A stretch of DNA of 64,000 bases from Aurantimonas aggregata (GTDB lineage Bacteria; Pseudomonadota; Alphaproteobacteria; Rhizobiales; Rhizobiaceae): assembly GCF_010500835.1 (NCBI RefSeq), contig NZ_JAAAMJ010000001.1, forward strand, positions 682,001-746,000. Direction: 5' to 3'. Every line of letters begins with the position of its first letter. Within the stretch, counting starts at the first letter, position 1. The notes under the pieces were generated by a model. That model ran no database searches, was not told where the DNA came from, and saw nothing but the letters and a program-made list of their open reading frames with translations. This document shows, in pieces, positions 1 to 64,000 of this stretch. The position numbers and the translations under genes are program-made.

Positions 1-2309
1 CGGTTGATGGCAAAGGCCGTCTCGGTCGAGCCGGTGAAGGCGGCGGCCGCCGTCGCCTGATGCGCGACAAGGGCTGCCCCCGCCTTGCCGTCGCCGGGCG
101 CGAGATAGAGGCTGGCGGCGGGGAAGCCCGCCTCGTGCAGCAGGCCGACGGCGATCGCGGCGATCAGCGGCGTCTGCTCGGCCGGCTTGGCGATGACGAC
201 ATTGCCGGCGGCGAGCGCCGCGGCGACCTGGCCGGTGAAGATCGCCAGCGGGAAGTTCCACGGCGAGATGCAGACAGCGACGCCGCGCGAGCGGTATTGC
301 AGCACGTTCTCCTCGCCAGTCGGGCCGGGCAGGAAGGTCGGCGCGCCGAACAGCCGTTCGGCCTCGGCGGCGTAAAAACGCAGGAAATCGACCGCCTCGC
401 GGATCTCGGCAATGCCGTCGTCGACGGTCTTGCCGGCTTCGCGCGCCAGAAGATTCATCAGCAGGCCCTGTCGCGCCTCCATCAGGTCGGCGGCCTTGCG
501 CAACCAGCCTGCCCGCGTCGCGGCAGGCACGACTTCCGCCTTGCGGACATGGCGGGATGCTTCGCCGACGAGGGCGGAGGCCGCCTCGGCGCCGAGCGCA
601 TGGACGCTGCCGATCGCCGTGCCGTCGACGGCCGAGCGGACGGTCTCCGGCGCGTCGGCCTTGGCGCCCGACCACAAGCAACGGGCGGTCACATCGAGCG
701 GGCCGGCGGCGTCACGCTCGGCCAGGAAGGAAGCCAATGCCTTGCGCTCGCCGAAGGGAACGCCGGCGGAATTCTGCCGCGGCGCGAAGATGTCGCGCGG
801 CAGGGCGATCTTGCCATGGCGGGCGGGGCCGTCGGCAAGCAGGTCGCGCGGGCGCTGCAGCAGCGTCTCGATCGGCACGTCCTCGTCGCCGACCTGGGCG
901 ACGAAGGACGAGTTGGCGCCGTTCTCGAGCAGGCGGCGGACGAGATAGGCGAGCAGGTCGCGATAGCCGCCGACCGGGGCGTAGATCCGGCAGGCGATGT
1001 TACCGCCCTTGGTCTTGCGCAGCGTCTCGTAGAGCGCCTCGCCCATGCCGTGGAGGCGCTGGAACTCGAAGCCCGTCGGGTTGGGACCAGCCATTTCCAT
1101 GATCGTCGCGACCGTCAGCGCGTTATGGGTGGCAAATTGCGGATAGAGCCGCGAGCGCCGGTCGAGCAACGCGCGCGCCGCGACGAGATAAGATAGGTCA
1201 GTCGCCGGCTTGCGGGAATAGACCGGATAGCCGGCAAGGCCCTTTTCCTGCGCCAGCTTGATCTCGGTGTCCCAGTAGGCGCCCTTCACCAGCCGCACCA
1301 TCATCTTGATGCCGGAAGCGGCGGCCAGTGCGTCGAGATGGTCGATCACCGCCAGTGTGCGCTTCTGGTAGGCCTGAACCGCGAGGCCGAAGCCGTCCCA
1401 GCCCTTGAAGTCCGCGGCCGCGACGACCGCATCGATCACGTCGAGCGACAGTTCCAGCCGCTCGGCCTCCTCGGCGTCGATGGTGAGGTTGAGGTCGTAG
1501 CCCCTGGCCCTGTCCGCCAGCTCCACGACCTTCGGCACGAGGTCGCGGATCACCGCCTCGCGGTGCGTCGGGGCGTAGCGCGGATAGAGGGCCGACAGCT
1601 TCACCGAGATTCCGGGCCGGTCCGGCAGCGCCTTGTTGCCGGCCTTGCGCCCGATCGCCTCGATGGCGTCAGCATAGGACTTGAAATAGCGCGCGGCGTC
1701 CTTGGCGGTGCGGGCGCCCTCGCCCAGCATGTCGTAGGAGTGCCGGTAGCCCTTCTTTTCGAAGCTCCGTGCCCGGTCGAGCGCGTCGCCGATCGTCTCG
1801 CCCAGCACGAAATGCCGGCCGAGGAAGCGCATCGCCTGCCGCGTCGCGGTGCGCACCGCCGGTGCGCCGAGCCGCTTCACCAGCGTCTGCATGACGCCCT
1901 GCGGCGTCTCGCCCGGCCGGATGATCCGCGCCGAGATGCCGAGCGCCCAGGCCGAAGCGGCGGTCAGCATGCGGTCCTCGTCGCCGTCGTGATGGGCCCA
2001 GTCGCCGGCGCCGATCTTGTCCTCGATCAGCCGGTCCTGCGTCGCCGCGTCGGGCACCCGCAGCAGCGCCTCGGCGAGGATCATCAGCGCCAGGCCCTCG
2101 CGGCTCGACAAGCCGAATTCACGCAGGAAGTCCTCGACGCCGCCAATGCCGCCCGATGAGTTGCGGATCCCCTCGATCAGGGCGCGGGCCCGGCGGTCTA
2201 CCGCGGTCTCGTCGTGGGTCCAGCGGCCGGCGGCCCCGAGCAGCGCCGCCACGGCGGCGGTGTCGTCGGGCGCGTAGGGAGCGGTGAAGGGCGGAGTCAG
2301 GGCCGGCAT
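1..2309 (-). CDS. putA: Bifunctional proline dehydrogenase / P5C dehydrogenase, C-terminus beyond the window
   Basis: Oxidises proline to glutamate in two steps: an FAD proline dehydrogenase domain, then an NAD-dependent P5C (aldehyde) dehydrogenase domain. About 770 codons are present and the 3' end runs off the left edge. The ATG at 2309 follows GGAGAA. The proline dehydrogenase barrel is seen in 'GISVKLSALYPRY', 'DAEEAERLELSLD', 'MMVRLVKGAYWDTEIK' and 'TGFEFQRLHGMGE'. The aldehyde dehydrogenase part follows with 'ISPWNFPLAIFTGQVAAALA' and 'AFTGSTETA'. There is no N-terminal ribbon-helix-helix domain, so this PutA is not expected to repress its own gene. That role fits the divergent Lrp-type gene at 2426. 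Confidence 0.95.
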   Translation of the reverse strand, partial: MPALTPPFTAPYAPDDTAAVAALLGAAGRWTHDETAVDRRARALIEGIRNSSGGIGGVEDFLREFGLSSREGLALMILAEALLRVPDAATQDRLIEDKIGAGDWAHHDGDEDRMLTAASAWALGISARIIRPGETPQGVMQTLVKRLGAPAVRTATRQAMRFLGRHFVLGETIGDALDRARSFEKKGYRHSYDMLGEGARTAKDAARYFKSYADAIEAIGRKAGNKALPDRPGISVKLSALYPRYAPTHREAVIRDLVPKVVELADRARGYDLNLTIDAEEAERLELSLDVIDAVVAAADFKGWDGFGLAVQAYQKRTLAVIDHLDALAAASGIKMMVRLVKGAYWDTEIKLAQEKGLAGYPVYSRKPATDLSYLVAARALLDRRSRLYPQFATHNALTVATIMEMAGPNPTGFEFQRLHGMGEALYETLRKTKGGNIACRIYAPVGGYRDLLAYLVRRLLENGANSSFVAQVGDEDVPIETLLQRPRDLLADGPARHGKIALPRDIFAPRQNSAGVPFGERKALASFLAERDAAGPLDVTARCLWSGAKADAPETVRSAVDGTAIGSVHALGAEAASALVGEASRHVRKAEVVPAATRAGWLRKAADLMEARQGLLMNLLAREAGKTVDDGIAEIREAVDFLRFYAAEAERLFGAPTFLPGPTGEENVLQYRSRGVAVCISPWNFPLAIFTGQVAAALAAGNVVIAKPAEQTPLIAAIAVGLLHEAGFPAASLYLAPGDGKAGAALVAHQATAAAAFTGSTETAFAIN

Positions 2310-2425
2310 CGCGTTCTCCAGAAGCGGGTCGGCGGCATTCTAGCAGGCTCGCCGAGAGTGCTTCTCGCTAAAAAATGCCATTCAGGTGGTGACAAGCGCA
2401 GCCGGAGTCGATCTAAAGCGACGAA
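2310..2425. promoter_or_regulatory. Divergent putA-putR control region
   Basis: A 116-base gap between divergent putA and putR. It is more AT-rich than its surroundings around 2368-2385. An imperfect dyad GAGAGTGCTTCTC lies near 2355. Lrp-family PutR proteins in related bacteria bind between these two genes and activate putA with proline, so the operator is expected here. I cannot define its exact bases. Confidence 0.5.
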
Positions 2426-2887
2426 ATGACGGAACTCGACCAAAAAGACCGTAGTATTCTCCGCGAGCTTCAGCGCGAGGGCCGGCTGACCAATCTGGAA
2501 CTCGCCGAACGCGTGCATCTGTCGCCGACGGCGACGACCGAGCGGGTCAAGCGGCTGACCCGCGAGGGCTTCATCCTCGGCTATGCGGCGCGGCTCGCGC
2601 CGGAGAAGCTCGGACGCGGCATGATCGTCTTCGTCGAGGTGAAGATGGATCGCACCAGCGACGCGGTGTTCTCCGAGTTCAAGCGCGTCGCAGAGGCGAC
2701 GCCGGCGATCATGGAATGCCACATGGTGGCAGGCGGCTTCGACTACCTGATCAAGGCCCGGGTCGAGGACATGGCGGCCTACCGCGCCTTCCTCTCGGAG
2801 ACCTTGCTGGCGCTGCCAGGTGTCCGCGAAACGCACACCTACGCCGTGATGGAGGAGGTGAAGAATACCGCCGCCATCGCCTTCTGA
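2426..2887 (+). CDS. putR: Lrp/AsnC-family proline-responsive regulator
   Basis: A 153-residue feast/famine regulator. Residues 5-60 form an AsnC-type winged helix ('ILRELQREGRLTNLELAERV', 'LSPTATTERVKRL'). Residues 65-145 form the RAM ligand-binding domain, with the family pattern 'MVAGGFDYLIKARVEDM' and 'LPGVRETHTYAVMEEVK'. Length is normal for the family. It is divergent from putA, the arrangement known for alphaproteobacterial PutR, which activates putA when proline is present. Assignment to proline rather than another amino acid rests on this neighbourhood. Confidence 0.88.
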   Translation: MTELDQKDRSILRELQREGRLTNLELAERVHLSPTATTERVKRLTREGFILGYAARLAPEKLGRGMIVFVEVKMDRTSDAVFSEFKRVAEATPAIMECHMVAGGFDYLIKARVEDMAAYRAFLSETLLALPGVRETHTYAVMEEVKNTAAIAF

Positions 2888-3021
2888 CGGTTGACGTCAC
2901 CGCCACAGATGCAATGTTGCGCAAGCCTGGAACATGGCGCAATACTCAGCACCAATGGACCCGATCCGGCGCCGACGGGGGCTCGACGCGGCGAACTGGT
3001 GCCTCAGATAAGGAGACAATC

Positions 3022-3969
3022 ATGATTTCTCGCCACGTTGTTGCGGGGCTTTCGCTCTGTGCTCTGATCGCTGCCTCCCCGGCAGTTGCGCAGGAGGCCG
3101 ACAGCTGCTCGACCGTCCGTCTCTCCGACGTGGGATGGACCGACATCACCGCGACGACAGCCGTGACCGGCCAGATCCTCGACGGGCTCGGCTACGAGGC
3201 GGACGTCAAGATTCTCTCCGTGCCGGTGACCTTCGCTTCGCTGGCGAACAACGACCTCGACGTGTTTCTCGGCAACTGGATGCCGGCACAGTCCAACGAC
3301 CTGAAGAAATATCTCGACGACGGGTCGATCGTGCAGGTGCACACCAATCTCGAAGGCGCCAAGTACACGCTGGCGGTGCCGAAATATCTCTTCGACGCCG
3401 GCCTCAAGGACTTCGCCGACATCAGCAAGTTCCGGGACGAGCTGGACGGCAAGATCTACGGCATCGAGCCCGGCAATGACGGCAACAGCCTCGTCATCGG
3501 ACTGATCGAGAAGGACGAGTTTGACCTCGGCGACTTCGAGCTGGTCGCCTCGTCCGAGCAGGGCATGCTCAGCCAGGTCGCCCGCGCGACGCGCTCCGAC
3601 GAGCCGATCGTCTTCCTCGGCTGGGCACCGCATCCGATGAATTCCTCCTACGAGATCGAGTACCTGTCCGGCGGCGACGACACGTTCGGGCCGAACTACG
3701 GCGGCGCGACGGTCTACACGGTGACCCGCAGGGGTTATTCCGAGGAGTGCCCGAATGTCGGCAAGCTGCTGACCAACCTGACCTTCGACCTCGAGATGGA
3801 AAACCAGATCATGGGTGCCATCCTCGACGACGGCGAGGATCCGGACGACGCGGCCGAGGCATGGCTGAAGGCCAATCCGGGCCGCCTCGACGCCTGGCTC
3901 GAGGGCGTCACCACGACGGACGGCGAGGAAGGCCTTCCCGCCGTCAAAGAATCGCTCGGTCTTTCCTGA
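3022..3969 (+). CDS. choX: Choline-binding periplasmic protein of an ABC importer
   Basis: A 315-residue OpuAC-type solute-binding protein. The ATG at 3022 follows AGGAGA at 3011, so the longer upstream open frame is not used. A signal peptide covers residues 1-23 (cleavage after PAVA). The choline pocket described for Sinorhizobium ChoX appears intact with a constant offset of four residues: W39, D41, W86, Y115, N152 and W201. This supports choline or acetylcholine over glycine betaine as ligand. It is first in choX-choW-choV. No betI or betaine synthesis gene is next to it in the window. Confidence 0.9.
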   Translation: MISRHVVAGLSLCALIAASPAVAQEADSCSTVRLSDVGWTDITATTAVTGQILDGLGYEADVKILSVPVTFASLANNDLDVFLGNWMPAQSNDLKKYLDDGSIVQVHTNLEGAKYTLAVPKYLFDAGLKDFADISKFRDELDGKIYGIEPGNDGNSLVIGLIEKDEFDLGDFELVASSEQGMLSQVARATRSDEPIVFLGWAPHPMNSSYEIEYLSGGDDTFGPNYGGATVYTVTRRGYSEECPNVGKLLTNLTFDLEMENQIMGAILDDGEDPDDAAEAWLKANPGRLDAWLEGVTTTDGEEGLPAVKESLGLS

Positions 3970-3992
3970 CCATCCCCGACTGACCGACGACT

Positions 3993-4017
3993 GCAGGGCC
4001 GGATGAACCGGCCCTGC
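3993..4017 (+). other. Intercistronic hairpin between choX and choW
   Basis: A perfect 10-bp stem (GCAGGGCCGG / CCGGCCCTGC) with a 5-base loop lies 23 bases after the choX stop. No T-run follows, so it is not a classic terminator. Such hairpins after binding-protein genes commonly protect the 3' end of the upstream message and give the binding protein more copies than the permease. That role is inferred. Confidence 0.7.
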
Positions 4018-4061
4018 CTGCATGAACGGGCCCGGACCCCGCAAGAAGGAAGACATCCCAA

Positions 4062-4901
4062 GTGGAATGGCTGGAAGATAACCCGCTGCCGATCGGCGAC
4101 TACGCCGAAGCCTTCGTCGACTGGCTGACGGACAACTTCACCTTCGTCTTCGACGGGCTGACGACGGGATTGGGCGGTTTCATCGACGGCATCCTGTTCC
4201 TGCTGGAATGGCCCCATCCCTTCGTGATCGTAGCGGTCTTCTGCGCCATCGCCTGGTTCGCCCGCCGCTCCATTCCGGTGGTGCTGTTCACCCTCTTCGG
4301 GCTGCTGCTGATCATCAATCTCGGCTTCTGGGAAGCCACCGTCCAGACGCTGGCGCTGGTGCTGGCGGCGACCACGGCGTCGATGATCATCGGCGTCCCG
4401 CTCGGCATCGCCGCGGCGCGCCGCGAATGGATCTACGTGATCCTGCGGCCGATCCTCGACCTGATGCAAACCATCCCGACCTTCGTCTACCTGATCCCGG
4501 CGCTGATCCTGTTCGGCCTCGGCATGGTCCCCGGCCTCGTCGCGACGGTGATCTTCTCCCTGCCCGCCTCGATCCGCCTGACCCGCCTCGGCGTCGCCTC
4601 GACGCCGCAGCAGCTCATCGAGGCGGCCGACGCCTTCGGCGCGACGCCGATGCAGCGGCTGTTCAAGGTCGAGATCCCCTACGCCCTGCCGCAGATCATG
4701 GCCGGCCTGACGCAGACGATCATGCTGTCGCTGTCGATGGTGGTGATTGCCGCCCTCGTCGGCGCACCGGGCCTCGGCGTGCCGGTGCTGCGGGCGCTGA
4801 ACTCGATCAATGTCGGCAACGGCTTCGAAGCGGGCCTTGCCATCGTGCTCCTGGCGATCATTCTCGACCGCTTCTTCCGGGTCGAGGAGTCGCCGCGATG
4901 A
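4062..4901 (+). CDS. choW: Choline ABC transporter permease
   Basis: A 279-residue inner-membrane permease of the ProW/OpuAB type. It starts with GTG at 4062 after AAGAAGGA. Hydrophobic segments run through most of the chain (for example residues 40-110 and 125-165). The cytoplasmic EAA coupling loop is seen in 'EAADAFGATPMQRLFKVEIP' near residue 190. Its stop overlaps the choV start as ATGA, so translation is coupled to the ATPase gene. Function follows from choX upstream and choV downstream. Confidence 0.9.
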   Translation: MEWLEDNPLPIGDYAEAFVDWLTDNFTFVFDGLTTGLGGFIDGILFLLEWPHPFVIVAVFCAIAWFARRSIPVVLFTLFGLLLIINLGFWEATVQTLALVLAATTASMIIGVPLGIAAARREWIYVILRPILDLMQTIPTFVYLIPALILFGLGMVPGLVATVIFSLPASIRLTRLGVASTPQQLIEAADAFGATPMQRLFKVEIPYALPQIMAGLTQTIMLSLSMVVIAALVGAPGLGVPVLRALNSINVGNGFEAGLAIVLLAIILDRFFRVEESPR

Positions 4902-5953
4902 CCAAACCCATCGTCTCCTTCCAGAACGTCTCGATCGTCTTCGGCAAGAACCCGGAATTGGCGTTGCCGCTGGCGGATGCCGGTCAGTCCCGCGCCGAGA
5001 TCCGCGAGGCGACCAACACGACGCTTGGCGTGGCCGACGCCTCGATGGACGTCTTCGAAGGCGAGATCGCCGTCCTGATGGGCCTCTCCGGCTCCGGCAA
5101 GTCGACGCTGCTGCGCGCCGTCAACGGGCTTGCGCCCGTGACCCGCGGCCGGGTCCTCGTCGATACCGGCAAGGGGCAGGTCGACCCGCGCGACTGCGGC
5201 ACGAAGCGACTGCGCGAGCTGCGCCGGCGCGAAGTCGCGATGGTGTTCCAGCAATTCGCGCTGCTGCCCTGGCGCACCGTCGCGGACAATGTCGGGCTGG
5301 GACTGGAACTCTCCGGCGAGCCGAAGGCGGAGCGCCGCGAACGGGTGATGAACCAGCTGCAACTGGTCGGTCTCGGTGACTGGGCGGACAGCCGCGTCGG
5401 CGAACTCTCCGGCGGCATGCAACAGCGCGTCGGCCTCGCTCGCGCCTTCGCCACCGACGCGCCGATCCTGCTGATGGACGAGCCGTTCTCGGCCCTCGAC
5501 CCGCTAATCCGCGCCCGGCTGCAGGACGAGCTCCTGGAGATCCAGCAGCGGCTGAAGAAGACCATCATCTTCGTCAGCCACGATCTCGACGAGGCCTTCA
5601 AGCTCGGCAACCGCATCGCCATCATGGAGGGCGGGCGGATCATCCAGATCGGCACCGCGCAGGACATCGTGCTGCGTCCCGCCAACGATTACGTCGCCGA
5701 CTTCGTGATGCACATGAACCCGCTGAACGTCCTGACCGCCGAAAACGTCATGCGGCCGATCGATCGCGAATCCGGCGACGCGCCGGCCCGTGTCGCTGGC
5801 ATGGCCGAACCGGACACCCCGCTGCGCCGGGTGATGGAGTCGGTCTGCAAGGGCCGCGGCTCCGTCGTCGTCTCGCGCAACGGCCAGATCCTCGGCCAGA
5901 TCGGCGCCCAGGAAATCGTCGACGCGCTGGAGCGCCATCAGGTCGACCAATAA
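4898..5953 (+). CDS. choV: Choline ABC transporter ATP-binding protein
   Basis: A 351-residue ABC ATPase that powers choline uptake. It has Walker A 'GLSGSGKSTLLRA', Q-loop 'VFQQFALLPW', signature 'LSGGMQQRVGLARA', Walker B 'ILLMDEPFSALDP' and switch histidine in 'IIFVSHDLDEA'. A C-terminal stretch after about residue 275 carries a CBS-like regulatory region, as in ProV/OpuAA proteins. The ATG overlaps the choW stop. No terminator-like hairpin was seen directly after it. The next feature is a stress-type promoter at 6000. Confidence 0.92.
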   Translation: MTKPIVSFQNVSIVFGKNPELALPLADAGQSRAEIREATNTTLGVADASMDVFEGEIAVLMGLSGSGKSTLLRAVNGLAPVTRGRVLVDTGKGQVDPRDCGTKRLRELRRREVAMVFQQFALLPWRTVADNVGLGLELSGEPKAERRERVMNQLQLVGLGDWADSRVGELSGGMQQRVGLARAFATDAPILLMDEPFSALDPLIRARLQDELLEIQQRLKKTIIFVSHDLDEAFKLGNRIAIMEGGRIIQIGTAQDIVLRPANDYVADFVMHMNPLNVLTAENVMRPIDRESGDAPARVAGMAEPDTPLRRVMESVCKGRGSVVVSRNGQILGQIGAQEIVDALERHQVDQ

Positions 5954-5999
5954 CGCTTTCCATCTGGCACCCCTTCGGCCCGTGCCCGGCTGCTTCGCC

Positions 6000-6024
6000 G
6001 GAACGGCTGGCGGGGTTGGGCGTT
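6000..6024 (+). promoter_or_regulatory. EcfG-type promoter, GGAAC-N16-CGTT
   Basis: GGAAC at 6000-6004 and CGTT at 6021-6024, with a 16-base spacer, match the general-stress sigma factor EcfG consensus exactly. The predicted transcript would start near 6031, about 57 bases before the small ORF at 6088. The same motif with the same spacing occurs in the GSR locus further right in this window. Confidence 0.75.
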
Positions 6025-6087
6025 GGTTCCCCAGCACCATCGCGCGCCGATTTCCGGCCGCAAATCCCCTACCTGCAAGGATCAGTC

Positions 6088-6174
6088 ATGCTCAAGTTCT
6101 TCGCCAGCGCCGTCGGCATCGTCTTTCTCATCGGGCTTCTCGTGGTCGTCGGACTGCTGATGCTGATCTTCTAA
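6088..6174 (+). CDS. 28-residue single-span membrane peptide
   Basis: ATG at 6088 with AAGGA at 6077-6081 and a TAA stop at 6172. The product begins MLKFF, and nearly everything from residue 5 to 28 is hydrophobic (many L, V, I, F and G). It would form one transmembrane helix with a single N-terminal lysine. I do not recognise a family. Support comes from the ribosome site, the clean hydrophobic reading and the exact EcfG promoter upstream. It may act as a stress-induced membrane peptide or simply as a leader for the gene that begins just after it. Confidence 0.6.
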   Translation: MLKFFASAVGIVFLIGLLVVVGLLMLIF

Positions 6175-6179
6175 CCGCG

Positions 6180-6698
6180 TTGGACACGACGCTCGGGCTG
6201 CTGGACGTTCCAGACGGCCTCCCATGGTCCAGTCCTGCGCTCTGGCTGTCGACATGGTTCGGCGCCGGACTGATCAACCCGCTCCGGGCGGGGCTGGCCG
6301 TCGCAACGGCCCTCGCCCTAGTCCTGCTGCTGCGACGCCGCGAATGGCCTGTCGCGCTTCTGGTAGTGGCCACGGGGTTGGGGACGACAGGCGTCGTCTT
6401 CTGGGAAGACGCCACCGGCACCGGCGACGACAGACGCATCGTCGTCGACGAGGTCGCAGGATTCCTTCTGATCGCCTCGATCCTCGGCGCTGCCCGATGG
6501 CAGCGCCTTCTGCTCGCCGCACCGATTTATCTAGTGATCGACCGATCGAAGATCTGGCCGCTGGACTGGCTGGAGACGCTCCCCGGGGCGATCGGAGTCA
6601 TGGGCGACGATATGGGCGCCGCCGGACTCACGATCCTGCTCTTTCTCGCTGCCGAAAAGTTCGTGCCATCCAACGCTGGTCGCCGCGCCCGGTCGTGA
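6180..6698 (+). CDS. Divergent PgpA-like phosphatidylglycerophosphatase A family membrane protein
   Basis: About 172 residues from a TTG at 6180, five bases after the small peptide gene. The start is uncertain because no strong ribosome site is visible. PgpA removes a phosphate from phosphatidylglycerophosphate in the inner membrane. The family's acidic pattern is visible: 'VVDEVAGF' (D90, E91), D121 with K124 and P127 in 'VIDRSKIWPLDW', and 'GVMGDDMGAAG' (D143, D144). Hydrophobic spans match the family layout. The usual N-terminal PGT-x-GS segment is replaced by 'NPLRAGL', so the protein is divergent and its activity is not assured. It is probably co-transcribed with the 28-residue peptide from an EcfG promoter. 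Confidence 0.6.
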   Translation: MDTTLGLLDVPDGLPWSSPALWLSTWFGAGLINPLRAGLAVATALALVLLLRRREWPVALLVVATGLGTTGVVFWEDATGTGDDRRIVVDEVAGFLLIASILGAARWQRLLLAAPIYLVIDRSKIWPLDWLETLPGAIGVMGDDMGAAGLTILLFLAAEKFVPSNAGRRARS

Positions 6699-6704
6699 TG
6701 CCAA

Positions 6705-6725
6705 GATCCAGCCGAGCCAGACGGC

Positions 6726-6738
<13 letters not shown>
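6705..6738. terminator. Inverted repeat at the convergent end of the PgpA-like gene and dppF
   Basis: Outer arms GATCCAG and CTGGATC enclose inner arms GAGCC and GGCTC around the loop AGAC, with small bulges. It lies between two convergent genes and overlaps the dppF stop. There is no T-run on either strand, so a bidirectional terminator is plausible but unproven. Confidence 0.45.
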
Positions 6739-7726
<988 letters not shown>

Positions 7727-7730
<4 letters not shown>

Positions 7731-8722
7731 CGGGCAGCTCCCTGCGCATAGGACGCTTCGGCCGGCGCGTTCATCGGGTAGTGGCACAGGGCTTCGCCGA
7801 GCGACGGCGGCTGGTGCGGCGGCACGATGGTGCGGCAGCGATCGTCGGCCTTCGGGCAGCGCGGGTTGAACAGGCAGCCATTCGGCCGGTCGCCCTGCCC
7901 CGGCACGACGCCCGGAATGGTCGGCAGCCGGTCGCCGGTCGAGCGCTCGGGAATCGCGGCGAGCAGCGCCGCCGTGTAGGGATGATGCGGTGCATCGAAC
8001 AGGCTCGCGACCTTCTGGCGCTCGACCTGCTGCCCGGCATATTGCACCACGACGCGCTCGGCCGTCTCGGCGATTACGCCCATGTCGTGGGTGATCAGGA
8101 TCATCGCCATCCCGTGCGACTTCTGCAGGTCGAGCAGGAGATCGAGGATCTGCGCCTGGATGGTGACGTCGAGCGCCGTCGTCGGCTCGTCGGCGATCAG
8201 GAGCTTCGGGTTGCAGGCGGTCGCCATGGCGATCATCACGCGCTGGCTCATGCCGCCGGAGAGCTGGTGCGGGAAGGCGGAGAGACGGCGCTCCGGCTCC
8301 GGCATGCCGACCTGCTGCAGCAGCTCGATGGCCCGGTGCTGGCGCGCCTTGCGATCGAGATCGGTATGCGCCTTCAGCGCTTCCTTGATCTGGAAGCCGA
8401 CATTGAAACACGGGTTGAGGCTCGCCATCGGCTCCTGGAAGATCATCGCGATGTCGCGGCCGATGATCTTGCGTCGCTCGCGGCCGGCCATGAGCTGCAT
8501 GTCATGGCCTTCGAAGGTCATCTCGTCGGCGGTGACGGTGGCGCTCGGCGGCAGGAGCCCCATCAGGCCGAGCATCGCGACCGACTTGCCCGAGCCGGAC
8601 TCGCCAACGATTCCGACGACTTCGCCGGGCTCGATGGTGAGATCGACTCCGTCGACCGCCTTGAACGGGCCGGACGCCGTGGCGAAGGTCACGGAGAGAT
8701 TGCGGATCGAGAGAAGTGGCAT
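7727..8722 (-). CDS. dppD: Dipeptide/oligopeptide ABC transporter ATPase, first subunit
   Basis: A 331-residue ATPase that pairs with DppF. It has Walker A 'GESGSGKSVAM', Q-loop 'IFQEPMASLNPCF', signature 'LSGGMSQRVMIAMA' and Walker B 'KLLIADEPTTALD'. The C-terminal cysteine motif is 'CLFNPRCPKADDRC'. The start ATG at 8722 lies two bases from the dppC stop. The stop overlaps the dppF start. Confidence 0.9.
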
Positions 8723-8724
8723 AA

Positions 8725-9666
8725 TCAGCTTCGTTTCATCTTCGGGTCGAGCGCGTCGCGCAGCCCGTCGCCGACGAGGTTGATCGCGAGCACCGTGATG
8801 AGGATGGCCAGGCCCGGGAAGGTCACGACCCACCATGCTCGCAGGATGAACTCGCGCGCCTCGGCGAGCATTGTGCCCCATTCCGGCGTCGGCGGCTGGG
8901 CGCCCATGCCGAGGAAGCCGAGCGCCGCGGCATCGAGGATCGCATTCGAGAAGGACAGGGTGGCCTGGACGATCAGCGGCCCGAGACAGTTCGGCAGGAT
9001 CGTCACGATCATCAGGCGCAGCGGCCCGGCGCCGACGACGCGCGCCGCGGTGACGTATTCGCGCTGCTTCTCGGCCATCACCGAGGCTCGGGTGAGCCGG
9101 ACGAAATGCGGTTGCAGCACCAGAGCAATGGCGATCATCGCGTTGAACAGGCCGGGTCCGAGCACCGCCACGAGCACCAGCGCGAGCAGCAGCGACGGAA
9201 AGGCGAGGATGATGTCCATCACCCGCATGATCACCGTATCGACCCATCCGCCGACATAGCCGGCGATCAGGCCGAGCGAAATGCCTGTCGACACGGCGAT
9301 GACCACGACCACGACGCCGATGAACAGCGAATAGCGCGCCCCGTAGATCAGGCGCGAGAGGATGTCGCGCCCGACCGGGTCGGTGCCGAGCAGATAGGTC
9401 ATCTGCCCCCCGTCCTGGAAGGCCGGCGGTACCAGCAGGGCGTTGGTGTTGGTCAGCGTCGGCGAATGCGGCGCGATCAGCGGCGCGAACAGCGCCGCGA
9501 GGACGACCAGCGTGAACACCACGAGGCCGCCGACGGCGCCCTTGTTCTCCGAAAAGTAGAACCAGAATTCCGCCAGCATGACGCGGCGCGCGCTCTTCGT
9601 CGGCTCGCGATCGGGGATCTCGGAGCCGACGCCTTCGGCGGCTTCCTGTGCTTCGATATGGCTCAT
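8725..9666 (-). CDS. dppC: Dipeptide ABC transporter permease, DppC type
   Basis: A 313-residue inner-membrane permease. ATG at 9666 is chosen over a TTG one codon upstream because AGGAGG sits five bases before the ATG. It has the DppC layout: a short cytoplasmic N-terminus, a first membrane span near 'GGLVVFTLVVLAALFAPLI', a periplasmic loop with 'LLGTDPVGRDILSRLIYG', then five spans containing the binding-protein-dependent permease domain. The end 'NLVGDGLRDALDPK' is typical of this subunit. Confidence 0.9.
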   Translation of the reverse strand: MSHIEAQEAAEGVGSEIPDREPTKSARRVMLAEFWFYFSENKGAVGGLVVFTLVVLAALFAPLIAPHSPTLTNTNALLVPPAFQDGGQMTYLLGTDPVGRDILSRLIYGARYSLFIGVVVVVIAVSTGISLGLIAGYVGGWVDTVIMRVMDIILAFPSLLLALVLVAVLGPGLFNAMIAIALVLQPHFVRLTRASVMAEKQREYVTAARVVGAGPLRLMIVTILPNCLGPLIVQATLSFSNAILDAAALGFLGMGAQPPTPEWGTMLAEAREFILRAWWVVTFPGLAILITVLAINLVGDGLRDALDPKMKRS

Positions 9667-9675
9667 CAAGGCCTC

Positions 9676-10683
9676 CTATTGCGCCCTGACGCGGGGATTG
9701 ATCACGCCGTAGAGGAGATCCACGACGAGATTGACGAACATGATGATCATGGCGATCAGCAGCAGCCCGCCCTGCACGACCGGGTAGTCGCGGCGGAACA
9801 CGCTGTCGACCATCCACTTGCCGATGCCGGGCCAGGAGAAGATCGTCTCGGTCAGGATCGCGCCGGCAAGCAGCACGCCGACCTGCAGGCCGATCGTCGT
9901 CACCACCGGGATCAGCGCATTGCGCAGCGCATGGACGCCGACGACACGGCACTGCCCGAGGCCCTTGGCCCGCGCCGTCCGCACGTAATCCTCGCCGAGG
10001 ACTTCCAGCATGGCCGAGCGGGTCTGCCGGGCAATGACGGCCAGCGGGATGGTCGCCAGTACCACCGAGGGCAGGATCAGATGCGACAGCGCCGAGGTGA
10101 AGGCGCCGGCCTGGCCGGAGCGCAGCGAGTCGATCAGCATGAAGCCGGTGGTGGACGGGAAATAATAGAGCAGCGAGATGCGACCGGAGACCGGGGTCCA
10201 TTGCAGAACGCCGGAGAAGAAGATGATCAGCAGGAGACCCCACCAGAAGATCGGCATCGAATAGCCGACGAGGGCGGCGCCCATGATCGACTGGTCGAAC
10301 CACGAGCCGCGCTTGACCGCCGCGAACACGCCAGCCGGAATGCCGAACACGATGGCCAGCACGATGGCGCAGAAGGCCAGTTCGAGCGTTGCCGGGAACA
10401 GCGTCAGGAATTCGTCCAGCACCGGCCGCCGCGTCGTGATCGACTGGCCGAAATCGCCCTGGAACAGCCCGGTGAGGAAATTCCAGAACTGCAGGTAGAT
10501 CGGCTGATCATAGCCGAGCAGCGCCGAGAGTTCGGCATGGCGTTCGGGCGTCAGACCCCGCTCTCCGGCCATGATCAGCACCGGATCGCCGGGCAGCAGG
10601 CGGATGAAGAAGAAGGCCACCAGTGCGACACCAATGAAGGTAGGCACCAGAACGGCGAGACGACCGACGAGAAAACGTAACAT
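9676..10683 (-). CDS. dppB: Dipeptide ABC transporter permease, DppB type
   Basis: A 335-residue permease. The N-terminus 'FIRLLPGDPVLIMAGERG' is the standard DppB signature after the first membrane span. The rest carries the transport domain, including 'DYVRTARAKGLGQCRVVGVH', the EAA-like coupling loop, and the C-terminal 'NLVVDLLYGVINPRVR'. It is separated from dppA by 130 bases that contain a hairpin, and lies nine bases upstream of dppC. Confidence 0.92.
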   Translation of the reverse strand: MLRFLVGRLAVLVPTFIGVALVAFFFIRLLPGDPVLIMAGERGLTPERHAELSALLGYDQPIYLQFWNFLTGLFQGDFGQSITTRRPVLDEFLTLFPATLELAFCAIVLAIVFGIPAGVFAAVKRGSWFDQSIMGAALVGYSMPIFWWGLLLIIFFSGVLQWTPVSGRISLLYYFPSTTGFMLIDSLRSGQAGAFTSALSHLILPSVVLATIPLAVIARQTRSAMLEVLGEDYVRTARAKGLGQCRVVGVHALRNALIPVVTTIGLQVGVLLAGAILTETIFSWPGIGKWMVDSVFRRDYPVVQGGLLLIAMIIMFVNLVVDLLYGVINPRVRAQ

Positions 10684-10763
10684 GGAACCGTTCTACACGT
10701 TTTTGCGGGCGACGAAATGCGCCCAAGCGCCGGGGAGCGCGCGGAGCAAGCCCCCTAAACGAA

Positions 10764-10789
10764 GGAGGGGCGGCTGTCGCCACCCCTCC
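10764..10789 (-). terminator. Attenuating hairpin between dppA and dppB
   Basis: On the minus strand the RNA would form an 11-bp stem (GGAGGGGTGGC / GCCGCCCCTCC with one G-U pair) with loop GACA. TTCGTTT follows, a weak U-rich tail. It sits about 25 bases after the dppA stop. A partial terminator here would keep the binding protein in excess over the membrane and ATPase subunits. Confidence 0.65.
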
Positions 10790-10813
10790 TCCTTTTCCAC
10801 AGATAGCCGCGCT

Positions 10814-12409
10814 TTACTCGGTGATGTCGACGCCGTCAAAGGTCATGTCGCCGAGCGGGCTCTGGACGAAGCCCGTGACGTTCGAGCGCATCGGCACGTA
10901 GACCACCGAATGGGCGATGGTCGCCCAGGGCGCTTCGCGCTTGAAGACGACCTGCGCCTGCTCGTAGAGCTCGGCGCGCTCTTCCTGCGTCGGCTTGGAC
11001 TTGGCTTCCTGCACGAGGGCGTTGAATTCCTCGTTGCACCACTGCGCGCGGTTGGCGCCGCCGACGGCGTCGCAGCCGAGCAGCACAGCCAGGAAGTTGT
11101 CCGGATCGCCATTGTCGCCGGTCCAGCCGAGCAGCACGGCGCCATCGCGATCAACCTGCGACGAGCGCTCGAGATACTCGCCCCACTCATAGGTGACGAT
11201 CTCGACATCGACGCCGATCGCGCCGAAATCCGACTGCAGCAGCTCGGCCATGCGGCGGGCATTCGGGTTGTACGGCCGCGACACGGGCATGGCCCAGATG
11301 TTCATCGACAGGTCGGTCACGCCGGCTTCCTCGAGCGCCGCCTTGGCCGCCTCGGGGTCGTAGTTGTCGTCTTCCAGCGTGTCGTTGTAGGACCACATCG
11401 TCGGCGGGATCGGCGCCTTGGCGACTTCGCCGGCACCCTGGTAGACGGCGTCGATAATCGCCTGCTTGTTGATCGCCATGTTGAGCGCGCGTCGCACTTC
11501 CGGCTGGTCGAACGGTGCCTGCTGCGTGTTGTAGGCGAGGAAGCCGATGTTCAGGCCTTCCTGCTCCATCACCGTGAGGTCCGCATTGTTCTGCAGGCTC
11601 TCGAGATCGGCCGGATTCGGATAGGACATGATGTGGCACTCGCCGGCGAGCAGGCGCTGCTGGCGCACCGACGCGTCGGTGGTGATGGCGAAGACGAGGT
11701 CGTCGATCGGCTGCACGCCGCCCCAGTAGTCGTCGAAGGACTGGTAGCGGATCACGGCATCGCTCTGATAGGCGACGAACTCGAACGGTCCGGTGCCGAT
11801 CGGAGCCTGGTTCAGCTGCGCCTGCTGATTGGTCTCGGCGAGCTGGTCGGCATATTCCTTGGAGAGGATCGAGGCGAACGGCATCGCCAGGTTGGCGATG
11901 AACGGCGCTTCAGGACGGGCGAGCGTGAAGCGGACCGTCATGTCGTCGACCTTCTCGACCGACGTCACGAGCTCGGGCATCGACATGGAGTTGTAATACT
12001 CCCACGACGCCCCGGCCACGTACTGGTGATACGGATTGTCGGTCTTGCCCTGGCGCTCGAAGGAGAAGATCACGTCGTCGGCATTCATGTCGCGCGACGG
12101 GGTGAATGTCTCGTTGGAATGCCACTTCACGCCCGGTCGCAGCTTGAACGTGTACTGCAGGCCGTCGTCCGAGATTTCCCAGCTTTCCGCAAGGCCCGGC
12201 TCGGCCTCGGTGGTGCCCTTCTTGAACTCGGTCAGGCGGTTGTAGATCGGGTGGCCGGACGCATCGAAGGTGGTTCCGGCGGTGTACAGCGCGGGGTCGA
12301 AGCCCTCGGGCGAGCCTTCCGAACAATAGACCAGCGTCTTGGCCGACGCGGCGGATCCGAGCGCCAGCGTCAGAGCGGTGGCGGCGAGGAGCCGGGTTAA
12401 CAATTTCAT
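10814..12409 (-). CDS. dppA: Periplasmic dipeptide-binding protein
   Basis: A 531-residue family-5 extracellular solute-binding protein. The signal peptide is residues 1-23 (cleavage after ASAASA). The mature start 'KTLVYCSEGSPEGFDPAL' is DppA-like. 'TGPFEFVAYQSDAVIRYQSF' and 'QQAPFDQPEVRRALNMAINK' are family landmarks. It heads dppABCDF. A CGGGAG ribosome site lies in front. A terminator-like hairpin sits in the leader at 12433-12452. Confidence 0.93.
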   Translation of the reverse strand: MKLLTRLLAATALTLALGSAASAKTLVYCSEGSPEGFDPALYTAGTTFDASGHPIYNRLTEFKKGTTEAEPGLAESWEISDDGLQYTFKLRPGVKWHSNETFTPSRDMNADDVIFSFERQGKTDNPYHQYVAGASWEYYNSMSMPELVTSVEKVDDMTVRFTLARPEAPFIANLAMPFASILSKEYADQLAETNQQAQLNQAPIGTGPFEFVAYQSDAVIRYQSFDDYWGGVQPIDDLVFAITTDASVRQQRLLAGECHIMSYPNPADLESLQNNADLTVMEQEGLNIGFLAYNTQQAPFDQPEVRRALNMAINKQAIIDAVYQGAGEVAKAPIPPTMWSYNDTLEDDNYDPEAAKAALEEAGVTDLSMNIWAMPVSRPYNPNARRMAELLQSDFGAIGVDVEIVTYEWGEYLERSSQVDRDGAVLLGWTGDNGDPDNFLAVLLGCDAVGGANRAQWCNEEFNALVQEAKSKPTQEERAELYEQAQVVFKREAPWATIAHSVVYVPMRSNVTGFVQSPLGDMTFDGVDITE

Positions 12410-12432
12410 GGGTGAACTCCCGAAAAAGACAA

Positions 12433-12452
12433 GGCGGGCAACAGCGCCCGCC
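12433..12452 (-). terminator. Hairpin with T-run after mrp, inside the dppA leader
   Basis: GGCGGGC / GCCCGCC form a 7-bp GC stem with a 6-base loop. On the minus strand it is followed by TTGTCTTTTT. It can terminate mrp (stop at 12509). Because only about 55 bases lie between mrp and the hairpin, a dppA promoter there would place it within the dppA leader, where it could attenuate. Confidence 0.6.
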
Positions 12453-12508
12453 GGGAGCGCGCATCCGACAATCTTTGTGTTTTCCTTGCAAGCTTAATTT
12501 TTGAACAC

Positions 12509-13693
12509 CTACTCAAAAACGATCATCGGCGCTTTTGCGCCGCCCGCTGCGTCGCGATCCATTTCGGCAAGCGTCCGCGCGGCGATGTCGCGATAGACCG
12601 CAGCGTGCCGGCTGTCGGGCTCGGCGACGACGATCGGCCGTCCTGCATCCGAGGTCTCGCGAATCACCATCTCCAGTGGCACCTCGCCGAGGAACGGGAC
12701 TTCCAGACGTTGCGCCTCGGCCTTTGCGCCGCCATGGCCGAAGATGTCATAGCGGGCGCCGGTGTCCGGCGCGATGAAGTAGCTCATGTTCTCGACGATG
12801 CCGAGCACCGGCACGTCGACCTTCCGGAACATCGCGAGACCCTTGCGCGCATCGATCAGCGCCAGGTCCTGCGGTGTCGAGACGATGACGGCACCGGCCA
12901 ACGGCACCTGCTGGGCCATGGTCAGCTGGGCGTCGCCGGTGCCGGGCGGCATGTCGACGACGAGCAGGTCCAGCGTGCCCCACTCGACCTCGCGCAGCAT
13001 CTGCGTCAGCGCCGACATGACCATCGGACCACGCCAGATCATCGGCGTTTCCTCGTCGACGAGGAACCCCATCGACATCGCCTTCAGCCCGTAGGCCTCG
13101 AGCGGGATCAGGGTCCGGCCGCCGCCCGAGCGGGGCTTTTCCTTCAGATTGAGCAGGCGCGGGATCGAAGGGCCATAAATGTCGGCGTCGAGAATGCCGA
13201 CCTTCAGGCCGAGCGCGGCGAAGCTGAGCGCCAGGTTGACGGCGGTGGTGGACTTGCCGACGCCACCCTTGCCGGAGGCGACCGCGATGATCCGGTCGAT
13301 GCCGGGAACGCCCGGCTTCGAACCCGCAGGGCGCGGGGCGCCAGGACCGCCCGCGGGCGCTGCACCGGCGCGGATCGCCTGGCCAGGCCTGCCCGGTTGC
13401 TGCGGGGGAACCGGCTGCGGCGAGCGCGATGGCGCGCCTGCCGCCTTCTCGGCGGTCAGCGCCACGAGGGCGCTGGCGATTCCGTCAATCGACACGACCC
13501 GCCGCTCGATTTCCCGGCAGAACGGCTCGAACCGCTCGGCCTCCGCTGCCGGTACGGACAACGAGAAGAAGGCCTTGCCGTCGGCGATGAAGATGTCCGA
13601 CACCATGCCGCGGGAGACGACGTCGCCCTGTCCGTCGGGTGCATCGAGCCCCCGCAGCAGCGCCTGGATCGCGGATTTCTGTGCGTCGCTCAA
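12509..13693 (-). CDS. mrp: Mrp/ApbC-family P-loop iron-sulfur carrier ATPase
   Basis: About 394 residues. The start is TTG at 13693, with AGGAGA six bases upstream; there is no closer ATG. Residues 1-95 form a MIP18-type domain. A proline/glycine-rich linker (about 110-150) follows, then a deviant Walker A 'ASGKGGVGKSTTAVNLAL' and 'ILDADIYGPSIPRLL'. Mrp proteins load or carry Fe-S clusters on ATP hydrolysis. The usual C-terminal CxxC cluster-binding pair is absent: the segment reads 'ENMSYFIAPDTGARYDIFG'. That leaves its cluster-carrying role open. Confidence 0.88.
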   Translation of the reverse strand: MSDAQKSAIQALLRGLDAPDGQGDVVSRGMVSDIFIADGKAFFSLSVPAAEAERFEPFCREIERRVVSIDGIASALVALTAEKAAGAPSRSPQPVPPQQPGRPGQAIRAGAAPAGGPGAPRPAGSKPGVPGIDRIIAVASGKGGVGKSTTAVNLALSFAALGLKVGILDADIYGPSIPRLLNLKEKPRSGGGRTLIPLEAYGLKAMSMGFLVDEETPMIWRGPMVMSALTQMLREVEWGTLDLLVVDMPPGTGDAQLTMAQQVPLAGAVIVSTPQDLALIDARKGLAMFRKVDVPVLGIVENMSYFIAPDTGARYDIFGHGGAKAEAQRLEVPFLGEVPLEMVIRETSDAGRPIVVAEPDSRHAAVYRDIAARTLAEMDRDAAGGAKAPMIVFE

Positions 13694-13835
13694 TTCGTGT
13701 CTCCTACTGTGGCTATTGCCCTTGCCGCCGCAGATAACCCGCCTGATGGGCAGTTCCAACGCCTGCCACCCCGTATTGTCGTAAAGAACCCCGATCCGGG
13801 TGCCGTCCCGTCGGCATCTGGCCTATCATCGGCGT

Positions 13836-14627
13836 ATGGACGATGGACCCGACGAAGCTCCCGGAAATGCCGGATCATCCCGGCCGGTGTCGCTGCTCCA
13901 GCCGGTGGCCGACACAGTCCGTGCGCTGGGGCGGCGCCTGCTGCGCGAGGCTCGCCATGGCGCGCTGGCGGTCATCGGCCCGACGGGGCATCCCGCGGCA
14001 AGCAGGGTCCTCGTCGCGACGGATGCGTGCGGCAACCCGATGATCCTGATCTCAGACCTGTCGGCGCACGCGGCCGCCCTCGCCGCAGACCTGCGCTGCT
14101 CGCTGCTCGTCGGCGACGTCGGCAAGGGCGATCCGCTGGCGCATCCCCGGCTGTCGCTCAGCGCGACGGCCACGCCCATCAACGCCGCTGCTCCCGAGCG
14201 ACCGGCAATGCGGGAGCGCTTTCTGTCGCGCCATCCCAAGGCGGCGCTCTACGCCGATTTCGCCGATTTTCGCTTTGTCCGCCTTGAGCCGGTCGACGCG
14301 GCGCTCAATGGCGGCTTCGGCCGCGCCTATGCGCTGGAGCCGACGGACCTGATCGACGAGCCCGTCGCGGGTCTCGAAGAAGCGGGCATCCGCGCGCGTG
14401 ACCACATGAACGCCGATCACGGGGATGCCGTCGACCAGATCGCGCGTCGCCACGGCGAGCCCCACGACGGATGGCGGATCGTCACGGTCGACCGGTCGGG
14501 ATTCGAGATCGGGCGCGGGGATCGGCTACGGCATGTCGCCTTCGCGCTCGACCCGGCCGGCCCGGGCGGCTTCCGCCGGGCTTTCGTCGCGCTGCTGGCC
14601 GAGGCGTCGGAAGCGAAAGGCGCCTAA
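13836..14627 (+). CDS. HugZ-like FMN-binding pyridoxamine 5'-phosphate oxidase-fold protein with DUF2470 domain
   Basis: 263 residues. The N-terminal split-barrel domain (about 15-155) resembles the PNPOx/HugZ family: 'LLREARHGALAVIG', 'GHPAASRVLVATD', 'PMILISDLSAHAAAL' and 'RFLSRHPKAALYADFADF'. The C-terminal DUF2470 part carries 'DHMNADHGDAVDQIARRH'. Some relatives bind or degrade haem. Nothing here shows that activity directly, and no iron or haem genes are adjacent. The gene converges on and overlaps the end of the next minus-strand gene by four bases. Confidence 0.8.
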   Translation: MDDGPDEAPGNAGSSRPVSLLQPVADTVRALGRRLLREARHGALAVIGPTGHPAASRVLVATDACGNPMILISDLSAHAAALAADLRCSLLVGDVGKGDPLAHPRLSLSATATPINAAAPERPAMRERFLSRHPKAALYADFADFRFVRLEPVDAALNGGFGRAYALEPTDLIDEPVAGLEEAGIRARDHMNADHGDAVDQIARRHGEPHDGWRIVTVDRSGFEIGRGDRLRHVAFALDPAGPGGFRRAFVALLAEASEAKGA

Positions 14628-14941
14628 AGCTTGTAGCCGTCCGGGCAAGCCGCGCGGAAGCGGCGGTTGTCGGCCCGCCGATAGATGCACTGCCCGGGAA
14701 AGTTAGCCGCAAGACCAAGAATATTGTCACCGGGAGACGGCGACGGATCCGGCACGGTCCCGACGGTGAACGGCGCGACATCCGCTCCCTCAAGACCGAA
14801 CACGGCACCGAAGACAGGCGGCAAACCGGCGCCGGAGCAGCCCGAGAGGACCGTGAAACAGAACAGCAGCACACAGGCCGGCACCGTACGGCTGTTCGGC
14901 TTCGGCGTCGTGATGCGCGAAAGGTGAGGTCGCGATTTCAT
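14624..14941 (-). CDS. Small predicted lipoprotein of unknown function
   Basis: 105 residues from ATG 14941. The N-terminal basic segment is followed by 'VPACVLLFCFTVLSGCSG', a signal with a lipobox (LSGC) near residue 35, so the mature protein should be lipid-anchored. The rest is small, with a C-terminal 'CIYRRADNRRFRAACPDGY' that resembles the YCRY-x-CPAGY ending of the next gene. Two cysteines there may form a disulfide. The signal peptide is longer than usual, and an earlier start at 14985 is possible. No family recognised. Confidence 0.6.
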   Translation of the reverse strand: MKSRPHLSRITTPKPNSRTVPACVLLFCFTVLSGCSGAGLPPVFGAVFGLEGADVAPFTVGTVPDPSPSPGDNILGLAANFPGQCIYRRADNRRFRAACPDGYKL

Positions 14942-15011
14942 GTGTCCCCGCTTTTGATGCCCGACATCCTTAGCCTCGACCGGCATGCGCAGCCAAGTTC
15001 GACACGAAAAA

Positions 15012-15038
15012 GGCCGCCGGGATCTCACCCCGACGGCC
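15012..15038 (-). terminator. Intrinsic terminator after the glycine-zipper lipoprotein gene
   Basis: On the minus strand GGCCGTCGGG and CCCGGCGGCC form a 10-bp stem with one U-G pair and a 7-base loop. TTTTTCG follows. It lies about 37 bases after the stop at 15075, so that gene forms its own transcript. Confidence 0.8.
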
Positions 15039-15074
15039 CTTCGAAACATTTCCTGCAGTGATCGGCTCAGCCGA

Positions 15075-15359
15075 TCAGTAGCCTGCCGGGCAGCGGTAGA
15101 TGTTGCCGTCGGAATAGCGGCAGTAACCCGGGCGCTCCTGCGAGCGGCCCACGACATTGCCGACGACCGCGCCCGTGCCGGCGCCGATAGCGCCGCCGAT
15201 AAGTGCGCCGCGCGCATCACCGGTAATACCGGCACCGATCGCTGCACCGCCGAGACCACCAATACCGGCGCCCCCTGCCGTGTAGCGGTCTTCCGTCGTG
15301 CAGCCCGATGCCGCGAGCGTCAACGCCGCGACCGCTGCCAATGAAAGCTTTCTGATCAT
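15075..15359 (-). CDS. Glycine-zipper lipoprotein
   Basis: 94 residues. ATG at 15359 is preferred over a TTG two codons upstream because GAGAGG lies six bases before it. Signal peptide and lipobox 'LTLAASGC' at residues 11-18. Residues 25-70 are a glycine-zipper region with repeated G-x-G, 'GGLGGAAIGAG' and 'GGAIGAGTGAVVG', a membrane-inserting motif seen in 17-kDa-antigen-like lipoproteins. The end 'YCRYSDGNIYRCPAGY' has two cysteines. An exact EcfG promoter lies 38 bases upstream and a terminator follows, so it is a likely single-gene stress transcript. Confidence 0.8.
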   Translation of the reverse strand: MIRKLSLAAVAALTLAASGCTTEDRYTAGGAGIGGLGGAAIGAGITGDARGALIGGAIGAGTGAVVGNVVGRSQERPGYCRYSDGNIYRCPAGY

Positions 15360-15396
15360 TCCCAACCTCTCACTAAAACTCGTCGTCCCAGCGTGA

Positions 15397-15421
15397 AACG
15401 ATGAAGGATGACTTTCGTTCC
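15397..15421 (-). promoter_or_regulatory. EcfG-type promoter, GGAAC-N16-CGTT
   Basis: Minus-strand GGAAC at 15421-15417, a 16-base spacer, and CGTT at 15400-15397. This is an exact match to the GSR consensus. The predicted start of transcription is near 15390, about 30 bases before the ATG at 15359. Confidence 0.8.
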
Positions 15422-15438
15422 GTCACGCGTGAAAGCGT

Positions 15439-15729
15439 TCAGCGTGCGGCGACGATCTGCGGCTCGGCGTCGAAGGTGATCAGAAGCTGGCCAGAACGGC
15501 TGACGGCCCAGTCGATCGAAGCGGACTGTTCGAAGACCTCTTCGTCGACCGCCTTGCAGGCACCCAGGACGCGACGGTCGGTCGACCCGCTCAGCCGGAT
15601 CTGCAGCGGCAGATCGCTCTGGCACTCGGCCAGCGTCTCGTAGGCCGGGACGGGGACCGGAATTTCCTTGCAAAGCGTGGCGTCGCTCGAGCAGCCAACA
15701 AGCAACATGAAAGCAGCAACGTGTTCCAT
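15439..15729 (-). CDS. Small secreted lipoprotein-like protein
   Basis: 96 residues from ATG 15729, with AAGGAGAGG six bases before it. The N-terminus 'MEHVAAFMLLVGCSSD' is a very short signal ending in a lipobox-like LVGC at about residue 13. The remaining 80 residues contain three more cysteines (C24, in 'ECQSD' and 'GACKAVDEEVF') and a C-terminal 'SGQLLITFDAEPQIVAAR'. No family recognised. A GGAAC-N16-CATT promoter lies directly upstream, matching the promoter form seen before phyR. Confidence 0.65.
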   Translation of the reverse strand: MEHVAAFMLLVGCSSDATLCKEIPVPVPAYETLAECQSDLPLQIRLSGSTDRRVLGACKAVDEEVFEQSASIDWAVSRSGQLLITFDAEPQIVAAR

Positions 15730-15753
15730 GAAAACCTCTCCTTTGGTCACTTA

Positions 15754-15778
15754 AATGACCGGTCAGGAGATTCGTTCC
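15754..15778 (-). promoter_or_regulatory. EcfG-type promoter variant, GGAAC-N16-CATT
   Basis: Minus-strand GGAAC at 15778-15774, spacer 16, CATT at 15757-15754, 25 bases from the ATG at 15729. One mismatch to CGTT. The phyR promoter candidate has the same -10 variant. Confidence 0.55.
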
Positions 15779-15849
15779 GCGACCGCCGGCATGCGCCGTC
15801 ACGAATGTGTGAGGTTTACAAGACATTGGTTTGCAAGGGCCGTTGGGCC

Positions 15850-16833
15850 TCAGGCGGACTCGACGGTGGACCGCGAGATGATCTCGTACTGCGCGTCGGG
15901 AATGGTCAGCGTGTAGCGAATACCACCCGGCAGATACTCTAGTCCGGCTTCGCCGCCGACCGCGTTGGGCACGATCCGTTCCAGCGTGGATGTTCCGAAG
16001 CGTGCGTCCCGCTCCGCCCGGACGCGCGGCCCGTTGCGCTCCTGCCAGACCAGCAGCAGGCTTTCACCATCGTCTGTCGTCTGGAACCGTGCCGTGATCG
16101 AGACCTGGCCCCCGGGGACCGACAGCGCGCCATAGGATGCCGCATTGACCGCGAGTTCGTGAAGCGCGAGCCCGACATGCAACGAAGCCGTTGGTGACAG
16201 ATAGACGTCGGGAGCCTCAACCTCGATCTGATCCATGCCGTCTGGCGCATAGCGCTCGACCTGCATGGTCACGAGGCTCAGCAGGTCGGCGCCACGCCAA
16301 TCGGCGTCGGTGACAATGTCCTGCGAATACGACAGTGACTGGATCCGCCCCCGGAAGCGGACGAGGAATTCCGGAACGGTCACCGAATGGCGCGCCGTCT
16401 GGCTGGCGAGGCTCTGGATGATCGCCAAGAGGTTCTTCGACCGGTGCGAGAGCTCGCGAAGCAGCGTCTTGAGGGTCTCCTCCCGACGCTTCTGCTCGGT
16501 TATCTCGAAAGATGTCCCGATGATGCCGCATACTTCCCCCTGCCGATCGCGGTCGACATCGATGCGGACATCATACCAGCGCACCGCCGAGCCGGACGCT
16601 ATCGACAGCTCGAACCGGGCAGGTCGAAGGCTGCGCAGCACTTCCCGTTTCATCGCGGTGGAACGTTCGCTCGCCGCGCCGGAGAGGATGTCGGCGTCGC
16701 CCATGCCTTCCCGCGCGTCGGCAAGCCACGAATCGCCGCCGTTCGACACCCAGCAGTAACGCAGCTCGCGATCTTGGGCGAACACGGACATCTCCGTGTT
16801 GCCTATCGCTCGCATGACCTTGTCTGCCAACAT
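15850..16833 (-). CDS. Soluble PAS-HWE family histidine kinase, candidate PhyR kinase
   Basis: 327 residues with no membrane span. Residues about 10-115 form a PAS sensor domain ('VFAQDRELRYCWVSNGG', 'VCGIIGTSFEITEQKRREE'). Residues 120-200 form the HWE/HisKA_2 dimer domain with phosphoacceptor H130 in 'ELSHRSKNLLAIIQS'. The ATPase domain has 'LALHELAVNAASYGAL' and ends near residue 315. HWE-type kinases phosphorylate PhyR in alphaproteobacteria. Position just downstream of phyR on the same strand supports that pairing. The signal it senses is unknown, and I see no LOV flavin-cysteine motif. Confidence 0.85.
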   Translation of the reverse strand: MLADKVMRAIGNTEMSVFAQDRELRYCWVSNGGDSWLADAREGMGDADILSGAASERSTAMKREVLRSLRPARFELSIASGSAVRWYDVRIDVDRDRQGEVCGIIGTSFEITEQKRREETLKTLLRELSHRSKNLLAIIQSLASQTARHSVTVPEFLVRFRGRIQSLSYSQDIVTDADWRGADLLSLVTMQVERYAPDGMDQIEVEAPDVYLSPTASLHVGLALHELAVNAASYGALSVPGGQVSITARFQTTDDGESLLLVWQERNGPRVRAERDARFGTSTLERIVPNAVGGEAGLEYLPGGIRYTLTIPDAQYEIISRSTVESA

Positions 16834-17093
16834 TAGCCGACGCTCGAAAAATGCGCTGTGCGATCAAGCGCCAAGCCGAGCCGACCGCGACGAATAGCGA
16901 CGGCGGAATACGCCCTGCGCGATGTCAGCGGTTCCCGGCCTGGCGGCCTGGCGGATGGTGCGCCGCGAACACGTCGCACGCGATGACGATCTGCGCGGGC
17001 GCGTCGCGCCGCGACTGTGCGGGCCCGACCATGGCTTGCCTGCCAAATCCGATACTTGCCTGGGCTCGCCATGATCGGCTCGGTGACCGCGAC
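16834..17093. other. 260-base gap between phyR and its neighbouring kinase
   Basis: I see no convincing gene here. The open frames are arginine-rich and have no ribosome site. A minus-strand GGAAC occurs near 16930, but the expected CGTT at 16 bases is missing. The kinase promoter is presumably in this gap. Confidence 0.4.
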
Positions 17094-17888
17094 CTAAGCC
17101 GCGGCCTTCCTGTCCGACTCGAAGAACAGTGCCTGGCTGATCAGCGCTTTCACCATGTCCGGGTTGAAGGGCTTCGTGACGAGGAAGGTCGGCTCCGGCC
17201 GTTCGCCCGTCAGCAGGCGCTCGGGGAAGGCGGTGATGAAGATCACCGGCACGGAAACCTTCGCAAGGATGTCGTTGACCGCATCAATGCCCGAGCTGCC
17301 GTCGGCAAGCTGGATGTCAGCAAGGACCATTCCCGGCTTCTGCTTGTCGAACAGGGCGAGAGCTTCCTTGTGAGTCCGCGCGACGCCGGTCACCGTGTGC
17401 CCGAGGCTCTCCACCATCTGCTCGATGTCCATCGCGATCAGCGGCTCGTCCTCGATGATCATGATGTCGGTGGAGACCTGACGGCCGATATCGGAGCTCG
17501 CCTGATCGATCAGGCGGGAGAACTCCGCGTCGCCGAGGCCGAGGATCAGGGCGGCTTCGTCGGTCGTGAAGCCCTCGACCGCGACCAGCAGGAAGGCCTG
17601 GCGTGGCAGCGGGGAAATGGCGCGCAGATTGCGCGAAGCCTTTTCCTCCCAAGCCGAGGTCGGGGCATCCTCGCGGATATTCACCTCGACCGACTGCCAC
17701 AATGACGAGAACAGCTTGTAGAGCGAGATGCGTGGGGTCTGGTCGTCCGGAAAAAGGCTTGGATCAGCAATCAACGTCTCCAGGACCGCTGCGACATAGG
17801 CGTCGCCGCTCGCCTGCGAACCGCTGAGGGCCCGGGAATAGCGCCGGAGATAAGGAATGTGAGGCGCTATGCGGGATGACATCGACAT
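17094..17888 (-). CDS. phyR: General stress response anti-anti-sigma regulator PhyR
   Basis: 264 residues. Residues 1-135 are an ECF-sigma-like domain that mimics the sigma factor. Residues 141-262 are a receiver domain with acidic residues in 'IMIIEDEPLIAMD', phosphoacceptor D191 in 'MVLADIQLADGSSG', T219 in 'FITAFPE' and K239 in 'LVTKPF'. Phosphorylation lets PhyR capture NepR and so free EcfG. ATG at 17888 has GGGAG six bases before it. It is divergent from nepR-ecfG, the classical arrangement. Confidence 0.96.
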   Translation of the reverse strand: MSMSSRIAPHIPYLRRYSRALSGSQASGDAYVAAVLETLIADPSLFPDDQTPRISLYKLFSSLWQSVEVNIREDAPTSAWEEKASRNLRAISPLPRQAFLLVAVEGFTTDEAALILGLGDAEFSRLIDQASSDIGRQVSTDIMIIEDEPLIAMDIEQMVESLGHTVTGVARTHKEALALFDKQKPGMVLADIQLADGSSGIDAVNDILAKVSVPVIFITAFPERLLTGERPEPTFLVTKPFNPDMVKALISQALFFESDRKAAA

Positions 17889-17936
17889 GAAAACTCCCCT
17901 CGTGTCGACCTAAGGATAAGGCACGAATGGGTGCTG

Positions 17937-17961
17937 AATGCCCCGACGGCGAAAAAGTTCC
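17937..17961 (-). promoter_or_regulatory. phyR promoter candidate, GGAAC-N16-CATT
   Basis: Minus-strand GGAAC at 17961-17957, 16-base spacer, CATT at 17940-17937. The transcript would begin about 40 bases before the phyR ATG. The -35 element is one arm of an inverted repeat (AAAGTTCC at 17954-17961, GGAACTTT at 17973-17980). The other arm is the nepR promoter -35. Confidence 0.6.
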
Positions 17962-17972
17962 TCACGTCGGTC

Positions 17973-17997
17973 GGAACTTTGGCTCGTGACGGATGTT
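17973..17997 (+). promoter_or_regulatory. nepR-ecfG promoter candidate, GGAAC-N16-TGTT
   Basis: GGAAC at 17973-17977, 16-base spacer, TGTT at 17994-17997. It would give a leader of about 155 bases before nepR. EcfG commonly activates its own operon, so this fits positive feedback. One mismatch in the -10. Confidence 0.65.
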
Positions 17998-18161
17998 CAC
18001 GCCTTCGGATGCTCTTGCGACGACGCGTCAATGTCGGGAGCATTGTGGAGGGGCAGGCTTGCGAAGCGCAGCAATGAATTTATGTAACAGTCGTCGTACG
18101 GCGCTACTGCGCGGCATGTCACGAGCGAGTGACACACGACATACACATACCGAGACCGTTT

Positions 18162-18380
18162 ATGGATGATCGCGACACGAAGGATCAGATGTTCCAGGAT
18201 AAGCAGCAGCAGCGATCGCCGACGCCCGCTCCCCAGTACGGCGTGCAGACCGCAATCGGTAAGCGGTTGAGGGCGTACTACGACGACGTCGCCAGCGAAC
18301 CCGTTCCGGACCGCTTCCTGTCGCTTCTGGACGCGCTGGACGCGGCGGAATCGGCGTCGAAGAATGCGGACCGTAAGTAG
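18162..18380 (+). CDS. nepR: Anti-sigma factor NepR
   Basis: 72 residues. It binds EcfG in unstressed cells and is sequestered by phosphorylated PhyR. The conserved core is visible at about residues 28-62: 'QTAIGKRLRAYYDDVASE' and 'PVPDRFLSLLDALDAAE'. The flanks are polar and probably disordered, as in the family. It lies eight bases before ecfG. ATG at 18162 is used; an upstream GTG at 18129 would add an atypical 11-residue extension. Confidence 0.92.
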   Translation: MDDRDTKDQMFQDKQQQRSPTPAPQYGVQTAIGKRLRAYYDDVASEPVPDRFLSLLDALDAAESASKNADRK

Positions 18381-18388
18381 GTTCATTG

Positions 18389-18937
18389 ATGAGCGAACAG
18401 CACGATTTCCGCCGGGAACTGATCGCGATCATTCCCAACCTTCGAGCTTTTGCCGCCTCGCTGTCGGGCTCGTTCGATCGAGCCGATGACCTGGTTCAGG
18501 AAACTCTCGTCAAGGCTTGGGACAAGCAGCATACCTTTCAGCCAGGCACCAACCTGAAGGCGTGGCTCTTCACCATCCTGCGCAACGAGTTCTACACCCA
18601 GATGCGCAAGAAGGGCCGCGAGGTCCAGGATGTCGACGGCATCCACGCGATGCAGCTGGCCGGCCATCCCGAACAGCAGGGGCATCTCGACCTGCAGGAT
18701 TTCCGCAGGGCGCTCGACATGCTGCCGGACGACCAGCGCGAGGCGCTGATCCTCATCGGCGCGTCGGGCTTTTCCTACGAGGAAGCTGCCGAGATCTGCA
18801 AATGCGCGGTCGGCACGATCAAGAGCCGCGTGTCGCGGGCTCGAACCCGCATCGCCGAAATTCTCGGGATCGATGGCGATGGCGAATACGGCCCGGATTC
18901 GATTTCGTCGCAGATCATAGGCGTCTCGGCGGCCTGA
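18389..18937 (+). CDS. ecfG: General stress ECF sigma factor
   Basis: 182 residues of the ECF15/EcfG group. Region 2 spans about 10-80 ('FAASLSGSFDRADDLVQETL', 'LKAWLFTILRNEFY') and region 4 about 105-160 ('LDMLPDDQREALILIGASG', 'YEEAAEICKCAVGTIKSRV'). ATG at 18389 is used, not the TTG one codon earlier. It directs RNA polymerase to GGAAC-N16-CGTT promoters. Several such sites occur in this window. It is in one operon with nepR. Confidence 0.96.
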   Translation: MSEQHDFRRELIAIIPNLRAFAASLSGSFDRADDLVQETLVKAWDKQHTFQPGTNLKAWLFTILRNEFYTQMRKKGREVQDVDGIHAMQLAGHPEQQGHLDLQDFRRALDMLPDDQREALILIGASGFSYEEAAEICKCAVGTIKSRVSRARTRIAEILGIDGDGEYGPDSISSQIIGVSAA

Positions 18938-18963
18938 TCTCTTCACAAACCGCGCACCGGGCG

Positions 18964-18988
18964 GGAACCGTCCGGCTGCAAAGCAGTT
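18964..18988 (+). promoter_or_regulatory. EcfG-type promoter variant, GGAAC-N16-AGTT
   Basis: GGAAC at 18964-18968, 16-base spacer, AGTT at 18985-18988, about 70 bases before the DUF883-type gene. It has one mismatch in the -10 element. It would drive the run of small genes from 19061. Confidence 0.6.
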
Positions 18989-19060
18989 TCATTCAACACC
19001 GGTAGCGGGCGGGTCCTCCCGCCCCACGCCTGTCCTTCAGTTTTCTCAATGGGGTGCTCC

Positions 19061-19417
19061 ATGGCTTCCGATATCAGTTCGAACGACGTCAAGATGGCTG
19101 GCAAGCCGAGCGGTCCCGGGACGAACGAGGGCAAGCATGACATCGAGGCCGAGCTGGCTCGGCTCCGCGAGGATGTCAGCGGCCTTGCCGAAGCCCTGAA
19201 GGCCGAGGCTTCCAATCGTGCCGACGGCGCCCGCCAGCAGGCCTTTGCGCTGCGTGACGACGTACGCGAGCGCGGCGAGCGCTACATGCGCCAGGCACAG
19301 GACGCCGCTTCGGACCTGGAAGAGCAGTTGAGCGAGAGGGTCCGCGCCGAGCCGATCAAGGCTGTCCTGATTGCAGCCGCCGCGGGCTACATCTACGCGC
19401 GTCTGTTCCGCCGCTGA
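19061..19417 (+). CDS. DUF883 / ElaB-YqjD family membrane-anchored protein
   Basis: 118 residues. A charged, helix-forming region (about 28-95, rich in E, R and A) is followed by a C-terminal hydrophobic anchor 'AVLIAAAAGYIYARLFRR'. The family is stress-induced and inner-membrane anchored. Some enterobacterial members bind ribosomes in stationary phase, which cannot be assumed here. An alternative ATG lies 12 bases upstream at 19049. The next gene starts two bases after its stop and is YqjE-like, as in the enterobacterial yqjD-yqjE pair. Confidence 0.8.
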   Translation: MASDISSNDVKMAGKPSGPGTNEGKHDIEAELARLREDVSGLAEALKAEASNRADGARQQAFALRDDVRERGERYMRQAQDAASDLEEQLSERVRAEPIKAVLIAAAAGYIYARLFRR

Positions 19418-19419
19418 AC

Positions 19420-19863
19420 ATGGTCCTGCAGCTCATCACCAGGCTGATCACGGGCGAGGCCGGCACGTACTTCGTGCGAATGCGTCGACTGGCCGGACTT
19501 TACGCCGTCATGGCGTTGTTCGGCCTGCTCACCGCCATCTTCCTTATCCTCGCGCTGTTCATCTTCCTGGCAGAGACTTTCGGTGCTCTGCCGACGGCGC
19601 TCGGTTTCGCCGGCGTGTTCCTGCTCGTGTTCGTGGTATTCTGGATCATGACCATCATGGTCCAGCGCACCCCGAGCCGGCGGGCAGATGATCGCCTGCA
19701 ACGCGACGTTGCTTCGATTGCCGGGGTCGCCGCCCTGACCAACGCGCCGCTGCTGTTCCGCTCCATTCGTCGCAACAAGACGCTCCTTCTGGTGCCGGTT
19801 GCCGGCGCAACGGGTTTCGCCCTCTGGCGGGCGATCTCCAATTATCGTGATCGCATCCGTTAG
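19420..19863 (+). CDS. YqjE-like phage-holin-superfamily membrane protein
   Basis: 147 residues. Two strongly hydrophobic segments, about residues 26-50 and 55-80 ('LFGLLTAIFLILALFIF', 'FAGVFLLVFVVFWIMTIMV'), form a hairpin. A third weaker span lies near 122-138. The tail is basic. It follows the DUF883 gene with a two-base gap, so the pair is co-translated. No enzymatic motif. A role in envelope stress is inferred from the promoter and the partner. Confidence 0.75.
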   Translation: MVLQLITRLITGEAGTYFVRMRRLAGLYAVMALFGLLTAIFLILALFIFLAETFGALPTALGFAGVFLLVFVVFWIMTIMVQRTPSRRADDRLQRDVASIAGVAALTNAPLLFRSIRRNKTLLLVPVAGATGFALWRAISNYRDRIR

Positions 19864-19938
19864 GCATCTCGCCCGTTATTCTCATGAGGTGCCTTACCGG
19901 GCCCGCCATGAACTTATCTCATTTGCAGGACCCAACTC

Positions 19939-20187
19939 ATGCCAGAGCCCAAACTCAATCCCGAAGACGCCCGCCAGGGCGAAAAGGGAACGCCCGTTCT
20001 AAAAATTCTGATCATCGGCCTGGCGCTGTGTGCCGTCATCTTCATCGGGCTGGGCATCTACGGTTCGGTACTGCCCGACGCCGATATGGCGATCGAGGGT
20101 GAATCGACGACCACGGCACCAGCCGCCGACACGGCCGAGCCAACGGGTACGACCGTGACGCCGGCCGAGGACGCGCCAGCGCAGTAA
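19939..20187 (+). CDS. Single-span membrane protein of unknown function
   Basis: 82 residues. A polar N-terminus of 20 residues is followed by one transmembrane helix at about 21-45 ('VLKILIIGLALCAVIFIGLG') and then a T-, A- and E-rich low-complexity tail, likely periplasmic. No family recognised. No ggaac motif is found in the 75 bases upstream, so it probably belongs to the 19061 transcript. Confidence rests on codon use and the clear membrane span. Confidence 0.65.
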   Translation: MPEPKLNPEDARQGEKGTPVLKILIIGLALCAVIFIGLGIYGSVLPDADMAIEGESTTTAPAADTAEPTGTTVTPAEDAPAQ

Positions 20188-20259
20188 ACTGTCGCATCAG
20201 CCGATCTCGCCTCGGGCTCGGCTGCCTCATTCGATCATCCAGCCCAGACGGAGCGTTTC

Positions 20260-20646
20260 ATGTCGAATTCAGGCAACGGCGGCAAGGATCGGGTGATCGC
20301 CGCCGATATGGATGTCGGTGGCGACGCCGATCAGCCCGGCATCAGCCAGCCGATCACACAGGCCGAAATCGAGGACATCCTCAACAACCCGGAGATGCTG
20401 GTCGAGGAAAAGCAGGCGCGGCTCGAGGAACTGTCCCAGCGCGTCGGCTACCGGGAAACGATCGACGCGGGTGACGAATTCAATCCGCTGGGCATGCAGA
20501 TCAGCGAAGCGCTGAACCTCCTCGCAGACGGCGGCCACAACTATTCTGCCGTCGAAGAAACGGGTTTCGATCCCGAGGGGCGTTCCGACGCAAAATCGCC
20601 GGACGAGATCGACTGGTCCGAAGACGAAGATAAGCCGCCCCGCTGA
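20260..20646 (+). CDS. Acidic cytoplasmic protein of unknown function
   Basis: 128 residues, strongly acidic and without a signal or membrane span. A likely helical segment 'ITQAEIEDILNNPEMLVEEK' (about 37-56) precedes a second helix and a C-terminal acidic tail 'DEIDWSEDEDKPPR'. I do not recognise the family. It ends convergent with the lipid kinase gene. Presumed to be part of the GSR-linked gene run. Confidence 0.6.
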   Translation: MSNSGNGGKDRVIAADMDVGGDADQPGISQPITQAEIEDILNNPEMLVEEKQARLEELSQRVGYRETIDAGDEFNPLGMQISEALNLLADGGHNYSAVEETGFDPEGRSDAKSPDEIDWSEDEDKPPR

Positions 20647-20685
20647 CCGGCGGGTGCCAACAGCTGGAGAGAGCGCGGTACTCGG

Positions 20686-21633
20686 CTAGTTCGCCGAGAC
20701 CGCATGCGTTGCGTCCTCGGTAGCGTGATAGCTGGCTTCAGCTGGCACCAGTACATTCAGCGCCAGCGGCTTGATCTCCACGACCATGCTCGGCTCGAGC
20801 CGCGTGAGTTCTCCATCGCGGACCGCCCGCTTGTCGTGGTGGCGGCCGTTGTATTCAAAAGCCACCTTATGCGCCGTCAGCACTTCCAGATGTGGATTCT
20901 GGCGCCAGGACCCGCGCATGATGTCGAAGGTGAGCTTCATGACCGCCCGCGGCGCCTTGACCCGGCAGATATAGACGCCGAGCACGCCGCCGCGCGGATC
21001 GTCCGCATAGGGCACGTGCCCCTCCCCGTAGAGATTGTTGGAGATGGCGACGGCAGGGCTCGAGATGCGCTGCTGGGCGCCGTCGATCTCGATTAACAGT
21101 TCCACTGACGGCAATTGGCGCAAGGCCAGGAAGACGGCGCGACTGGTGGCGAACATCTTGCCGACCCGCGAGCGGTAAGTCAGGCCCTCGCGCATCCGGA
21201 CCATCCGCGCGTGCAGGCCGACGGCGAACTGGTGGACGAAGGGCTCGCCGTTCACCGTCCCGACGTCCACGGCCAGCACCTGTCCCGACGACAGGGCCGC
21301 GATCGCATCGGTCAGATCCAGTGGAATCTGCAGCGTGCGGGCGAAGAGGTTCATCGTGCCGGCTGGCAGGATGGCGAGGGCGATCGGCTTGCCGGTCAGC
21401 GCCATGGCCGCTGCCGAAACCGTCCCGTCGCCGCCACCGACCATCAGCACGTCGATGTCGGTGCGCTCCGAGGCCTTCCGGATGGTATCGACGATGGCCT
21501 TTCCCGCGCAGTGCTCGACGATGATCTCGTGGCCATGAACCTGGAATTCGTCACGGATCAGCGCCGAGAGCTGATCGAGGTCCATCGTTTTCAACGTGCC
21601 GCCATCCTGGTTGAGCAGCGCGAGAATCTTCAT
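20686..21633 (-). CDS. Diacylglycerol kinase / LCB5-family lipid kinase
   Basis: 315 residues from ATG 21633 with GGGGA five bases upstream; an earlier ATG at 21645 is possible. The catalytic domain is in the first half: the glycine-rich nucleotide motif 'VLMVGGGDGTVSAAA' near residue 70, then 'LAILPAGTMNLFARTLQIP'. The C-terminal half forms the beta-sandwich domain. Members phosphorylate diacylglycerol, sphingoid bases or related lipids; the true substrate is unknown. It is divergent from the DUF1328 gene. Confidence 0.82.
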   Translation of the reverse strand: MKILALLNQDGGTLKTMDLDQLSALIRDEFQVHGHEIIVEHCAGKAIVDTIRKASERTDIDVLMVGGGDGTVSAAAMALTGKPIALAILPAGTMNLFARTLQIPLDLTDAIAALSSGQVLAVDVGTVNGEPFVHQFAVGLHARMVRMREGLTYRSRVGKMFATSRAVFLALRQLPSVELLIEIDGAQQRISSPAVAISNNLYGEGHVPYADDPRGGVLGVYICRVKAPRAVMKLTFDIMRGSWRQNPHLEVLTAHKVAFEYNGRHHDKRAVRDGELTRLEPSMVVEIKPLALNVLVPAEASYHATEDATHAVSAN

Positions 21634-21763
21634 CGATGTCCCCATTCGGAAAGGTGGTCAGTCGTCCGCAGGAGACATGGCACCGCGTCGTCGTCGTTGC
21701 ACATAGGCGCATAACGCGGACGCGCCAATCCGCGCAATGCGGGCGTGGCAATGGTTGTCGAAT

Positions 21764-21788
21764 GGAACCGTCGCGGCGCCGTGCCGTT
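21764..21788 (+). promoter_or_regulatory. EcfG-type promoter, GGAAC-N16-CGTT
   Basis: GGAAC at 21764-21768, exactly 16 bases, CGTT at 21785-21788. Exact consensus, 49 bases before the DUF1328 gene. Confidence 0.8.
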
Positions 21789-21836
21789 CTGGCGGCGAGG
21801 TCGCGCGAACGCGCGGCACGAAAATGGGAGCACGAC

Positions 21837-22001
21837 ATGATCGAATGGATCGTCATTTTGCTGATCGTGGCCGCGATCGCGAGCCTGCTCGGCTTCCGCA
21901 GCGTGGCTGGGGCCTCGGTCGGCATCGCCAAGATCCTGATCTTCATCGTGCTGATCGGCCTGTTGCTGATGCTGGTCTTCGGCGTGCTGGTCTTCGCCTG
22001 A
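21837..22001 (+). CDS. DUF1328 / YtjA-family small membrane protein
   Basis: 54 residues, almost all hydrophobic. It has the family pattern 'WIVILLIVAAIASLLGF' then 'GIAKILIFIVLIGLLLMLVF', giving two transmembrane helices joined by a short 'RSVAGASV' turn. ATG 21837 follows GGGAG. The function is not known. Members are widespread in proteobacteria and often stress-induced. An exact EcfG promoter lies upstream. Confidence 0.85.
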   Translation: MIEWIVILLIVAAIASLLGFRSVAGASVGIAKILIFIVLIGLLLMLVFGVLVFA

Positions 22002-22071
22002 TCCTCGCTTGCGACAGGGGGCGCCGTCTGTCCGTAACGTCGGCATTTCAGCGAAGAAAGGTCCGACTGGC

Positions 22072-22096
22072 GGAACCGAAAGGTGTCGAGTCGGTT
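22072..22096 (+). promoter_or_regulatory. EcfG-type promoter variant, GGAAC-N16-GGTT
   Basis: GGAAC at 22072-22076, 16-base spacer, GGTT at 22093-22096. One mismatch. It lies 90 bases before the PRC-barrel gene. Confidence 0.6.
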
Positions 22097-22185
22097 CTAT
22101 CTCCATAGGCGGCGCGTCACGAAGGCTCCTGCAGCATTCGTGACTGCGGCCGCGTCTATCCCTAGAATAGACAAGGACAAATTCC

Positions 22186-23712
22186 ATGATCCGCAAGCTT
22201 TTCGCCACCACCGCCCTCGCCGGCATTCTTGCAACTTCGGCCTACGCCCAGGAAGCAGCGCCAGTGACCGCGGCTCCTGTCGCGCCGGACGCAGCGGTGA
22301 CGATCGATTCGAATGCAGCGGCCACCACGCCGGTTGCCGGTGAGCACGCCGGGATGGCCCAGGGCGACCACATGCAGTCGCTCACGGCCGACCAGCATCT
22401 CGCCAGCGACCTGATCGACCTCGCCATCTACCAGAGCGCGGCTGCCGACGCCGAGAGCATCGGCGGGATCGAGAACTTCATGATCGACGCTGACGGCCAG
22501 GTCGTTGCCGCCGTCGTCGATATGGCGGTCAACGGCGAGAGCCGCATCGTCGCCATCCCGTTCGACCAGATCACCTGGTCGATGGACGCGAACAACGAGC
22601 CGCGTGCCGTGTTGAACGTCGGCGTCGAGCAGCTGGCCCAGGCCCCGGCATTCGTCGAGCCCGAAGACCAGGTTGCAGCAGCCGATGCCGTCGCTGTCGG
22701 TGGCACTGAAACGGCACCGGCGACCGGAATGGCCGGGACTGAGATCGCTCCGGTGGCGGGCACGGATCAGGCTGCGGTGACCCCGCCGGCCGCTACGACC
22801 GGTACGGTCGCAGCAACCGACGGCGAATACGCATCCCAGGTCGGCCCCGACCAGTACCTCGCTGACAATCTCATCAGCTCCGACGTGCGCAGCGGTGCAG
22901 GTGACGACGCCGACGAGATCGGTACGATCAGCGACCTCGTCATGGCCTCGAACGGCCGTATCGATGCCGTCGTCATCGGTGTCGGTGGGTTCCTCGGCAT
23001 CGGCGAAAAGGACGTCGCTGTCCCGTTCGACCAGCTGCAGATGACGCGTGATGACGACAACGATCTGGTCGTTGCGACGGCGATGACGCGCGAGCAGCTC
23101 GAGCAGGCGCCGTCCTTCGAAGTATCGGATGACAATGCCACGATGGCTGCTGGCGAGCCGGCTGCGACCTCGGCGGTTGCGACCGATGACACCAACGAGC
23201 TGACGGTCGCCGAGCCGGTCGAAACCGACGTCGTCGCCCCCGTCGACGGAACGGTGACGACCCAGGCCGAGACCGACGTGGTCACGCCCGGCGTTGGCAC
23301 AGCCGACACCACCACCACGGCCTCGACCGGTGGCGAGCGCGAAGGCATGATGGCGGTCACCGACCAAACCGAACTGACGGCCGACAATCTGCTCGGCACC
23401 TCGGTCTACGGTCCGAATGAAGAGTCGGTCGGCGACATCGCCGACATCGCCCTCAGCGCCGACGGCCAGGTCGATGCAGTCATCGTCGACGTCGGTGGCT
23501 TCCTCGGGATCGGTGCCAAGCCGGTCGCGGTGAGCATGGACAACCTCCAGTTCATGCAGGATGCCGGCGGTTCGCTGTATCTCTATACGCAGTTCACCCA
23601 GGAGCAGCTCGAAGCCGCTCCCGAGTATGATGCGGACAGCTACGCCGACAACCGCGACACGATGCGGATCCAGTCGAGCGGCGCGGCCGGTACGCCGGCA
23701 ACCGCCAACTAA
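22186..23712 (+). CDS. Secreted protein with three PRC-barrel domains
   Basis: 508 residues with a signal peptide at 1-22. Three PRC-barrel repeats lie at about 66-157, 219-310 and 395-485. Each has the order 'L-A-D/S-N/D-L' opening, an acidic turn, 'GxIxDxxxxxxGxxxAxxxxV', 'VPFDQ' or its variant, and an 'L-x-Q/E-A-P' close. Repeats two and three share 'VGGFLGIG'. Linkers are rich in A, T, P and E. PRC barrels are small interaction domains, and the tandem secreted form suggests a periplasmic scaffold or surface role. No enzyme motif. A strong terminator follows. Confidence 0.82.
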   Translation: MIRKLFATTALAGILATSAYAQEAAPVTAAPVAPDAAVTIDSNAAATTPVAGEHAGMAQGDHMQSLTADQHLASDLIDLAIYQSAAADAESIGGIENFMIDADGQVVAAVVDMAVNGESRIVAIPFDQITWSMDANNEPRAVLNVGVEQLAQAPAFVEPEDQVAAADAVAVGGTETAPATGMAGTEIAPVAGTDQAAVTPPAATTGTVAATDGEYASQVGPDQYLADNLISSDVRSGAGDDADEIGTISDLVMASNGRIDAVVIGVGGFLGIGEKDVAVPFDQLQMTRDDDNDLVVATAMTREQLEQAPSFEVSDDNATMAAGEPAATSAVATDDTNELTVAEPVETDVVAPVDGTVTTQAETDVVTPGVGTADTTTTASTGGEREGMMAVTDQTELTADNLLGTSVYGPNEESVGDIADIALSADGQVDAVIVDVGGFLGIGAKPVAVSMDNLQFMQDAGGSLYLYTQFTQEQLEAAPEYDADSYADNRDTMRIQSSGAAGTPATAN

Positions 23713-23735
23713 GCTTCGACACTTTGTCGAGGAAG

Positions 23736-23757
23736 AGGGCTCGCTTCGGCGGGCCCT
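23736..23757 (+). terminator. Intrinsic terminator after the PRC-barrel gene
   Basis: AGGGCTCGC and GCGGGCCCT pair (one T-G) around a TTCG tetraloop. TTTTTCGTTTTT follows. Strong rho-independent structure 24 bases after the stop. Confidence 0.9.
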
Positions 23758-23929
23758 TTTTCGTTTTTGCAGCGCAACATGCTGCGACGATGCCGCGCTT
23801 GTGATCTCCAGCCCCGCCAAGGTTACACTTCGTAATCAAAGCAACGGCATTCTCGCCCGAATATCCGCTATCTTGCATTTTGGGGCGGCTCTCGCACCGC
23901 AACACGCCGACGCAACATACAAGGTGTCC

Positions 23930-25258
23930 ATGGCCATCCTGAAGCAGGTGCTCGTCACCGCCCTCGTCCTGATTGTTGCCGCGGTGGCCTATCTCAAATG
24001 GGATCCGGGCGCCGGGCGTACCGTGCTGGCATCCGACATGGCTTTGCCCGGCTTTGTGCGGACGGCCATCCTGTTGGTGGCACCCGAAGCTGGCGAGCCG
24101 GCGCCTGAAGCGGCCGAGGCTCCGGCTGGCAATCCGCGCCGCGGCGGCGGCGGCGCGACCATCGTCGTTGCCGACACCGTCGCAACCGGCGTCACCCGGA
24201 CGGCAATGCGCTCCATCGGCACGGGCGAAGCCATCCGGTCTGTGGTGGTCTATCCCGACAACACCACCGGCATCATCGACGAGGTGCCGGTGCAGTCCGG
24301 CGACCAGGTGGAAGCGGGATCGATCCTGGCCCGCCTCGAGAGGGCGAGCGAGGAAGTCGCGGTTGCGCGCGCCCAACTCGGCGTCGAGGCCGCCGAGGAC
24401 AAGCTCCGCCGCTTCCAGCGCCTGCAGAATTCCAACACCATCACCGCGGTCGAGGTCACGGACGTGGCGCGGGAGCGCGACAATGCCCGCCTCGACCTGC
24501 AGACGGCCGAGATCGCCCTTGGCAAGCGCGACATCCGCGCGCCGATCGCCGGCCGTGTCGGCATCGTCAGTGCCGACCGCGGCGACCTCGTCGGCAACGA
24601 CACGGTGATCGCGACGATCGACGACCGCAGCCAGATCAAGGTGGTGTTCTTCACGCCCGAGAGCTTCGTGCAGGACTTGGAGATCGGCGCGCCCATCGAA
24701 GCGGTTGCAACGGCGCGACCGAACCGCATCCATGAAGGACGGATCGTCGCCATCGACAGCCGTCTCGACGAGGCGAGCCGGACGCTGCGCACCGAGGCGA
24801 TGATCGAGAACACCGAGGACGAGCTGCGGCCCGGCATGTCGTTCTCCGTCTCGCTGGAGCTCGATGGCGAGACATTCCTGTCGGTCGACCCGATTTCCGT
24901 CGTCTGGGAACGCAACGGACCGATCGTCTGGAAGATCGTCGACGACAAGGCCATCAAGGCGCCCGTTCGCATCGTCGAACGCAACATCGACCGGATCCTT
25001 GCCGCCTCCGATACGCTGAAGGACGGCGACCTCGTCGTGGTCGAGGGCCTGCAGACCGTGCGCGAGGGCGGCCCGGTGGAGATCCAGCGCGTGCGGCAGC
25101 TGCCTGCCAGCGCCGAGGCTACACCCTCTGCCGAGGGGGTCGCGCTGGAGACGCCGCTGGAAGAGGAAGCGTCGGCTCCCGCTCCGCTCGGCCGCGCGGC
25201 GGCCGCGCAGCTGCCGGCCTCCGGCACCGCCGACGACGCGAGGACGACCACCCGATGA
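23930..25258 (+). CDS. RND efflux periplasmic adaptor (membrane fusion protein)
   Basis: 442 residues from ATG 23930. An N-terminal hydrophobic segment (residues 3-20) anchors it to the inner membrane. The adaptor core follows: a lipoyl half-motif 'GIIDEVPVQSGDQVEAGSIL', a helical hairpin with 'RARLDLQTAEIALGKR'-like spacing, the second lipoyl half 'IRAPIAGRVGIVSADRGDLV', then beta-barrel and membrane-proximal domains. The C-terminal 50 residues are A-, E- and P-rich. The stop overlaps the pump start (ATGA). The matching outer-membrane channel is not in the window. Confidence 0.9.
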   Translation: MAILKQVLVTALVLIVAAVAYLKWDPGAGRTVLASDMALPGFVRTAILLVAPEAGEPAPEAAEAPAGNPRRGGGGATIVVADTVATGVTRTAMRSIGTGEAIRSVVVYPDNTTGIIDEVPVQSGDQVEAGSILARLERASEEVAVARAQLGVEAAEDKLRRFQRLQNSNTITAVEVTDVARERDNARLDLQTAEIALGKRDIRAPIAGRVGIVSADRGDLVGNDTVIATIDDRSQIKVVFFTPESFVQDLEIGAPIEAVATARPNRIHEGRIVAIDSRLDEASRTLRTEAMIENTEDELRPGMSFSVSLELDGETFLSVDPISVVWERNGPIVWKIVDDKAIKAPVRIVERNIDRILAASDTLKDGDLVVVEGLQTVREGGPVEIQRVRQLPASAEATPSAEGVALETPLEEEASAPAPLGRAAAAQLPASGTADDARTTTR

Positions 25259-28200
25259 CGCAGCCGGTGTCGCCCGATTCCAAGCCCGACGGCATCACCG
25301 CCTTCACCAGTCTGTTCATTCGGCGGCCGGTGCTGACCATCGTCATCAACCTCCTGATCGTCGTCGCCGGCCTCGCCGCCTTCAACGCCGTAGAGATCCG
25401 CGAACTGCCGAATGTCGACCGCCCGGTCATCAGCGTCTCCGTCACCTTCGACGGCGCCTCTCCGGAGACGGTGGACCGGCAGATCACCGACCAGATCGAG
25501 AGCGCCGTCGCCCGCGTCTCGGGCATTTCCTCGGTCTCCTCGCGATCGCGCTTCGGCGACAGCCGGACGACCATCGAGTTCACCGACTCCACCGACCTGA
25601 ACGTCGCCGCCAGCGACGTGCGCGACGCCGTCAGCCGCATCTCCGACGTGCTGCCGGAGGGCGCGGACGAGCCGCGGATCGTCAAGGCGGACGCCGACGC
25701 CGACGCGATCATGCGCCTGGCGATCACCGCGCCGGGCATGCCGATCGAAGACCTCACCACGCTGGTCAACGACCGCATCGCCGACCAGCTTGCCGCCGTC
25801 GAAGGCGTCGCCGACCTGCAGGTCTACGGCGACCGCGAGCGGCTGATCTATGTCGACATCGACCCCGACAAGCTGGCGACCCGGGGCCTGACCCTCGGCG
25901 ATGTCTCGACAGCGCTGCAGAACGCGGCGATGGACGTGCCGGCCGGCTCGCTGGCCTCGCCGACGCAGGACCTGATCGTCCGGGCCGATGCCAACGTCTC
26001 CTCCCCGGCCGAATTCGAAGCCATCTTCCTGGACGACCGCACGCGGCTGCGCGACGTTGCCGCCGTCCGCTTCGGGCCGGACGATGCGGCCTCGCAGCAG
26101 CGGGTCAACGGCCAGACCGGCGTCGGGCTCGGCGTCGTGCGCCAGGCCGGCTCCTCGACGCTCGACATTTCCGAGGGGGTTCGCGCCGAGGTCGAAAACC
26201 TCAACCGGACGCTGCCGGACGGCGTGACGATCCGCGTCACCAGCGACGACGCCACCTTCATCGACGGCGCCATCCACGAGGTCGAGATCGCCCTCGGCCT
26301 CGCCGTCGTCATCGTCGTCTTCGTGATCTTCCTGTTCCTGCTCAATGTCAGGGCGACGATCATCCCGGCGGTCACCATGCCAATCGCGCTGATCGGCGTC
26401 ATGGCCTTCATCTACCTCGTCGGGTTCTCGATCAACATCCTGACGCTGCTGGCGCTCGTGCTGGCCACGGGCATGGTCGTCGACGACGCCATCATCGTGC
26501 TCGAGAACATCGTGCGCCGCCGCGACATGGGCGCCAGGCCGAAGGCGGCTGCCGTGCTCGGGACGCGCGAGGTGTTCTTCGCCGTCATATCGACGACCGC
26601 GACGCTGGCCGCCGTGTTCGTGCCGATCTCCTTCCTGCCGGGCCAGGCGGGCGGGCTGTTCCGCGAATTCGGCTTCGTCCTTGCCATCGCGGTCGTCATC
26701 TCGTCCTTCATCGCCCTGACCCTCTGCCCCATGCTGGCGGCGCATTTCCTGAAAGCCCGCGAGGACGAACGCGCGCCGGGCTTCTTCCAGAACGGCATGC
26801 GCTGGATCGGCCGCCGGCTGGCCGGATTCTATGCGGTCACGCTGCGGTTCTGCCTCGCCTTCCCGCTGCTGATCGTCGTTGTCGCCGGGGGGTTCTCCTT
26901 CCTCGCCTACATGACCTTCCTGTCGATGCCGCAGGAGCTGACGCCGACGGAGGACCGCGCGGTCGTGCTGATGAGCATCGACGCACCGCAGGGCGCGAGC
27001 CTCGACTACACCAACGGCCAGCTGCGCCGGATCGAGGACGTCGTGCTGCCCTATGTCGACAGCGGCGAGGCGACCAACGTCTTCGCGATTTCCGGCCGCG
27101 GCTCGGCAAACTCGGCGTTTCTGGTCGTGACCCTGGCCGACTGGGCCGAGCGGGAGCGGACCCAGCAGGAGATCGTCGCGGAGATCAACGGCAAGGTCCA
27201 GCAGATCGCCGGCGTCCGGGCGTTCGCGATCCAGCCCAACTCGCTGGGCATCCGCGGCGGTGGACGCGGCCTGCAGTTCGCGGTTGCCGGCCAGAATTTC
27301 GAGGAGCTGGCGCTGACCGCCGACAGGCTGCTCGAGGCGATGCAGGCCGACGGCCGCTGGGGCAACGTGCGCCTGTCGGAGAACGCCACCCAGGCGCAGC
27401 TCTCGGTGATGATCGACCGGGCGCGGGCGTCCGATCTCGGCATCGACATCGACGGCCTCGCCACGGCGATGCAGGCGCTGCTCGACGGCCGCGAGATCGG
27501 CCAGACCTACGTCGACGACAAGGAAGTGCCGATCAAGCTGATCTCGACCAGCGACCCGGTCAACGATCCGGGCGACATGCGCAACATCTTCGTCCAGGCG
27601 AGCGACGGCCGCATCGTGCCGATGTCGACGGTGGCGACCGTCGAGGAGCGCCCCATCGCGCCGACGCTCAACCGCGAGGATCGCGCGCGGGCGGTGGCGC
27701 TGTCGGCACAGCTGCCGGACGGCTATTCGATCCAGGCCGGCTGGCTGGACCTCCAGGATTTCGCCGCCGAGATCCTGCCGGACAACCAGCGGCTGATCCC
27801 GCTCGCCGAAGCCGCCACGATCGACGAGACCAACAGCGGCATGGCGCTGGTCTTCGCCTTCGCGATCATCATCATCATCCTTGTGCTCGCGGCGCAGTTC
27901 GAGAGCTTCGTCTCGGCCTTCATCATCATCGCCACCGTGCCGCTGGGCGTTGCCTGCGCGATCTTCGCGCTGAGCTTCTTCGGCATGAGCCTCAATCTCT
28001 ACAGCCAGATCGGGCTGGTGCTGCTGGTCGGCATCATGGCGAAGAACGGCATCCTGATCGTCGAGTTCGCCAACCAGCTGCGCGAGGAAGGGTTGAGCGT
28101 GCACGAGGCGATCGAGCAGGCGTCGCTGATCCGCCTTCGGCCGGTGATGATGACGATGATCGCGACGGTCGTCGGCGGGCTGCCGCTGGTCTTCGCGTCC

Positions 28201-28434
28201 GGCGCGGGCGCCGAGGCGCGCATCGCGCTGGGCTACGTCATCGTCGGCGGACTGGGTCTCGCGACGCTCTCGACGCTCTACGTGACGCCGGTGGCCTATC
28301 TCATCCTCGGCCGGTTCTCCTCGCCCAATGCCGACAAGACCGCGCAGCTGCAGCGCGATATCGCCGCGGCCGAACGGCAGGAAGCCGATCGCCGGCGCAG
28401 GGAAGAGGACGGCATGAGGCCTCAGGGAGCCTGA
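25255..28434 (+). CDS. RND-family efflux pump, inner-membrane subunit
   Basis: 1059 residues, the usual RND length. Two pseudo-repeats each have one helix, a large periplasmic loop, and six helices. The N-terminus 'FIRRPVLTIVINLLIVVAG', motif 'LATGMVVDDAIIVLENIVRR' with the proton-relay aspartates, and 'GIMAKNGILIVEFANQLREE' in the second half are diagnostic of the HAE1 group. It exports compounds by proton antiport with the adaptor upstream. The substrate cannot be read from the sequence. Confidence 0.93.
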   Translation: MTQPVSPDSKPDGITAFTSLFIRRPVLTIVINLLIVVAGLAAFNAVEIRELPNVDRPVISVSVTFDGASPETVDRQITDQIESAVARVSGISSVSSRSRFGDSRTTIEFTDSTDLNVAASDVRDAVSRISDVLPEGADEPRIVKADADADAIMRLAITAPGMPIEDLTTLVNDRIADQLAAVEGVADLQVYGDRERLIYVDIDPDKLATRGLTLGDVSTALQNAAMDVPAGSLASPTQDLIVRADANVSSPAEFEAIFLDDRTRLRDVAAVRFGPDDAASQQRVNGQTGVGLGVVRQAGSSTLDISEGVRAEVENLNRTLPDGVTIRVTSDDATFIDGAIHEVEIALGLAVVIVVFVIFLFLLNVRATIIPAVTMPIALIGVMAFIYLVGFSINILTLLALVLATGMVVDDAIIVLENIVRRRDMGARPKAAAVLGTREVFFAVISTTATLAAVFVPISFLPGQAGGLFREFGFVLAIAVVISSFIALTLCPMLAAHFLKAREDERAPGFFQNGMRWIGRRLAGFYAVTLRFCLAFPLLIVVVAGGFSFLAYMTFLSMPQELTPTEDRAVVLMSIDAPQGASLDYTNGQLRRIEDVVLPYVDSGEATNVFAISGRGSANSAFLVVTLADWAERERTQQEIVAEINGKVQQIAGVRAFAIQPNSLGIRGGGRGLQFAVAGQNFEELALTADRLLEAMQADGRWGNVRLSENATQAQLSVMIDRARASDLGIDIDGLATAMQALLDGREIGQTYVDDKEVPIKLISTSDPVNDPGDMRNIFVQASDGRIVPMSTVATVEERPIAPTLNREDRARAVALSAQLPDGYSIQAGWLDLQDFAAEILPDNQRLIPLAEAATIDETNSGMALVFAFAIIIIILVLAAQFESFVSAFIIIATVPLGVACAIFALSFFGMSLNLYSQIGLVLLVGIMAKNGILIVEFANQLREEGLSVHEAIEQASLIRLRPVMMTMIATVVGGLPLVFASGAGAEARIALGYVIVGGLGLATLSTLYVTPVAYLILGRFSSPNADKTAQLQRDIAAAERQEADRRRREEDGMRPQGA

Positions 28435-28574
28435 CGCGGCGCTGCCGAGGCTCGCCGGACGACCGCCTGAGTCGGGGCGCTTCTTGCGCCCTGCGCGCCG
28501 GCGCGGTTGCCGGGACGGACATTTGGCGCCATGCTGTGCTGCAGCGCCGTGACCCGGCCAGTGCGAGGCCAACG

Positions 28575-30356
28575 ATGTCCAGCATGCCAGTTCGGGACGA
28601 CCGCCGCTTCCAGCTCATCCTGATCAAGCCGTCGCATTACGACGACGACGGCTACGTCATCCGCTGGTGGCGGGCGATGATCCCGTCCAACTCGCTCGCG
28701 GCCCTCTACGGCATCGCCCTCGATTGCGCCGAGCGCGAAGTGCTCGGGCCGGGCGTGGCCATCGACATCACGGTGATCGACGAAACCAACACGCGGGTCG
28801 ACATCGATGCGCTGCGCGAAAAGCTGCGCCGGCAGGACGGGTTCGGGCTGGTCGCGCTGGTCGGCGTCCAGTCGAACCAGTATCCCCGCGCGCTAGACAT
28901 CGCCCGGCCGTTCCGCGAGAGCGGATTTCCGGTCGCCATCGGCGGGTTCCACGTTTCCGGGTGCCTTGCCATGCTGGACGGGCGAGCCGTCGAGCTCGAC
29001 GCCTGCCGCGAGATGGGCATCGCGATGTTCGCGGGCGAGGCTGAAGGTCGTCTCGACGCGGTACTGCGCGATGCGGCGGCCGGCCAGCTCGCCCCGCTCT
29101 ACGACTTCATGAACGACCTGCCGAGCATCGAGGGCGCCCCGCCCCCGTTCCTGCCGAAGCAGTACGTCTCGCAGACGCTCGGGCTGAGCTCCAGCTTCGA
29201 TGCCGGCCGAGGCTGCCCCTACCAGTGCTCGTTCTGCACCATCATCAACGTCCAGGGGCGCAAGTCGCGCTTCCGCACCGCCGACGACGTCGAGCAGCTG
29301 GTGCGGCTCAACTGGGCGCAGGGCATCCACAAATTCTTCATCACCGACGACAATTTCGCCCGCAACAAGGAATGGGAGCCGATCTTCGACCGCCTCATCG
29401 AGCTGCGCGAGAAGGACGGCATCCCGCTCGGCCTGATGATCCAGGTCGACACGCTCTGCCACAAGATCGAGAACTTTGTCGAAAAGGCCAAGCGCGCCGG
29501 GGTTACCCGTGTCTTCATCGGGCTGGAGAACGTCAATCCGGACAATCTTGCCGCCGCCAAGAAGCGGCAGAACAAGATCACCGAATACCGCAAGATGCTG
29601 CTCGACTGGAAGGCGCAGGGCATCATCACCCTGGCCGGCTACATTCTCGGTTTTCCAGCCGACACGCCGGAAACGATCCGGCGCGACATCGCCATCATCC
29701 AGGACGAGCTGCCGCTCGACATCATCGAGTTCTTCGTTTTGACGCCGCTGCCGGGGTCGGAGGATCACCAGGCCCTCTGGCGCAGGCAAGAGCCGATGGA
29801 TCCCGACCTCAACATCTACGACGTGGAACATGTCTGCACCGCCCATCCGAAGATGTCGCGGGCGGAATGGGAAGGAATCTACCGGGAGGCCTGGTCGCTC
29901 TATTACACGCCGCGGCACATGCGCACGCTGATCCGCCGCGCCGTGGCGACGGGCGTGCCCGTGGCGAGCCTGGTGAAGGTGCTGGTAGCGTTCGCGACGA
30001 CGGTGCAGCTGGAGAACGTCCATCCGCTGCAGGGCGGCCTCGTAAGGCTCAAGCGGCCGTCCGAGCGCCGGCCAGAGATGAAGCGGGAGCATCCGCTGGT
30101 GTTCTGGCCACGTTACGCCGTCGAGACGGTCGTCAAGCATCTGCGCCTCGCCGCCACGATCGTCCGGCTGACGGCCACGGCGCTGTGGATCACGAACGAC
30201 CCGGCGACGCGCCGTTACATGGACCGCGCCCTCACCCCGGTGGACGACGACGGCGACGCCTCGCTCGATCTCTTCACCAAGACCACGGGCGGAAAGGCCA
30301 GCGTGACGCACATGAAAAAGGTCGCGCAACTCACGGGCGCCGGTCGCGCCGCCTGA
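28575..30356 (+). CDS. Radical SAM protein with B12-binding-type N-terminal domain
   Basis: 593 residues from ATG 28575. Residues about 10-180 have a cobalamin-binding-like Rossmann layout without an obvious DxHxxG. The radical SAM domain has its [4Fe-4S] motif 'CPYQCSFC' near residue 218, then 'ITDDNFARNKEWEP' and 'RVFIGLENVNPDNLAAAKK'. It belongs to the broad B12/radical SAM group that methylates or rearranges unactivated carbons. The C-terminal 130 residues are not recognised. It stands alone, with the ABC-F gene 44 bases after it. Substrate unknown. Confidence 0.8.
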   Translation: MSSMPVRDDRRFQLILIKPSHYDDDGYVIRWWRAMIPSNSLAALYGIALDCAEREVLGPGVAIDITVIDETNTRVDIDALREKLRRQDGFGLVALVGVQSNQYPRALDIARPFRESGFPVAIGGFHVSGCLAMLDGRAVELDACREMGIAMFAGEAEGRLDAVLRDAAAGQLAPLYDFMNDLPSIEGAPPPFLPKQYVSQTLGLSSSFDAGRGCPYQCSFCTIINVQGRKSRFRTADDVEQLVRLNWAQGIHKFFITDDNFARNKEWEPIFDRLIELREKDGIPLGLMIQVDTLCHKIENFVEKAKRAGVTRVFIGLENVNPDNLAAAKKRQNKITEYRKMLLDWKAQGIITLAGYILGFPADTPETIRRDIAIIQDELPLDIIEFFVLTPLPGSEDHQALWRRQEPMDPDLNIYDVEHVCTAHPKMSRAEWEGIYREAWSLYYTPRHMRTLIRRAVATGVPVASLVKVLVAFATTVQLENVHPLQGGLVRLKRPSERRPEMKREHPLVFWPRYAVETVVKHLRLAATIVRLTATALWITNDPATRRYMDRALTPVDDDGDASLDLFTKTTGGKASVTHMKKVAQLTGAGRAA

Positions 30357-30400
30357 GGCCGGCCCTTCCCCCCTGGACGCATCCCCGCTAGAAGCCGGCC

Positions 30401-32224
30401 ATGGCTCCTCCTCCTTTGCTCCGCCTCGATGGCGTCCGACTGACTTTCGGCGGCACGCCGCTGCTCACCGGCGTCGAACTCAACGTCCTGCCGGGCGACC
30501 GCATCGCGCTGGTCGGCCGCAACGGCTCCGGCAAGTCGACGCTCCTGAAGATCGCCGCCGGCCAGGTCGAGGCCGATGGCGGCGAGGTCTTCCTGAAGCC
30601 CGGCACGACGCTGCGCTACCTGCCGCAGGAGCCGGATTTCGGGGACTTCGAGACCGTCGAAGCCTACGTGACCTCCGGCCTCGGCCCTTCCGACGATCCG
30701 CATCGCGTCACCATGTGCCTCGACGCGCTCGGCCTTTCGCCGGACATGCGCCCGGTCAACCTGTCGGGCGGCGAGGCCCGCCGCGCTGCGCTGGCCCGCA
30801 CGCTAGCGCCCGAGCCGGACGTCATTCTGCTCGACGAGCCGACCAACCATCTCGACCTGCCGACCATCGAGTGGCTCGAAGGCGAGCTGCGCCAGATCAA
30901 GAGCGCCATCGTGGTGATCAGCCATGACCGCCGCTTCCTCGAGAACGTCACCCGCGCCACGGTCTGGCTCGACCGCGGCACGGCCCGCCGGCTCGACCAG
31001 GGGTTCGGCAGTTTCGAGGCCTGGCGCGACAAGACCCTGGAGGAGGAAGAGCGCGACCTGCAGAAGCTCGATCGCAAGATCGTCCGCGAGGAGCACTGGC
31101 TGCGCTACGGCGTCACTGCGCGGCGTACCCGCAACCAGCGCCGCCTCGAAGCGCTGCACACGCTGCGCCAGGACCGCCGCGACACCCGCCGCGCCGTCGG
31201 CCAGGTGGCGATGCAGGCGGGCGAGACCCGCGAGAGCGGCAAGCTGGTGATGGAGGCGGAGGGGATCTCCAAGGCCTATGACGGGCGCGAGCTGGTCAAG
31301 GATTTCTCGATCCGCATCGCCCGCGGCGACCGGGTCGGGCTGGTCGGGCCGAACGGCGCCGGCAAGACGACGCTCCTCAAAATGCTCATCGGCGAGATCC
31401 AGCCGGATTCCGGCAAGGTGCGGATGGGCACCAATCTCGACCTCGCCTTCCTCGACCAGAAGCGCGCGGCGCTGAACGACACGCTGTCGCTTGCCGACTC
31501 GCTCACCGACGGGCGCGGCGACCAGGTCATGGTCAACGGCGAGGCGCGCCACGTCATCGGCTATCTCAAGGAATTCCTGTTCTCGCCGGAGCAGATCCGC
31601 ACGCCGGTCGGCAACCTTTCCGGTGGCGAGCGCGCGCGCCTGCTGCTCGCCAAGACGCTGGCGACGCCGGCGAACCTCCTCGTCCTCGACGAGCCGACCA
31701 ACGATCTCGACATGGAGACGCTGGACCTGCTGGAGGAGCTGATCGCCAACTATCCCGGCACGGTGCTGCTGGTCTCGCATGACCGCGACTTCCTCGACCG
31801 GACCGTCACCAGCGTCATCACGCCCGACCGCGACGGGCAGTGGCTGGAATATGCCGGTGGCTACACCGACATGGCATCGCAACGCCGCGGCGCGGCGAAG
31901 GCCGGCGGAGGGCGCGATCGTGGCAGCAAGCGCGGCAGTGCCGGGACGGCATCCTCCAGCCACGGCACCGCGACGACGACCGCCGGCAGCAAGCTCACCT
32001 TCAAGCAGAAATTCGCGCTGGATAGCCTGCCGAAGGAGATCGCCCGGTTGGAATCGGCGATCCGCAAGACCGAGACGGTGATGGCGGACCCGGCGCTCTT
32101 CGCCCGCGACCCCAAGCGCTTCCAGGCGCTCGCGGCCGAACTCACGCGCGAGCGGACGGCGCTGGCCAAGGCCGAGGACGACTGGCTGGAGCTGGAGATG
32201 ATCCGGGCCGAAGCCGAAAGGTGA
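30401..32224 (+). CDS. ABC-F family ATPase (Uup-like)
   Basis: 607 residues with two ABC domains and no membrane spans. The first has Walker A 'GRNGSGKSTLLK' and 'VILLDEPTNHLD'. The second has 'GPNGAGKTTLLK' and 'LLVLDEPTNDLD'. The basic coiled linker between them (about 215-280) and a C-terminal coiled-coil tail (about 530-605) match the Uup type. ABC-F proteins act on the ribosome or on DNA structures, not as transporters. The stop overlaps the reading frame upstream of the next gene. Confidence 0.9.
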   Translation: MAPPPLLRLDGVRLTFGGTPLLTGVELNVLPGDRIALVGRNGSGKSTLLKIAAGQVEADGGEVFLKPGTTLRYLPQEPDFGDFETVEAYVTSGLGPSDDPHRVTMCLDALGLSPDMRPVNLSGGEARRAALARTLAPEPDVILLDEPTNHLDLPTIEWLEGELRQIKSAIVVISHDRRFLENVTRATVWLDRGTARRLDQGFGSFEAWRDKTLEEEERDLQKLDRKIVREEHWLRYGVTARRTRNQRRLEALHTLRQDRRDTRRAVGQVAMQAGETRESGKLVMEAEGISKAYDGRELVKDFSIRIARGDRVGLVGPNGAGKTTLLKMLIGEIQPDSGKVRMGTNLDLAFLDQKRAALNDTLSLADSLTDGRGDQVMVNGEARHVIGYLKEFLFSPEQIRTPVGNLSGGERARLLLAKTLATPANLLVLDEPTNDLDMETLDLLEELIANYPGTVLLVSHDRDFLDRTVTSVITPDRDGQWLEYAGGYTDMASQRRGAAKAGGGRDRGSKRGSAGTASSSHGTATTTAGSKLTFKQKFALDSLPKEIARLESAIRKTETVMADPALFARDPKRFQALAAELTRERTALAKAEDDWLELEMIRAEAER

Positions 32225-32373
32225 CGGACGCCGGTTCTGCAGGCCAACAGCTTCGTGTATCTGCCGGATTTCCGTTGACCCGCACGGCGCCTCTCGTTCA
32301 GGTTGAACGCGGGGGCAGGAGCGGGGGACGGCGACCTTTGGTCGCCACCACCGACGAGGCGGGAAGAGTGCGC

Positions 32374-33597
32374 ATGCATGGCATAGCCAGAGAACGGGAC
32401 AGCATGCGGGGCGGGTGGAACCGGATGCGCGCTGCGACGGCCAGCCTGGGCATATGCCTGAGCCGTGCAACGCTCTGCCTTGCCACAGCACTTGCCTTGG
32501 CCGTGGTGGGGAGCCCGCAGGCCGGAGCCTTCGAGACCACCGCCCCGACCGCCATCCTCGTCGATTTCGGCACCGGTCGCGTTCTCTTCGAGAAGGAGGC
32601 CGACCGGACCATCGCGCCGGCGAGCCTCGTCAAGCTGATGACCGTCGCGGTGATCTTCTCCGAATTGAGCACCGGCACGATTTCGCGCGACGACCGCTAC
32701 ATGGTCTCCGAATATGCCTGGCGCACCGGCGGCGCGGCCTCCGGCGGGTCAACGATGTTCCTGCCGCTGAACTCCGAGGTCAGCGTCGACGATCTCATCA
32801 AGGGCATCATCATCCAGTCGGGCAACGATGCGACCATCGTCGCCGCCGAGGGGATTGCCGGATCGGTCGAGGCCTTCGCCACGAAGATGAACGCCCTGGG
32901 CGAGACGATCGGCCTAACCGGGTCGCAGTTCGCCAACCCGCACGGCCTGCCGGATCCGGACCAGCATGTCACCGTCCGCGACCTCGCAACACTGGCCGAC
33001 TTCCTGATCCGGACGTTCCCCGAGGAATATCCGCTGTTTAGCGAAGAGAGCTTCACCTTCAACGATATCACCCAGCGCAGCCGCAACCCGCTGCTGGCGC
33101 TCGGCGCCGACGGGTTGAAGACCGGCCATACGTCCGAGGCGGGCTACGGCCTCGTTGCCTCAGCCGAGCGCGACGGACGGCGCATCATCCTCGCCATCAG
33201 CGGCATGGAGAGCGCCAACGAGCGGGCCCGAGAGGCCAAGCGCCTGATGGATTACGGGCTGCAGGATTTCGAGGAGGTGGTGCTGCTGAAGGCCGGCGAG
33301 ACCGTCGGAGAAGCCGTCGTGCGCGGCGGGGTGGCGACCAGCGTCCCGATGACCGCCGAGGGCGAGCTTCGCCTGCTCGTGCCCCGCGGCAGCCTCGCCG
33401 GCGTCGAGCGGACGGTGGTCGACAACGGCCCGGTCGAAGCACCCGTCGTCGCCGGCCAGCGGCTTGGCTGGATCCGCTTCGCGCGCGGCGAGGAGACGCT
33501 GCGCGAGGTGCCGCTGCACGCGGCCCAGGCGGTGGAGCAGGCAGGGATTTTGCAGCGGATTCGCGAGGCGATCAGCGAGAACCTCACCTGGCGCTAG
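32374..33597 (+). CDS. D-alanyl-D-alanine carboxypeptidase (penicillin-binding protein 5/6 type)
   Basis: 407 residues from ATG 32374 after GGAAGAG; later starts at 32404 and 32425 are possible. A signal sequence ends near 'GSPQAGA'. The serine-peptidase motifs are complete: 'ASLVKLM' (SxxK), 'QSGNDAT' (SxN) and 'GLKTGHTSEAGYG' (KTG). A C-terminal PBP5-type domain covers roughly 300-400, ending in an amphipathic helix for membrane attachment. It trims the terminal D-Ala of peptidoglycan stem peptides in the periplasm. Confidence 0.92.
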   Translation: MHGIARERDSMRGGWNRMRAATASLGICLSRATLCLATALALAVVGSPQAGAFETTAPTAILVDFGTGRVLFEKEADRTIAPASLVKLMTVAVIFSELSTGTISRDDRYMVSEYAWRTGGAASGGSTMFLPLNSEVSVDDLIKGIIIQSGNDATIVAAEGIAGSVEAFATKMNALGETIGLTGSQFANPHGLPDPDQHVTVRDLATLADFLIRTFPEEYPLFSEESFTFNDITQRSRNPLLALGADGLKTGHTSEAGYGLVASAERDGRRIILAISGMESANERAREAKRLMDYGLQDFEEVVLLKAGETVGEAVVRGGVATSVPMTAEGELRLLVPRGSLAGVERTVVDNGPVEAPVVAGQRLGWIRFARGEETLREVPLHAAQAVEQAGILQRIREAISENLTWR

Positions 33598-33839
33598 GCG
33601 ATTACGCCTTGACGCAGCGCAGCAAACAGCCGATATGCACGACTGTAACGCCGTGACAGCGCAGCGCCTGCTTGTCTCCTGACATCAGCTTCGTCGGGAT
33701 CTTTGCCAGCGCAATCGGATCGGCCCTTGGCTTTCAGCGAAGGTGCTCGCATTTCGACACGGCCCGTCGATCCGTCCGCCAGCGCGAAGACGATCGGCCT
33801 CTTGGCGGACCTCCGTCCGCAATCCCGCAAGGCATATTT
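33598..33839 (+). promoter_or_regulatory. Leader region of the DEAD-box helicase gene
   Basis: 242 bases without a convincing gene. The helicase frame stays open from 33672, but that part lacks homology-like features. An inverted repeat GTCCGCCA (33774-33781) and TGGCGGAC (33803-33810) could fold in the leader. AAGG at 33829-33832 sits seven bases before the chosen TTG start. Confidence 0.45.
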
Positions 33840-35213
33840 TTGACCCATAATGATTTTCAGGCGTTCGGCCTCGCCGATACGCTTCTCGCCGCGCTTGCGC
33901 GGCTCGACATCAGCCAGCCCACCCCGATCCAGTCCCAGTCCATCCCGGCCGTGATGGAAGGCCGCGACGTTCTCGGCATCGCCCAGACCGGCACTGGCAA
34001 GACCGCGGCCTTCGCCCTGCCGGTCATCAACGCCATTCTCGAGAAGGGTGGCCGGCCGATGCCGAAGACCCCGCGGGCGCTGATCCTGACCCCGACCCGC
34101 GAGCTCGCCTCGCAGATCGCCCAGAACGTCAAGGCCTATACGGCCGGCACCAAGGTCAGCCACCACGTCATCTTCGGCGGCGTCTCCATCCGTCCGCAGA
34201 TCGACGCGATGCGCCGCGGCGTCGACATCGTCATCGCCACCCCCGGCCGCCTGCTCGACCTGATCGACCAGCGCGCGATCTCGCTCACGGACGTGCGCCA
34301 CGTCGTTCTCGACGAAGCCGACCGGATGCTCGACATGGGCTTCGTGCGCGACGTCATGAAGATCGTCGGCATGCTGCCGAAGCAGCGCCAGTCGCTGCTG
34401 TTCTCCGCGACCATGCCGCGCTCGATCGCCGATCTCGCCGCCAAGATCCTGACCAACCCGGTCCGTTTCGAGGTGACCCCGGAAGTCATTACCGTCGAGA
34501 AGATCCAGCAGAGCGTCTATCTGGTGCCGCAGAAGGCCAAGAAGCTCTGGCTGATCGAGGCGCTGTCGAAGCCGGAATTCACCAAGGTGGTGATCTTCAC
34601 CCGCACCAAGCACGGCGCCAACAAGCTGTCCGAGGATCTGGGCAAGGCCGGCATCGAGGCCGGCGCGATCCACGGCAACAAGAGCCAGGCGGCCCGCCAG
34701 AAGGCGCTTGCGACCTTCCATTCGGGCAAGACGGGCGTGCTGGTGGCGACCGACATCGTCGCCCGCGGCATCCATGTCGACGACATCAGCCACGTGGTGA
34801 ACTTCGACCTGCCGGAAGAGCCGGAAAGCTACGTCCACCGCATCGGTCGGACGGCGCGTGCCGGCAAGTCCGGCGCGGCGATCGCGCTGGTCGATCCGTC
34901 GGAGCGCGCAAAGCTGCGCAGCATCGAACGGCTGACGGGCATCACCTTCGATGTCGTGCAGACCGAGTTCCTCGGCAATATCGACCTTGCCGCCGAGCCG
35001 ACGCGTCCGGCCCGCACGGGACGGCCGCCGAACCGCTCGGGCAAGCCGCAGGGCCAGCGCCGCGACGGGCAGAAGCCGGGCGGGCAGCGCCCGGCGGGCG
35101 CCCACGCCGGCGAGAACCGCAACCGCAACTCCGACCCCAAGGGCACCGGTCGCGGCAATCGCCGCCAGCGCGGTGGTGGCGGCGGCGGACGTTCGCAGGT
35201 CGCATCGGCCTGA
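33840..35213 (+). CDS. DEAD-box RNA helicase (RhlE-like)
   Basis: 457 residues from a TTG at 33840, preceded by AAGG. The mature N-terminus 'THNDFQAFGLADTLLAAL' is typical of the family, whereas the longer open frame from 33672 adds 56 unusual residues. All helicase motifs are present: Q 'PTPIQSQSIP', I 'AQTGTGKTAAF', Ia 'PTRELASQI', II 'VLDEADRMLD', III 'FSATM', VI 'HRIGRTARAG'. The C-terminal 90 residues are basic and G-, R- and N-rich, an RNA-binding tail. A terminator follows. Confidence 0.92.
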   Translation: MTHNDFQAFGLADTLLAALARLDISQPTPIQSQSIPAVMEGRDVLGIAQTGTGKTAAFALPVINAILEKGGRPMPKTPRALILTPTRELASQIAQNVKAYTAGTKVSHHVIFGGVSIRPQIDAMRRGVDIVIATPGRLLDLIDQRAISLTDVRHVVLDEADRMLDMGFVRDVMKIVGMLPKQRQSLLFSATMPRSIADLAAKILTNPVRFEVTPEVITVEKIQQSVYLVPQKAKKLWLIEALSKPEFTKVVIFTRTKHGANKLSEDLGKAGIEAGAIHGNKSQAARQKALATFHSGKTGVLVATDIVARGIHVDDISHVVNFDLPEEPESYVHRIGRTARAGKSGAAIALVDPSERAKLRSIERLTGITFDVVQTEFLGNIDLAAEPTRPARTGRPPNRSGKPQGQRRDGQKPGGQRPAGAHAGENRNRNSDPKGTGRGNRRQRGGGGGGRSQVASA

Positions 35214-35239
35214 GGCTTCGGCCTAACGGAATGGATGGA

Positions 35240-35261
35240 AGGGCGGCCGCGAGGTCGCCCT
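35240..35261 (+). terminator. Intrinsic terminator after the helicase gene
   Basis: AGGGCGGCC and GGTCGCCCT pair over 9 bp with one G-T pair and loop GCGA. TTTTTCTTT follows. It lies 26 bases after the stop. Confidence 0.88.
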
Positions 35262-35383
35262 TTTTCTTTGCCCCCTCACCCGACCCTTGTCGGATTGACC
35301 CGGCCCGGTCGGCGTTGCACCCGGATTGCACCGGAAGCGCAGTGACGCCATATGGCGTCAATCGAGACGAGGAGACGCCCCCA

Positions 35384-35695
35384 ATGGCCGAAACGATCAA
35401 GGTCGACATTCCCCACAAGCTCGGCCGTGCATCGGCCCGGGCCCGGATCGACGAGGGATTCGGCAGGCTGCGCCAGGAGATGCTGGGCGGCATGGTCAAG
35501 TTCGAGGATACCTGGGACGGCGATCATCTGGACTTCAAGGCCCGCGTCATGGGTCAGACGGTGACCGGCCGGCTCGACGTCATGGACGAGGCCGTGCATG
35601 TCGAGGTCGACCTGCCGATGATGCTGGCCGCCCTTGCGGACAAGATCAAGGGCAAGCTCCGCAAGCAGGGCCAGATCCTGCTCGAGAAGAAATAG
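35384..35695 (+). CDS. Polyhydroxyalkanoic acid system family protein
   Basis: 103 residues from ATG 35384 with GAGGAG upstream. It has the compact all-domain pattern of the PHA-system family (PF09650-like): 'IDEGFGRLRQEML', 'WDGDHLDFKARVMGQTVTG' and 'LPMMLAALADKIKGKLRKQG'. The family name comes from proteins near PHA granule genes, but no PHA genes lie in this window. The biochemical role is unknown. It is convergent with the next gene. Confidence 0.75.
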   Translation: MAETIKVDIPHKLGRASARARIDEGFGRLRQEMLGGMVKFEDTWDGDHLDFKARVMGQTVTGRLDVMDEAVHVEVDLPMMLAALADKIKGKLRKQGQILLEKK

Positions 35696-35714
35696 GCGGA
35701 GCGCTCCTTCGGCT

Positions 35715-36188
35715 TCAGTCCGTCCGCACGCCGGTCAGCGTCGCCCTCTCGGCACGGACGGTCCCGCCGTTCTCGCCGGGTTCGATCGCCAGGATCTTGC
35801 CGAGCCCCGGCACCAGTGAGTCCACCCTGACGCGCCAGAGTTCGCCCGGCGAGGCGAGATGGGCCTCGCCGCCAAAGACCATGACGATCTGGAAGTCCTG
35901 CGGCGTGAGTTCGGTGGACCGGACGCGATGCGGTACGGGCAGCGGCGTGATGCCGTTGTCGTCGGCCTTTTCGGTCGAACCGGTCTCGATCGGATCCAGC
36001 CGGCCCTGCGCCGCCGACATAAGCAGCCGGTCGAAATAGCCGGGATCGGTGTGCGAGATCGCGATGACCGCCGAGAAGAAACCCGTCGACAGCAGCAGCA
36101 CCATGACGGCGAGGACACGCGACAGCCGATCCGACGCGGTGGTCGCTGGTGCGGCGTTGCCGAACGCCGAAGGGTCGATGCTGGACAT
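35715..36188 (-). CDS. Single-span membrane protein of unknown function
   Basis: 157 residues. One transmembrane helix at about 23-45 ('RVLAVMVLLLSTGFFSAVIA') is followed by a periplasmic domain of about 110 residues with 'QDFQIVMVFGGEAHLASPGE' and 'RVRVDSLVPGLGKILAIEPG'. No family recognised. It is divergent from a PilZ gene, and a palindrome GCGTTAACGC lies upstream at 36245-36254. A flagellar or motility link is possible from the location only. Confidence 0.6.
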   Translation of the reverse strand: MSSIDPSAFGNAAPATTASDRLSRVLAVMVLLLSTGFFSAVIAISHTDPGYFDRLLMSAAQGRLDPIETGSTEKADDNGITPLPVPHRVRSTELTPQDFQIVMVFGGEAHLASPGELWRVRVDSLVPGLGKILAIEPGENGGTVRAERATLTGVRTD

Positions 36189-36244
36189 GGTCGCTCCGCG
36201 CCACCGGCTCCCCGAGGCCGGTGTGCAGGTACCTTCGCATTGCC

Positions 36245-36254
36245 GCGTTAACGC
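36245..36254. promoter_or_regulatory. Palindrome GCGTTAACGC in a divergent gap
   Basis: A perfect 10-base palindrome in the gap between two divergent genes (36188 minus, 36344 plus). It contains a TTAAC half-site like that of CtrA. Function is not established. Confidence 0.35.
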
Positions 36255-36343
36255 ATGGTAAGAGCGCGGCCGGCCTCGATGATCGGAACGATCGCCAGAA
36301 GCGTTTTCACGATTTCTTCGACAATCGGCGCCTATCCTGCGCC

Positions 36344-36685
36344 ATGGAACCGCCTTTGCTCCCGACCGGCCAGGAAAGCCGCAACGCGCATCGCCGGCGC
36401 ACGCGCCTGCGGCCGGTCAAGCTCGTCACCGCCAGCGGTCGGTTCATCCAGGACGGCACCGCCCTCGACGGCTCAGCGAACGGCGCCCGGATCCTGCGCT
36501 ACGAAGCGATTCCCCTGCCCGCGCGCATCGCCGTCTTCGACGAGTCCGACCGCACGCTGCGGGCGGCCTCGATCGTCTGGACGCAGGCAATGGAGATGGG
36601 CGTGCGGTTCGCCGGTCCCGCGCGGGCCGCCAGCCCTGCCGAGATTGCACGCCTGACCGGGCGTTATTACGCCCTGCCGGACTGA
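36344..36685 (+). CDS. PilZ-domain protein, possible c-di-GMP receptor
   Basis: 113 residues from ATG 36344. The c-di-GMP binding pattern is visible: 'RRRTRLRPVKL' near residue 18 (RxxxR type) and 'DGSANGARI' near residue 42 (DxSxxG type). The rest completes a single PilZ barrel, 'IVWTQAMEMGVRFAGP'. It lies at the left border of the flagellar block, and PilZ proteins often tune motility. That link is inferred from position. Confidence 0.78.
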   Translation: MEPPLLPTGQESRNAHRRRTRLRPVKLVTASGRFIQDGTALDGSANGARILRYEAIPLPARIAVFDESDRTLRAASIVWTQAMEMGVRFAGPARAASPAEIARLTGRYYALPD

Positions 36686-36700
36686 TCGCGGCGGTCCGCC

Positions 36701-37165
36701 TCAAGCGCCGTTGCGGACCTCGGACTTGGCGACGTAGTCGAATTGCTCGACCAGGATTTCCCGCACCAGTTCCTGGCCATAGCGCGCATTGACGGCGTCG
36801 CGGATGTCCTTGGTCAGAGCCGGCAGATCGAAACGCTCAGGCTTGGCGAAGTCGAAGCCCTCGGTGGCGTAGAGGCGGCGGAACGCCTCGTCGAGGATGA
36901 ACGGATCCGGCGGGACCTTCAGCTGGGCGACCGTCCGGCCGTCGATCGTGTAGACGAAGCGGGCGAGGATATAGCCCTGGATCGCCGCATCGGTGATCAT
37001 CGGAATGGTGATGTTGTCGGTGGTGCGATAGTCGAGGCCGGCGAAATAGCTCGGCTCCTCGGCGGCATCCGCCGCACTGCCGCCACCAGCCATGGACGCC
37101 ATGACGTAGCTCGACCCGAGCGCCACGATCGCCACCCACAGGCCGACGGCGATGAGCTTGATCAA
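36701..37165 (-). CDS. Flagellar-locus membrane protein with FliL-like layout
   Basis: 154 residues from a TTG at 37165 that overlaps the upstream stop (TTGA), so translation is coupled. One transmembrane helix at residues 2-22 ('KLIAVGLWVAIVALGSSYVM') is followed by a soluble domain: 'YRTTDNITIPMITDAAIQGY', 'FVYTIDGRTVAQLKV' and 'ELVREILVEQFDYVAKS'. The order, single span then a domain ending in a beta strand, resembles FliL, but identity is too low to name it. A true fliL is at 58701. Confidence 0.6.
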   Translation of the reverse strand: MIKLIAVGLWVAIVALGSSYVMASMAGGGSAADAAEEPSYFAGLDYRTTDNITIPMITDAAIQGYILARFVYTIDGRTVAQLKVPPDPFILDEAFRRLYATEGFDFAKPERFDLPALTKDIRDAVNARYGQELVREILVEQFDYVAKSEVRNGA

Positions 37166-37512
37166 CGCGGCAGGTCCCGACGGCCGAGCGCGGCGCTGTA
37201 GGTCCCGTCGGACTCCGATTCGGCAATCGATCGCGAGATCAGGGCGGAGATGTCGTGGCTGGCACGCACGTGCAGCTCGAGCATGTTGCGATTGGCCTCG
37301 ACGACGTCCTTCAGGCGGCCGAGCCGCTGGTCGAGCGCCGGATCGCGCGTCGCCGGGACGCTCTTGGCGAGCCGGGTGAGTTCCAGCAGGCTCTGGTTCT
37401 TGCGGCCGGTGATCTCGGCGAGATCGATGGCGGTGCCGCGGTCGAGCGCGGCGGTCTCCGCGGCGAGGATCTCTTCGAGCCGGTCGACGGCCTTGGCGAG
37501 CGCGATGTTCAA
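37162..37512 (-). CDS. flgN: FlgN-like flagellar export chaperone
   Basis: 116 residues, all helical and charged, with no membrane span. 'LAKAVDRLEEILAAETAALD' at the N-terminus and 'LLELTRLAKSVP' fit a FlgN-type chaperone for hook-associated proteins FlgK and FlgL. It starts 11 bases after the rod-binding protein gene. Small chaperones diverge quickly, so the name rests on pattern plus flagellar context. Confidence 0.65.
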   Translation of the reverse strand: MNIALAKAVDRLEEILAAETAALDRGTAIDLAEITGRKNQSLLELTRLAKSVPATRDPALDQRLGRLKDVVEANRNMLELHVRASHDISALISRSIAESESDGTYSAALGRRDLPR

Positions 37513-37523
37513 GAGTTGATCTC

Positions 37524-38021
37524 CTATCTGGTTGTATCGAGGCGCGCTGCGCCGGCCCGGGCGACGTCACTGTCGCGGAGCATGTCGTTCAGGGCTTTGT
37601 CGCCGCTCTTGCCGGGCAGCGCCTGGCTGCTGCGGTCGGCAGCGATGGCGTCGGCGATGCCGATGCCGCCGCCCTTGGCGAGTTCGTTGCCGATTTCCTC
37701 GGCCATCATCGACCGCCAGACCTCGCCGGCAGTGCCGCTGCCGAAATAGCTCGACGCCTCGGTCGGCAGCATCGACTCCACGAAGCTGCGCAGCACGAAG
37801 CCCTCGAACTGCTCCAGCGGCGGCGCGACGCGCGACTGGTGGGCGACGAGCGGGCTGATGGGGGCCGAGACGGCCGCAGCCTGGGAGGCAGCGCCGCCGG
37901 CGGCGTCGAGCGCCGTCGTGAAGTCCGCGCCGGCGGCGGCGCTGGCGCGCGTGGCGGATGGCTTCGGCGCGGCGGCGGTCTGCGTCAACGGGCTGGTGGA
38001 TGTCAGGGGCGCTATCGTCAT
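37524..38021 (-). CDS. flgJ: Rod-binding protein, FlgJ N-terminal domain type
   Basis: 165 residues from ATG 38021. It has the rod-binding domain only: 'FEGFVLRSFVESMLPTEAS', 'YFGSGTAGEVWRSMMAEEIG' and 'LAKGGGIGIADAI' at about residues 75-130. The muramidase half of enterobacterial FlgJ is absent, as usual in rhizobia. N-terminal 70 residues are A- and S-rich. Helps rod subunits assemble in the periplasm. Confidence 0.82.
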   Translation of the reverse strand: MTIAPLTSTSPLTQTAAAPKPSATRASAAAGADFTTALDAAGGAASQAAAVSAPISPLVAHQSRVAPPLEQFEGFVLRSFVESMLPTEASSYFGSGTAGEVWRSMMAEEIGNELAKGGGIGIADAIAADRSSQALPGKSGDKALNDMLRDSDVARAGAARLDTTR

Positions 38022-38076
38022 CGGTCCTGGTCGCGCTGCTGCGTCGATCGTCGTCTCGGCTTGTAGCGCCGCGGGC

Positions 38077-38484
38077 TTATTCGAAGCTTGTCCGGCCGCG
38101 CGCCAGATGGCCTTCGATGGTCGATCGCAGGGCACTCGCCTCGTCTTCCGCTGCCGACAGCTGGGCAGCCTCGCCGCGAACCTTCTCGACCCCCTTCTCC
38201 GAGCGGCGCGCCGAGCGGATCCGCGTCTCCGTCGCCGCCTGCAGGTCGGCATTGGACCGGCGGGCGACGTCGTTGCGGCGCAGCCCATTGACCTTCGCGC
38301 CGACGAACAGGCCGTGCAGCGCGGATTCGGTGCCGAGGCTGGCGATGAGCTCGGCCGTCGTGCGGTCGATGGCGGCGCCTTCCTCGCGCAGATGGACGAG
38401 GCGCCACTCCTCCAGCAGCCGCTTCTGGCGCTGGACCTTGAGGATCCGGTCGAGGCGCCGCAGCCGCTCGTGCTCCGCGCTCAT
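38077..38484 (-). CDS. FliJ-like coiled-coil flagellar export protein
   Basis: 135 residues, highly charged and helical throughout ('LRRLDRILKVQRQKRLLEEW', 'RSARRSEKGVEKVRGEAAQL'). The ATG overlaps the fliR stop (ATGA). Length, charge pattern and position in the export gene cluster suggest a FliJ-type stalk for the export ATPase. The match is by shape only, so no gene symbol is given. Confidence 0.55.
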   Translation of the reverse strand: MSAEHERLRRLDRILKVQRQKRLLEEWRLVHLREEGAAIDRTTAELIASLGTESALHGLFVGAKVNGLRRNDVARRSNADLQAATETRIRSARRSEKGVEKVRGEAAQLSAAEDEASALRSTIEGHLARGRTSFE

Positions 38485-39236
38485 CCGGCCAGCACCCAGG
38501 CTTCGAAGGACTGCAGGAAGATCACCAGGAAGTCGCCAATCGTGTAGGCGAAGAGCACCAGCCCGCCGGCGAGGACGAAGGGCAGCGAGATGAAATACAC
38601 CGGGATGGTCGGCGTCAGCTTGTTGGCGAGCCCGATCGCGAAATTGACGACGATTCCATAGAGCAGGAAGGGGCTCGAAATCCGCAGGCAGAGCAGGAAG
38701 GCCTCGTCGAGATTATCGGCGATGCTGGCGAGGTTGCCGCGCACCGAAAAGCCGGCCGACGTCGGCATCGCGGTATAGGAGGCGACGAGCGCCCGGGCGA
38801 TCTCGGCATGCAGGTTGAGGACGAAGATCATCGTCGTCGCCGTCAGGGTCACTAGCGTGACCATCGCCGGCGCCGGTTCGTTGTCCTCGATCGCCCCGCC
38901 CATCGCCATGCCCATGCCGATCGAATTGGCCATGACGTGACCGGCGAACTGCAGGGCGATCATGAAGCTGCGCCCTAGCAGGCCGATGAACATGCCGTTG
39001 AGCAGCTCGCTCGCCATCAGCGCCAGCCGGCCGTTGTCATCGGCGGCCGCGACCAGCGGCTGGATCGTCGGCAGCAGTCCCGGCGACAGCGCCAGCGAGA
39101 TCGCGAAGGACAGGAATAGCCGGATCTGCATCGGGATGCGCGAGGACGAAAACCCCGGCAGCAGCATCAGGCAGGCGCCGATCCGGCAGAAGATCAGGAA
39201 CAGCGCGAAGAAGAGCTCCGACAGCTCCGGCGTCAC
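38481..39236 (-). CDS. fliR: Flagellar export apparatus membrane protein
   Basis: 251 residues from a GTG at 39236 that overlaps the flhA stop (GTGA). Six hydrophobic spans, '[20 protein letters not shown]' first. '[20 protein letters not shown]' and '[20 protein letters not shown]' are FliR landmarks. Works with FliP, FliQ, FlhA and FlhB in the type III export gate at the inner membrane. flhA-fliR-fliJ-like are translationally linked. Confidence 0.93.
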
Positions 39237-41329
39237 GAGATCGACCCGACCGTCTTGATGTCGACGCCGCGGGCGATCTCCACATGCGAGAGCACCGGCA
39301 GGTTGACGAAGATCCGCTCGATCATCATGCGCACGTAAGGCCGCGCGTCCGGCGCCGCGACGAGGACGAACATCTCGCCTTGGTCCATCTTCTCGCGGAT
39401 CACCTTGGTGGCTTCCGTCGCGAACTGTTCGACGACGCGCGGATCGATGTCGAACTCGATGACGTCGCCCTTGCCGTCCCGCTTGAGTGCCTGGTGGAAG
39501 GCGAGGTCCCACTGGTTGCCGAGGCGCAGCACGCCGAGCTTGCCGTCGTGCAGGAGATCGCCGCAGATCTGCTGCGCCATGCGCATGCGCACATGCTCGA
39601 CGATCTGTTCCGAGCGACGCACATGCGGCGCGATCTCGGCGATCGCCTCGAGGATCAGGTTGAGGTTGCGGATCGACACGCGCTCGGCAAGCAGCAGCTT
39701 GAGCACCGCCTGCAGGCCCGAATAGGACATGTGGGCCGGGATGATCTCGTCGATCAGCCGCTTGTATTCCGGCTCCAGACGCTCGGTCAGCGCCCGCATG
39801 TCCTTGTAGGACAGGAGCTGCGCGAGGTTGTTGCGGATCACCTCGGAGAGGTGCGTCAGAACGATCGACAGCGTGTCGATCGGCTCGAAGCCCTGCCGGC
39901 GGGCTTCTTCGGCAAAACTTCCCGAAATCCAGGCGGCCCGCATGCCAAAGGCCGGCTCCTTGGTGATGTCGTGCGGCATGTCGGGCTGGCCCGCATCGCC
40001 GAGTACGATCATCAGGTCGCCGAGCCGCAACTGCTGGGCCGCCACCACCGTGCCGTGGATCTTGATCTGGTAGGATTTGGAATCGACCGAGAGGTCGTCC
40101 GACAGCTTGATTTCCGGCACCACGAAGCCGTAGCGGGCGGCAAAGCGCCGGCGCATCTTCTGGACCCGATGGGCAAGCTCGTCGCGCTTCAGCACGAGAT
40201 GCGCCGAAGCCTGCTTGCCGAGAACGAGCTCGATCTCGACGATCTTGAGGGATTCCTTGACCGAGGTGCGCTCGGCCTCGACGGCGAGCTTTTCTTCCTC
40301 GTTGCGGACTTGCTCGACCTTGCGCAGCTCGTCCCGACGCTGGCGCGGGATGATGTAGGCGAGGAAGCCGAGGCCTGCGCCGAGGATGAAGAACGGGATG
40401 AACGGCAGTCCGGGCAGGAAGGCGAGGATCGCCATCAGGACGCCCGACACCGCCATGGCGCGGGGGTAGAAGCCGAGCTGGCCGATGACGGCGAGTTGCG
40501 CCGCGCCGCGATTGCCGCCCTTCGACACCAGCAGGCCGGCCGCCAGCGAGACGATCAGCGCCGGGATCTGCGTCACCAGCCCGTCGCCGACCGACAGCTT
40601 GGTGAACACATCCGCCGCGCTGGCGGCATCCATTTCGTGCCGTGTGATGCCGATGATGATGCCGCCGAAGATGTTGACGGCGGTGATGATCAGCCCGGCG
40701 ATCGCGTCGCCGCGGACGAATTTCGAGGCGCCGTCCATCGAACCGAAGAAGGAACTTTCCTCCTCCAGTTCCTGACGGCGCGCCTGCGCCTGGCGCTCGT
40801 CGATCAGTCCAGCAGAGAGGTCGGCATCGATCGCCATCTGCTTGCCGGGAATGGCGTCGAGCGTGAAGCGCGCGCCGACCTCGGCGATGCGGGTCGCGCC
40901 CTTGGTGATGACCAGGAAGTTGACGATGATGAGGATCAGGAAGACGACGATGCCGATGACGAAATCGCCGCCCATGACGAATTGCGAGAAGCCGCCGATG
41001 ACGTGGCCGGCCGCGTTCACGCCGTTATGTCCTTCGGCCAGGATCACGCGCGTCGTCGCGATGTTGAGCGACAGGCGCATCATCGTGGCGAGCAGCAGAA
41101 CCGTTGGAAATGCCGAGAAGTCGAGCGGCTTCTGGATCCAGAGCGCGACCATCAAGATCAGCACGGAAAGCGCGATCGAGAAGGCAAGGCCGATATCGAT
41201 CAGGAAGGACGGGATCGGAATGAACAGGACCGTGAGGACCAGCACCACCGCGATCGCGAAGCCGATGTCGCGACCTCCGGTGACGCTGGGGGCTTCGACC
41301 CGACGAGGCTTCAGAATATCGGCGGACAT
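39233..41329 (-). CDS. flhA: Flagellar export gate protein FlhA
   Basis: 698 residues, the standard length. The N-terminal half has about eight transmembrane spans; the segment 'AMLPLSQLKIDAD'-like cytoplasmic loop includes '[20 protein letters not shown]' near residue 160, the FHIPEP signature region. The C-terminal half is the soluble ring domain, ending '[20 protein letters not shown]'. It forms the export gate and docks substrate-chaperone complexes. The stop overlaps the fliR start. Confidence 0.97.
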
Positions 41330-41540
41330 CGCAGCTTCCCGAACTCAACTGTCATGACCCGTGCGGCAGTCGCGGCGGGCGTCGAGGCTGAGGTTTCGCA
41401 AACGAAGGTTGCTTCGGGCTGTTCAGTAAGCGCGTAGCAGAGAGGAAGGTTTCGCTGACGCGGGGGCCGCAAGGCTCGGGAAAGCGGGAGCCGCGGCGAG
41501 GCAGCGACCTCGCCGACAGGATCAAGCGGACTGGTACGGC
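41330..41540. other. Gap between fliQ and flhA
   Basis: 211 bases. I see only short, GC-rich inverted fragments and no gene, ribosome site or T-run terminator. It may hold an internal flhA promoter. Confidence 0.35.
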
Positions 41541-41810
41541 TCAGCTGAAGCCATGCTCGATGCGCGAGTAGGATTCCTGCGTGAAGGCAAAGACCTGCGC
41601 GCCGGTGAACGAGGCGGTCAGGGCAATGACGATGAAGATCGCCAGGATCTTCGGCACGAAGGTGAGCGTCACCTCCTGGATCTGCGTCAGCGCCTGGAAC
41701 AGCGCGATCGCCACGCCAACGATCATCGCCGCGGCGACGGCGGGGCCGCAGGCGGCGACGATGGTCCAGATGGCGGACTGGACGATGTCGAGTGCGTCAG
41801 CTTCGTTCAT
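41541..41810 (-). CDS. fliQ: Flagellar export protein FliQ
   Basis: 89 residues with two transmembrane helices (about 15-40 and 52-75). 'IVGVAIALFQALTQIQEVTL' and 'FVPKILAIFIVIALTASFTG' are typical. Part of the FliPQR export pore. It lies four bases after flgD. A 211-base gap without a recognisable gene separates it from flhA. Confidence 0.94.
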   Translation of the reverse strand: MNEADALDIVQSAIWTIVAACGPAVAAAMIVGVAIALFQALTQIQEVTLTFVPKILAIFIVIALTASFTGAQVFAFTQESYSRIEHGFS

Positions 41811-41814
41811 GGTC

Positions 41815-42213
41815 TCATTTCACCGTCGTGCCGGATTCCAGCATCAGCGTCTTGCCGCCGCCGAGCACGGCCTGCACGCCGCCATCGACGACCCGCACCG
41901 CCTCGACCGTGCCGGTGACCGAACCGTCGGCCGAGGTCGCGGTGCGGCCGATCAGCGAGTTCGCCTGGGTCAGCGCCGAGACCGTCATCAGCGAATCCAG
42001 CTTCTTGTTGGTCTGGATCGCCTGCTCGACGGAGGAGAACGACGCGAACTGCGAGATGTACTGGGTCGAGTCGGTCGGGTTCAGCGGGTCCTGGTGCGAC
42101 ATCTCCGCGACCAGCAGCTTGAGAAACGAGTCGTAGTCGAGCGTCGAGCTCTTCTCGGCCGTCGTCTGGGCGGCCTGGTAGGACGTGGTTCCGGAAATGC
42201 CGCTGACGCTCAT
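41815..42213 (-). CDS. flgD: Flagellar hook scaffold/capping protein FlgD
   Basis: 132 residues, the short rhizobial FlgD form. The conserved N-terminal assembly segment is 'LDYDSFLKLLVAEMSHQDPL' followed by 'NPTDSTQYISQFASFSSVEQ'. The C-terminal part has 'NSLIGRTATSADGSVTGTV'. It caps the growing hook. The ATG overlaps the flbT stop. The Fn3/tudor part found in longer FlgD proteins is reduced. Confidence 0.92.
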   Translation of the reverse strand: MSVSGISGTTSYQAAQTTAEKSSTLDYDSFLKLLVAEMSHQDPLNPTDSTQYISQFASFSSVEQAIQTNKKLDSLMTVSALTQANSLIGRTATSADGSVTGTVEAVRVVDGGVQAVLGGGKTLMLESGTTVK

Positions 42214-42668
42214 CGTGCTCCTCCTGCGGCCAGCCGCAATTCGGTTCGCCCGGACTGGGGCGGGGGGAATGCATCGGCCGTCCTGCCGAGACTTTCGTCC
42301 TCGAGCGGGATCAGCGAGCGGACGCGTTTGAGCGCCTCGAAGCAGCGATTGCGCTCGACCAGTTCCGAAGCTTCGGTCAGACCGTCGATGATGTCGCGGT
42401 TACGATAGGTCTTGAGCATCAGCGAGCGCGACGACAGGAACAGCTGGCGGGCGGCATCGCTGTCGTTGGGATCCATGATCATCATCTGGATGACGAAATA
42501 GAGCTGGCGAAGCGGCGTCGTCGCCTCGTCCGCCTGCATGACATGGCTCTCGAGCAGGAACGTCACGTCATTCAGGAATTCCAGCGTGGTCTTGCGGTCG
42601 ACCTTGAGCACCGCGCCATTGACGAAGATCCGTTCGCCGGGCCTGAGCGAGATCCGCAGCGTCGCCAT
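42210..42668 (-). CDS. flbT: Flagellin synthesis repressor FlbT
   Basis: 152 residues. The N-terminus 'LRISLRPGERIFVNGAVLKV' is the family hallmark. In Caulobacter FlbT binds the 5' leader of flagellin mRNA and promotes its decay when the hook is incomplete. The related role here is expected but untested. It starts within one base of the flaF stop and its stop overlaps flgD. Confidence 0.92.
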   Translation of the reverse strand: MATLRISLRPGERIFVNGAVLKVDRKTTLEFLNDVTFLLESHVMQADEATTPLRQLYFVIQMMIMDPNDSDAARQLFLSSRSLMLKTYRNRDIIDGLTEASELVERNRCFEALKRVRSLIPLEDESLGRTADAFPPPQSGRTELRLAAGGAR

Positions 42669-42669
42669 G

Positions 42670-43017
42670 TCAGTTCAACCCGTTGCGGATGAGCGTGGAG
42701 ATCTCGATGATCCCCTTGAAATTCTCGGACTTGCCGAGCCGGATGGCTTCGGCCTCGCGCATGATCCACAACCCGACGGAGATCAGTTCGGCCCGCAGCT
42801 CGTCCGGCAATCCGTTGTCTGCGCCGGCGAGGTCCTCGACGAGGATCGCCCAGAGGCTGCGCGTCGTGTAGATCGCCTCGATCGCGTCGCGGGAACGCGG
42901 ACCGCTGACGGCCGCGCGCTCGAGCATCGCGATCGAATGATCGAGAGCCTGACGCTCGCGGTCACGGGCGTCGACTTCGACGTCCTGCGTAACTTCCGCA
43001 TATGAGAACTGATACAT
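42670..43017 (-). CDS. flaF: Flagellar biosynthesis regulator FlaF
   Basis: 115 residues from ATG 43017 with AAGGGA upstream. 'YQFSYAEVTQDVEVDARDRE' opens the protein, then 'LWAILVEDLAGADNGLP' and 'LRAELISVGLWIMREAEAIR'. It acts with FlbT on flagellin production. In alphaproteobacteria the two genes are nearly always adjacent, as here. Confidence 0.92.
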   Translation of the reverse strand: MYQFSYAEVTQDVEVDARDRERQALDHSIAMLERAAVSGPRSRDAIEAIYTTRSLWAILVEDLAGADNGLPDELRAELISVGLWIMREAEAIRLGKSENFKGIIEISTLIRNGLN

Positions 43018-43150
43018 TCCAATCCCTTGCTGCTTGTCCGAACCGCCTCCCACGAGCCTGGTCCGGGGTCTTGATCTGTCTTGTCCGGCCTCGCCGAAAT
43101 GGCGGCCGGATCAGTCCTCGCGGGTGCTGCGTCTTCGGCGCGCAGGACGC

Positions 43151-44230
43151 CTAGAGGTAGTTCAGGAGGCTGAGCCGCGAGATGCGGGCGGTCAGCGAAT
43201 AGGAGGTTTCCAGGAGGGTCATCAGCGTGGTCACCCTGGTCGAGGCCTCGTACTGATCGACCTCCTCGAACGAGGCGATCGACAGGGTCAGGACGCTGTT
43301 GCGGCTCTTCAGCGTCGCTTCCGTCACATCGAGCCGGCTCTGCTTGCCGCCGATCTCGGAGCGAATCTCGGTGAGCTGGGCGAGGCCCTGGCTGAGAGTC
43401 TCGATCGCCCGGCTTGTGAGAACCTGACGTACGTCGCTGCTCATGCCTTCCGCCCCCAGATCGGCGATCATGACATAGGCCTTGGCGATGTTGCGGAAGG
43501 CCTCGTTGGAAGCCGGATAGGAGACGTCGAGCGTCTCGCTCTCGCTGATGCGGTTGTAGACCGACGAGCCGTCGGCCTTCGACCAGTTGTCCCAGTTGCC
43601 CGCCGGAGGAAGCTCGAACAGGTCGTCGATGTCGCCGTCGATGAAGGCCTCGAGGTCTGCCGCTGGGATGTTCGCGACCGCCGGATCGTCCTGCGCGAAG
43701 CCGAATGCCGCCTGGAAAGCCGCGGCCGTGGCCTGCTGGGCCGTCGAGTTCTGCTCGTAGCCGCTGGCCGGACCGCCGCCCACCGCCTCGAAGGCAATCG
43801 CCGGCTGGTCGCTGCTGGCGCCGGAGAAAAGGAACCGCGATCCGGCGGCGCTGTTGAGCGCCCCGGTATACTGCTGCAGGGCTGCTTTCGCCTGCTGCAC
43901 GCTGGCGGTGATGCCCGGGTCGCTGGCGCCGTTGGAGATCAGCGACGCCAGGAGCGCCTCGCCGGTCTTGGCCATGGATTCGAGCGCGGTCTGCATCGTG
44001 TCGAAGCGCTGGCCGATGAGCGCATTGGACTCGCGCAGGCGCGTGTTGTTCTCCCGCTCGATGCGGATTGACACGGTCTGGTTGGTCCGCACGCCGAGCC
44101 CGAGGCCGACATCGGCCAGGCGACCGGTGGTGACCTCCTTCTGGGCGGTCCGCAATTCGTCCTGGATCCGGAAGACGGCCGATCGCGGCGCCGAGGAGAG
44201 CGAGTAGCTGGAAACGAGGAAGTTGCTCAC
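43151..44230 (-). CDS. flgL: Hook-filament junction protein FlgL
   Basis: 359 residues, flagellin-like at both ends. The C-terminus 'LLETSYSLTARISRLSLLNY' is diagnostic for FlgL. It connects hook and filament after FlgK. It sits 12 bases after flgK. There is a 133-base gap to flaF. Confidence 0.9.
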   Translation of the reverse strand: MSNFLVSSYSLSSAPRSAVFRIQDELRTAQKEVTTGRLADVGLGLGVRTNQTVSIRIERENNTRLRESNALIGQRFDTMQTALESMAKTGEALLASLISNGASDPGITASVQQAKAALQQYTGALNSAAGSRFLFSGASSDQPAIAFEAVGGGPASGYEQNSTAQQATAAAFQAAFGFAQDDPAVANIPAADLEAFIDGDIDDLFELPPAGNWDNWSKADGSSVYNRISESETLDVSYPASNEAFRNIAKAYVMIADLGAEGMSSDVRQVLTSRAIETLSQGLAQLTEIRSEIGGKQSRLDVTEATLKSRNSVLTLSIASFEEVDQYEASTRVTTLMTLLETSYSLTARISRLSLLNYL

Positions 44231-44242
44231 GAAAGTCTCCGT

Positions 44243-45721
44243 CTATCGAATGGCCAGAAGGGCGTCGATCATCTCTCCGACCGTCGAGAGGAGCTTGCTG
44301 GAAGCCTGGTAGGATCGCTCGAGATCAAGCATCCGGGTCATCTCGTCGTCGATATTGACCCCGCTTTTGTCCGAGAGGCTTTCCTGCGTCCGCGACAACA
44401 GCACCGACCGATAGTCCGCCTCGTCGACAGCCGTGGCGCGCTGGCCTTCCAGCCAGCCGATCGATGCCGCGCTGTATTCCGACAGTGTCGCCCTTACGCC
44501 GGCACCGGCGTTCACGTCGAAATCGCGAGGCAGAGAGAACTGCGCGATGAGGGCGTTCAGCCGCTCCGTGAAGCCGCTGGACCCGTTGGTGTTGTAGCGG
44601 AAGGCCGGATCGCCGGGATGGGAGATGGCGCCGTCCCGCAGCAGCATCGGATCGCCGCCGGGCTTCGTCGAGTCGACGCTCGCGGCGATCTGGATCGTCC
44701 CGGCCAGGCCCCTGGCGCCGGCGACCGTAGCCGGCACGGTGGTCATGCCGTTCGACGTGAACAGGCCGGCGTATCGCCCGGTATCGGCCGGGTCGGCCTG
44801 ATTGGTCTCGGCGAAACCGTCGATCAACGCATAGGCGATCCCGTCGAGCTGGCCCTGGAAGCTCACGGCGGTTTCGTCGCGAAGGGTCAGCAGCCCCGCC
44901 AGGCTGCCACTCTTGACCGGCATCGGCGAAGCGGCGCCGGAAATGACCACGCCGTCGATCTTGAAGGCGCCGCCGACCACGTTCGGATCGTAGGCCGCCT
45001 GCGGGGTAAACTCGACGGCGCGGGCGGCCTTGTCGAACAGCGTGATCCCGGAATCGGTGTAGAGGGCGAGTTCGTTGCCGTTGCGCGTCTGGACATTGAC
45101 CCCGACATATTGCGACAGCTCGCGGATGATCTGGTCGCGCCGGTCGAGGAAATCGGTGACGTCCGCGCCGGTCGACGTGCCGGACATGATCCGGCCATTG
45201 ACGGTCTCGAACTCGGCCAGCAGCGCGTTCATCGACTTCGCCGCCTGGTCAAGCTTGTCGTCGGCATCCTTGCGGGTTGCCTGGACCGCGGCACTCGCCT
45301 CGTTCAGCCCGTTGGCCATGTCCCGCGCCGCGGCCACGGCCGCCTCGGCGGTCTGCCCGCTCTCCGGCGAGACGGCATATTGCGACAACGCCGCCTTGAG
45401 TTGCGCGAGCCTTGCAGCGGGCGACGTCGGCGCATCGACGTCGCCGATCACGTCGCGGATGCGATCCAGCCCGGAGGCTTTCGCATCGGCTGCCCCAAGC
45501 GCCGAGGTCGACACGAGCAGCGAGCGGAACAGCGCCGCGTCGCCGGACTGGGCGATCGAGACGATCCTGACGCCGCCCAGCTGCCCTGTCGACAGGTTGG
45601 CATATTTGCGCGAGGCGTAGGGGTTGTCGGCGTTGGCGATGTTCCGCGAGACGATCGCGGTCTGGCTCGACACGGTCGAAAGCGACGCGCGGGCATTGGA
45701 GAAGGCGGACAGAAGTGACAT
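44243..45721 (-). CDS. flgK: Hook-associated protein 1, FlgK
   Basis: 492 residues. The N-terminal rod-hook motif is 'SQTAIVSRNIANADNPYASR'. The C-terminus 'MTRMLDLERSYQASSKLLST' and 'VGEMIDALLAIR' is typical FlgK. First junction protein between hook and filament. It follows flgE by 41 bases and precedes flgL by 12. Confidence 0.95.
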   Translation of the reverse strand: MSLLSAFSNARASLSTVSSQTAIVSRNIANADNPYASRKYANLSTGQLGGVRIVSIAQSGDAALFRSLLVSTSALGAADAKASGLDRIRDVIGDVDAPTSPAARLAQLKAALSQYAVSPESGQTAEAAVAAARDMANGLNEASAAVQATRKDADDKLDQAAKSMNALLAEFETVNGRIMSGTSTGADVTDFLDRRDQIIRELSQYVGVNVQTRNGNELALYTDSGITLFDKAARAVEFTPQAAYDPNVVGGAFKIDGVVISGAASPMPVKSGSLAGLLTLRDETAVSFQGQLDGIAYALIDGFAETNQADPADTGRYAGLFTSNGMTTVPATVAGARGLAGTIQIAASVDSTKPGGDPMLLRDGAISHPGDPAFRYNTNGSSGFTERLNALIAQFSLPRDFDVNAGAGVRATLSEYSAASIGWLEGQRATAVDEADYRSVLLSRTQESLSDKSGVNIDDEMTRMLDLERSYQASSKLLSTVGEMIDALLAIR

Positions 45722-45762
45722 GGCGCTGGCGGGTCCGATGCGGGGCTAGTCGGTGGGCGGCC

Positions 45763-46917
45763 CTAGCGTTTCAGGTTGACCAGGACGTCGAGGATCTCGG
45801 ACCCGGTCTGGAACACCTTCGAGTTGGCGCTGTAGCTGCGCTGCGACTCGATCATGCTGGTCAGCTCGGAAGCGAGATCGACGTTCGACTGCTCGAGGCC
45901 GCTCGGGACGAGGCTGCCGAAACCGTTCATGCCGGGGTCGCCGACCTCGACGACGCCCGAAGCGTTGCTGGCGCTGTAGACGTTGCCGGCGGCTGCCGTG
46001 AGCTGATCGGGGCTCGGGAAGCGGGCGAATTTTAACTGGTAGAGTTCGATGATGGCGCCGGAATCCATGATGCCGTTGAGCGTGCCGTCCTCGCCGAAGG
46101 CGAATTCGCTGAAGGTGCCGGCCGGGTTGCCGTTGCCGACGAGGCGCGCGGAAAAGTCGGTGGCGTATTCGGTCAACGGCCCGAGGCCGATCGGGATCGC
46201 CTCCCCGCCCGGCAAGGTGTAGGCCATTGCCGCGGGCGTGGCCGTGCCGAGACCGGTCACCGCGTTGAAGTCGATGACGCTGGTCTGCGGCCCCAGGCTG
46301 TCGTCATAGGTGATCGTCCACTGATTGGCCGCCGTCTTCGTCATGTTGACGTCGACAACGATCTCCCTGCCGACGTCGTCGTAAATGACCATCGACGACT
46401 TCTTGGTATCGTTCACGGCCGCCGATTCCGGGAACTGCAAGGCGAAGTTCGCCTGGGTCGTGCGCTGCGGCGCGACGATCTCGCCGACCGGCAGCGTGAT
46501 CGGCCCGGCGCTGCCGTCGAGCGCGGTCGTATCCTTGAGCCGGTATCCAGCGGAATTGACCAGATAGGTGACGTTGTTCTCGGTGCGCTGCACGAAGGAG
46601 CCGGCGCGAGTATAGAATTCGCGACCGGCAGCATCCTGGACGACGAAGAAGCCATCGCCCTGGATGGCAAGGTCCGAACCGGACGAGCTGGCGGCGATGT
46701 TGCCCTGCTGGCTGACCGACTGGCGAACCTGGGTGGTCACCGAGCCGGAATTGTACTCGCCACCGCCCTGCGCGATCACCAGCGAAGAGAACTCGGCCGA
46801 GTTCCGCTTGTAGCCAGTCGTACCAGAATTGGCGATGTTGTCGGAAACGACCGAGAGGCGGTTTGCCTGAGCGTTCATTCCGGAGACACTGGTTCTGAAG
46901 ACGCCGTTGATGCTCAT
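45763..46917 (-). CDS. flgE: Flagellar hook protein FlgE
   Basis: 384 residues. The N-terminus 'TSVSGMNAQANRLSVVSDNI' and the rod/hook domain 'ANSGTTGYKRNSAEFSSLVI' are hallmark. The C-terminus 'ELTSMIESQRSYSANSKVFQ' closes the rod-hook core. Forms the hook outside the cell. It heads a run flgE-flgK-flgL-flaF-flbT-flgD-fliQ and is separated from ftcR by a strong terminator. Confidence 0.96.
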   Translation of the reverse strand: MSINGVFRTSVSGMNAQANRLSVVSDNIANSGTTGYKRNSAEFSSLVIAQGGGEYNSGSVTTQVRQSVSQQGNIAASSSGSDLAIQGDGFFVVQDAAGREFYTRAGSFVQRTENNVTYLVNSAGYRLKDTTALDGSAGPITLPVGEIVAPQRTTQANFALQFPESAAVNDTKKSSMVIYDDVGREIVVDVNMTKTAANQWTITYDDSLGPQTSVIDFNAVTGLGTATPAAMAYTLPGGEAIPIGLGPLTEYATDFSARLVGNGNPAGTFSEFAFGEDGTLNGIMDSGAIIELYQLKFARFPSPDQLTAAAGNVYSASNASGVVEVGDPGMNGFGSLVPSGLEQSNVDLASELTSMIESQRSYSANSKVFQTGSEILDVLVNLKR

Positions 46918-47012
46918 GATCTGCTGCTCCGTGCCGCGTTGTTCCGCGCCATGATTAGAAAGCGAAGCTTGCCTCTGGCTGTTGGCTCTCCCGCATTGCG
47001 AAGTAGATTTTA

Positions 47013-47050
47013 TAAAGAAAAAAGCCGCATCGGATAATCCGACGCGGCTT
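47013..47050 (-). terminator. Strong intrinsic terminator between ftcR and flgE
   Basis: On the minus strand AAGCCGCGTCGGA pairs with TCCGATGCGGCTT (13 bp, one G-U pair) around loop TTA, from 47050 to 47022. TTTTTCTTTAT follows. It lies 31 bases after the ftcR stop, so ftcR is not transcribed through into flgE. Confidence 0.9.
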
Positions 47051-47081
47051 GAACTTTTAATACTTTAGTAACGATCGCTTT

Positions 47082-47753
47082 TTATTCTACACCGATGCCA
47101 TAACCGAGATAGCGCTTCGACGACACCGGATCGTAGCCGAGGCGCATCTTCAGCTTCTTGCGCAGCTTGGAGATATGGCTCTCGATGACGTTCTCCTCGA
47201 CGTTCTCGTCGAAGATGCCGTAGATGGCGCTGAACAGCTGCTGCTTGGAAACCCGGCGACCGCGATTGGCGACCAGATATTCCAGGATGCGGCGCTCGCG
47301 GCGGGGCAGTGCCATCGGCTTGCCCGCGACTTCGGCGTCGCGACCGTCCTGGTAGACCGAGATTTCGCCGACGATCGTGCGGGCCTGCTCGATCGCCTCG
47401 CGGCGACGGATGGCGCCGACCCGGGCGAGGATTTCCTTGACGTGGACCGGCTTGGCGACGACGTCGTCGACTCCGGCGGCGAAGAGATCGAGCGTACCGT
47501 CGAGGTTGCGGCTGTCGGAGAGCGCGATCAGCGGTGCCTTGGAGCGGGAGCGGATGAAGCGGGGGCAGATGGCGCGATCGTCGAAATCGCCCAGCAGGAA
47601 GGCTTCGACCGCCGAAATATCGGCGTCCGGCGCGGTCTCGACCCACTCGCGAAAATCGTCTGCCTGGAACCCGGCAGCGGAGACGCCTTCACGGCCGAAA
47701 AGGGACTGATAGCCGCTCGTCACAAGCTCACGATTGTCCACTACAACGATCAT
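47082..47753 (-). CDS. ftcR: Flagellar master regulator, OmpR-type with atypical receiver
   Basis: 223 residues. The N-terminal receiver-like domain (1-118) opens '[20 protein letters not shown]' and keeps the lysine in '[10 protein letters not shown]'. The C-terminal winged helix (125-223) has '[20 protein letters not shown]' and '[12 protein letters not shown]'-like recognition helix. It matches FtcR (Brucella) and Rem (Sinorhizobium), activators of hook and filament genes. The usual phosphoacceptor region reads '[12 protein letters not shown]', not the standard V-L-D-L-x-x-P form, so phosphorylation is doubtful. It lies upstream of flgE. Confidence 0.93.
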
Positions 47754-47872
47754 CTCAACCCCTCCGGCCCCGCCGTTTTGCTCTGCGAAAAGAGGTAACC
47801 TGACCTGAGTCTTGCGCCTATCCTGAAATTTAGTGATCCGTTAACCATAATCGGCGGATAGCGGCTAAGTAT

Positions 47873-47885
47873 CGAATCCGATTCG
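47873..47885. promoter_or_regulatory. Dyad CGAATC-C-GATTCG upstream of ftcR
   Basis: A perfect 13-base interrupted palindrome about 120 bases upstream of the ftcR start, in an AT-rich region between fliK and ftcR. Possible binding site for a flagellar regulator or for FtcR itself. No direct evidence. Confidence 0.4.
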
Positions 47886-47986
47886 CGAATTTTTTTCGTT
47901 ACCAATTCCTTAATGGGACAGGTCCGGGCCAGCCGCGTACCGTAGGGCGGCGGGCGGTCTATGGCCGGGCGAACGAAGATCCTAGT

Positions 47987-49564
47987 TCAGAGATAGACCG
48001 AACGATCGAGATCGCTGCGGGCTGTCTGGGCATCCGCCGTGATGCGCGTGCCCTGGCCATCGCCACTCGCACCGCCCTGCCCGGCCGCGCCACGCTGCCC
48101 CCCTGACGGGTTTTGCGACGCGTCGCCGTTCGGCGCCCCCCCATCGGCCGAAGCGCCATGCGGCGTGCCGTCAGCAAAGCCGGGCGACGTGGCACGGGCC
48201 TGGCCTGGATCACGCAGGCCGATGCTGATCGCCGCGTCGTCGACGGCGAAGCCGGACTGGCTCAGCAGCGATTTCAGCCCTTCGGTGTCGTCCTTGAGGC
48301 GCATGACCGTTTCCGGCTCGCTGGCCATGAGCTGGATGGCGAGCTGCCCGTCGATCAGCTTCAGGGTCACGTCGACCTTGCCGAAATGCGCCGGCTGCAA
48401 CTGGATCTGCACCGTCTTCAGCGCCGCACCGCCGGCGCGCAGCCGCAGATTGCCGGTGGTCTCGGCGCTGTCCGGAGCAGCGCGGAACTCACCGAACGCA
48501 CTGCCCAGGGCCGAGGCGACCTGACGCATCGGCGGTACCGTGGCTATCGTGCCTGGAGCGGAAGGGCCGGCAGAGGCGGCGGGCTCCGGGAATACGGTCG
48601 AACTTTCCGTCTTCGTCGCGGGATGTCTCTCGGTGGCGGCGTCGCCACCCTTGGCTTCGTCGCGGACAGAGCCGGGCCTGACGCCAGGCGAAAGCGCGTC
48701 TACCGTTGCGGTGGCGCCGGCATTGGCGACCTTTCGCGAACCGTCCTGCGTGGCACCTGCGCGAACGCCTGCTACAGCGTCGTCCGCTGCATCGATGGAA
48801 GCAGCGCTCGGCTGCGCGGCATCGTCCGCGACGAGCCGGCCAAGCGCGCCGTTTCGTGCCGCGAACGTGGCCGCCACGGCGCCCCTGTCGTCACCCCGTC
48901 CGGCTGGCGCGAAGTCGGTTCGCATCGACACGAAGTCGGCCCGGACCTGGTTGCCGGGCGCTCCGTGACCCCGGGCGGCGAAGCGCAGCGGCGCGGCGTC
49001 GCCATCGAACACCGCGGCCGCCGTCGCATCGAGGCGCCGGAACAGGTCCGTCCGCGCGTCGTCAGGCATGCTGTCCGGCAGTCCCGCAAACGGATCTCTC
49101 GGGGCGCTGATCTCTCGCGGCCCGTCGGCGAGGTCAGCGACGGGGCGCGCAGTGGGATTGATGGTATCGGGGATGCTGCCCGCCGGTGTCGCCATGGCCT
49201 TCTCGCCGGTCGGCCCTGCGGCTGCAGCAGAATGCCGGGGACCGGCCTCGAAGGCCGCGAGGATGGCGGCGAGGCCCTCGGGCCGGGGATCGGCAGGCGC
49301 CCCGTCACGGCCTTCCAGGGGCGGCGTCATCTCGGACGGCGATATGCTGGCGAGGGCGGCATTGCTGTCACCGTCCGCCGGTCCGCGGCCCGTTGACGCC
49401 GCGTCGGCGGCAGCGTCGCCAACCGTGGTGGCAGGCTGCCTGTCCTCGCGGGCGCCGAGCGCGACGGCGAACCCTTCACCGCCGCCGCTGCGCTCGTCAC
49501 GGGCCGCCGCGCGGCGCGCGGCAGGCTGCGAAACAACGTCGATTTGCTTCGGCACAGCGGTCAT
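47987..49564 (-). CDS. fliK: Flagellar hook-length control protein FliK
   Basis: 525 residues. A long low-complexity N-terminal ruler region rich in A, P, G and D is followed by the conserved C-terminal switch domain near residue 385 ('LKTVQIQLQPAHFGKVDVTL', 'LIDGQLAIQLMASEPETV', 'LKSLLSQSGFAVDDAAISIG'). Secreted molecular ruler that sets hook length. In rhizobia this gene was once called motD. Its ATG overlaps the motC stop by four bases. Confidence 0.88.
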   Translation of the reverse strand: MTAVPKQIDVVSQPAARRAAARDERSGGGEGFAVALGAREDRQPATTVGDAAADAASTGRGPADGDSNAALASISPSEMTPPLEGRDGAPADPRPEGLAAILAAFEAGPRHSAAAAGPTGEKAMATPAGSIPDTINPTARPVADLADGPREISAPRDPFAGLPDSMPDDARTDLFRRLDATAAAVFDGDAAPLRFAARGHGAPGNQVRADFVSMRTDFAPAGRGDDRGAVAATFAARNGALGRLVADDAAQPSAASIDAADDAVAGVRAGATQDGSRKVANAGATATVDALSPGVRPGSVRDEAKGGDAATERHPATKTESSTVFPEPAASAGPSAPGTIATVPPMRQVASALGSAFGEFRAAPDSAETTGNLRLRAGGAALKTVQIQLQPAHFGKVDVTLKLIDGQLAIQLMASEPETVMRLKDDTEGLKSLLSQSGFAVDDAAISIGLRDPGQARATSPGFADGTPHGASADGGAPNGDASQNPSGGQRGAAGQGGASGDGQGTRITADAQTARSDLDRSVYL

Positions 49565-50880
49565 GGAGCACGTCTCTTCTGGTCGCCGCGCATCGCCTCC
49601 AGGAGCGCTTCGCCCCGGGCCAGCATGTCGGCCGCGGGCAACGGCACCGCATCTTCGTCATCGTCGTTCGGAACCGACGTGGCGCCGGCGAGCAGGGGCT
49701 GGCGCATCTGCTCGAGCAGTCTCACGGCGGCGGTGCGCAGCTTCTGGTCGGCCGGGTGGAGCAGCGCCGGATCGATCGCCTCGAGCGTCGTGCGGACCTC
49801 GACGAAATCGCGCTCCGTCAAGGTCGCCGCGATTTCGTAGAGCGTGGCGCGCACCCGGTCTTCGCGCGTCATCGCGGGAAAGGCCAGGGCCCGCGATGCG
49901 GCCATCGCCGCAAGCCGGAGATTGCCGGTCACCAGTGCCCGGCGCCCGACGGCGAGGAAGATCGACAGCTGCTGCTCGGACGGGATCGTGAACGTGGCAT
50001 CGACGATGGCGGCGACTGTCGCCTCCTCCGTCCCCGCCGGCCGATCCGCATAGACCGAAGCGAAACGAGCACGAAAATTCCCGGCATAGGCCGATTTCGC
50101 GAACCGCTCGAAATACTGCCGGGCAAAGCGGTTTGCCGCCTCCGGCTCACCCGTCCCCTCGGCCAGCATCACCCCCATGCGCAGCGCCGCCTCTTCGAGC
50201 AACGTGCCCGGGGCCGCCAGCATCACCCGCTTCAGCCGGGCCAGCGCCACGTCGGGATCGGATTCCTGCTGCAACTGCGCCAGCGCGAGTTCCACCTGCG
50301 CCACGAGGCCGGTTTCTCCCGTCGCGAGGTTGATGGCGCCGAGCTTCTCGATCGCTTCGGCGGAGCGGTTCTCGACATAGGCGAGCGCGCCTTCGAGGAG
50401 CAGTCGGTCCTCGCCCTCCGGTGACGTGCGTTCGATGACCTTGCGCAGCACCGGCGGCGGGCCGCCACTCAGCACGAACAATGCCGCCGCCCGGCGATTG
50501 CGTGGGTCCTGCCAGACCTCCGGCGCCAACTCGGCGAAGGTCGGTCCGTAGCGCCGCAGCAGGCGCGACTGAACCCGGATGGCGGCGCCGTTGCCGCGCG
50601 CCACCTGATCCTGAAGGAACTGCAGCGAGCGGACGATCTCGTAGGGCATCGGGCCCTGCTCCATCGTCGCGCCGGCCTCACCCGCCAGATCCGGCAAGGC
50701 CTCGTCGGTGGTTGCGGCCTGCCGGGCCGTTTCGCCCGCCTGACGGACCCGCGCCGCGGTAGCGCCAGGTTCCTCTGAAGCCATCGCCGGCCTGCTCTCC
50801 TGGGCAAACGCAAGCGGACAGGGCGCGAGCATCATCAGCACCGCGACAGCAGCGAATCGTGATAGGCGGCCGCCGCTCAT
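49561..50880 (-). CDS. motC: Periplasmic motility protein MotC
   Basis: 439 residues with a signal peptide (residues 1-26, ending PLAFA). 'MPYEIVRSLQFLQDQVARGN' and 'SRLLRRYGPTFAELAPEVW' match the rhizobial MotC family, which binds MotB in the periplasm and is needed for rotation. Most of the protein is helical repeats. The ATG overlaps the motB stop (ATGA), supporting stator assembly as a unit. Confidence 0.9.
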   Translation of the reverse strand: MSGGRLSRFAAVAVLMMLAPCPLAFAQESRPAMASEEPGATAARVRQAGETARQAATTDEALPDLAGEAGATMEQGPMPYEIVRSLQFLQDQVARGNGAAIRVQSRLLRRYGPTFAELAPEVWQDPRNRRAAALFVLSGGPPPVLRKVIERTSPEGEDRLLLEGALAYVENRSAEAIEKLGAINLATGETGLVAQVELALAQLQQESDPDVALARLKRVMLAAPGTLLEEAALRMGVMLAEGTGEPEAANRFARQYFERFAKSAYAGNFRARFASVYADRPAGTEEATVAAIVDATFTIPSEQQLSIFLAVGRRALVTGNLRLAAMAASRALAFPAMTREDRVRATLYEIAATLTERDFVEVRTTLEAIDPALLHPADQKLRTAAVRLLEQMRQPLLAGATSVPNDDDEDAVPLPAADMLARGEALLEAMRGDQKRRAP

Positions 50881-52058
50881 GCAGAGGGAACCGTCAGCAG
50901 GATCTCAATGCGACGATTGATCGCCGCCTCGGGGTTGGCCGGGTCGCGCGGCTCACGGTCGGCGAAGCCCTCGATCGCGCGGACGCGGCTCTCGTCGAGG
51001 CCGCCGCGCGCCAACATGTAGTAGGCCATGTGGGCCCGCGCCGTCGAAAGCCGCCAGTTGTCGTATTCGCCACTGGCGAAGGGGCGCGCATCGGTGTGGC
51101 CGCGGATGACCACCTCGCCCTCGCGCTTGGCCAGCGCCGCGGCGATCTTCTCCATCATCGCCACTGCCTCCGGGGTCGGGCGGGCGGAGCCGATGGCGAA
51201 CATGCCGCTCACCGCATCGTCGACGAGCGAGATCGTCACGCCGCCCTCGCCCTCGCTGATCTCGAGATTCGCCGGCAAGGACTGCCCCGCTTTCGCGAGT
51301 TCGATCTCGAGGTCGGCCTTGACCGCGTCGGCGACGTCGCCGGGCCCACCCTCGCCGGCTTTTTCCTCGCCGGTCTTTTCCTCGCCCGTCGCAGCCTTGT
51401 CATCGGGAACGGGCATGGCCTCCTCGCCGGCCTCGATAGCCGGATCGACGGGGATCACCGCGGTCCGGAATTCCGCCGGCGGCACCTCTTCCAGCATGCC
51501 GCCATTGTCCACCGTGTTCCGGGCGATCTGCCAGGAGGCGGGATCGAACGGGTCCCGATAGGCGTCGCCGCCGTTCATGCCGGGCAGGCCCGATCCGTCG
51601 GGCACGCCGTTGTCATAGGTGTTGCTGGTCGCGCTGCTCTCGGACGCGATCTCGGCCAGCACGGCATAGGGGTCGCGGAACATCGCCTGCTCGTCGCCGC
51701 CCTGCTGCTCCCCGGCCAGCGGCTTGCCATGCGTGTCGCCATTGGTGTCGACCCGGCTGACGCCGCGCTCGTTGTCGTCACGCGATGCGCCGTCGTCCTT
51801 GGTCTCGACGCCGCGCGAGGCGGGGGCGGTGTCGGTCAGCTTGATCGGATTGAAATACTGCGCGACCTGCTTGCGCGTCGCCATGTCCGAGGTGTTGGTC
51901 AGCCACATCACCAGGAAGAACGCCATCATCGCCGTCATGAAGTCGGCGAAGGCGATCTTCCAGACGCCGCCATGATGGCCCTCGTCCACCGGCGCGCGCC
52001 GGCGAACGATGATGATCTCCTGGCGCTCCAGATGTCCGGCGCCCGCCTGTTCGCTCAC
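50877..52058 (-). CDS. motB: Flagellar stator protein MotB
   Basis: 393 residues from a GTG at 52058, overlapping the upstream stop (GTGA). One transmembrane helix 'FADFMTAMMAFFLVMWLTNT' carries the proton-path aspartate D39. The C-terminal OmpA-like domain has 'VVIRGHTDARPFASG' for peptidoglycan binding. Between them lies an unusually long acidic linker (about 70-250) with 'EEKTGEEKAGEGG'. motA is not in this window. Confidence 0.94.
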   Translation of the reverse strand: MSEQAGAGHLERQEIIIVRRRAPVDEGHHGGVWKIAFADFMTAMMAFFLVMWLTNTSDMATRKQVAQYFNPIKLTDTAPASRGVETKDDGASRDDNERGVSRVDTNGDTHGKPLAGEQQGGDEQAMFRDPYAVLAEIASESSATSNTYDNGVPDGSGLPGMNGGDAYRDPFDPASWQIARNTVDNGGMLEEVPPAEFRTAVIPVDPAIEAGEEAMPVPDDKAATGEEKTGEEKAGEGGPGDVADAVKADLEIELAKAGQSLPANLEISEGEGGVTISLVDDAVSGMFAIGSARPTPEAVAMMEKIAAALAKREGEVVIRGHTDARPFASGEYDNWRLSTARAHMAYYMLARGGLDESRVRAIEGFADREPRDPANPEAAINRRIEILLTVPSA

Positions 52059-52918
52059 GCCAGTGCCTCTTCCAGCGCCGTACGCCATCCGGCGAGGCGA
52101 GTCTCGATGACCGTCTGGTCGCATTCGATGCGCACATCGACACCGTCCTTGTCCGGCGTGAACGCCACCATCGCGCTGCCGCTGCCGAGTTGTGCCGCCA
52201 GGGCATCGAGAAGATCGGCAGGCCCGCTTGCGCGCACCTTCAGGGGAGCGCCGTCGAGCGTCAGGGTGCGCACCGCGCCGGCAAGTTCCATCACCGTCTG
52301 CCGGCGGCGCGCGTCGAGCGCGATCGGACGCAGCACGCTCGCCAGCGACGAATGCACGACGGTTTCGATGCGGTCGAGCCGCTCGTCGAAGAGCCCGGCC
52401 AGGCGCTCGCCCTCCGACTTCGCCCATTCCGCCCGCGCGGCCTCGAGCGCGGCAGCCTGCTCGGCCGCGGCCTTTTCGCGTTCGGCGCGCAGGGCTTCGG
52501 CCAGCGCCGCCTGATGCTCGGCTTCGGCCGCCGCGCGGGCTTCGGCGCGTGCCTCCTCGCGCGCCGCCTCCAGAAGCTCTTCCTGGCTCGGCCCGGCAAC
52601 GACGGCGGCCGCTTCGTCTGGCCCTTCATCCTGGCCCGCATCGGCATCGGCAGGTTCCGCGCGCGCTGGCGCGGGCACCGCTTTCCGCGCCGTCGTCGCT
52701 GCGTCCTCGGGCAGTGCCATTTCGGGCAGCGCAATCAGCGGAAACGGCACGATGTCGGCCGAGGGATCGGGATCGAAGGCGCGGCTCGCCACCAGCATCA
52801 GATGCTCGAATTCCGGCTGACGCGGGCGTCGGGGGTGCGGTGCCGGGCTCTTGCGGCCGGCGAAGGGCGTGCCGTCCTGCTCGTCGAATTCGGTGAGATA
52901 TTGTGCGAGAGGGATCAT
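52055..52918 (-). CDS. FliH-like coiled-coil protein between fliF and motB
   Basis: 287 residues. An N-terminal 60 residues with proline are followed by an acidic linker and a long A-, E- and R-rich coiled coil (about 110-190, 'ARAEARAAAEAEHQAALAEA'). The C-terminal 90 residues ('RIETVVHSSLASVLRPIAL', 'RIECDQTVIETRLAGWRTAL') resemble the C-terminal domain of FliH/HrpE/YscL proteins. Position after fliF fits a FliH role as export ATPase regulator. Low identity, so no symbol given. Confidence 0.6.
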   Translation of the reverse strand: MIPLAQYLTEFDEQDGTPFAGRKSPAPHPRRPRQPEFEHLMLVASRAFDPDPSADIVPFPLIALPEMALPEDAATTARKAVPAPARAEPADADAGQDEGPDEAAAVVAGPSQEELLEAAREEARAEARAAAEAEHQAALAEALRAEREKAAAEQAAALEAARAEWAKSEGERLAGLFDERLDRIETVVHSSLASVLRPIALDARRRQTVMELAGAVRTLTLDGAPLKVRASGPADLLDALAAQLGSGSAMVAFTPDKDGVDVRIECDQTVIETRLAGWRTALEEALA

Positions 52919-52921
52919 GAC

Positions 52922-54604
52922 TTAAGCCGCTTCCTTCTCATGGATCCACTGCTTGAGGATCGCCGCCGCCTGCGCTTCGTCGAATTCGATCAGCCGGGCG
53001 AGCCGCGCCTGCGGCGAGCGCGCCTGGCTGTTCGACAGATCCTCGAGATAGGCCGGGTCCAACCCGGCAACCCGACCGTTACCCCCGGAAGCTGGCGCGG
53101 CGCCGGTGCCGAGATCGACGTCACGGCCATCGAAGCCCGGCAGAGGGAGGTCGAGATCCGACGGATCGGCTTCCACCAGCTGGGTCCCTGTCCCCGCGAT
53201 GGCGCGGACGGCGGGCCGCAGGCCGAACCAGATCACCAGGACGGCGACCACGAGGATGGTGAGCGCGTTGATCAGCGTGCCAGACTGACGCACGAACATC
53301 TCGCCGAGCCCCGGCCCTGGCAAGGGCTCCAGCTCGCTGCCATCGGCCATGAAGTCGACAGCGGTGACCTTGATCTGGTCGCCGCGCGCTTCGGAAAAAC
53401 CCGACGCGGAGGCGACGAGGGCCTGGATCTCGGTGATGCGCTCGTCCACCTGCGCATCGGTGGCATCCGCGCCGATCGCGTCCTTCAGCCGCTGGCGGTT
53501 GACGACTACGGCGATCGACAGGCGCTCGACCGCATAGCCATCGCTAGTGGTCGAGATGGTCTTCTCGTTGATCTCGTAATTGGTCAGTTCCTCGCGCCGC
53601 TCGTTCTCGTCGCGCGAGGTCTCGCCGCCCCCGCCACCGGCCGGCGCCTCGTCCACGGCGCGGATATCCTGCTCGATCCCGACGGGCGTCTCGCCCTGGG
53701 TATTCTGGCTGGAGCCGCTTTCGCGCACGGTGCGGGTCGAGCGCTCGACGCGCACGTCCGGGTCGAACAGCCGTTCGCTGACCTGCCGCCGGTCGGTGTT
53801 CAGCCGCGTGATGACGCTGGTCTGGAAATTGCCGATGCCGAGATAGGGCGCGAGCGTGCGGCGAATGGATTCCTCGACGCTATTGGAGACGATCTTCTCG
53901 ATGCCGAACAATTTGGTCGGCGCCGCGGAGACCGAATCATCGGCGGTCGCCAGCAGGGTGCCGTCGGAATTGAGGACCGTGACCTCGTTCGGGTTCATGC
54001 CCGGGATCGCCGAGGCGACGAGCGAGCGCACCGCCTGCGCCGAGCCGAAGTCCTCCGGGCTCTCGGTGCGGATCACAACACTAGCCGACGGCTTGCGCTG
54101 TTCGCGGCGGAACGAGCCCTCGTCCGGCAGCACGATGTGGACGCGCGCGGCGCGGACGTTCTTCAGCGTCTGAATGGTGCGGGCGATCTCGCCTTCCAGC
54201 GCCCGGACGCGGGTGATCTCCTGCATGAACGAGGTGAGGCCGATCGAGCCGAGATTGTCGAAGAGCTCGTAGCCGGCGTTCTCGGAGCGCGGCAGCCCCT
54301 TCTCGGCCAGCAGCATGCGGGCCGGCGCCGTCTGCGAGAACGGCGTCAGGATGGCATCGCCGGTCATGTTGACGTCGAAGGGGATCGCCGCTTCCGTCAG
54401 CGCCGCACCGATGCGCGTGACGTCGGTCCGGTCGAGACCCGAATAGAGCGTCTCCATGTCGGGGCGCGAGAGAAAATAGCTGCCAAGCCCGACCAGCGCG
54501 ACCACGAGCACGCCGATCAGTCCGAGGGCGCCGAGTTTCTTCGGGCCTAGCGCGCCGAGATTGGCCAGCAGCTGCTGGCTCTGTCCACCGATGGCAAGCG
54601 CCAT
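52922..54604 (-). CDS. fliF: Flagellar MS-ring protein FliF
   Basis: 560 residues. Two transmembrane helices bracket a periplasmic ring domain: TM1 near 28-48 and TM2 near 440-465 ('LTILVVAVLVIWFGLRPAV'). 'ETLYSGLDRTDVTRIGAALT', 'RMLLAEKGLPRSENAGYELF' and 'VHIVLPDEGSFRREQRKPSA' are hallmark. It forms the first structure of the basal body. A CtrA-type box lies 77-93 bases upstream. The FliH-like gene follows closely. Confidence 0.96.
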   Translation of the reverse strand: MALAIGGQSQQLLANLGALGPKKLGALGLIGVLVVALVGLGSYFLSRPDMETLYSGLDRTDVTRIGAALTEAAIPFDVNMTGDAILTPFSQTAPARMLLAEKGLPRSENAGYELFDNLGSIGLTSFMQEITRVRALEGEIARTIQTLKNVRAARVHIVLPDEGSFRREQRKPSASVVIRTESPEDFGSAQAVRSLVASAIPGMNPNEVTVLNSDGTLLATADDSVSAAPTKLFGIEKIVSNSVEESIRRTLAPYLGIGNFQTSVITRLNTDRRQVSERLFDPDVRVERSTRTVRESGSSQNTQGETPVGIEQDIRAVDEAPAGGGGGETSRDENERREELTNYEINEKTISTTSDGYAVERLSIAVVVNRQRLKDAIGADATDAQVDERITEIQALVASASGFSEARGDQIKVTAVDFMADGSELEPLPGPGLGEMFVRQSGTLINALTILVVAVLVIWFGLRPAVRAIAGTGTQLVEADPSDLDLPLPGFDGRDVDLGTGAAPASGGNGRVAGLDPAYLEDLSNSQARSPQARLARLIEFDEAQAAAILKQWIHEKEAA

Positions 54605-54680
54605 GTTCGTCCCCTACCCGTTCCGATGCAACGCAACATCTCGCCGGGAACATGCCGTCCGAAGCTTGCGCGAAGCCCCG

Positions 54681-54697
54681 GTTAACAAAGGGTTAAC
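54681..54697. promoter_or_regulatory. CtrA-type box upstream of fliF
   Basis: TTAA (54682-54685), seven bases, TTAAC (54693-54697): the full CtrA consensus TTAA-N7-TTAAC. With G at 54681 it reads the same way in both directions. CtrA controls early flagellar operons, including fliF-class genes, in alphaproteobacteria. It sits 77-93 bases before the fliF ATG. Confidence 0.65.
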
Positions 54698-54805
54698 GGT
54701 AAAAGCGAGCATCGGGGACGGGCGATGCTTCAGCGACGGCCGATACGTCGCAAACATACTTGCGCGACAGCGTGGTCATTCGACCCTTACCCGAAACGCA
54801 ATCGA

Positions 54806-54826
54806 GCCCGGCCATGATGGCCGGGC
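54806..54826 (-). terminator. Terminator after the downstream flagellin gene
   Basis: GCCCGGCC and GGCCGGGC form an 8-bp stem (extendable to 10 bp) with loop ATCAT on the minus strand, 28 bases after the flagellin stop. The T-run is weak (TCGATTGCGTTT). Confidence 0.7.
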
Positions 54827-54853
54827 CCGATCTCATGCTGGTTGCCGGGTCGC

Positions 54854-56146
54854 TTAGCGGAAGAGCGACAGCAGCGACTGGCTGGACGTGTTCGCGATCG
54901 ACAGCGCCTGGACACCCAGCTGCTGCTGGGTCTGCAGCGCCTTGAGGCGGGTCGACTCCTCGGTCATGTCGGCATCGACGAGCGTGCCGACGCCCTTGTC
55001 GATCGTGTCCATGAGCTTGGAGACGAAGTTGGTCTGCATCTCGATACGGGTCTGCACCGCACCGAGATCGGAGCCGGCCGTGGTGACCTGAGAGAGCGCC
55101 TCGTCGACGACCTTGATGTAGGCCTGGACCTCGTCGGAGGTCACGGTTCCGGCCGAGATGTCGATATCCAGGACGGAGGTCGAGAAGGTGCCGGCGCCTG
55201 CCACGACCGGCTGGTCGGCACCGCTCGCGCCGAGACCGAGCGACGTCACGTCGATCGCGCCGGCGCTGCCGTCGGCATCAACCGTCGTGGCTGCGGGTCC
55301 GACGGTGAAAGCTTCGAGGGACGTGAACGAGACGGCGCCAGCGCCGTCGATCTGCACATCGACGCCAGCGATACCGGCGTCGTTAAGCGCCTGGCGATAG
55401 ACCGCCTTCAGGTCGGCGTCCGACTTGATCTCGGTGCCGGTCAGGCCGGCATCGGTCAGCGTCTGCTCGTTGATCTCGACGGTGCGAGCGGCGGCGCCGT
55501 TCTGCGAGATGCTGAACGAGATCGTCTCGCCAGCGATATCGATGGCGCCCGCTTCGACGGTCGACGTGCCGGTCGCCGCAGCGAACTGGTCGATGTCGAT
55601 CGCCTTGTCGAGGATGCCGGTGTCGCCAGAAATCAGGCGGAGGCTTTCGATATCGACCTTGATCGTGCCGATGCCGATCTTGCCGTCGGCGTCACGCGAC
55701 AGCGACGAGACGATGGACTTCTCCGTCGTGCCCTCGGTGTTGCTGAGCCAATTCTGGCCAGAGAAGGACGACGACTCGGCAATCGTCTTCAGCTGGTCCT
55801 GGAGGGCGGTGATTTCCGACTGGACCTTGCTGCGGTCGACGCCTTCGCCGGTCGCCGTCGTCAGCTTTGCCTTGATCTCGTTGAGGACGTCCTTGGCGGC
55901 GTTGATGCCGGTATAGGCCGCGTCGACTGTCGCCGCGCCGATGCCGAGAGAGTCCGACACCGCCGACATGGCGTTGTTGTCCGAACGCATCGTGGTCGCG
56001 ATCGACCAGTAAGCGGCGTTGTCCTTCGCATCGGAGACGCGGTAGCCGGTCGAGATGCGGGCCTGGGTCTGGTCGAGCGAGGAGTTGATCGACTGGAGGC
56101 TCTGGAGAGCCGTCATCGCCGAGGTATTGGTGTTGATGGAGGTCAT
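54854..56146 (-). CDS. Flagellin, first of two tandem paralogues by position
   Basis: 430 residues from ATG 56146 with an AG-rich site; the longer open frame to 56215 is not used. The N-terminus 'MTSINTNTSAMTALQSLQSI' and 'ARISTGYRVSDAKDNAAYWS' and the C-terminus 'ALQTQQQLGVQALSIANTSS' are flagellin D0/D1 landmarks. The centre (about 180-320) differs from the neighbour at 56463. Forms the filament. It should be regulated by FtcR, FlaF and FlbT. Confidence 0.95.
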   Translation of the reverse strand: MTSINTNTSAMTALQSLQSINSSLDQTQARISTGYRVSDAKDNAAYWSIATTMRSDNNAMSAVSDSLGIGAATVDAAYTGINAAKDVLNEIKAKLTTATGEGVDRSKVQSEITALQDQLKTIAESSSFSGQNWLSNTEGTTEKSIVSSLSRDADGKIGIGTIKVDIESLRLISGDTGILDKAIDIDQFAAATGTSTVEAGAIDIAGETISFSISQNGAAARTVEINEQTLTDAGLTGTEIKSDADLKAVYRQALNDAGIAGVDVQIDGAGAVSFTSLEAFTVGPAATTVDADGSAGAIDVTSLGLGASGADQPVVAGAGTFSTSVLDIDISAGTVTSDEVQAYIKVVDEALSQVTTAGSDLGAVQTRIEMQTNFVSKLMDTIDKGVGTLVDADMTEESTRLKALQTQQQLGVQALSIANTSSQSLLSLFR

Positions 56147-56462
56147 TAGTTGAGTCCCGTGACGCAAGTACAATTGGGACAGTCCGGATCGACCGGGATA
56201 ACGAGTCGGCGTCATGCCTGTGACCGCAGTTCCTGCCGGCCACTTCGCTATGGCCGGACCTTGCGTGGGGCTCCCCTTCCAGTTCCTTAAGATCGGCGGC
56301 CGGGTGCCCCCGCGCCGGCTGTTCCGATCATCGTGGTAAATGCGGCCCTAGCGGCCATGGTTAATCGATGGTTGATGCCGGAAGTGCTGCGACTGGCGCG
56401 ACGCGAAGAAGCCGCCCCCGGGGGAGCGGCTTCTCGGGTTGTGCTGGATCTGCCTGCCGGTT
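56147..56462. promoter_or_regulatory. Gap between the two flagellin genes
   Basis: 316 bases without a gene. It holds the terminator of the upstream flagellin (56407-56434) and the leader of the downstream one. A near-direct repeat ATGGTTAAT (56357-56365) and ATGGTTGAT (56368-56376) with an 11-base period lies about 210 bases before the downstream ATG. It may be a regulator site. Confidence 0.45.
56407..56434 (-). terminator. Hairpin after the upstream flagellin gene
   Basis: AGAAGCCGC and GCGGCTTCT form a 9-bp stem enclosing a self-pairing CCCCC/GGGGG centre. It lies 29 bases after the flagellin stop on the minus strand. The following TTCGCG has only two Ts, so termination may be partial. 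Confidence 0.65.
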
Positions 56463-57791
56463 TTAGTTCTGGAAGAGCTGCAGGATCGCCTGGCTGGACG
56501 TGTTGGCGATCGAGAGCGCCTGGACGCCCAGCTGCTGCTGCGTCTGCAGTGCCTTGAGGCGGGTCGACTCCTCGGTCATGTCGGCATCGACCAGCGTGCC
56601 GACGCCCTTGTCGATCGTATCCATGAGCTTGGAGACGAACTGGGTCTGCATGTCGATGCGGTTCTGGGCGGCGCCGAGATTCGAACCTGCCGTGGTGACC
56701 TGCGACAGCGCCTCGTCGACGACCTTGATGTAGGCCTGGACCTCCTCCGACGTGAGCCCGGTGGCCGAGATGTCGATATCGAGGATGGTGGTAGAGAAGG
56801 CTCCCGAGGCAATGGCATCCACCGGAAGGTTGGTGCCGCTGACGCCGAGGCCGAGACCGGCAACACCGACGGTGCCAGCGCCGCCGCCAGCGGCCGTAGA
56901 CGTTGCCGGTCCGACGGTGAAGGCTTCGAGCGACGTGAACGACACGTCACCGACAGCGACCGCCGGCGGGCCTGCGACAGCCGTCGTTGCAATCGAGACG
57001 TCGATACCGTCGATACCCGCGTCGCTCAAGGCCTGGCGGTAGACCGCCTTCAGGTCCGAATCCGACTTGATCTCGGTCGTCGTCAGTCCGGCGTCGATGA
57101 GGGTCTGGGCAGTGATCTCGACCGTGCGGGCCGCGGCGCCGTTCTGCGAGATGCTGAACGAGACCGTGTCGGTGCCGATGTCGATGGCGCCGCCCGTGTC
57201 GACGGTCGAGGTGCCCGTCGCCGCCGCGTACTGGTCGATGTCGATCGACTTGTCGAGAATACCGGCACCCCCGGAAATCAGGCGAATGCTTTCGATGTCG
57301 ACCTTGATCGTACCGATGCTGATCTTGCCCTCGGCATCCCGCGACAGCGACGAGACGATGGACTTTTCCGTCCCTGCCTCCGTGTTGCTCAGCCAGTTCT
57401 GGCCGGAGAAGGACGAGGATGCGGCGATCGTGCGGAGCTGTTCCTGAAGCTGCGAGATCTCGTCCTGGACCTTGCTCCGGTCGACGCCTTCGCCGGTCGC
57501 CGTCGTCAGCTTGGCCTTGATCTCGTCGAGCACGTCCTTGGCGGAGTTGATGCCGGTATAGGCTGCATCCACCGTCGCCGCGCCGATGCCGAGCGAATCG
57601 GACACGGCCGACATCGCCTTGTTGTCCGAGCGCATGCCGGTGGCGATCGACCAGTAGGCAGCGTTGTCCTTCGCCTCGGAGACGCGGAAGCCGGTCGAGA
57701 TGCGGTTTTGCGTCTCGTCCATCATCTGGTTGGTCGACTGCAGCGTCTGCAGCGCGGTCATCGCAGCGACGTTGGTATTGATACTCGTCAT
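56463..57791 (-). CDS. Flagellin, second tandem paralogue
   Basis: 442 residues. The N-terminus 'MTSINTNVAAMTALQTLQST' and the C-terminus 'ALSIANTSSQAILQLFQ' match the neighbour closely; the middle region differs by insertions such as 'TAVAGPPAVAVGDV'. A tandem duplication is the simplest explanation. Its stop precedes the 316-base gap to the other copy. fliP lies 148 bases upstream on the same strand. Confidence 0.95.
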   Translation of the reverse strand: MTSINTNVAAMTALQTLQSTNQMMDETQNRISTGFRVSEAKDNAAYWSIATGMRSDNKAMSAVSDSLGIGAATVDAAYTGINSAKDVLDEIKAKLTTATGEGVDRSKVQDEISQLQEQLRTIAASSSFSGQNWLSNTEAGTEKSIVSSLSRDAEGKISIGTIKVDIESIRLISGGAGILDKSIDIDQYAAATGTSTVDTGGAIDIGTDTVSFSISQNGAAARTVEITAQTLIDAGLTTTEIKSDSDLKAVYRQALSDAGIDGIDVSIATTAVAGPPAVAVGDVSFTSLEAFTVGPATSTAAGGGAGTVGVAGLGLGVSGTNLPVDAIASGAFSTTILDIDISATGLTSEEVQAYIKVVDEALSQVTTAGSNLGAAQNRIDMQTQFVSKLMDTIDKGVGTLVDADMTEESTRLKALQTQQQLGVQALSIANTSSQAILQLFQN

Positions 57792-57875
57792 AGTCCTACC
57801 CTTGCTGGCGAGCGTCGCCCATCATGGGCCGTGCCGGATTTCCCGCATCGATGCTTCATGCCCTCTGCGTTTCCA

Positions 57876-57898
57876 TTAACCTAAAATCTTAAGGTTAA
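57876..57898. promoter_or_regulatory. Dyad TTAACCT-N9-AGGTTAA upstream of a flagellin gene
   Basis: A perfect 7-base inverted repeat with a 9-base centre, 85-107 bases upstream of the flagellin ATG at 57791. The spacing does not fit a CtrA box. A site for FtcR or another flagellin regulator is possible. Confidence 0.45.
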
Positions 57899-57939
57899 CC
57901 GAAGGTAAAACCTGCTGCGCCGAAGTCGCGAAAGCAGCG

Positions 57940-58704
57940 TCAGAAGAACGACCGCACCAACGAGCCGACAAGCAGGTTCCAGCCGTCGATCAGCACGAAG
58001 AACAGGATCTTGAACGGCAGCGAGATGATGGTGGGTGGCAGCATCATCATGCCCATCGACATGGTCAGCGTCGCGACGATCATGTCGATGACGAGGAACG
58101 GCAGGACGATCAGGAAGCCGATCTCGAAGCCGCGCCGCAGTTCCGAGATCATGAAGGCCGGCACCAGCACCCTCAGGTCGACGTCGCCATCCTCGGCGCC
58201 CTGCGGCTCCGGCTCGACGCGGTCGCGGCTGTTGGTGGCCGCAAGATCGCCGAAGAGGGCGAGATCGGCCGGTCGGACCTGGCTCAGCATGAAGTCCTTG
58301 AACGGGTCGGAGATGCGGTAGAACGCCTCCTCTTCGTCGATCTCCTCGTTCAGCAGCGGCTGCAGGCCGTCCTGCCAGGCACGGTCGAAGGTCGGCGCCA
58401 TGACGAAGAAGGTCATGAACAGCGACAGCGAGATCAGGATCAGGTTGGCCGGCGTCGTCTGCAGCCCGAGGCCGGTGCGCAGGATCGACAGGGCGATGAC
58501 GATGCGGGTGAAGGACGTGACCATGACCAGGAGGCCGGGCGCGATCGACAGCACCGTGACGAGACCGAAGAGCTGGATGATCCGGCCCGAGGCCGCCGAG
58601 CCGCCGTCCGGGATGAGGCCGGCGAGACCTGACGTGTCGGCGAGCTGGGCCGCCGCCGGAAACGACGCGAGCAGCGCGCAGAGGAAGACGAAGAGCCGCT
58701 TCAT
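57940..58704 (-). CDS. fliP: Flagellar export pore protein FliP
   Basis: 254 residues with a cleavable signal (residues 1-19). 'VTSFTRIVIALSILRTGLGL' and 'QTTPANLILISLSLFMTFFV' and 'LVPAFMISELRRGFEIGFLI' are FliP signatures; four membrane spans. Core of the FliPQR pore. It is encoded far from fliQ and fliR, in the flgI-motE-flgH-fliL-fliP group. The ATG overlaps the fliL stop (ATGA). Confidence 0.96.
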   Translation of the reverse strand: MKRLFVFLCALLASFPAAAQLADTSGLAGLIPDGGSAASGRIIQLFGLVTVLSIAPGLLVMVTSFTRIVIALSILRTGLGLQTTPANLILISLSLFMTFFVMAPTFDRAWQDGLQPLLNEEIDEEEAFYRISDPFKDFMLSQVRPADLALFGDLAATNSRDRVEPEPQGAEDGDVDLRVLVPAFMISELRRGFEIGFLIVLPFLVIDMIVATLTMSMGMMMLPPTIISLPFKILFFVLIDGWNLLVGSLVRSFF

Positions 58705-59222
58705 TCCGCGACCATCGCCTGGATGAGATAGTCAACGACGGCCGGCGAGCGGAGCTTCGCCCTTTCGCGCAGATCGTCGCGCAGATGCAGGAGACCGCGG
58801 GTGCCTTCCACCTGCGCCAGCTGCAGCGAGCGCAGGAAGGCCAGCGTATCGGCCTCGATCTCGGCGGCGAGGATTTCGGCGTCGATGCTGCCGTCATCCT
58901 CGACGACGATCGAGGCCTCGATCCGCAGCCAGGCATTCGCCGGGGCGTAGATGTTCGTGACGACGGGCTTCAAGGTGATCAGCCGCAGCGGCAGGGCACT
59001 GCCCTCGGCGGCGGCGATATCGGACCGGGGCGAGAGCGCGGGATCGGGTGTTGGTGCCACCGGCTCGGACGGCGCCGGGACGGCGTTGCCGCCGGTGAGC
59101 CAGCCAACGGCGGTGCCGCCGGCCCCTGCCACCAGGGTCAGGATCGCCACGGCGATCACCGTCTGGATCATCGAGCGCTTCTTCGCGCCAGCCTCTTCGC
59201 CCCATGTGCCCGCATCGGCCAT
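58701..59222 (-). CDS. fliL: Flagellar basal body-associated protein FliL
   Basis: 173 residues. One transmembrane helix at about 17-38 ('IQTVIAVAILTLVAGAGGTA'), a proline-rich linker, then a periplasmic domain with 'LKPVVTNIYAPANAWLRIEA' and 'VEGTRGLLHLRDDLRERAKL'. It helps couple stators to the rotor. It lies between flgH and fliP. Confidence 0.9.
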   Translation of the reverse strand: MADAGTWGEEAGAKKRSMIQTVIAVAILTLVAGAGGTAVGWLTGGNAVPAPSEPVAPTPDPALSPRSDIAAAEGSALPLRLITLKPVVTNIYAPANAWLRIEASIVVEDDGSIDAEILAAEIEADTLAFLRSLQLAQVEGTRGLLHLRDDLRERAKLRSPAVVDYLIQAMVAE

Positions 59223-59356
59223 TTCGACGAACCCTCTTCGCTCGGCAAATCGGTGGCGATGCCTTCATGGAACCATCCTGCCGATCACTGAGCGATAGCC
59301 GTTCTGGCTGGCCCGAGACTTGCCGCACGAGCATACGCCACAGGGCTTTCCGGCGT

Positions 59357-60061
59357 TCAGAACGGCGCGATGACGTCGTAGACCTGCTGGCCCCAGGCCG
59401 GCTGCTGGACTTCCGTCATGCGACCGCGGCCGCCATAGGAAATGCGGGCCTCGGCGATCTTGTCGTAGTCGATCGTGTTGTTCTGGAGAATGTCCCGGGG
59501 CCGGATGATGCCGGCCATCGCCAGCACCCTCACCTCGAAATTCACCCGCACTTCCTGCTGGCCGCTGACGACGAGATTGCCGTTCGGCAGTTTCTGGGTG
59601 ACGACGGCAGCGACCGAGAGATCGATGTCCTCCGAGCGCTTGATCTTGCCCTTGCCGGCCATGTTCGAGCTGCCGTCCGCGTCGAGATCGACGCCGACGG
59701 TCGGCAGCGTGTAGTCGCCGAGCTGGCCGGCGAGATCGAGCCCGCTGCCGATGCCCGAGCGGCGGGAGCGCTCGGAATTATTGTCGAGCGAGGCCTGGTC
59801 GCGAATGCGGATCTTCACCGTGACGATGTCGCCGACGTCGAGCGCCCGCGGATCCTGGTAGAACTGCGCCTGCTTGTCGCTCCAGAGGGAGTGCGGCGTC
59901 TGCGGTCCGGAAGCCGGAAACGCCGTCGGAGCGCCGGCGAGCGCGGGATATTCGTAAAGGCCGGTCCCGACTGGGGACATGGCCGGCTCGCGCAGGAAGT
60001 CCTCCCGGCTGGTGGAGCAGCCGGCGAGCGCTGCGAGCGCGATGAGGGCGAGAATTCTCAT
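59357..60061 (-). CDS. flgH: Flagellar L-ring protein FlgH
   Basis: 234 residues. A lipoprotein signal with lipobox 'ALAGC' (C15). 'LWSDKQAQFYQDPRALDVGD' and 'IVTVKIRIRDQASLDNNSER' are FlgH landmarks, as is 'KLPNGNLVVSGQQEVRVNFE'. Forms the outer-membrane ring. The ATG overlaps the motE stop. Confidence 0.95.
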   Translation of the reverse strand: MRILALIALAALAGCSTSREDFLREPAMSPVGTGLYEYPALAGAPTAFPASGPQTPHSLWSDKQAQFYQDPRALDVGDIVTVKIRIRDQASLDNNSERSRRSGIGSGLDLAGQLGDYTLPTVGVDLDADGSSNMAGKGKIKRSEDIDLSVAAVVTQKLPNGNLVVSGQQEVRVNFEVRVLAMAGIIRPRDILQNNTIDYDKIAEARISYGGRGRMTEVQQPAWGQQVYDVIAPF

Positions 60062-60657
60062 GACCGGCTCTCCGCCACCTGCTCGATGTCCGCGGCGGTG
60101 CCGGCCGACGTCTTGTCGACGATGCGCTTGGCGATTTCCGCCGCGACGGTCGGCGACATCTCGCTGAGTATGTCGCTGGCCTGCCGCGACTTCAGGCGGA
60201 CCAGCACCGAGGCGGCGGAATCGCGATCGAGATTGGCGAGCTGCGGCGCTGCCGCGTCCGGCTTCATCTGGCTGTAGATGTCGACGACGATCTGCGAGGC
60301 GCTGTCGAGGAAGCGCTGGCGCTCCGCCAGCCAGGTCTCGTAGTCGGCGCGCTTGACCTCGAGTTCATCGATCTGCTGGCTGATCGCGACCTCCAGGTCC
60401 TTCATCCGGCTCTCCTGCAGGGAGTAGCGCGCGTCCTGGGCCTTGTCGGCGATGTTGAGGCAGTACTGCTCCACCTCGGTGGCCGGCGCCGGCGGGACGA
60501 GATCGCCGGCCGGGTCGATGATCCTGATCTGCTGCGGCGGCAGTGCGGGCGAAGCCGCGACTGCGTCGGCATCCTGTGCGGCTGCGGGCCATGCCAGCGC
60601 CAGGGCCAGGGCACACCAGCCGAACCCCGCGGTGGTTTTCAGGGCGTTCTTGGTCAT
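60058..60657 (-). CDS. motE: Flagellar motor protein MotE
   Basis: 199 residues from ATG 60657, overlapping the flgI stop (TGATG). Signal peptide to about residue 28. A coiled-coil stretch (about 75-130) is followed by 'LVRLKSRQASDILSEMSPTV' and 'AAEIAKRIVDKT', as in the MotE/MgtE-N-like family. In Sinorhizobium MotE stabilises MotC in the periplasm. Position between flgI and flgH matches. Confidence 0.85.
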   Translation of the reverse strand: MTKNALKTTAGFGWCALALALAWPAAAQDADAVAASPALPPQQIRIIDPAGDLVPPAPATEVEQYCLNIADKAQDARYSLQESRMKDLEVAISQQIDELEVKRADYETWLAERQRFLDSASQIVVDIYSQMKPDAAAPQLANLDRDSAASVLVRLKSRQASDILSEMSPTVAAEIAKRIVDKTSAGTAADIEQVAESRS

Positions 60658-61835
60658 CACTGCACCACGAGTTCGGCCTGGAGCGCACCAGCCGTCTTGA
60701 TTGCCTGGAGGATCGCGATGATCCCCGTCGGCTTGAGCCCGATGCGGTTCAGGCCGCGCACCACGGTTTCGAGATCGGCGCCGCCGACATAGGCGAAATT
60801 GCCGCCGTCCTGGGACGCGTCGACGATGGTTTCGGACGTCACGACGGTCTGGCCATCGCTGAAGGGGGCGGGCTGCGACACCGAGGGAAGTTCGCTGATC
60901 CGGACCGTCAGATTGCCGTGCGTCAGCGCGACCGTGGATATCTGCACGTCCTGCCCGATCACCACCGTGCCGGTGCTCTCGTCGATCACCACCCGCGCCA
61001 CCTGATCCGGCGCGATCCGCAGATCGCCGATCTCGGCCATGAAGCGCGTGCTCGACACGTCGGTCGGACGCTTGAGATGGATGGTGCGGAAGTCCTCCTC
61101 CTGCGCCACCGGTCGGCCCCAGCGCTTGCGGGCATAGTCGTTGACGATGTCGACGACGCGGATCGAGGTCTTGAAATCCGGGTTGACGAGTTCGATCGCC
61201 AGCTTGCCGTCATCGTTGAAGTGGCCGGGCACCTCGCGCTCGATCAGCGCCCCGTTCGGCACCCGCCCGGTGGTCGGCACGCCCTGGGTCAGCCGTTCGC
61301 TGTCGCCTTCGGAGGAAAAGCCGCTGACGGCGAGCGGCCCCTGGCCTACCGCGTAGATCTCCCCGTCGGCGCCATAGAGCGGCGTCATCACCAGCGTGCC
61401 GCCGAGCAGCGAGCTGGCATCGCCGAGCGAGGAGACGGTGACGTCGATGCGCGAGCCGGTGCCGATGAAGGCCGGCAGTTCGGCGGTGACGGTGACGGCG
61501 GCGATGTTCTTGTTGCGGGCCGACTGCGACCGGATGTTGACCCCCATCCGGTCGAGCATCGACTGCATCGACTGTTCGGTGAAGGGGGAATTGCGCATGG
61601 AATCACCCGTCCCCTGCAGGCCGACCACGAGGCCGTAGCCGACGAGCTGGTTGGCGCGCACGCCGCGGATCGTGACGATGTCCTTGATGCGCACCGACCC
61701 CGCCGCGCCGCCGGGGTCGCCCCGCACCGGTGCGACGTGCTCGCGCACCGGCGTGCCGTAGCCGGTGTAGTCGGCCGGAACGGCGGCGACCGCGGTCGCC
61801 ATCAGCATCGCGAGCGCCAGGAGGGACCGGATCAT
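60657..61835 (-). CDS. flgI: Flagellar P-ring protein FlgI
   Basis: 392 residues with a signal peptide (1-20). 'RIKDIVTIRGVRANQLVGYG', 'LVVGLQGTGDSMRNSPFTEQ' and 'IVDASQDGGNFAYVGGADLE' are hallmark. Forms the periplasmic P ring. The ATG overlaps the flgA stop. Confidence 0.96.
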   Translation of the reverse strand: MIRSLLALAMLMATAVAAVPADYTGYGTPVREHVAPVRGDPGGAAGSVRIKDIVTIRGVRANQLVGYGLVVGLQGTGDSMRNSPFTEQSMQSMLDRMGVNIRSQSARNKNIAAVTVTAELPAFIGTGSRIDVTVSSLGDASSLLGGTLVMTPLYGADGEIYAVGQGPLAVSGFSSEGDSERLTQGVPTTGRVPNGALIEREVPGHFNDDGKLAIELVNPDFKTSIRVVDIVNDYARKRWGRPVAQEEDFRTIHLKRPTDVSSTRFMAEIGDLRIAPDQVARVVIDESTGTVVIGQDVQISTVALTHGNLTVRISELPSVSQPAPFSDGQTVVTSETIVDASQDGGNFAYVGGADLETVVRGLNRIGLKPTGIIAILQAIKTAGALQAELVVQ

Positions 61836-62326
61836 CCGCGAATCCTGATGCTGCCGTCGGGCGCGACGACGCCGGAGACGATGACGCCGCTATCGGCATT
61901 GCGGGCGCGAACGACCTGGCCGACCGGCGCCGACTGCAGGGCGGTGCCGAGGCCGGTGATCACCAGCCCGTCGGCTTCGTAGACCAGCGTGACAGCCGCG
62001 CCGGCACTGACCAGGTCGGCAAGCTTCAGGTCCGACAGGAGGATCGGCCGGCCCGGCAGAAGGGTCCGCCGCGCGACCCGCCCCTCGAGCATCGCCTCGT
62101 CGGCGACGTAGAGCGCGAGCTTCTCGTCCTTGACGATGTAGGCCTTGCGGTCGAGGCCGCGCTCGAAGACGTTCTGGCCCGGATAGACCACCGCCGTCGG
62201 CACCGGCATGTCGAGCTCCGCCGAGAACGCCCGCACGGGCACCGACAGCAGGAAGACCGCGGCGAGCGCGACGACGCAGGCATAGAGGACGACGAGGATC
62301 GGGGCGGGACCGCGGGTGTTGTCCAT
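61832..62326 (-). CDS. flgA: P-ring assembly chaperone FlgA
   Basis: 164 residues. An N-terminal hydrophobic stretch (10-33) for export, then a SAF-type domain with 'KAYIVKDEKLALYVADEAML', 'TLLPGRPILLSDLKLADLVS' and 'VGQVVRARNADSGVIVSGVV'. Chaperone for the P ring. It lies 3 bases after flgG. Confidence 0.92.
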   Translation of the reverse strand: MDNTRGPAPILVVLYACVVALAAVFLLSVPVRAFSAELDMPVPTAVVYPGQNVFERGLDRKAYIVKDEKLALYVADEAMLEGRVARRTLLPGRPILLSDLKLADLVSAGAAVTLVYEADGLVITGLGTALQSAPVGQVVRARNADSGVIVSGVVAPDGSIRIRG

Positions 62327-62329
62327 GGC

Positions 62330-63118
62330 TCAGCGCAGGCCCTTCGACACGATGCTCGCCATCTCGTCGGCCGCGGAAATGACCTTGGAGTTCATTTCGT
62401 AGGCCCGCTGCGCCGAGATCAGCTCGGAAATTTCCTTCACCGGGTCGACGTTGGAGTCTTCCAGGTAGCCCTGCTGCACGACGCCATAGCCGGGGTCGCC
62501 CGGAACCCCGACGATGGGGGCACCGGAGGCGACCGTCTCCTTGAAGAGGTTGCCGCCCTGCGCGGCGAGGCCCGCATCGTTGGCGAAACTGGCGAGCGTC
62601 AGCTGGCCGATTTCCTCCAGATCCGCCGCGCCGTCGACCCGGGCAAAGACCTGACCGCTCTCGTTGATGATCACCTCGGTGGTGTTCTGCGGCACGTTGA
62701 TCGCCGGCTCGACCTCGAAGCCGTCGAGCGTCACCAGCTGGCCCTCGCCATTGGTGTTGAAGGCGCCGTCGCGGGTGTACATCACCTCGGCATTCGGCCC
62801 CTGCACCTGGAACCAGCCCTGGCCGTTGAGCGCGAGATCGAGCCGGTTGCCGGTCTGGTTCAGCGTGCCCTGCAGATGAATATTGCGGATCGCCGACAGC
62901 CGCGTGCCGAGGCCGAGCTGCGCGCCTTCCGGCACCACGCCCTCGCCGCCTCTCGCCGGCACGCCCTGGGCCCGCTCGATCTGGTAGAGCAGGTCGGTGA
63001 ACTCCGCCCGGGCCCGTTTGTAGCCGGTGGTGTTGATGTTCGCGATGTTGTTGGCAATGACCTCGACATTGGTCTGTTGCGCATTCATGCCGGTCGCGGC
63101 AATGGCCAGGGCTCGCAC
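62330..63118 (-). CDS. flgG: Distal rod protein FlgG
   Basis: 262 residues, the normal length. '[20 protein letters not shown]' and '[20 protein letters not shown]' at the N-terminus and '[20 protein letters not shown]' at the C-terminus are diagnostic. Builds the distal rod. It is followed by flgA. Confidence 0.96.
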
Positions 63119-63189
63119 GGGTCGTCTCCTTCGGTGGGTGGCGGTTTGCCCATGCGGGCAGGCTCGGTCAGGGCGTCAGGCAGGCAGGC

Positions 63190-63504
63190 TCAGATCGACA
63201 TGCGCGACAGTTCGAGATAGGCGCTGACGGCCTTGTCGCGCAGCGCGACGGCGGTCTGCAGCGTGCGCTCGGCGGCCATCACCGACTCGACCACGGCCTG
63301 TGTCGACGCGTCGCCGCGGATGCCCTGGATGGACGTCGCCTCGGCCGACTTCACGGCGTCCATGGCGTTGGTGGCGACCTGCGACAGCACGGTGCCGAAA
63401 TCGGCGCCCGCGACCGTGGTCGCGGCGCCGACGCCGGCGGTGGACGCCCCCTGCAGCGGGCTGGTCTGGATGCGGGGAAAGGCCGAGCCGATTGCCGAGA
63501 TCAT
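63190..63504 (-). CDS. fliE: Flagellar hook-basal body protein FliE
   Basis: 104 residues. The C-terminus '[20 protein letters not shown]' and '[15 protein letters not shown]' is typical FliE, which links MS ring and rod. It starts two bases after flgC. A 71-base gap separates it from flgG. Confidence 0.93.
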
Positions 63505-63506
63505 GG

Positions 63507-63923
63507 TCAGTTCCTCAGGAGATCGATGGTCATGTTGATGATTTCGCGGGCCTGCTTGACGACCTGCACGTTCGCCTCGTAGGCGCGGTTCGCGTCGCGC
63601 ATGTCGGCCATTTCCACCAGCATCCGCACGTTCGGCATCTTCACGTAGCCGTTCTCGTCGGCGGCGGGATTGCCGGGGTCGTGCTCGACGACGAAGGGCG
63701 CCTCGTCGCGCCCGACATTGCGGACGCTGACCATCTCGGCGCCGGTCAGGCGGTCGAGTTCGCTGGCGAAGCTGACCGTCTTGCGCTGGTAGGGGTCGCT
63801 GCCCGGCGTCTTGCCGGTGGTCTGGGTGTTGGCGATGTTCTCAGAGACGATGCGCATGCGGGTGGACTGCGCCTGCAACCCGCTGGCGGCGATCCGGAGG
63901 GAGGAAAGAAGCGGATCGGACAT
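63507..63923 (-). CDS. flgC: Proximal rod protein FlgC
   Basis: 138 residues. '[20 protein letters not shown]' and '[20 protein letters not shown]' at the N-terminus and '[20 protein letters not shown]' at the C-terminus are diagnostic. Lies five bases after flgB and upstream of fliE. Confidence 0.95.
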
Positions 63924-63928
63924 CGAAA

Positions 63929-64000
63929 CTAACCCTTGACCGACATGATGAGGAGCCGCTGGAAAGCCTTCATCACGGACGTGTTGAGCGCGTAGCTGCG
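63929..64000 (-). CDS. flgB: Proximal rod protein FlgB, C-terminal fragment cut by the window edge
   Basis: The last 23 codons are present. The fragment reads '[20 protein letters not shown]' then KG and a TAG stop at 63929. This is the FlgB C-terminal pattern, and flgB-flgC-fliE is the standard order. The rest lies to the right of the window. Confidence 0.85.

Follow-up and report, generated by a model that had tools for sequence, protein, structure and literature searches.

The phyR–nepR-ecfG intergenic region of Aurantimonas aggregata

The window, by which we mean the whole analysed stretch of 64,000 nucleotides from Aurantimonas aggregata, carries a PhyR–NepR–EcfG locus in which the nepR-ecfG operon lies divergent from phyR (Table 1). 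For nepR an alternative start is possible at an upstream GTG (18129), and the ecfG product has 5uxx_A, described as 'RNA polymerase sigma factor', as its best PDB match. PhyR of the window is identical to that of locus L146, and the source organism is close to Aurantimonas endophytica. In gene order, divergence and predicted EcfG-dependent promoters the locus is like those described in the available sections of earlier reports, according to which phyR and nepR-ecfG usually point away from each other, each unit with an EcfG-dependent promoter (PMC8103513; PMC4814048). Likewise, the two corresponding units of Sinorhizobium meliloti, rsiA1 and rsiB1, are rpoE2-dependent, with mapped RpoE2-dependent start sites, in the part of the study at hand (PMC3616915). 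Given that divergent EcfG control is known in relatives, both promoters were themselves to be expected here.

Table 1. Features of the phyR–nepR-ecfG region, in window coordinates.
Feature	Position	Strand	Remarks
HWE-family histidine kinase, candidate PhyR kinase	15850–16833	-	Pfam HWE_HK, PAS_4; downstream of phyR
phyR, anti-anti-sigma response regulator	17094–17888	-	Pfam PhyR_sigma2, PhyR_sigma-like, Response_reg (PF22029, PF22233)
phyR promoter -10 CATT (N16)	17937–17940	-	Pattern match
T-tract TTTTT adjoining phyR -35	17952–17956	-	Read from sequence
Inverted repeat AAAGTTCC-N11-GGAACTTT	17954–17980		Both -35 elements and the first T/A bases beyond
phyR promoter -35 GGAAC	17957–17961	-	Pattern match; N16 to -10
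11-nt spacer between -35 elements	17962–17972		In relatives, sequence free and length constrained
nepR-ecfG promoter -35 GGAAC	17973–17977	+	Pattern match; followed by TTT
nepR-ecfG promoter -10 TGTT (N16)	17994–17997	+	Pattern match
nepR, anti-sigma factor	18162–18380	+	Pfam NepR PF18557, 8.6e-18
ecfG, general stress ECF sigma factor	18389–18937	+	Pfam Sigma70_r2 and r4_2

Two sites in the gap match the EcfG (ECF15) promoter pattern GGAAC-N16/17-CGTT or a near variant of it, namely GGAAC-N16-CATT on the minus strand (17961-17937) and GGAAC-N16-TGTT on the plus strand (17973-17997). In S. granuli, EcfG promoters have both CATT and TGTT among their -10 variants, as far as the accessible portion of that paper goes (PMC7083833). 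Judged by these matches, the phyR and nepR-ecfG promoters are probably active in Aurantimonas aggregata; a scan of the phyR-nepR gap for sigma70-type promoters and terminators found none. An earlier note on this DNA had described an 8-bp inverted repeat whose arms are the two outward-facing -35 elements, and this description was confirmed: the arms, AAAGTTCC at 17954-17961 and GGAACTTT at 17973-17980, are 100% complementary with 11 nt between them, each comprises a -35 element and the first three T/A bases after it, and each has a matching -10 at N16. The -35 elements face outward at a start-to-start distance (d) of 16 bp.

The pattern AAAGTTCC-N3-25-GGAACTTT matched once in the window and never in 100 dinucleotide-preserving shuffles, and AAAAGTTCC-N2-32-GGAAC was found once in the 4.86-Mb genome, at the phyR-nepR gap. 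No enrichment was seen for GTTCC-N0-30-GGAAC in the same genome (161 matches vs 165 for the reversed pattern), nor any excess of AAAAGTTCC-N2-32-GGAAC across 61 family genomes (71 matches vs 123 for the reversed pattern).

Promoter spacing in the family and across the class

To follow the pair through relatives, we assembled a family set (f1) from a sample of the window's family, where 165 of the 199 genomes sampled yielded a PhyR, and 80 named loci; the latter include 11 Devosia and one Pelagibacterium, possibly of another family, all twelve with d = 12-14. Dropping 12 repeat upstream sequences reduced the 224 loci to 212, of which 210 had a divergent nepR/ecfG in view (L083 and L125, at a contig end, did not). 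Conservation in close relatives, which the earlier note had set as a test of its proposal, held for the geometry of most loci and failed for some: after de-duplication, 182 of 204 f1 loci had two promoters, with d = 10-17 in 162, 18-22 in none, 23-26 in 14 and other values in six, while the exact GTTCC...GGAAC pair was missing in 25 of the 210 loci. Nine of these 25 are named Aureimonas or Jiella, and three others (L105, L106, L118) have GCTCC instead of GTTCC. Near relatives that lack the exact pair are L155-L159 (Aureimonas), L154 and L161 (Jiella), L163 (Aurantimonas sp.), L024 and L025; some of them have the nepR-side GGAAC only and others neither element, with the divergent genes retained.

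Among the 175 f1 pairs with -10 support, the phyR -10 was mostly C[G/A]TT, with GTT/ATT at N16 in 158 and at N17 in 17, and the nepR -10 was similar (160 at N16, 13 at N17). The identity of the two extended -35 sequences, to which the earlier note had attached weight, is present in the window and is not what relatives keep: the arms were identical over at least 8 bp in 68 of the 175 pairs, and 72 shared only GGAAC, so that this identity in itself does not appear to be important. What is kept is the length of the spacer. Spacer lengths were confined to 5-12 or 18-21 nt (inter-quartile range 7-9 nt), while 169 of the 175 spacers were distinct in sequence, which argues that length is held and sequence is not. 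Even between the window and its Aurantimonas endophytica relative (L146) the spacers differ in both sequence and length, despite identical PhyR.

One alternative is that two independent EcfG promoters lie near each other by history or compaction, with a slow, functionless drift of their spacing. Both genes are EcfG targets in relatives and vertical inheritance is strong inside families, as this explanation would have it. Yet on a quick tree of 173 rows, built from the short sequences of the PhyR N-terminus and EcfG, the exact spacer length changed at least 65 times amid unconserved spacer sequences and nevertheless stayed in narrow length classes; the short or long class changed five times, giving six long clades, compared with a mean of 14.6 changes for shuffled labels (20 shuffles). 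In addition, the distances on the flanks are far more variable than the spacer (SD of 17 nt from the phyR start to its -35 and of 59 nt from the nepR -35 to ecfG), so the gap is not merely compacted. When promoters were re-paired across 187 f1 loci (before de-duplication), a mean of 21% fell at d = 10-17 (maximum 30% in 2000 rounds) vs 89% observed. We consider independent, merely neighbouring promoters improbable.

A further possibility, that a dimeric regulator of both genes also uses the dyad as its operator, would suit the position of an inverted repeat between divergent genes. However, the arms match only the EcfG -35 and its T-tract, symmetry did not extend into the spacer above chance (none in 136 of 175 pairs), and spacers of 5-12 and 18-21 nt are ill-suited to one rigid dimer. 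With no inner symmetry above chance and a variable spacing, we dropped this reading, which we regard as very improbable indeed.

For the class-wide survey, the best plus-strand and the best minus-strand site at most 300 bp upstream of phyR were chosen independently, and de-duplication by shared 80-mers reduced 421 loci to 401 (52 family codes, unevenly sampled). The class sample omits L380, L385 and L388 (no divergent nepR/ecfG in view) and L284 (too short); its remaining loci, as well as L406, L444, L448 and L451, were retained without a check for divergent nepR/ecfG. Both promoters scored above threshold at 349 of the 401 phyR loci. Close pairs with d = 10-17 made up 228 of these 349 and came from 19 families, the usual distance being 12-14 bp; pairs at 15-17, the window (16) among them, are off the mode. 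No locus fell at 18-21, 19 fell at 22-27, two at 28-32, seven at 33-37, none at 38-41, 18 at 42-47 (15 of them from a single family, f55), none at 48-55, four at 56-58 and three at 59-70. The two promoters were interleaved at 28 loci with d = -28 to -26, a further 17 loci lay at -23/-22, and the rest numbered 23.

The same distance pattern was obtained with a scoring blind to T-tracts, with search widths of 200, 300 and 400 and with two thresholds (299-326 two-site loci, 2 at 48-55). In reversed-sequence controls, the T-blind score gave two two-site loci, both at -22/-23, and the earlier score gave ten, six of them at -22/-23. We regard the peak at 10-17 and the empty gap at 18-21 as solid. 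The farther steps are suggestive: a ladder near 13, 25, 34, 45 and 57 bp suggests helical phasing from the sequences, with few families contributing beyond d = 26 and with the loci at 28-32 and 59-70 lying between steps. At the lineage level and before de-duplication, a phase-fixed V-test gave p about 0.01, with 15 of 20 long lineages within a quarter turn, and a phase-free periodicity test was not significant (p = 0.64).

T-tracts and overlapping promoter forms

As in the window, the -35 elements of close pairs are often followed by a run of T. We scored TTTT within six bases after GGAAC; the site score used to choose promoters included a small T bonus that was equal across distance classes. 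At the phyR promoter such a tract was present in 187 of 228 close pairs (d = 10-17), in 11 of 21 pairs at d = 22-30 and in 2 of 38 above 30, compared with 1 of 45 overlapping pairs, 4 of 17 other pairs and none of 10 single sites. At the nepR promoter the corresponding counts were 98 of 228, 7 of 21 and 2 of 38, and 1 of 45 overlapping, 0 of 17 other and 1 of 21 single sites. By family, the phyR tract predominated in 16 of the 22 that have pairs at d = 10-30 and in 1 of the 21 that have none (Fisher p = 5e-6). Since the tract occurs in just 2 of 38 distant pairs, it cannot account for the farther steps of the ladder.

We also counted TTTT at EcfG-like sites (GGAAC-N16/17-CGTT) throughout two genomes. 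In genome G177 it was found at 1 of 97 sites, this one being at the phyR locus itself, and in G000 at 1 of 48. The 97 matches in G177 compare with 35 for the reversed-pattern control and are thus most probably real sites, whereas the 48 in G000, compared with 55 in the control, show no excess and thus represent true promoters poorly. The near-absence of the tract at other EcfG-like sites argues that it is tied to pairing and not to EcfG recognition in general.

By rough arithmetic, at d = 13 some 16 bp separate the first G of the -35 from the centre of the partner's tract upstream of it, which puts this centre at around -50; at d = 25 it lies at around -61. On other promoters the C-terminal domain of the polymerase alpha subunit (alpha-CTD), which docks on UP elements, acts at positions near -50 and -61. 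A curvature produced by planar A-tracts was set aside, since at the modal spacing our arithmetic puts about 2.3 turns between the tracts.

In some families the two promoters overlap outright. At many of loci L305-L334 (f21) and at four of L300-L304 (f37), a stretch of about 32 bp, some 20-125 bp upstream of phyR, contains the phyR and nepR promoters fully interleaved, one on each strand: GGAAC is followed by GTTCC 26-28 bp on, and each -10 lies inside the partner promoter. Some of these loci are near-dyads of the form GGAACC-N2-AACG...CGTT-N2-GGTTCC, for example GGAACCAAACG...CGTTTGGTTCC in L306. In family f32 (L395-L398, L400-L404) the form is GGAAC-N17/18-GTTCC, about 45-105 bp upstream of phyR and mostly a palindrome, GGAACC-N15/16-GGTTCC, in which every element can serve as the -35 of one strand and as the -10 of the opposite one. 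We take f21 to be Sphingomonadaceae and another family, f3, to be Xanthobacteraceae, which is a guess.

The -22 class is in part a scoring artefact, since GTT nearly matches the reverse complement of GGAAC and the class also turned up in reversed controls; we would rely on it chiefly in f32, which has exact -35 elements. In family f6 (L370, L371, L381-L384, L389, L391) the phyR promoter is EcfG-like on the opposite strand too (d = -22), and the same loci have a back-to-back nepR site at 13-15 bp as well. Considering the size of the polymerase, the overlapping promoters of f21, f37 and f32 probably cannot seat two polymerases at once. Full overlap in some families means that co-occupancy is not required throughout the class, and the trait that many families have in common is the closeness of the promoters and not double occupancy.

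A possible coupled unit and comparable systems

The interleaved forms would fit plain mutual exclusion, in which overlapping footprints leave one slot and competition sets the ratio of PhyR to NepR/EcfG and damps noise at high induction. There are precedents for this in the parts of two studies available to us: at the divergent hrpL promoter, neighbouring elements are occluded by RNAP-HrpL, an ECF holoenzyme (PMC5263251), and under strong activation there is competition at sigma70 bidirectional promoters, which can repress the divergent RNA and lowers noise (PMC12825309). However, mutual exclusion predicts any distance below about 40 bp, at odds with a peak at 10-17 and an empty gap at 18-21, and leaves unexplained why T-tracts are limited to close back-to-back pairs. 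We therefore see plain competition as a possible but rather unlikely explanation; on the earlier note's suggestion that two EcfG holoenzymes might compete or cooperate, the statistics of spacing and T-tracts speak for an influence of the two on each other, and mildly for a face-dependent interaction in preference to competition alone.

With both promoter sequences, the conservation of their geometry, the sequence-free spacers and the link between T-tracts and close pairing established here, the reading that we favour is mutual upstream contact, with plain competition next. The repeat might be the core of a compact bidirectional EcfG unit whose promoters are set by helix face, contact each other and are coupled, a proposal to which we give a little under an even chance. 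The spacing kept in hundreds of relatives, or shifted by about one turn, suggests one such coupled unit and not two neighbours. In the close class we infer a selected unit on which two EcfG-RNA polymerases would interact in a helix-face-dependent manner.

According to this proposal, two EcfG-RNA polymerase holoenzymes would bind the repeat back to back, one transcribing phyR leftward and the other nepR-ecfG rightward. Selection on the distance between the -35 elements would make the two complexes meet on a particular face of the helix, usually at 12-14 bp (16 in the window) or roughly a turn farther apart. The T-tract that follows either -35 would then lie near -50 of the opposite promoter, in the docking zone of the alpha-CTD, and each promoter would serve as an upstream contact site for its partner. 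Coupled firing could buffer the ratio of PhyR to NepR/EcfG while all three rise. Occupancy, be it simultaneous or sequential, the alpha-CTD contact and the effect on the ratio are all putative steps.

Extended to the Alphaproteobacteria, the proposal becomes more tentative, and we would put it at perhaps a third: the master stress promoters might form a helically phased pair, on which two identical holoenzymes, at steps near 13, 25, 34, 45 and 57 bp, reach across the -35 elements to touch one another or the partner's DNA. In the close form the promoters would be mutual upstream activating elements, and other lineages would have replaced this pair by ECF promoters that are palindromic or fully interleaved.

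For both genes, divergent control by EcfG is already known; for the spacing rule we found no report: searches turned up no paper on the distance between the phyR and nepR-ecfG promoters, and one combining 'EcfG' with 'bidirectional promoter' returned no paper at all, within a coverage that leaves out most subscription journals. The available text of the PhyR–NepR–EcfG papers (PMC8103513; PMC4814048) describes divergence and positive feedback, and no spacing rule, T-tract or dyad. Promoter distance is likewise unmentioned in the accessible sections of PMC3892343, PMC7083833, PMC6180224 and PMC3420878, and in the transcriptome paper on S. melonis no word of the main text starts with divergent, palindrom or bidirectional (PMC6599016).

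The E. coli sigma70 bidirectional promoters of Warman et al. are similar in being one short two-way DNA unit on which polymerases may interfere, but in the portion of the paper at hand they have a shared or overlapping symmetric -10, with starts mostly 18, and also 10 or 23, bp apart (PMC12825309). In the window, by contrast, the -35 elements are central and abut without sharing or overlapping core elements, the predicted starts, near 17930 on the minus strand and 18005 on the plus strand, are about 75 bp apart and the sigma factor is of the ECF type. The overlapping forms of other families, with overlap of core elements in f21, f37 and f32, come nearer to that kind than the window pair does. 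The hrpL/hrpJ divergent region of Pseudomonas syringae likewise has an ECF holoenzyme acting on an adjacent divergent promoter, but there, in the sections available, the promoter acted upon is a sigma54 one and is repressed (PMC5263251), while here the same sigma factor is expected for both promoters. If true, a spacing rule upheld amid spacer turnover across many families would suggest that neighbouring polymerases could act directly on each other, and would make testable how activator, anti-sigma and sigma factor are balanced under one positive feedback in the general stress response.

Other EcfG-like sites occur in the window. GGAAC-N16-CGTT at 15397-15421 on the minus strand lies about 30 nt before a minus-strand gene at 15075-15365, a candidate EcfG target whose product is glycine-zipper-like with a lipoprotein-like signal and Pfam scores just under the cut-offs. 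Plus-strand sites stand ahead of the gene after ecfG (site 18964-18988, gene at 19061), of a DUF1328 gene (21764-21788, about 21840) and of a PRC-barrel gene (22072-22096, 22186). By these sequence matches, the window may contain a cluster of stress-regulon genes.

Elsewhere, 30 loci around EcfG-like sites contained one divergent pair within 70 bp (d = 54, L462). In G177 (contig C1), divergent EcfG-like pairs at 3722622-3722691 and 4885652-4885741 have d of 24 and 44, on the ladder; a further pair at 3720696-3720792 has d = 52, off the ladder, and one at 4914003-4914029 is a -22 palindrome.
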